NCBI GenBank assembly: GCA_018398765.1
Contig: JAHBMJ010003232.1
Span: 29,019-52,776, forward strand
Source: Chromera velia
Taxonomy: Eukaryota > Sar > Chromeraceae
DNA length: 23,758 nt
Reading direction: 5' to 3'
Both the position numbers and the translations under genes were made by a program. Below the pieces are notes generated by a model that was not told the origin of the DNA, did not search any database, and saw nothing but the letters and a program-made list of their open reading frames with translations. Of the stretch, positions 1-23,758 are shown in pieces. Position 1 is the stretch's first letter; each line of letters starts with the position of its first letter.

Positions 1-1384
1 CTTTCTTCTCTTCCTCCCCCACATACTCACGCAAGAGAGGAGAAGACTCAGATGTAAACACATTCCCTTCTGAGAAAGGATTGTACCCATAGGCATCATA
101 GATGTCAGACGGACCATCGGAGTCGGGGAAGACCATATCCACATCGCCCCTGCACATCACTTCATATATTTCTGCATCGCAAGAGGTGAGAACAAAGCTC
201 ACCCTTTCACTACTCGCTCTCTGACTCGTCTTCTTCTTCTCGTCAGACTCTTCTTTCTCTTGCTGAAGCTGCATTATCGTTCTGGCCAGTTTTTGAATAT
301 CAGCATCAGAGAGAGGCAACTGGCTGGAGATGGGAGCGGGAGGTACATTCTGAGCTTTATTCTCAGAACGTACGGACTGGCTATACTGGCCGCCTTTAAA
401 ACCACCTCTTTTTTTTCCTCCATTTCGCTTGTTGCCATCACTCTTGTTCTGTTTCGTTCTCCACTTGTCGTACTGGATCTTGTAGTTCTGGGAGATGTTA
501 GCAAGATGACAGGTGTACTGAGGATCCATTTGGTTAAAATCTGGCCCTTCATCCATTCTGGTAGAGTCTAAGAGTGACTCCAGTGATTTGGCAGAGCTAG
601 AAGGAGCTGTGCCACCGGCTGTGAGGGAGAGGAACTGCTTCTGATGCTTAGAGATTTCGATTTCCTTCTTGGTGACCGAAGAGACGATCTGGAGGACGCC
701 GTTCTTCATGGACGCCACCCACTCATTCCGAGTATGGCGCGCGTCCAGAGTCGGAAGTGCCTCCACAATGATCTCCCTCTGGTACGCCCAAGAGTACCTT
801 GGAGCCACCGGTTCAGTCCCTGCCGTTGCAATCACCTTCTTCTTCTTCGTGCGAGCCAACGCCTTTCTCTCATCGAGATGGAGATCCTAGAACTTAAATC
901 CACTTATCCAGTCCAAAGAAGCGATAGATCTGGCCTTCAAGTCCTTCTGAAGCTCAGTGTAGGCCGCCTTAGTCTCTCTCAGAGACAGATCCATGGAGAG
1001 CGCCTTCATGAGGATATTAAAGGCGCTGGCTCGCACAAGTTAGCCGCAGTAATAATTGGAGTAGTGAGCGTAGCGGTGTTCTTCCTTCAGAGCTCTTTAT
1101 GGAAAGTCTGTGAATCTGGAGGACAACCAACATCCGGCTAGATCAACCAAACGCATAAAGTCAGCCTGAATCAATCTGAATGAAGCGGTACGCTGAATGT
1201 GCACCTGAATGCACATACGGCAAAGAATCGAATTTGCATGCAAGTGGGCCGGGCGTGCCGTACGGCTCACCAAGTAGATCACCCCGCGGCCTAGCCCCTC
1301 ACCATCCACGCAGGCGGAACAACTGATACCCTGTATATCAACTAACTCTAAGATACTAGCTGAGATAAAAACTTTTTTAAACTC
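1..1384 (-). pseudogene. Gag-like or unknown reading frame with three internal stops, running off the left edge
   Basis: One minus-strand frame stays open from 1384 to the window edge except for stops at 1099-1097 (TAA), 1042-1040 (TAA) and 889-887 (TAG). No frameshift is needed to link the pieces. The last segment (886 to 1) is about 295 codons without a stop. Its first methionine is at 709, and an early stretch reads NEWVASMKNGVLQIVSSVTK. A basic, Gly-rich patch follows (GNKRNGGKKRGGFKGGQYSQ), then a Gln/Glu/Lys-rich likely coiled coil (IMQLQQEKEESDEKKK), then an acidic, aromatic tail. No CCHC zinc knuckle, protease or polymerase motif is visible; these could lie off the edge. The composition resembles a retrotransposon Gag, but I do not recognise the family. 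The stop at 887 sits in TTCTAG, which could instead be an intron 3' end, so a spliced host gene is an alternative. Confidence 0.42.
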
Positions 1385-1547
1385 TTAGCTTTGACAATAG
1401 TTTATTATAATTTTGAGAGTCTTAATTTAGCTTTTAGTCTAGTTTTTAGTGATTTTCTTGTCTCTAAGGCTTTCTAGAATTTGCTGGTGGTATCAACTGT
1501 GTCATAGACTGTTCACATAAGAGTAACGCTCAAAAAATAGTAATAAA

Positions 1548-1607
1548 GCGGCCATCAGGCCGCCAAGTTACGGTTTTTTAGTAACTGAAGGTTTAAAATG
1601 GTAAATT
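1548..1607. repeat. TTACGG-family hairpin repeat, degenerate copy
   Basis: GCGGCC (1548-1553), an ATCA loop, then GGCCGC (1558-1563) form a perfect 6-bp stem. It is followed by a TTACGG-TTTTTT-AGTAAC stretch and a second TTACGG at about 1606. The order (GC-rich hairpin, CCAA, TTACGG, A/T run, GTAAC) matches the better copy at 2125-2185. Only the right half is well kept. Confidence 0.45.
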
Positions 1608-2124
1608 ACGGGAAAACAGCAACGCAACCCGCTGAATCCCACTGATAATAGCCTGATATACGATTATTCAGTTACGAATATCACTAGTAATACTACAAAA
1701 AAGACTAAATTTAATCTGTTTAAGACTTGCTTTTCAATATCTATAGCTACCTTTACATTCAATTCTTTAGGGATCGTGAGAGCGAGCCTTGCGGCCTTTT
1801 GCTCTGCTGTCTTGGAGTCCGTCTCTGTCATTTTCTTTACACAATGCGAAAGCTCTTTTGGAAACTTATCTAACTGTGAACAAACAGTTTTCAGCACTCA
1901 GTCTGTCAATGCCGAGAGTGCCTCCCACTCATCGACCAACAGTTTCACTGAAGTGTGAAGACTTATCATATAGACTACTTCATTAGTGTTTATTCCCTCT
2001 TAACATGGGTATATGCATGGGCAGTTTCAAATATGACTTGTGCATTGTGCAAGCATGAAGATGCACTGAAGAACCGCGTGAGATTTCTATGCTGGGGCCC
2101 TTTGTTGGCCCCACAACGCCCGAT

Positions 2125-2185
2125 TTACGGTTTTTCCGTACTAAAAAATTGGCGCCGAAGGCGCCAAATTACGGAAAAACTGTAA
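2125..2185. repeat. Two-tier nested inverted repeat (foldback hairpin)
   Basis: Outer arms 2125-2140 and 2170-2185 pair at 15 of 16 positions (TTACGGTTTTTCCGTA against TACGGAAAAACTGTAA). Inside lies a second, perfect 8-bp stem: TTGGCGCC (2149-2156), GAA loop, GGCGCCAA (2160-2167). An 8-nt A-rich bulge (2141-2148) separates the stems on the left side only. Further CCGTAA motifs follow at 2195-2207. It looks like a small foldback element or a relic of one. Confidence 0.7.
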
Positions 2186-2330
2186 CAAAAAAAACCGTAA
2201 TCCGTAAACCCCTCACAGACCCCCATCATAACCCTTATATGGACGGTGTACTGTGTCATGTCGTCTTCAGTGCTGTCGAGAGTGACCTCTGGACTTCAAC
2301 CTCAAATCTGGTTAGATTTGAGCTTGAAAC

Positions 2331-2381
2331 TCAAATCAAATCAAATCAAATCAAATGAAATCAAATCCTATCAAATCAAAT
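2331..2381. repeat. (AAATC)n pentanucleotide microsatellite
   Basis: About ten copies of CAAAT/AAATC, interrupted by single substitutions (AAATG, CCTAT). Confidence 0.85.
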
Positions 2382-3526
2382 CTGGTCACTATTTCTATTA
2401 TGTTAAGGTCTCGCTACCACGAGCCACTGCTAACAAGGCCCAGGATATTATTTTAAACCCTCCCTCAAGGGCCCGCACACCAAACCTGATTAAGTGATTT
2501 AGTGGTGCTCTAGAGCAGTAGTGATAAGTGATAAGTGACTGTTGCCGTTTCGTCTTATAGAGGTCTGATATACCACAAACCCATAAAACTAAACAAAACT
2601 CACCTCGAGGGAGTAACAGAATGTAACGAAGACCCTGAGAAGTGGTAATACTATCTGTCTGTCTGTCTGTCGGTGGACTTTCGTCCACCACGGGGCTGTG
2701 GCTATCCACTGGGATACACTTCGCCGACTTTTGGAGTCAGTCCCACACCCCATATGCATGTCTGCTCCCCCATCCACTGGCCCCAGGGGCAGTCTGGCAA
2801 AACTTCAGTTATGCAGGATGTCAAACCTACTTCCCTGGCTATACCTCTCCCCCTCACCCCTGCCTCAGAGTCTTCCACATAACAGTTCCATCTGACTATC
2901 ACTACCTTGAAGCCTACCCTGCTTCATGACCTGAGAGCTTAAGACAGTGCTGTCATGTTCAAGGTCTCTCCCGCCTCTCCCCTCTCAGTCGTCTGTTGTG
3001 TACCATATCTAGCCCTGGACCAACAATACGACTGAGTCTAGTGTTCCACTAGTCGCCGCGGCACTCAGTCTGTAGAGCATCCTCACCCCCCCATCCATCA
3101 CCACCCTTTCCTTTTCTTTTCTATCTCTCTCTTCTCCTACCTCTTCCTTTCTTTTCCTGTCTTTTCTTTCTCTTCATCCTGCTCAAAGAAAACCAGACCT
3201 GCTGCTTGGCCTAGTATTTAGCACCATTAATTGTGGTCTCAAGCCCGCCAGTGGTTCGATCCTCCTTTTCCAACCCCCTCAGCATGTCAGCGGTTCCCTC
3301 CTTGCATTTCATTCCCTCTCACCTCACCTATACCCTAATTATACCATTGACATGCCATGCTGACCACCGCTTTGTCAATCACAGCGGTCTGCAACCAGGA
3401 AAAAACTTCCTCCTTCGAGCAGTGAGGAAGAAAACCTAGCTTTTTCTTCCCTTTTTTAGCTCTTCCCACTCCCTATTTTCATTCGGTCAGTTTCCCCCCT
3501 TCCTTCTCTTCCCTATCCTTTCTGAC

Positions 3527-3568
3527 CAGAACAAGAGCCAAGGAAGGTTTAACAGTCATTTCCAGCCC
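3527..3568 (-). pseudogene. Possible left remnant of an exon split by the 7.5-kb element
   Basis: Read on the minus strand from the element edge, the sequence encodes GLEMTVKPSLALVL and meets a plausible donor (GTCAGA) at 3526. Together with the coding-like stretch at 11092-11327, this may be the second half of one exon separated by the insertion. The piece is short and the reading is inferential. Confidence 0.25.
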
Positions 3569-3635
3569 GATTCAAGTATTTTTTAGATTCGAACTTAACT
3601 TTTTAATCCGAACTTTTTAGGTGTTTTCGAAACAA
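3569..3635 (+). repeat. Left terminal inverted repeat of the 7.5-kb element
   Basis: 67 bp, matching the reverse complement of 11025-11091 with three substitutions. It contains short internal repeats of CTTTTTAA/CTTTTTAG beside CCGAA. Confidence 0.8.
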
Positions 3636-3888
3636 CATTTCATGTTTTAAATTTATGTTTAGATATCTTTGAAATTTTATCAAACAGATTTTTAATTTTT
3701 CAGGTTTGTTTGAAACAAAATTTTATCCTTTAAATTTATGTTTATAGATACATATGTTTAAAATTTTATCAAACAGATTTTTAACTTTTTAAGTCTGTTT
3801 GAAACAAAATTTTATATGTTTCAAATTTATGTTCATATATATGTTTAATATTTTATCAAACACATATCGAACACATTTTTACGTTTTA
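3626..3888 (+). repeat. Three subterminal tandem repeats of about 83-91 bp
   Basis: Copies start at 3626, 3709 and 3798. Each begins TT(C/T)GAAACAA, then holds AAATTTATGTT and ATTTTATCAAACA, and the first two end with TTTTTAA-TTTTT and a GTNTG motif. The end of the inverted repeat (TTTTTAGGTGTTTTCGAAAC) looks like the edge of a further copy. No equivalent array was seen at the right end. Such repeats are often transposase-binding sites in DNA transposons, which is inference here. Confidence 0.7.
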
Positions 3889-3950
3889 GTACGTAACTGA
3901 AATAAAGTGAAACACAAATCTTATCCTACGATATCCTATCCTATAATATA

Positions 3951-4041
3951 CTAGGCCTATCACAGAGAAAAAAAAATAATTAAAGCCAATTCTCGCGTAA
4001 TTTTTTTTTTTNTTTTTTTTTTTTTACTGTGATACGCCTAG
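3951..4041. mobile_element. 91-bp hAT-like MITE nested in the larger element
   Basis: Terminal inverted repeats CTAGGCCTATCACAG (3951-3965) and CTGTGATACGCCTAG (4027-4041) match at 14 of 15 positions. They are flanked by ATAATATA (3943-3950) and ATAATGTA (4042-4049), an 8-bp target-site duplication with one change. The core is A-rich then T-rich and includes the window's only N (4012). Eight-bp duplications and short inverted repeats are typical of hAT-derived MITEs. Confidence 0.65.
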
Positions 4042-5081
4042 ATAATGTACAGCAACATGAGTAATAAAATAATGTTATACAATTTTAATAGCAATTTTAT
4101 AACAAGATTTTAAACGTAGCACAGTAAGCCTATGTATAGTAATAAAATTTTAATTTTTATATCAATTTATTTTTAAATTTGTCTTGAGCGATAAATGTAT
4201 TTACATGTGTGTCAATTAAAACCAATCAAAACATTTCTGTTACATTTGCAACTCTAGCTAGAGCTCTTTAATTCTAATGGCTATTGGTAGCATACATGCA
4301 CACTGTGGTACGCCTGTAATGTGTACGTGGTCTAGGCAGTAAAAGGTTTGTCAGTCGGAAAGACCGTCGCTGTTTGTGTTTCCAGTATCTGGCTTGCTAT
4401 CAGTCTGATCTCATGCTCTCATGCAACAGACAACAGAAACGCGACTGGTGATATATGTGGCTAAAATGCATGCAACGACGCACGTGCTCCCTTTCAACCT
4501 TGGTCCCGCGACGCACGCACATGCACTGACTCTTTCATCATCGCGGTGGCAACACTGATTGCGGCGGCCGGTCGAGGTACTCATATCCGCTTGGTCCTCA
4601 ACCCACACTCATGTCATACAGTTATTGGCAACCCCTGCTATACGGCGCTTCCCGTAAAATTGAAGACGTTGATTGGCCTGCAATGATACAAAAAGAAACG
4701 CACTTCGATCAAAATATGTTGTGTGTGTATATATTTTTTTTTCTGGTTTTTGTTTGTTCTATTCTCCTTTCCTTCTCCATTTCCTCCCATCTCCGAAACC
4801 TCCTCCCTCCTCTTCTCTCTTACTCCTCGCCTTTCTTCCTCACTCAATTTTGTGATTCTTCCTCCTCTGAGATCCTGAGAAGCTCCCTGCACATTCCTCT
4901 CTTAGAAGCCCTCCGTCCCTACTTTCTTTCTTTCCCTCTTTCCTTACATTCTCTTCCCTTTCATTTTTAAGAGCTGCCTTCCTTTTTCCTTTCGTTTTAT
5001 CCTTTTTTTCCTTTCCTTTCCTTTCTTTCGATTCCCTTTCTACCTTTCTGCCTTCCTCCTACCCTCCCTTTCTATTTTTTT

Positions 5082-5282
5082 TTTTTTCTTTCTTTCTTTC
5101 TTTCTTTCTTTCTTTTTTTCTTTGTTCCTTCCTTTCATCTTTCCTTCCTCCTTTCCTTTCTGCCTTCGTCTTTCTTTCTTTCTTTTTTTCTTTCTTTCTT
5201 TCTTTCTTTCTTTCTTTTTTTCTTCCTTTCTTCCTTTCTTCCTTTCTTTCTTCATTTCTTCCTTTCTTCCTCTCCCTCTCCC

Positions 5283-5317
<35 letters not shown>

Positions 5318-5371
5318 AAGATTTTTGTTCTTTGTTTCTTTCTTTCTGTCTGTCTGTCTTTCTTTCTTTCG
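5082..5371. repeat. (CTTT)n pyrimidine microsatellite
   Basis: Long runs of CTTT/CCTT, part of a wider polypyrimidine region from about 4730. Lys/Glu/Arg-rich frames on the opposite strand are translations of this repeat, not genes. Confidence 0.92.
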
Positions 5372-5433
5372 TGCATGTTATACGTGCATGCATGCCGAAA
5401 CCACGGGGCTCGGTAGGTCAATAATATATGATA

Positions 5434-5577
5434 CGGCGTGCATCAATGTAATGTTACTTACCGTAAGCTGACGTGCATCAATGTGATATTACTTACCGTA
5501 TAGACCGGCGTGCGTCAATGATGTTACTTGCCGTATCGACCTGCGCGTGCGTCAGTGATCAATGTTATATCGATACG
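5434..5577. repeat. Four degenerate tandem repeats of 35-37 bp
   Basis: Units begin at about 5434, 5471, 5507 and 5542. The consensus is (A/G)CGTGC(A/G)TCAATG, then a GTTACTTACCGTA core, then a short GACC-like tail. The fourth unit has lost the TACTTACCG core. Confidence 0.75.
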
Positions 5578-5600
5578 TACTATTATTAAATAATTCTGTG

Positions 5601-5643
5601 TATATATATATATATATATATATTAATATATATATTAATATAA
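5601..5643. repeat. (TA)n microsatellite
   Basis: TA dinucleotides with TTAA interruptions; could extrude as a cruciform. Confidence 0.9.
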
Positions 5644-6043
5644 TGTAATATGGCTAATTAGCATGCATACATTCGCTTATCGACCTCCAAAATGCTTTGC
5701 CATCTAAATTAAATTCTTTCTTGGCTTCTCTGCTCCCTTCACATGCCTAAAGTCTGACATAATAATAATGGTGGCCGTGGCAGCCAAATCGTCTGAGCAG
5801 GTGGGCACTGTCACTTTACTGGATGCAGTTGTGTGTACGTGCGTCCGTGCTTGTATTTTGTACCTGTGTTTGCTTGTCTCCGTGCCTGTATTTTGTACTG
5901 ATGTGTGCGTGCATCCGTGGTTGTGTGTGTATATCTGTGTGTGAGTCTATGTCTTTCTCCGTGCGTGTGTGTATTCTCGCAGGACTCATGTTGGGCCCTC
6001 CACTCATGCTGTCTAAACCTGGAAAATGACTGCCTGGGCTGAC

Positions 6044-6071
6044 CCTAGGCAGCCCTCTCGGGCTGCCTGGG
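6044..6071. repeat. GC-rich hairpin
   Basis: CCTAGGCAGCCC (6044-6055), a TCTC loop, then GGGCTGCCTGGG: a stem with 11 of 12 pairs at the start of a GC-rich island (about 6030-6240) inside AT-rich DNA. A further partial copy, TGCCTGGGCTG, lies at 6031-6041. No T-run follows, so it is not a simple terminator. Confidence 0.6.
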
Positions 6072-6616
6072 GCCTTATTTTCGACCTTCCCCAGGCGGTC
6101 CGCAAGGCTGTGGCCGCCAGGCGGCCGGTTGCGTGGCGATATGCATGGGCGGGCCCGCGAGCGCACATGCACCGGCGCGCCGCGCATATAACGCGTCCCC
6201 AACCGGCTCCATTTTGAGGGCCACGCAACGCGCTCAGAAAATGTTCGTGCAAAGCCTCATGCATGCATCGCAATGCAGCTCTCTACTTTTTAAGTCGAGC
6301 TTCATTGTCGTCTCATGTTGGCTCACTTCATCTTTTCAATACAACTGTTGAACAGTGTGTCACTGAACGTCTTTTTAGAATGTCAGCTCTTCAATTTGTC
6401 ATGTTATCAAGCTTTGGAGACCGACTTATCTGAGTTTTTGGATCTCAAAAGGTCAGTCAACGCATGCTGGGAGCGGCTGAGAGATGTCATGAAGTGACCT
6501 GTGTGCAGAGTAGGTTCAGCCACGCAGCTCACCAGTCTTGGACGAACAAACCAACTGTGCACTAATGGACATCGATGCACTGGGTTAACAAACCCACATT
6601 ATATGTGATGCCCCAT

Positions 6617-6656
6617 GGTTGGCCAGAGCCTAAGTGGTGGATCACTGGCCTTAACC
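6617..6656. repeat. Imperfect inverted repeat
   Basis: GGTTGGCCAG (6617-6626) pairs with CTGGCCTTAACC (6645-6656) with a two-base bulge, around an 18-nt loop. Confidence 0.45.
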
Positions 6657-7937
6657 GCCTCAAATTATTCCTTTATCACATTGAAGTGCAATAATAACAA
6701 ACATAGTCTACGGTTCATTTCAATCGTTTGAAATAAAATTTAAAGTTGTTACATTTATTAAGCATACGTATAATATAGTAGTAGTATAATACTATAGTAG
6801 TGTTACTCTAAAGATATACAAATATATTAAAAGTTAAACTTACAATTTATAGCATAGATTTAGAAATATATGGATCTTCTTTTTTTTTTAATTTATTTTT
6901 TTCCTACTTTAAAAGCTTAAACTTAAAGTCTTAAACCTACCCAGATCTGAAACATGTATGTCAATCACTAAAACCTTATACAAAAAAGTTAAAAAAAAAT
7001 ATATAAAAATTTATAGAAACATTGATTGATTGGACAGGCAGATTGATCTATTGATTGATTGATTTGTTGGATCCGAAGGGGGCGACCGATCGAAAAAAGA
7101 CCTATGTATTAAAATTCTCACATGCACATACAATTCAAGCGCACTGCCAGCACATCAGTCCTGGGGAGGGACCAAAAGAGAGATAGTCAATCAGTCCATC
7201 AAGCAAACAAATAAATTTAAACAAATTGCAAACGAATAGCGGCTACATAGACAGCTGTAAACAACCAAATGCATGCATACCAGTAGCGCGGCGGTCAACA
7301 AATTCATTCAAAGGATTTGTACCAGTAAAAACATAAATCTAAATCGATATAAAACACAAGCACGTGCGTAAAACAGACCTCAAACCACAGTTTTTTCTTT
7401 GGTTTCTCGTGCGGTTCTTCCGATATCTACACCTTTTTTTATCAACATTTTTTTTCGAGTATCGTTAGAGGCAAAGTGGCTCCTGGCTGAAAATCCTTTT
7501 GTCGCTTTTCCTTTATTAATATCAAGACGCGTTACATCACAGTGACTGCGATTCATATAGAAATTCACAAAACGTAAGGTAGAATTTTATCCATCTTTGT
7601 CGGGACTCTTGGGAATCTTTTTCTTTCTGCATATGTCGCTCATACGAAAGATGAGAAAGAGGGCCGAAGGCGGGGAAGAGAGGCAAACGGGAAAGCAGGA
7701 AGCCTAGGAAGTCGGAGGGTATACACAAATGAATCACCATCAGTTCGTTTGCCCAACCTTTGCCCTGCCCCCTCTCTTCTCTTTTTCTTTCAGGAATGAC
7801 CACCAGCAGGATCGGATTCTGTTTCTTTTGTTCTTTTCCTTCATTGAATTTCACCTTTCTCCTTCTCGTTCTCTAAAAAAAGATGCCGTGCAGCCACAAG
7901 GGCTCAACGGTTGGAGAGGGACAATAGCAGGAAGAAC

Positions 7938-8344
7938 TCTGTCTATCTGTCTGTCTGTTTATCTGTCTGTCTGTCTGTCTGTCTCTCTGTCTCTCTGTTT
8001 CTCTGTCTCTCTCTCTCTCAGTCTCTCTGTCTGTCTGTCTGTTTGTCTGTCTGTTTGTCTGTCTGTCTGCCTGTCTGTTTGAAAGAAAGGAAGCGATTCG
8101 GAAAAAGTGAAGTGAAGAAAAGACGATATAGTCTGTCTGTCTGTCTGTCTGTCTCTCTATCTCTCTATTTCTTCATCTCTCTATCTCTCTATCTCTTAGT
8201 CTCTCAGTCTCTCTGTCTCTCAGTCTCTCTGTCTTTCTGTCTGTCTGTCTGTCTGCCTGTCTGCCTGTCTGCCTGTCTTTCTGTCTATCTGTTTGTCTCT
8301 GTCTGTTTGTTTGTCTGTCTAAGGCTGTCTTTCTGTCTATCTGT
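7938..8344. repeat. (CTGT)n / (CTCT)n microsatellite in two blocks
   Basis: Blocks at 7938-8080 and 8131-8344 consist of CTGT with CTCT and CTGC variants, separated by about 50 bp of A/G-rich unique sequence. The Ser/Val/Cys/Leu-rich frames across it are repeat translations. Confidence 0.92.
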
Positions 8345-8351
8345 CACCCAG

Positions 8352-8489
8352 GTCTGTCTCTCTGACTACCCGCTGTGCTCATGAAGAAGAGGAGATAAAA
8401 AAACATATAGTCTGTTGGTCTGACTTTCCGTTGTATTCATGAAGAAGAGGAGAAAAAGAAACCATATGGTCTGTCAGTCTGACTGTTTG
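8352..8489. repeat. 58/59-bp tandem repeat, about 2.3 copies
   Basis: Units at 8352-8409 and 8410-8468, with a partial one from 8469. Each starts GTCTGT, contains TCTGACT, then ATGAAGAAGAGGAGA, and ends in CATAT. Fragments recur at about 8110-8135 and 8550-8570, so the array grew out of the neighbouring CTGT tract. Confidence 0.75.
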
Positions 8490-8730
8490 TCTGTCTGTTG
8501 GCTAGGTCTGTCAGTCGGTCGGTCTCTCTCTGTCCGCCCCCCAAAAAAAGAATTCAAACCATATGGTCTGCCTATCTGATTCTAGCGTCCAATTATCTCT
8601 GCAGTATATGTTAGTGTCTCTATCTATCTATCCAATTGTGTGCTTTCTTTTCTTTGGTATACACGTATTCATAAACAACGGCGATAGTAGCATTGCACGC
8701 TTTTGTGTAGGCAAGGTCTTTCCAGGAATG

Positions 8731-8763
8731 CTTTTGCAGTCCGACAGGAAACGACTGCAAAAG
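8731..8763. repeat. Perfect 11-bp hairpin
   Basis: CTTTTGCAGTC (8731-8741) and GACTGCAAAAG (8753-8763) are perfect inverted copies around the 11-nt loop CGACAGGAAAC. Confidence 0.75.
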
Positions 8764-9178
8764 ACCGCCTGACAAGCTGACTTGCTGATGAGGGGCTGTG
8801 AACATATGCCGAAGGCCTTGTTCTGGAGATTAGCGCTTCGAACGATCCTAAATCTGGCTTTGAAGTGTTCACCATTGCTTTAAATGCCATTAAATTCTCT
8901 TTAAGGACTGAAATGCACACATAAAAATACGGTCAAACTCTTCAAGTTTCTCACTTATTGTACAGAAGAACCTTTTATTACTGTATACTAGGAGGCTTCA
9001 TATCTTACAGTATATATGTAGGGTCCACGCGTAAAGTAGTTTTTTTAAATTCGTCTCTCTTTTTGTTTTTTCTGCAAAAACGCTTTTGAAGTGCCTGGCG
9101 TGACTGAGTTAATAGTTTTATATGTATTTGGAATGAAAACGTTTGATGTGATATACCTGTCTGGCAAATCAATTGCAG

Positions 9179-10108
9179 ATACTCGAAGCGCTTAGCTACA
9201 CCAAAGAGAAGTACGGGGAAGAGTTCCAGGTGACTGAGCAGCTCTTTGAGGAAGCGGACATCCATGTATGCCAAGACCTCCTAGGCCGTGACTGGGAAGG
9301 ACCCCCCGTCAATGTCCTCGGCAAATTTCAAACCGATAAGATGTCAAACGAGCGTTATTCGTCCACATTTGTTTCTAAAAAGTGGGCTCTAGTTCAACAC
9401 CGCCCAGAATCTGCTCTATCAGTGTCGTCTGAGAAGAGTAGCAAGGAAATGCCTGTTTCAGAGAATGAAATGGGGGGGGAAACAGGGCCCCTGCTACTGG
9501 GCCTAATGTTTATTGAAGAAGTTCTCAACTCGGGACAGAAGAACTTGGAGCTGGTTGGCCATTGGTGGGAGCCTGCGAGCAAAAAAAACGGATATTATGG
9601 ATCGCTTTGGCCCTGTTATATTCAATCAAAAACCGACCCTAAAAAGAGAGCCATCCCGAAGAGAAGAGAACCGTGGAGAGTGTCGGTGTCAATGGCTTTG
9701 TGTTGCACACAGCTGGCCTCCCCCGTCATATATAAACAAACAGGAATGTACGAGAAAGGTGTGCTTCATACAGCTATGTTTGAGTGGTTGAAGCAAAATC
9801 ACTCCGATATCGTGATTGAGAGTAAGGATGTTGCGAAAAAGGTTGTGACTTCATTGAAAGAGGGAAGTGGAGATTCAGACAGAGGTGATTTGTCAGATGC
9901 AGAAGAAAAAGATGAGATGGGTGTTTTGGATGGAGCCTCAGCTTCGTCTTCAGCCTCGTCTTCATCGTCAGCCGCCGCTGCGGCTGATCCAAAGCAAAAT
10001 CAGAGGCATCGCGGAGGTCATCATCATCATCATACGCCATCCCTATCGGCCCATAATAGGCGTCTAGCGTTCGGCAAGTCACAACACGCAAGGCAGATTA
10101 TTAAATGA
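9179..10108 (+). CDS. 3'-terminal exon of an unrecognised protein (310 codons) inside the 7.5-kb element
   Basis: The exon opens directly after a typical acceptor (CAATTGCAG, ending at 9178). It stays open for 54 codons before its first methionine (9341), so it is probably the last exon of a spliced gene rather than a complete gene. It begins ILEALSYTKEKYGEEFQVTE. The first two thirds look globular, with aromatic and charged motifs (LGRDWEGPPV, LVGHWWEPASKKNGYYGSLW) and a basic patch (KKRAIPKRREPWR). The last third is acidic and low-complexity: runs of Ser, then Ala, then a GGHHHHHTP stretch, ending QHARQIIK. An AATAAA site lies about 145 bp after the stop. No transposase or other family was recognised. 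Its place in the element, about 920 bp from the right terminal repeat, makes an element-encoded protein plausible, but a captured host exon is equally possible. Confidence 0.62.
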   Translation: MLEALSYTKEKYGEEFQVTEQLFEEADIHVCQDLLGRDWEGPPVNVLGKFQTDKMSNERYSSTFVSKKWALVQHRPESALSVSSEKSSKEMPVSENEMGGETGPLLLGLMFIEEVLNSGQKNLELVGHWWEPASKKNGYYGSLWPCYIQSKTDPKKRAIPKRREPWRVSVSMALCCTQLASPVIYKQTGMYEKGVLHTAMFEWLKQNHSDIVIESKDVAKKVVTSLKEGSGDSDRGDLSDAEEKDEMGVLDGASASSSASSSSSAAAAADPKQNQRHRGGHHHHHTPSLSAHNRRLAFGKSQHARQIIK

Positions 10109-10252
10109 TGGACCCTTTATATCCGGCTCAGCGCTTCGGCCATCCATGAAAACCACCATGAAATCTTTGAAATTAGGTAAAGAAAAAGGGAGAGGCAAGG
10201 GTCGCTGACATGATGCACCAGAAAAAAATTAAAAAACATACAGTAGAAATCG

Positions 10253-10258
10253 AATAAA
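10253..10258 (+). promoter_or_regulatory. Likely polyadenylation signal
   Basis: AATAAA about 145 bp downstream of the stop at 10108, followed by AT-rich sequence. Confidence 0.4.
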
Positions 10259-11024
10259 TGCTTAAAGCGCTTCTGTAATTAAAGATTTGGTTTTATATTG
10301 AAATATTATTATGTCTATTTTCTTAGTTGTTATTGGTATTAGTGCAAAAAGATACATCAGATCAAATAGTTTCCCCCCCTTTTTTTTTATCTCCGTTTTT
10401 TTGTTTATTTTGTTATATTTCGCTATATAATGTAACAGTTTTAACTTTTTATTCATATTTATTGTACTTTAATAAATTGTTTATACTTAAATCGGTAATA
10501 AATCCTATAAAAATATTTATAGTATAAATTTTTGGCTAAGTTTTGAATGAATTATACTAGGAATTATAATTTTAAATTAAATATTCACTTTTTTCGTGTC
10601 CCGATCCGGATTACACGAAGTTTAAATTTCATGAATTGTAATTTCAATTGATTGTATGCACTCTTTCTGCTGTGTTAACTAGTCTATTTAATGCAATTGA
10701 ATCACACTGAAATAAAACTAGGTCGAAACTTAGTGAAAGCACATATGCTATTATACCAACTGGTTTTGAAGATAAACTTTTGGCAGAGTCCTCCGCATGC
10801 AAGTCTTCTACCAATTAATCATTATGAAACTACCATACATAGAATCAGCCAGTGCATATAATATCTTGGTTATTGAAAAAAAAATTAAATCACTAAACTT
10901 TCTTAGAAACTTTCAAAAATACACTTTTAAATGAGGTTATTTTTTAAAGTGGGAAAAAAAAAAGATGAAAAAAAAAAAATTGGTTTGTGACGCTTAAGTT
11001 TTTTTTTTTTTTAACGAGATGATT
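10259..11024. other. AT-rich right interior of the element
   Basis: No gene seen. Homopolymer A and T runs (about 10955-10980 and 11000-11012) and no counterpart of the left subterminal tandem repeats. Confidence 0.5.
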
Positions 11025-11091
11025 TTGTTTCAAAAACACCTAAAAAGCTCGGATTAAAAAGTTAAGTTCGAATCTAAAAAATACTCGAATC
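11025..11091 (-). repeat. Right terminal inverted repeat of the 7.5-kb element
   Basis: Reverse complement matches 3569-3635 at 64 of 67 positions. The three differences are single transitions. Confidence 0.8.
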
Positions 11092-11327
11092 CTGCCTTCT
11101 GCATGGAGTTGAGATTTTGGATTGCCCACTGAGTTGCTTTGGCCTCTCAGTACATACACTCCCCTTGAATGTGCTGTCTGCTCAAGATAAATCCCCAGCC
11201 TTACCAAGGACTTTTCTCGAAATTCAACCCCTCCATCTCCAATCAAATTTATGCCCGGTGTAACATGTTTGGCAGTGAGTTTAGTGAACTCTTCTGGATC
11301 TGCTGCATGTTTGCATGTTTCTTCCCC
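11092..11327 (-). pseudogene. Coding-like exon fragment cut by the right end of the 7.5-kb element
   Basis: On the minus strand a plausible acceptor (CTCGACAG, ending at 11328) opens a frame of 78 codons. It starts GEETCKHAADPEEF, includes VTPGINLIGDGGVEFREK and GIYLEQTAHSRGVYVLRGQS, and reaches the element edge after SQLHAEG. From there the frame reads on into the terminal repeat and stops at 11040. The residue mix looks like real protein rather than spacer, but I do not recognise a family. It may belong to the same broken minus-strand gene as the exons at 12045-12651; the phases do not let me prove a join. Confidence 0.35.
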
Positions 11328-11625
11328 CTGTCGAGCACCTCAAATTCAATCAAAAGGGGACAGATCTGGAACCACATCAAAGTTCACCGCTCCAAATGGT
11401 TCTGCGCTCCTGCTGTTGTCCCCTGAACCTTTGCTTCCTCCCTCTTGTCTACCCTATACGGTTGTATGCAGACTGCACACAGGAGGGAAGGGGGGCAGGG
11501 AAGGGAGAGACTGCAAGACAGAGGCGCCAGAGAAAACCCGTGATAATGGAGGGTTTTCATGTCTACAAGCCGTGGGGGAGTAGCTGAAGCCTGAAGTCAG
11601 TTTATCAGTCCGTCTGTCCCTCTCA

Positions 11626-11819
11626 CGTTCCTTGTATGCTTGCACCTCTTCCGGTCTTTTCTCTCACGTTCCTTGCATGCTTGCACCTCCTCCGGTCTTT
11701 TCTCTCACGTTCCTCGCATGCTTGCACCTCCTCCGTTCTTTTCTCTCACGTTCCTCGCATGCTTGCACTTCCATTGCTCTTTTCCCGCTCTTTACTTGCA
11801 CGTTCTTTGCATGCTTGCT
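11626..11819. repeat. 41-bp tandem repeat, about 4.5 copies
   Basis: Units start at 11626, 11667, 11708 and 11749, with a partial unit at 11801. The consensus is CGTTCCTTGCATGCTTGC, then ACCTCCTCCGGTCTTTTCTCTCA. Unit 4 is extended to 52 bp. The unit length is not a multiple of three and all three frames stay open, so the matching 100-118-residue frames are repeat artefacts. Confidence 0.85.
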
Positions 11820-11831
11820 TCTCTCTGTCTC

Positions 11832-11877
11832 GTGTGTGTGTGTGTGTGCGTGTGTGTATATGTGTGTGTGTGTATGT

Positions 11878-11919
<42 letters not shown>

Positions 11920-11920
11920 A
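11832..11920. repeat. (TG)n microsatellite
   Basis: TG dinucleotides with CG and TA interruptions, directly after the 41-bp array. Confidence 0.92.
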
Positions 11921-12044
11921 TGCATCATTCCATGCAACCACATAGAGACACAAGGATGCAAAGCAGTGAAAAAATTTAGAGAGAAGAAATGAGAAGAACA
12001 GAGGGGGGGAGGGGATAGGAAGCGGAAAGAGAAGAAAAACTGAC

Positions 12045-12651
12045 TTCCATCTGCTTCCACCACTCCACAATATGCATTGCGGGGGTCTTCAAACTGATGG
12101 TAGAACGCGTTTCTATTCCTGAACCGTTCAACCAGGTCCAATTTGGACACCCCCTTTCCTGGTCCATCACATGGCCCTCCAAGTTTTCCTCTTTTCCCCG
12201 TTTCTTTCTGGATTTATCTCCATTCAACGATATAAGAACGAATCACTGAATAGAAGTCATTCACTTGATGCTTTTTAAAGGTATATTCGGGTCTTTTACT
12301 GCTCCTTGCTTCTTTTCAAACTTTTTTCGGGGTAAGGTGTTTTGCATATGCCCAGAGCAAATAAAATTTTCCTTTAACACCTATGCGAAGGATTCGTTCA
12401 TCAAATATGTAGCCTGTATCAAAGAAGACGTCGGTTCGAATCACCGGGTGCCACCCTATGTTTTCTTTTCGTGTTGCAGCCCTTCTCCAAGGATTGGTCG
12501 GAAGAGGGACGCTTTTCCCTTCTCTGTTTACATAGTGCAGGTGCTTTGAGACAAGACTCCAGTTCATGAGCGTCTCTACAACATGAGTCCAGTCCTTCGC
12601 CAAGAACTCGCACACATCATGGACCGATTCAAAGTCTTCAGGGCGTTCCAT
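12045..12651 (-). CDS. Partial minus-strand gene with an F-box-like N-terminus (exon borders unresolved)
   Basis: From an ATG at 12651 a 111-codon frame reads MERPEDFESVHDVCEFLAKD and later ETLMNWSLVSKHLHYVN. The SLVSKHLHY segment after a hydrophobic helix resembles the end of an F-box, which docks proteins onto SCF ubiquitin ligases through Skp1. This is a resemblance only. The frame continues WHPVIRTDVFFDTGYIFDER and closes at 12316; good donors lie before that (for example at the WHP-V codons and in GCATAG-GTGTTA). A second coding-like block at about 12045-12160, minus strand, encodes KLDLVERFRNRNAFYHQFED, then PRNAYCGVVEADG, and ends at a GTCAGT donor. Exon joins between the blocks could not be fixed. 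The gene may continue into 11092-11327 and be truncated by the transposon-like element. Confidence 0.35.
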
Positions 12652-13552
12652 CTTTCATAATTGAATGTGTGTGTATCAATCAGTTCAAACTCAATATGCC
12701 TTTTGAAGACAAATAGGCTTGAGTTTCCAACGAGACGGGTATACTAGACGAGCATAGCCGAGTCATTCACAAGGGACAACTTTTAATTTGACTCTTCATA
12801 TATGTGAAATTGTAAGGCACTAATATATTATTTGAAGCTGAGTTAGTGAGTGAGTGCCTAGTCCGTCCCTAAATGGAAAACCAAATAAAATTCTAACTTG
12901 TAAAATTAGACAGGGGTGTAACATTTTTTTCAAAAAAAAATATTTGTACAGGGGTGAGAAGCGAGCGATAGGTGCAACCAAGCGAGGATTTGCACTGAAG
13001 AGAAGATTCTTTCCTCTGAATTCCTCGGAATTTCCTCATGGCACCTTCCTCTCAGTCGGGAAGAGTGTTATGACATTGTGAATGACCGCAGGGGAAGTGG
13101 TCTTTCGAGAGATTGTGCTCCAGCCTCAATATTAATAACTAAACTCCTAACTTAAGTCTGACCAGCACCGGGTCGAGCCATTTAATTAATTTTTTACTTG
13201 CTCTCCGCATCGGCGATGGCCACCAAGCGACGGGCTTCGTGGCCGTGACCAGCTCGAAATCTGAAGTCTCTTCACTTGTAGCGCCGTCCGCAGCTCAGAC
13301 AACCGCGTCAGTCTCTCTCACATCTGTATGTGCTGAGCTTGCTCTGCTGTCTGAAGTTTTCTTCTTGCCGTCTCCGTCTCCTGACTGAATGTCCAGTTGC
13401 CATAAGTCAACTCTCTCGGCCTCGGCTTTTCGCTTTTTTGTCTTACACGATCACTCACATGTAGATAAGCATTTTTTGTGGTGTCTCCTTCTCAGTGCGA
13501 CCCACTGACTTCGATTTGGAGTTTGCGTTTCTCTGCCGTCTCCTCTCTTCAG
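12652..13552. other. Spacer without a recognised gene
   Basis: AT-rich first half, then C/T-rich sequence approaching the Argonaute gene. It may contain the promoter or early exons of the Argonaute, but none can be delimited. CAGGGGTG occurs twice (about 12911 and 12950). Confidence 0.45.
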
Positions 13553-13838
13553 CTTCCCGAGTTATACCCCAGACAGAGGCACAGCAGGAACACGTCCTTG
13601 TGCAACAAGGTTTCTGCTCATTTCCCGTCTTTGGCGGGGGCAGAGCAAAGCTTGTGGAGCCCTTTTCAGGCGCAGTTTTGTGTAGATGATGGGTGGCGTT
13701 GTTGTCATGCTGTGACACGCTGAAAGGTTCCAGAGGACGATGAATTGTGCGTGCGTGCGTCGGACTATGCATTCGAAGAAGGCGTCCGAGGCATAGTGTC
13801 TGTCCAGCGATCAATCTGTCTGTGCATTCTTTCTGCAG

Positions 13839-16800
13839 AAAGACACTTCTGGACAGAGACCAAACGCACGAAGAAAAGGCTGAGCGTCAAAAGAACTCCT
13901 AGGAAGATGACTGCCGAAGGGGGACCATCGGCGCCCTATGTCTGCACAGGGGGAGACATCTACCGCCTTAACACCCCCACAGAGGCCCTTGATTTGGTCT
14001 GCACGGTCAGTGAGGAACTGATTTGATGTGGCATTGGCACGGATGGTCTGTGGAGGGCATGAAATCATGAAAGAGACGGGCAGGTTGAAAAAAGACACCA
14101 CAACATTGATGCCGGATGATGAATCTCTCATCCGTCTCTCCACGCCGTTTCTTTCTTTCTCTGTTTGCAGAAACTCGAAATCCCAAGCCGAGTACCGAGG
14201 TCGGTCCATCTTGTCCGAGTGTCGTCTCATTTCTTCTGCTTGACTTGTTGACTAGATCGCCTTTTCTGTCTCTTGTTCTGTGTTTTTGGAAATTCGATCT
14301 GCCCCTCCTTTCCTGTTCCTTTGTCCACTGCGTCTTTTGCAGTCCTTGCTGTTGATTCTGGAGCCTTTTGGCCCTCCGTACTTCATGATCTCCTTGATGC
14401 AATTCGTTCCTTTCGTCCTTGCTTTGTTCGTCTTTCTGTCCATCCATCCGTCTCTCTTTCTCTTTTCGCCTTCGGATCTTCCCCCTCCCTCTTACCCCCG
14501 TTTCTGTTCTCGACAGAAATGAGGGCGGAGCTCTGGCAGACAAAGAAGATCACAGAAAGAAAGAGGGCTGCCCTGCTGGAAGACCCCCTTTCTTCCACAT
14601 GATGACGGAGGACCCGAAACTCAGAGAGCCTTCTCTGAAGGAACGGTTGGCGAGGGGGAATGACATTCTCATCAGGACTGCGGCGGAAAAGTCGAAAAAG
14701 GTACTGCAGTTACAAGGATGAGAGAGAGCCCTAGGAAAAAAGAGACCCCGGCATGTCCGGCTCGCTTCACCCTCTGCACGTAGTCTAGCTCGCACCCTTT
14801 CCAACTGTATCTGGGACAGAAGCGGCTGAACGTTCACTCATAGAGGCAATCAAACAAACCCTTACAAGCACCCTCCCGATCAAACTTTCCTCGACTCCAT
14901 GTTCCCCTATTCCTCCCTCGTTTCGCTGCACATGCATGCCCATGCCATGTTTGCTTTTCCACATCCTTGCACATTCATGTACCTTCACTCAGGTGCCCCT
15001 TGACTTCTCTGGAGAGCCCGAGAAGGAACAGCAGAAGGAGGGTGTGCGAGTGGGAACGAAAGAGACCGGTAGGTCAGTCAAATTCTCTATTGTCCTACTT
15101 CCTCCGTTGGTCTGTTGACTTGCACTGTGAGACAAATGAGGGGGGCGACCATCTCTGGCAAGCACGAAGTCTCAGTTGCCTCTCGCACGAACTGACGAGC
15201 CACCGACCTAATGAATGGAACCATCAGTCATTCAATGAAGCAAAGGAGACAGAAGGAGCAAAAAGTGAGGAATGAGGGGAAAGAAGAGACATGAAACAAA
15301 ACCAACAACACAGTTCTTTTTGTTTTCGCTCCACTGTAACCTGCAAGCCTCTCTCTTGACCCTCTGCTTCTCCTTCAACCCCCCCTCGGGAGTGCAGAGT
15401 GCTGTTCTTTTGATCCCATCCCCCGTCTAGAGGGTCACGGAGCAGCTGACGGAGCGGATCTCCAGCAGATCGATGTCATCTCCGAGGAGGCCTACCCGAA
15501 GTTCCCTCCCTGGCTGTTGGTGCACCCCCCGGATCACGAGCACCTGTTGCCACTCCTGATGCGGTCCTTCGAGGAACAGCTGAAGGCCAACAGCATGACT
15601 GGACGGGGACCGGAGGTGCTCTCAGTGTCCACAACATGCGAAGAAAAGTTCACAAGCGAAATCCGCAACCACATCGCACTTCTCCACGCACAGCTGGACT
15701 TGGTCCTGGTAATCCTACCAAAGCAGAACGGAGAGAAGATCTACGCAGAGCTGAAGGATCAGATGAGCAGAGGCGCCCTCTCTTGTTCACTCCAGTGTGT
15801 CAAGACCGAGACGTTGCAGAAGAAGGGCGCGAGGGCTGCCGCAAAGCTTTTCGACCAGATGATCTGCAAACAGGTCAGGTTGGACCAGCACTCTCCAACT
15901 CCCCGTGCCATCCCGGATGTCTTTTTTCTTTCTGACACCTCTATTTGCTCAGACGTTTGCATGACACACACAATCGCTCTCTGCGCCAATGAAGAAGAAA
16001 GAGAGCGAAATGGTGGAAGCTCCTTCTCGCAGTCACACGTGAGAGTCCGAAAAAACCATGCGGGGCAGTGCCTTTTTATTTTCTCCTCCTTCCAAGTGTG
16101 CATGTGAGTGCAGGAAGGTCTGCTGTGGAATCACAAAGCCTCCGAGCTCCATCCGACGATGGTGGTCGGCATCCACACCCCTTCCTCTGCCACGACGGGA
16201 CTCACGGTCGTGTCCTTCTCGGCCTCGTTCAACAGTTCCTACACCAAGTATCTCTCTTCGTCCTCATTCATCAAATCCCATCCGCCTGAAGAGACGGCAG
16301 AGCCCTTCGCGCAGTTCCTCAGAAAGGCTCTCGAGCACTTCCGAAGGAATCAGGAACACGCCAGAGGCCCATTGAAGCAGAACTCTTACCCTGCCCGCAT
16401 CATCATCTACAAGAGCACCGTCTCCGAGGAGAGGCAAGGAGACCAGGAGATCAAGGCACTCACCAATGTCCTCAGGGGGGTGGATGCTCGATGGGCCTCT
16501 AATGTCGAGGTGGCCTTCCTTGTCATCACCTCCACCACACTTCCTGTGGCAGAGACCCCCTGCCTGAGAGGCCTACGAGGAGATGAAAGAGGCCAAGAGA
16601 CTGCGGACAAGAAAGGCGACCTCACCAACATCCACGCCCTGACCACCATCGCCTCAGGTGTGAGTGCTGGGAAGACGTCTGGCCTCTGCGTCCCCCACCT
16701 CCCCAAGAACTCCGCTGCCCCCGTCCACTACACCGTCCTCTACTGGCAGGCAGGGAGCATGACGGCATCTGATCTGCAGACCCTGACCAAACGGCTGAGC

Positions 16801-16956
16801 ATGCTCTGCCAGGACCAGCAAGGGTGCGTTCGCGTCCCTGCTCCTCTCGTGTGCGCCTCGAAGCAGTGCGCCCTGTATTTGCAGCTCGAGACTAGGAACC
16901 AGAGTGAGATCAACAGGGCCATTCCGTACGTGCACATGGACACTCCTCCCTGCTGA
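13839..16956 (+). CDS. Argonaute/Piwi-family protein with a degenerate slicer site
   Basis: Argonautes bind small-RNA guides and silence complementary RNA. Six exons fit GT-AG borders with matching phases: 13839-14005, 14171-14199, 14517-14700, 14993-15068, 15431-15873, 16114-16956. An optional earlier exon at 13553-13609 also keeps phase. Exons 3-4 look like the end of PAZ and linker 2 (NDILIRTAAEKSKK). Exon 5 is MID: LDLVLVILPKQNGEKIYAEL, then LQCVKTETLQKKG. Its guide 5'-phosphate contacts Y (15742), K (15754), Q (15793) and a final K (15868) are kept; one usual Lys is Gln. Exon 6 is PIWI: MVVGIHTPSS, RIIIYKSTVSEERQ, APVHYTVLYWQ, VPAPLVCASKQ. The DEDH catalytic residues read His (16174), Glu (16291), Ser (16414) and Ser (16858), so cleavage is unlikely. 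The visible product is about 580 residues against the usual 800-1000; the N domain and most of PAZ are missing or in unfound exons. A start at ATG 13907 is possible. Confidence 0.85.
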
Positions 16957-18721
16957 CTCTCGATCAGCGAGACCGGACGGGGGAGGAGGGGGCGCTGAGT
17001 TGTGGGACTTTCTGATCTCCTTCTGTCGTCTCTCGTGACAAGAGGGAACAGACGTGTGGGTGTGTGGAGACGGCAGGTGTTTGTCCTTGTGGTAGTCTTC
17101 TCTCTTGTTTGCTGTGTGGATTTGTTTTCCATTTTTTGCTGCTGACTGGAAGATGAACGTGATGAGGTAGCCAGCAGAAAGCGGAAAGAAAAAAATAAGA
17201 AAAAACGAGGAAAGGGGCCAATTGAGGGGGGGGCACTACCAAGACAGCGAGATGAGATCAGAAGAGATCCCCAACTCTGGACGTGTGTGGGCAGGAGATG
17301 GATGGGGTGCCATTGGCGAGAAGAAAAAAAAGAGAAAAGACAGAACAGGAGAAATGCCCTCAAAGAATTCCATTTCAAGAAAACTGAGTACCCACTTATT
17401 TAAGTAGATTGTCGGCGGCTTCTTGTCGACTGTGCACAGAGGGGCGCATCAGAAAGAGCCCTTTCATATGTAATTGATCACTTAAGGCTGGTCGATGATA
17501 CTGCGTGTGCACAGCTCCCCTCCCAACCGCTTGTTATACCTCTCTCCCTTTTCTGAAAGTCACTCCAAAAAAGTTTTCTCAGCTCGAGTGAGACTGTCTC
17601 TCCGTGCCGGTCCTCGCAAAATGAAGGGAAGGGAAATTTGAAGGGAGAGGCCCGAATGAATTTTCGAAGCAGAACAGACGAGACAGAATCGGGTCGAATG
17701 AAGGAAAAGGGGGGAAGGAGGCAAGGATGTGGCGGATGCGTAATGTGTCCGTCCCCTTTCTCTCCTTCTCACTCTCTGCCTTTCCTGTACGTTCTTTCTC
17801 TAACATTTTCTTTCCCTTTTACACAGCAGGGCAGGGCACTGAGGTTGTCACATGATAGTCCCTCCCAAAGCGATTTTACAGCCTCCATTGACAAAGGAAT
17901 GAGCTGAAACACCAAGAAAAAGAAGAAAAAGAAAACAAGCAGAAAGAAGAAAACAAGAAAGGAGTTAGACGAGGGAGAGCTTGAGGGGAAGTGTGGGCCC
18001 AAGTACACCCAGCGAGTCCATTTATTTAATTCTCTCTTCCCGTCTTATCTATTATCGCTTTCCTCATGTCTGTGCACTGTCTTTTCCCTTTCTCTGCCTG
18101 CCTTCATGCTCTTCTTCTCATGTTCATTGCGTGGCCTCTTTCTCTTTCCTGTTCTGTCCTTGTATGATCTCCGTCTGCCTGTTGTGTCTTTGCGCGTTGC
18201 TCTCCTTCAGTTTGCATGACAGGGACCGGGTGGGATTCCATCCTTGTCATCCGTCTTGCAAGCGTGCAACGATGATCCAATTTTTCGGTCGTCAGGGGAC
18301 CCCCGGTATCTCTGAGGAGTCGTTTGAGGGGACCCAGCAGAGAGCTTGACTTCCTCGCACTTAACATAAACGCCGTCCGACATATTTATTTATTGTTCTG
18401 AAAGGGGAAAAGAAGGAAGCCTTCCCTGGATCAATCCAACCTCCGTGTCCGCCTGCCTTCACCTTGTGTTTCTATTTATTGCAAGTGCTGATCGGGAGAT
18501 CTTTTCAGGTTCCTTCTATTTGCTTGTAGCCTTCTACACAGATGGAATCGAAGGATCGATGCATGGAACTGCGGGCAAGAGGATCGAAAAGCTACTCGGT
18601 CGGACCTTGACTGACGATTTACAGCCGCCGAATCCTTACCGAGAGAGACACGTGGAGGGACATCCACTGATTAGGGCATTACAATGCAGACCAACCGCCG
18701 CCCTTTCACCCTGAGTCGATC

Positions 18722-18726
18722 GAAAA

Positions 18727-18761
<35 letters not shown>

Positions 18762-18785
18762 GAAGGAAGGAAGGAAGGAAGGAAG
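18722..18785. repeat. (GAAA)n-(GGAA)n compound microsatellite
   Basis: Ten or so GAAA units pass directly into GGAA units. Confidence 0.92.
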
Positions 18786-19932
18786 CAGAAAAAATTAAAG
18801 ACACGTGCACAAAGAATAAAATCACTCAATCAAAAAAGAGAGAAACCGTTCGTTGACTCGGCTGCAGCTGAGAGTGATCGTGGTTGGTGCTCCATTTCCT
18901 TTTGACGGCTGTTCAGATCGGTTGTCAGGAAAACACCTTTTGCAATTGAAGAGTCATCATGCAGGAGTTGAGGGGTGTCAACTCTCTAGCCTCCAGTCTG
19001 TATGAGAGAGCGATCATGGAGCATGTCACTATCAGCACAAAGAACATATCAACGAAAAAGAGAGAACATATAAGAGAGAAATCGAATGGTAGTAAGTCGT
19101 TATACGTGCAAGAGTTAAACGAAGGCCCAAAGGAGCAAAGGAACGAGCGAAAGAATTCAAAGCACAAAAGAACAATATGAGAAAGCAAGAGTCACTGTGG
19201 CGTGGAGGCACGAAAAGGGGGTATTAGTTCTTTCATTGCCATGTCTCACCTCATATATGGAACTACTGTCACATTTTAGGACAAAGAGCGCCTTTTCATG
19301 TCTTATGATTCGTTAAAGCATTCTCTTCCGATGTTTATATATTGCAATACATAGTAATACATCACGTTAATTTTCAAGAAATCGATCACTATTGATTACC
19401 CGCTATTACCATTTATTACCCGCCTAGTTATCCGTAAATTAGTTTAGTCATGTTCAGTTAGTAAACCTTTTTCATTTTTTTAATTAATCAAAATTTATAG
19501 TAAAGATAAGTAAAGATTCGGTTTGGTCTTGTTTAGTCTGGACTCTACTAGACTCACAGTCATTCAATATTAATTTTTTTTTTGTATAATCATGTTATAT
19601 CATGTTAAATGCATTTGGTTCAGTCTCTAGTTCAGTCTAGAAGTCTACTAATTTCAAAATTTAGGCTTTCCATTTACTCCAAATTGCTGTCAGTGTCTCT
19701 CGGTTCCTGCGCTGCAGTAATAGTTCCGGCACTGGTAAAGGAAGACTTCCCAGGTGTATGGTTGCTTTTTACTCTCATGCAGTAGACCAAAACTCTGATT
19801 ACTGCAAGCTGAATTCTAGCCGTGACCATCCCCGCCACTCTACTCGGTCTGGTGTTTGTTCTCGCTACAATCTGGTGAACTGCTAAGTTTTTTTTTTTAT
19901 GACCGGCAAGGGGTTCGGTAACTTTGGTCTGT

Positions 19933-20107
19933 ATGTATGATTGGCCGGCCGTGCGTGCGCTAGCGCGCGCACGCCGCCATCCGCCGGCATGCATCTTGTT
20001 TATATTAATATTGGAACGGCCGGCCGGCGGCGGGACCGGGCGGCGGGCGGGTCGATCTTGTGCCATGCATGCCTGCGACGCCCCCCGCGTGCCCGTCTAC
20101 ATGCACG
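19933..20107. repeat. GC-rich island with GGCCGGCC and GCATGC palindromes
   Basis: Sharply GC-rich against AT-rich surroundings. Contains TGGCCGGCC, GCGCTAGCGCGC, CGGCCGGCCGG and repeated GCATGC(AT). A compositionally similar block with GCGGCCGG and ATGCATG lies at about 6115-6265. Confidence 0.55.
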
Positions 20108-20613
20108 GCTGATACACGGCTGCATGTTTCAATGACATGATGATGTTTGACGCTTCAACTTTGACGGTCACTGCTAGTAACGGTGCCGTACGTGTTACTA
20201 TCCGGTTGGATTGAAGAAGCTTTCAATGACTCGACGGGATCAGATTCCACAACGTATAGAATTCCTTGTTGTCAAAGACCGAGTGCTGTGTTGGCTTGGA
20301 AATCTCCCCTAGCAACTGAAACCATCTGTTGTTTCCAATGGGAATTTCTGTTGTTTGAAGTTTCACGTACATGAACGATCCAACTTTCAGACTGAACTGG
20401 CTGACAAAGAAAAGAGGGATCAGTCTGCTTTGGTGTCAGTCTCATCTTTGTGTCTGGTTCTGATCTAGACATCGTTCCTAACTTCCTCCGTGTCGCAGGG
20501 CACTGCGCCCGAAAGGCAGGCCGGGCTTTGTTTGACCAGCTGTGTTTTCTTTTTTCGATTTCCGTCTCTGTGTGTGGTGCGCTCACTTCTTCCGTCCACC
20601 TGCAGAGAAAGCC

Positions 20614-23491
20614 ATGGAGCTCACCCTGGAGAATTCAGACATCGCCAAGAGATGGACGGTTCTCTACATGAGCCCAAAAAGGAAGGGCTGGATTTTGCTC
20701 TCTCACTACACGACGCACGGGTTTGAAGAGTTTGACTCCTCCACAGAGTCAGGCGTCGACCGTCTGAAGAAGAAGATTGTGCAGAGAGACAACCTGCCAG
20801 TGGCGTTGGTGTTTGACTGCGCAATCACGGAGGGTCTCGCGAAACAGGCCGAAATCGTGAAGCACCTCGATCCGAAACCGCACTTCGTTCTGGTCGCCCC
20901 CACCACAACAACCAACCCATGCTGTAGGGGAGCGCAGGGAGCTTTCATCAACCTCTGCGCACTCATCGGCATTGCAGGACCAGAAACACGAATATCGTTT
21001 GTAGATAGAGAGTGCTGGTGCAGACTGGGATCCAAAGCATCGCGACTGCTCAGGTGGATCCCTAGCTGGCTGCCTTCTTCCCTCCTATGCGATGAATGAT
21101 GTGTTTTTTTCGTCTGGAGTCCGTTAACGTCTCCGGCTGCTCTTCTGTTTCGCCACAATCCCTGTCCTTGGCTGTTTCCTTTTTGTCGCTGTACGTGCTT
21201 TTCTGTCCCCCTTCTCCTCTGCACCTCTTCCTTTCTTTCTCTCTGGGTGCGCAATGTCGTTCTGTCCGCCTGCCTTCTTGCTCTCTCTTTCTTTTGGCTT
21301 TCTGCCGAAATGCACAAATTCTTGCGGCCATGCGAGGCTTTCGTCTCCCACTTGTTGTCCCCTCCGTCCCTTTCTTTTTTTTGTCCACAGTTGTGCTCTG
21401 GAGGAGATACCTTCTGGTGGTGTGAGCGCGTTCCTCCCTTACGGAGCCCAGACAGCAGAGGCGTTCCTTCCTCTCTGTCTGCGCTTCGAGACGGCGTGGG
21501 TCCAGCGATACTTCGCATGGGTGGACAGGGAGGTCCTCGAGCTGGCAGCCAAACTGGCAGACAACAGGGGGGTGGCAGACGACGAGGTGCCCTTTGCAGC
21601 ACAGAATCTGGAGGTGCGGTGCAAGGCGTCAATCGACAATAAGGACCCCCCCTTTGCTTCCATAGCGTCTAGACTCACCTCCCGGCCCCCCATGCCGGAC
21701 ATCTTCGCCCCCCCTCCTCCCAGATTTGTGGTCCCTTTCGGTAGTGTTGCTACCGGCATTGCGAACGGAGCGAGGAAGACCCTGGCAGAGAGACAACTAG
21801 CAGATTTCTGTGCGGACGTGAGGTTCGTGTCTCCCTCGTCGCTGTCTGAGGGCAACAGGTGGGAAGGGACTGTGACCCAGAGGGAAACCAAGCCAGGGGA
21901 CGAGGTGTGGTTCCTCTGCGATACGGGGGGAGACGGGGAGGGGCTGAGGGAAACAGTGGATTGGCTCAAGAGGTCGGCTCGTAGGTCTGGTTGTGTGTGT
22001 GTGTGTGTGTGTGTGTGGAATGGAACGAGAAAGTCAGGAATGAGCACGCAGTCTGTTAGGTTGTCTGTCTCTCTGCCTGTCTGACCAGCTGAAACGGGAA
22101 GTAAAAGAATGCACTGAGAGGTCAAAAAGAGAGGGGGGAAAGGAATCGATTTTGAAATTGTCCTTTTGTCTGCCCGCCGAGATCTGTACGGCAGGGGATT
22201 TCATGATCTTTGATCGAGATCTTGTGCCTCGCAAGAGAATCTTTCCCCACAAAGACTTTTCTCACAACAAAGGAGTCCAGGAGTCTGGTGGGGGAATTTC
22301 AGAGTTTGCTGTTGCTTGTGAGAGAAGTTCTCCCCATGTTTTCCTTTTGATTCTCCGAATGGGAGAGAGAGGCCTTCTTTCTCCAGCTCCCTTTCTGTCC
22401 GCCTTCTGTCGTGCCTTGCTGACCGTGTTCCGCTCACTTTTCTTTTCCTCTGTGGATTTGCGTCTGTTTGCAGGTCAGACTGTAATGTTCGAAAACACTG
22501 CGTTGTCCTCTTCCTCCCCCCCTCCCCCGCGGAATGGTGGCGTCTCCTGATCTTTCTCCACATCGCCATAGAGGAGGCTCATCTGGTCATCCCGGTATTT
22601 GGAGAACTGGGGGGGGACTCCTCGGAGGGCAGCTCCGCAAGAATAGAGGCGGTGTCACAGCTCCTTGCCTGTCCGCTCTCTGTCGAGTCACTCCTCTGGC
22701 ATCTGGTCCCATTTCCAAGGCTTCACTTTCCTCTCCTCGTGCGGGTGGGTGGGTGGGTGCCTGGATTTGGTGTTCAGGTATCTTGTTGGTCTGTCTGTCT
22801 GTCGGTTTTTTCATCCTTCTACAGAGGTATTTCGGGTCTGCTGTGCTTGTACGTTGCTTTCGTTTCCTCCCTCCGGCCCTTCTTTTGACCCCATGATTCC
22901 ACCCGCATGTATCCCTCCCGAATGAAATGAATTCTCGAAACTCTCTCGGGGTTGTTTGTTGCGTTTCGCTCTCGGCTGTCTTGTCTTGTCTCTGGGAGAC
23001 GGTACTCCGGTCACGTCATGTTAGTCACTTGTTCGTTCCCTTTCCACAGGTCCCAGACTGGTTATCCTCGTTGTGTTTGTTTCTGTCTGTCTGCGAACTG
23101 GCTCCTTCCTTCCTGCATGCAGATTACAGAGGTGAAGAAGCCAGAAGACCTTCCCAAAGAAGACGGAGACACAGAGGGGAAAGAGGGAAAGGGAAAGGGA
23201 AAGGGGGGAGAGACGGAGTCTAGACAGAAGAAGGGGGGGAAGGGCAAAGGAAAGCGGTCGAGAAAGATGGGATTCCGCAAGGGGGGAGACAAGGAGGTTG
23301 AGAAGAAGGAGAAAGATCCTCTCGTCTCTTTGCAGAGCCTGCTTTCTGGGGCTTCTCTTTTGACCTCTGCGTCCCTGAAGGAGGCAGCGTTCGGGTCTGT
23401 CTCCTTCAACGATTGCCCCATGGAGGTCTTGAAGGAAGTGTGGGCAGACAGAAGGACATTCGAGGACTCAGCCAATATTCCTGCACCCTCG
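20614..23491 (+). CDS. ADF-H domain protein with a possible TIR-like domain and K/G-rich linker (3' end off window)
   Basis: Four exons join in phase: 20614-21053, 21391-21984, 22474-22744, 23123-23491, giving 558 residues so far. The frame is open upstream of the ATG to an acceptor at 20605, so earlier exons may exist. Residues 1-135 resemble the actin-binding ADF homology fold of drebrin/cofilin: KRKGWILLSHY, STESGVDRLKKKIVQ, PKPHFVLVAPTTTT, RGAQGAFINL. Exon 2 adds an unrecognised alpha-helical part (ETAWVQRYFAWVDREVLELA) and a Pro-rich stretch (DIFAPPPPRF). Residues about 315-420 recall a TIR fold: GDEVWFLCDTGG, then KHCVVLFLPPSPAEWWRL, then AHLVIPVFGEL, like the first strand, the S..Y..S.WC helix region and the IPV strand of TIR proteins; no catalytic Glu can be assigned. 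A KGKGKGG-type linker and a Leu/Ser-rich end (DPLVSLQSLLSGASLL) follow. The last donor (GTCAGT, 23492) implies more exons to the right. Confidence 0.68.
21991..22017. repeat. (TG)n microsatellite in an intron
   Basis: Starts six bases after the donor of the exon ending at 21984. It was read through as Cys/Val in the unspliced frame. Confidence 0.85.
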
Positions 23492-23758
23492 GTCAGTCGG
23501 GCAGTCAGTCAATCTCTTTTTTCTCAACAAGAACTGAATGCGTTGCGTTGGGACTGCATACGAACTCAATTGGGTTCTGGCTGGTGATGCATTTGGATGC
23601 GCCAATCCATCCGACTGACAAGAGCGCAACGGGCTGTTGCAGGGTTCGTTTTCTCTTCACGTCCACTCAAACAGACGTCCGTTCTAGTTCTGCTCTCTTT
23701 TTGGCCGCTCTACGTTTGAGATCCTGAGAGCCTCTGCCCCTTCTACCCCCCCCCCCCC
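23492..23758. other. Probable intron running off the right edge
   Basis: Begins with the GTCAGT donor and has no clear coding frame. It ends in a 13-base C run (23746-23758), which may be where the assembly or read stopped. Confidence 0.45.

Follow-up and report, generated by a model that had tools for sequence, protein, structure and literature searches.

The Argonaute of Toxoplasma gondii (Tg-AGO) carries E/S/E as its catalytic residues and is reported to have weak Mg-dependent slicer activity (PMC9935688); it is also described as keeping YKQK and a PAZ domain and as having RGG repeats (PMC2877743). A solo-PIWI protein of Trypanosoma cruzi is described as having PIWI without PAZ and is said to be common to other trypanosomatids (PMC3166047). 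For the AGO8/AGO9 group of Phytophthora, tetrads such as E-D-N-H and S-D-G-_ are reported, variation in the tandem copies extends to MID residues, transcripts of these copies are about 1000- and 100-fold lower, and some may be pseudogenes; PAZ and PIWI are not both displayed for P. sojae AGO8, the missing one being unspecified in the text (PMC6284064). Prokaryotic short and pseudo-short Argonautes (AfAgo, APAZ/Ago pairs) are described as combining MID with an inactive PIWI and no PAZ. The scenario proposed for prokaryotes is inactivation of PIWI followed by reduction of PAZ, and the losses of catalysis and PAZ are proposed to have gone along with a change by which Argonautes came to regulate other effectors (PMC10954474). 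Our literature search turned up no paper that deals with the Argonautes of either Chromera or Vitrella.

The stretch of DNA analyzed here, hereafter the window, has a length of 23,758 nucleotides (C3136:29019-52776 of a 178-Mb assembly) and contains an Argonaute gene which, modeled by homology and splice phases, has six exons, five introns that are all GT-AG and consistent in phase, and 558 codons without a stop. Exon F (16114..16956, + strand) encodes 280 residues of PIWI domain and the stop codon TGA, and matches Pfam Piwi with 48.2 bits (cutoff of 28.9). Models of the gene recover both the MID and PIWI folds, and the RNase H-like PIWI fold of exon F is recognizable in structure comparison. 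The top fold matches of the MID model are MILI and Siwi, with modest E values of 6e-5 to 2e-4, and the model also matches unrelated lumazine synthases (E of 8e-4). When exon F alone is compared with PDB sequences, Piwi proteins are the best 9 of 11 matches; with the family profile they are the best 11 of 40, followed by AGO2 at 6e-18. Fold Z values and the Foldseek and VIA ranks do not separate AGO from Piwi. On these sequence comparisons, the gene is a member of the eukaryotic Piwi clade, its similarity to Piwi proteins exceeding that to proteins of the AGO clade.

Catalytic positions in exon F were placed by pairwise alignment to a sponge Piwi, family alignment with paralogs, and a profile match to MIWI. 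The tetrad of a slicer is DEDX, where X is H or D; that of exon F is H-E-S-S. His replaces Asp at the first position (16174..16176, + strand) and Ser replaces Asp at the third (16414..16416, + strand), both in the pairwise and family alignments. Glu is retained at the glutamate-finger position (16291..16293, + strand; family alignment), with a register uncertain by one residue because three close paralogs have E-D there. The fourth position is Ser (16858..16860, + strand), where the four closest paralogs have Thr or Ser. All three types of alignment bear out the tetrad and PIWI landmarks first read by the initial annotation, and thus a PIWI domain without slicer residues. Because both metal-binding aspartates are absent, the protein should not slice. 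The same annotation held that three residues were lost together, which overcounts: across the six other Piwi-type genes of the genome, position 4 is Thr or Ser in four, Asp in one, Lys in one, and His in none, so Ser was probably inherited. As read from the alignments, it is the two losses of Asp, not three losses, that set the gene apart from its four close paralogs. The fold, said to be kept, stands as regards the RNase H core but not beyond it: in the family alignment, exon F has neither the conserved QRF...DFFISHQEVTQGS stretch nor the NWPG motif nor the C-terminal YYL/YFL. Among columns invariant in the other rows, 34 of 94 in PIWI and 16 of 45 in MID are lost in the window gene. In other Argonautes, the C-terminus packs near the 5′ end of the guide.

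The MID domain is encoded by exon E (15431..15873, + strand; 147 residues) and is 39–41% identical to that of four Piwi-type paralogs and 27% identical to that of C608. The paralog alignment places a 5′-phosphate pocket at 15742..15870 (+ strand), formed by Y at 15742, K at 15754, Q at 15793, and K at 15868, and Y-K-Q-K is invariant across the window gene and all five aligned paralogs. With this pocket, the MID domain may bind a guide.

Upstream of MID, the gene model holds about 130 residues, and at the other end the conserved C-terminus is gone. Exon A (13907..14005, + strand; CTGGDIYRLNTPTEALDLVCT) appears to combine a new start codon with a remnant of the ancestral N-domain exon; tblastn finds 46–48% identity over 27–28 residues (E of 0.013), the profile E value is also 0.013, and the donor context is ACG/GTCAG versus ACC/GTCAG in C1592. 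Comparison of exon starts shows the 5′ part of the ancestral exon at 13839..13906 (+ strand), recognizable but in another frame: KDTSGQR resembles EDTPGQR, the acceptor CTGCAG is retained, and the frame differs from that of MTAEGG...CTGG. Since the start of the ancestral exon is frame-broken, the old N-terminus is disrupted, and 13907 is the probable new start of translation. Exon B (14171..14199, + strand) is a tentative micro-exon of 29 nt that bridges the phases, and exon C (14517..14700, + strand) stands in place of the PAZ/L2 exon, without similarity to PAZ; both were placed by GT-AG borders and phase fit. Exon D (14993..15068, + strand) is a possible remnant of L2 (EGVRVGTKETG resembling KKVRVMTTENG). 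Codon log-odds in the expected frame are +0.13 for exon A, +0.065 for C, +0.17 for D, and +0.21 for E, and all exons except B show paralog-like codon usage in the expected frame only (+0.07 to +0.21 per codon). The nine codons of exon B score −0.20, so composition gives it no support, and the scores of the five introns lie between −0.29 and −0.96. Least certain in the gene model is the 5′ half, whose exact structure we infer.

The larger change in the gene had escaped the initial annotation: PAZ is not detectable. The query was the exon of C3293 that bears PAZ (217 residues), used in splice-aware alignments with 15 shuffles each. Between positions 10200 and 15430 of the window, the spliced score for PAZ is 72 versus a shuffle mean of 83 (z of −0.9), whereas PAZ is found in four of four other Piwi-type genes tested, namely C192 (197; z of 11.5), C608 (249; z of 17.9), C278 (525; z of 49), and C2301 (666; z of 97), with shuffle means of 73–86 overall. 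Identity to C3293 over MID and PIWI is 36% for C192, 43% for C608, and 46% for the window gene. C192 and C608 are thus no closer to the query and their PAZ is still found, so the miss in the window cannot be put down to divergence alone. The 3′ part of the PAZ exon as sole query finds no match in C192 either. The Pfam PAZ profile, PF02170, has no match on the contig of the window and five elsewhere in the genome; the spliced search is the stronger test because PF02170 misses C608, in which the spliced search finds PAZ.

Two other places for the missing domains were considered. A PAZ hidden by introns is ruled out by the splice-aware search with its positive controls, and PAZ or N exons further upstream by a paralog profile from N to L2 that found nothing in 20 kb of upstream sequence (L030/L031). 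Inside the window, this profile has a single frame with E below 1, 13724–14023, which is the frame of exon A (E of 0.013). Spliced queries with N and L2 are weak tests: N gives z of 3.8–5.8 in the window, from the CTGGDIYRL piece of exon A, and 4.8 in C192 and 3.8 in C608, and L2 gives 3.1 in 13600–15430, 1.6 in a wider stretch, 1.4 in C278, and −1.2 in C192. The loss of most of N, L1, and L2 holds in the gene model but is not shown by these spliced searches. Relative to the canonical long layout of N-L1-PAZ-L2-MID-PIWI, the window gene departs in PAZ.

Across the genome, Pfam Piwi matches at least 20 places on 14 contigs, and loci were grouped by eye into seven of Piwi type (C1592, C3293, C2301, C278, C608, C192, and the window gene) and seven that are AGO-like. 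The search of the same genome for a catalytic Argonaute, suggested by the initial annotation, gave catalytic-looking candidates; by pattern, three of the seven AGO-like loci have all four D-E-D-D motifs (L017, L019, and L020). Locus L014 has the first three, and about 340 bases beyond its last aligned exon the contig comes to an end; in L015, L016, and L018, the patterns used pick up only the first and the last, but L015 and L018 do have FRDG. Tetrads of the Piwi-type genes are D-(E/D)-D-T in C1592 and C3293, D-D-D-T in C278, and D-(E/D)-D-S in C2301, where a frame disruption requires a switch to a second frame for the reading. C608 has K, D, and D and C192 has D, G, and K, neither with a clear finger. 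Because C192 (L021) and C608 (L013) have PAZ but degenerate tetrads, catalytic change recurs in the gene family. D-x-D-T is a feature of PAZ-bearing paralogs with both aspartates (L009, L010, and L012, corresponding to C1592, C3293, and C278); in a literature search for a DEDT tetrad, the term was not found among the top-ranked papers.

The full-length paralogs C1592, C3293, C2301, and C278 are 37–50% identical to the window gene over MID and PIWI and share with it the exon boundary MICKQ/GGFLW, the YKQK pocket, and KQC after position 4. Unlike the window gene, they keep N, PAZ, and both aspartates. C3293 and C278 retain the C-terminus in frame, C2301 has it in another frame, and C1592 lacks it. 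The frame change of C2301 lies inside the last PIWI exon (L011:6881-7260), with YASKQ...QLYYL continuing in the other frame, and may reflect an error in sequencing, a short intron, or decay of the gene. C1592 (L009) and C3293 are a close pair with 96% amino-acid identity; the 3′ end of C1592 is without the QIKSQKAVNR stretch and has a frame change before the C-terminus.

Selection has apparently long kept the reading frame, with constraint on PIWI relaxed, possibly recently. A branch model of five genes and 419 codons rejects ω = 1 on the window branch (2dlnL of 52.8; 20.8 for MID and 35.3 for PIWI), and ω of this branch does not differ from that of the other branches (2dlnL of 1.2). The estimate of 0.07 is unreliable as a value because dS is saturated. 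Neutral simulations at the observed divergence left 0 of 2000 sequences without stops; when only half of the differences were taken as neutral, 5 of 2000 were stop-free, and when only a quarter were, 56 of 2000, so that only a short neutral phase is likely. Changes on the window branch at codon positions 1, 2, and 3 number 77/241, 62/273, and 45/120 (0.32, 0.23, and 0.38; p = 0.005), compared with rates of 0.18, 0.14, and 0.40 in C278, and for PIWI alone the rates are 0.31, 0.25, and 0.34 (p = 0.26). Rates this mildly unequal point to relaxed constraint.

The gene also has a 92-bp stretch (16715..16806, + strand) in common with an interspersed repeat family, at 74–80% identity in nine of nine fetched copies. 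The family has at least 29 genome matches to a 201-bp piece. All nine fetched copies (L032–L040; e.g., L037:1638-1729) have 75–92 bp that resemble the PIWI exon, and long pairwise matches between copies are mostly 85–97% alike among the matches listed. The match of L032 spans 92 bp of the window gene versus 62 bp of the paralog C1592. A DNA search with 16700–16820 of the window recovers only the gene itself; repeat copies surface when the repeat's own sequence is used. The gene may be under pressure from repeats, because a family with its 92-bp piece could seed small RNAs against it.

We give roughly even chances to the reading that the gene is an intact coding gene for a non-slicing, PAZ-less MID-PIWI paralog of Piwi that acts as a decoy or scaffold. 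The ancestor would have been a full-length N-PAZ-MID-PIWI gene of Piwi type, from which PAZ, most of N, L1, and L2 (per the gene model), and both catalytic aspartates would have been lost, and which would persist as an intact coding gene for a MID-PIWI protein of roughly 558 residues. A pocket for the 5′ end without a clamp for the 3′ end would hold small RNAs weakly or briefly, which would suit a decoy or scaffold that does not cleave and that competes either for small RNAs or for the partners of the full-length relatives C1592, C3293, and C278. We infer that such a competitor or scaffold is the most likely role. Guide binding without PAZ is itself doubtful, because PAZ mutants in Entamoeba are reported to have their small RNAs lost or degraded (PMC6796981).

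The main rival to a retained decoy or scaffold, somewhat unlikely in our view, is a decaying Piwi duplicate that stayed functional for a long time, later lost the 5′ half, and now experiences weak selection or none. The broken frame of the ancestral exon start at 13839–13906, the joint absence of PAZ, catalytic residues, and C-terminus, and the near-even codon-position rates in PIWI (p = 0.26) all fit decay, and there is precedent in the degenerate tetrads of Phytophthora AGO8/AGO9, some of which are considered pseudogenes (PMC6284064). Yet 558 codons remain stop-free across five GT-AG introns with coding composition in five of six exons, ω = 1 is rejected, and even with the neutral share of the differences cut to a half or a quarter, few simulated copies stay open (5 and 56 of 2000). 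The same losses around a core fold that stays would also be expected if the protein were a scaffold independent of any guide, its MID-PIWI fold serving only protein-protein contact and no RNA being bound. MED13 of Mediator has a MID-PIWI fold that serves protein-protein contact. Such a scaffold would need none of the four 5′-phosphate residues, all of which are retained, and we regard it as quite unlikely.

Far less probable is an ordinary full-length silent Piwi with a PAZ too diverged to be seen or on a missed exon. A profile miss means little when PF02170 misses C608 despite the PAZ found there by spliced search, and the weak trace of the N query, comparable to those in C192 and C608, suggests that N-domain sequence may be left. 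Nevertheless, PAZ is found in C608 and C192 but is at shuffle level in the window despite 46% identity over MID and PIWI, the N-to-L2 profile is negative over 20 kb upstream, and only about 1.4 kb with four introns lies between exon A and MID. Least credible are an error in the assembly or the sequencing and a better alignment yielding Asp/Asp/His. No sign supports an error, the sole N in the window being at 4012, and replacement of Asp by Ser takes at least two codon changes within a change that spans two residues, from DG to ST. An alternative reading of the tetrad is ruled out because anchored landmarks flank every position on either side, whether the alignment is pairwise, of the family, or to the profile.

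Comparison with the described systems places the putative decoy or scaffold among changes that are each known separately. Like Tg-AGO as described, the window gene has changed catalytic residues, with Ser for the second Asp, and retains YKQK; unlike the window gene, Tg-AGO has PAZ, RGG repeats, and reported weak slicer activity. It shares with the solo-PIWI protein of T. cruzi a protist PIWI without PAZ, but that protein is described as common to trypanosomatids whereas the window gene is a copy within a genome. The degenerate tetrad is like those reported for Phytophthora AGO8/AGO9, which are recent oomycete tandem duplicates with very low transcripts. In the assembly, the light-harvesting family PF00504 has 58 matches, which makes the organism look photosynthetic, and the plastid psbA family PF00124 has none. 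If the organism is a photosynthetic relative of apicomplexans, the gene joins the E/S/E Argonaute of Toxoplasma as another degenerate Argonaute. With both losses, and with full-length relatives in the same genome, this eukaryotic Piwi copy is a further case for testing in which order the losses came and what function remains.

The prokaryotic short Argonautes, as described, are like the window gene in having MID, a catalytically dead-looking PIWI, and no detectable PAZ. They differ in having an N-L1-L2 partner or effector nearby, none of which was recognized among the window frames tested. In those neighboring frames, no family scored over its cutoff, and in a eukaryote a partner may be encoded elsewhere. 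Open frames at 587–1138 (HPIP, E of 0.0046) and 20536–21096 (PIH1, E of 0.29), both below the cutoff, are possibly neighboring genes. It is conceivable, though unlikely, that the gene is an independently evolved eukaryotic counterpart of short Argonautes, which lost slicing and PAZ and was kept as a sensor of guide 5′ ends or a decoy that controls its full-length relatives. Argonautes with changed slicer residues and Argonautes without PAZ are each known in protists; by analogy, the apparent combination of both in a eukaryotic gene of Piwi type resembles the prokaryotic short type.
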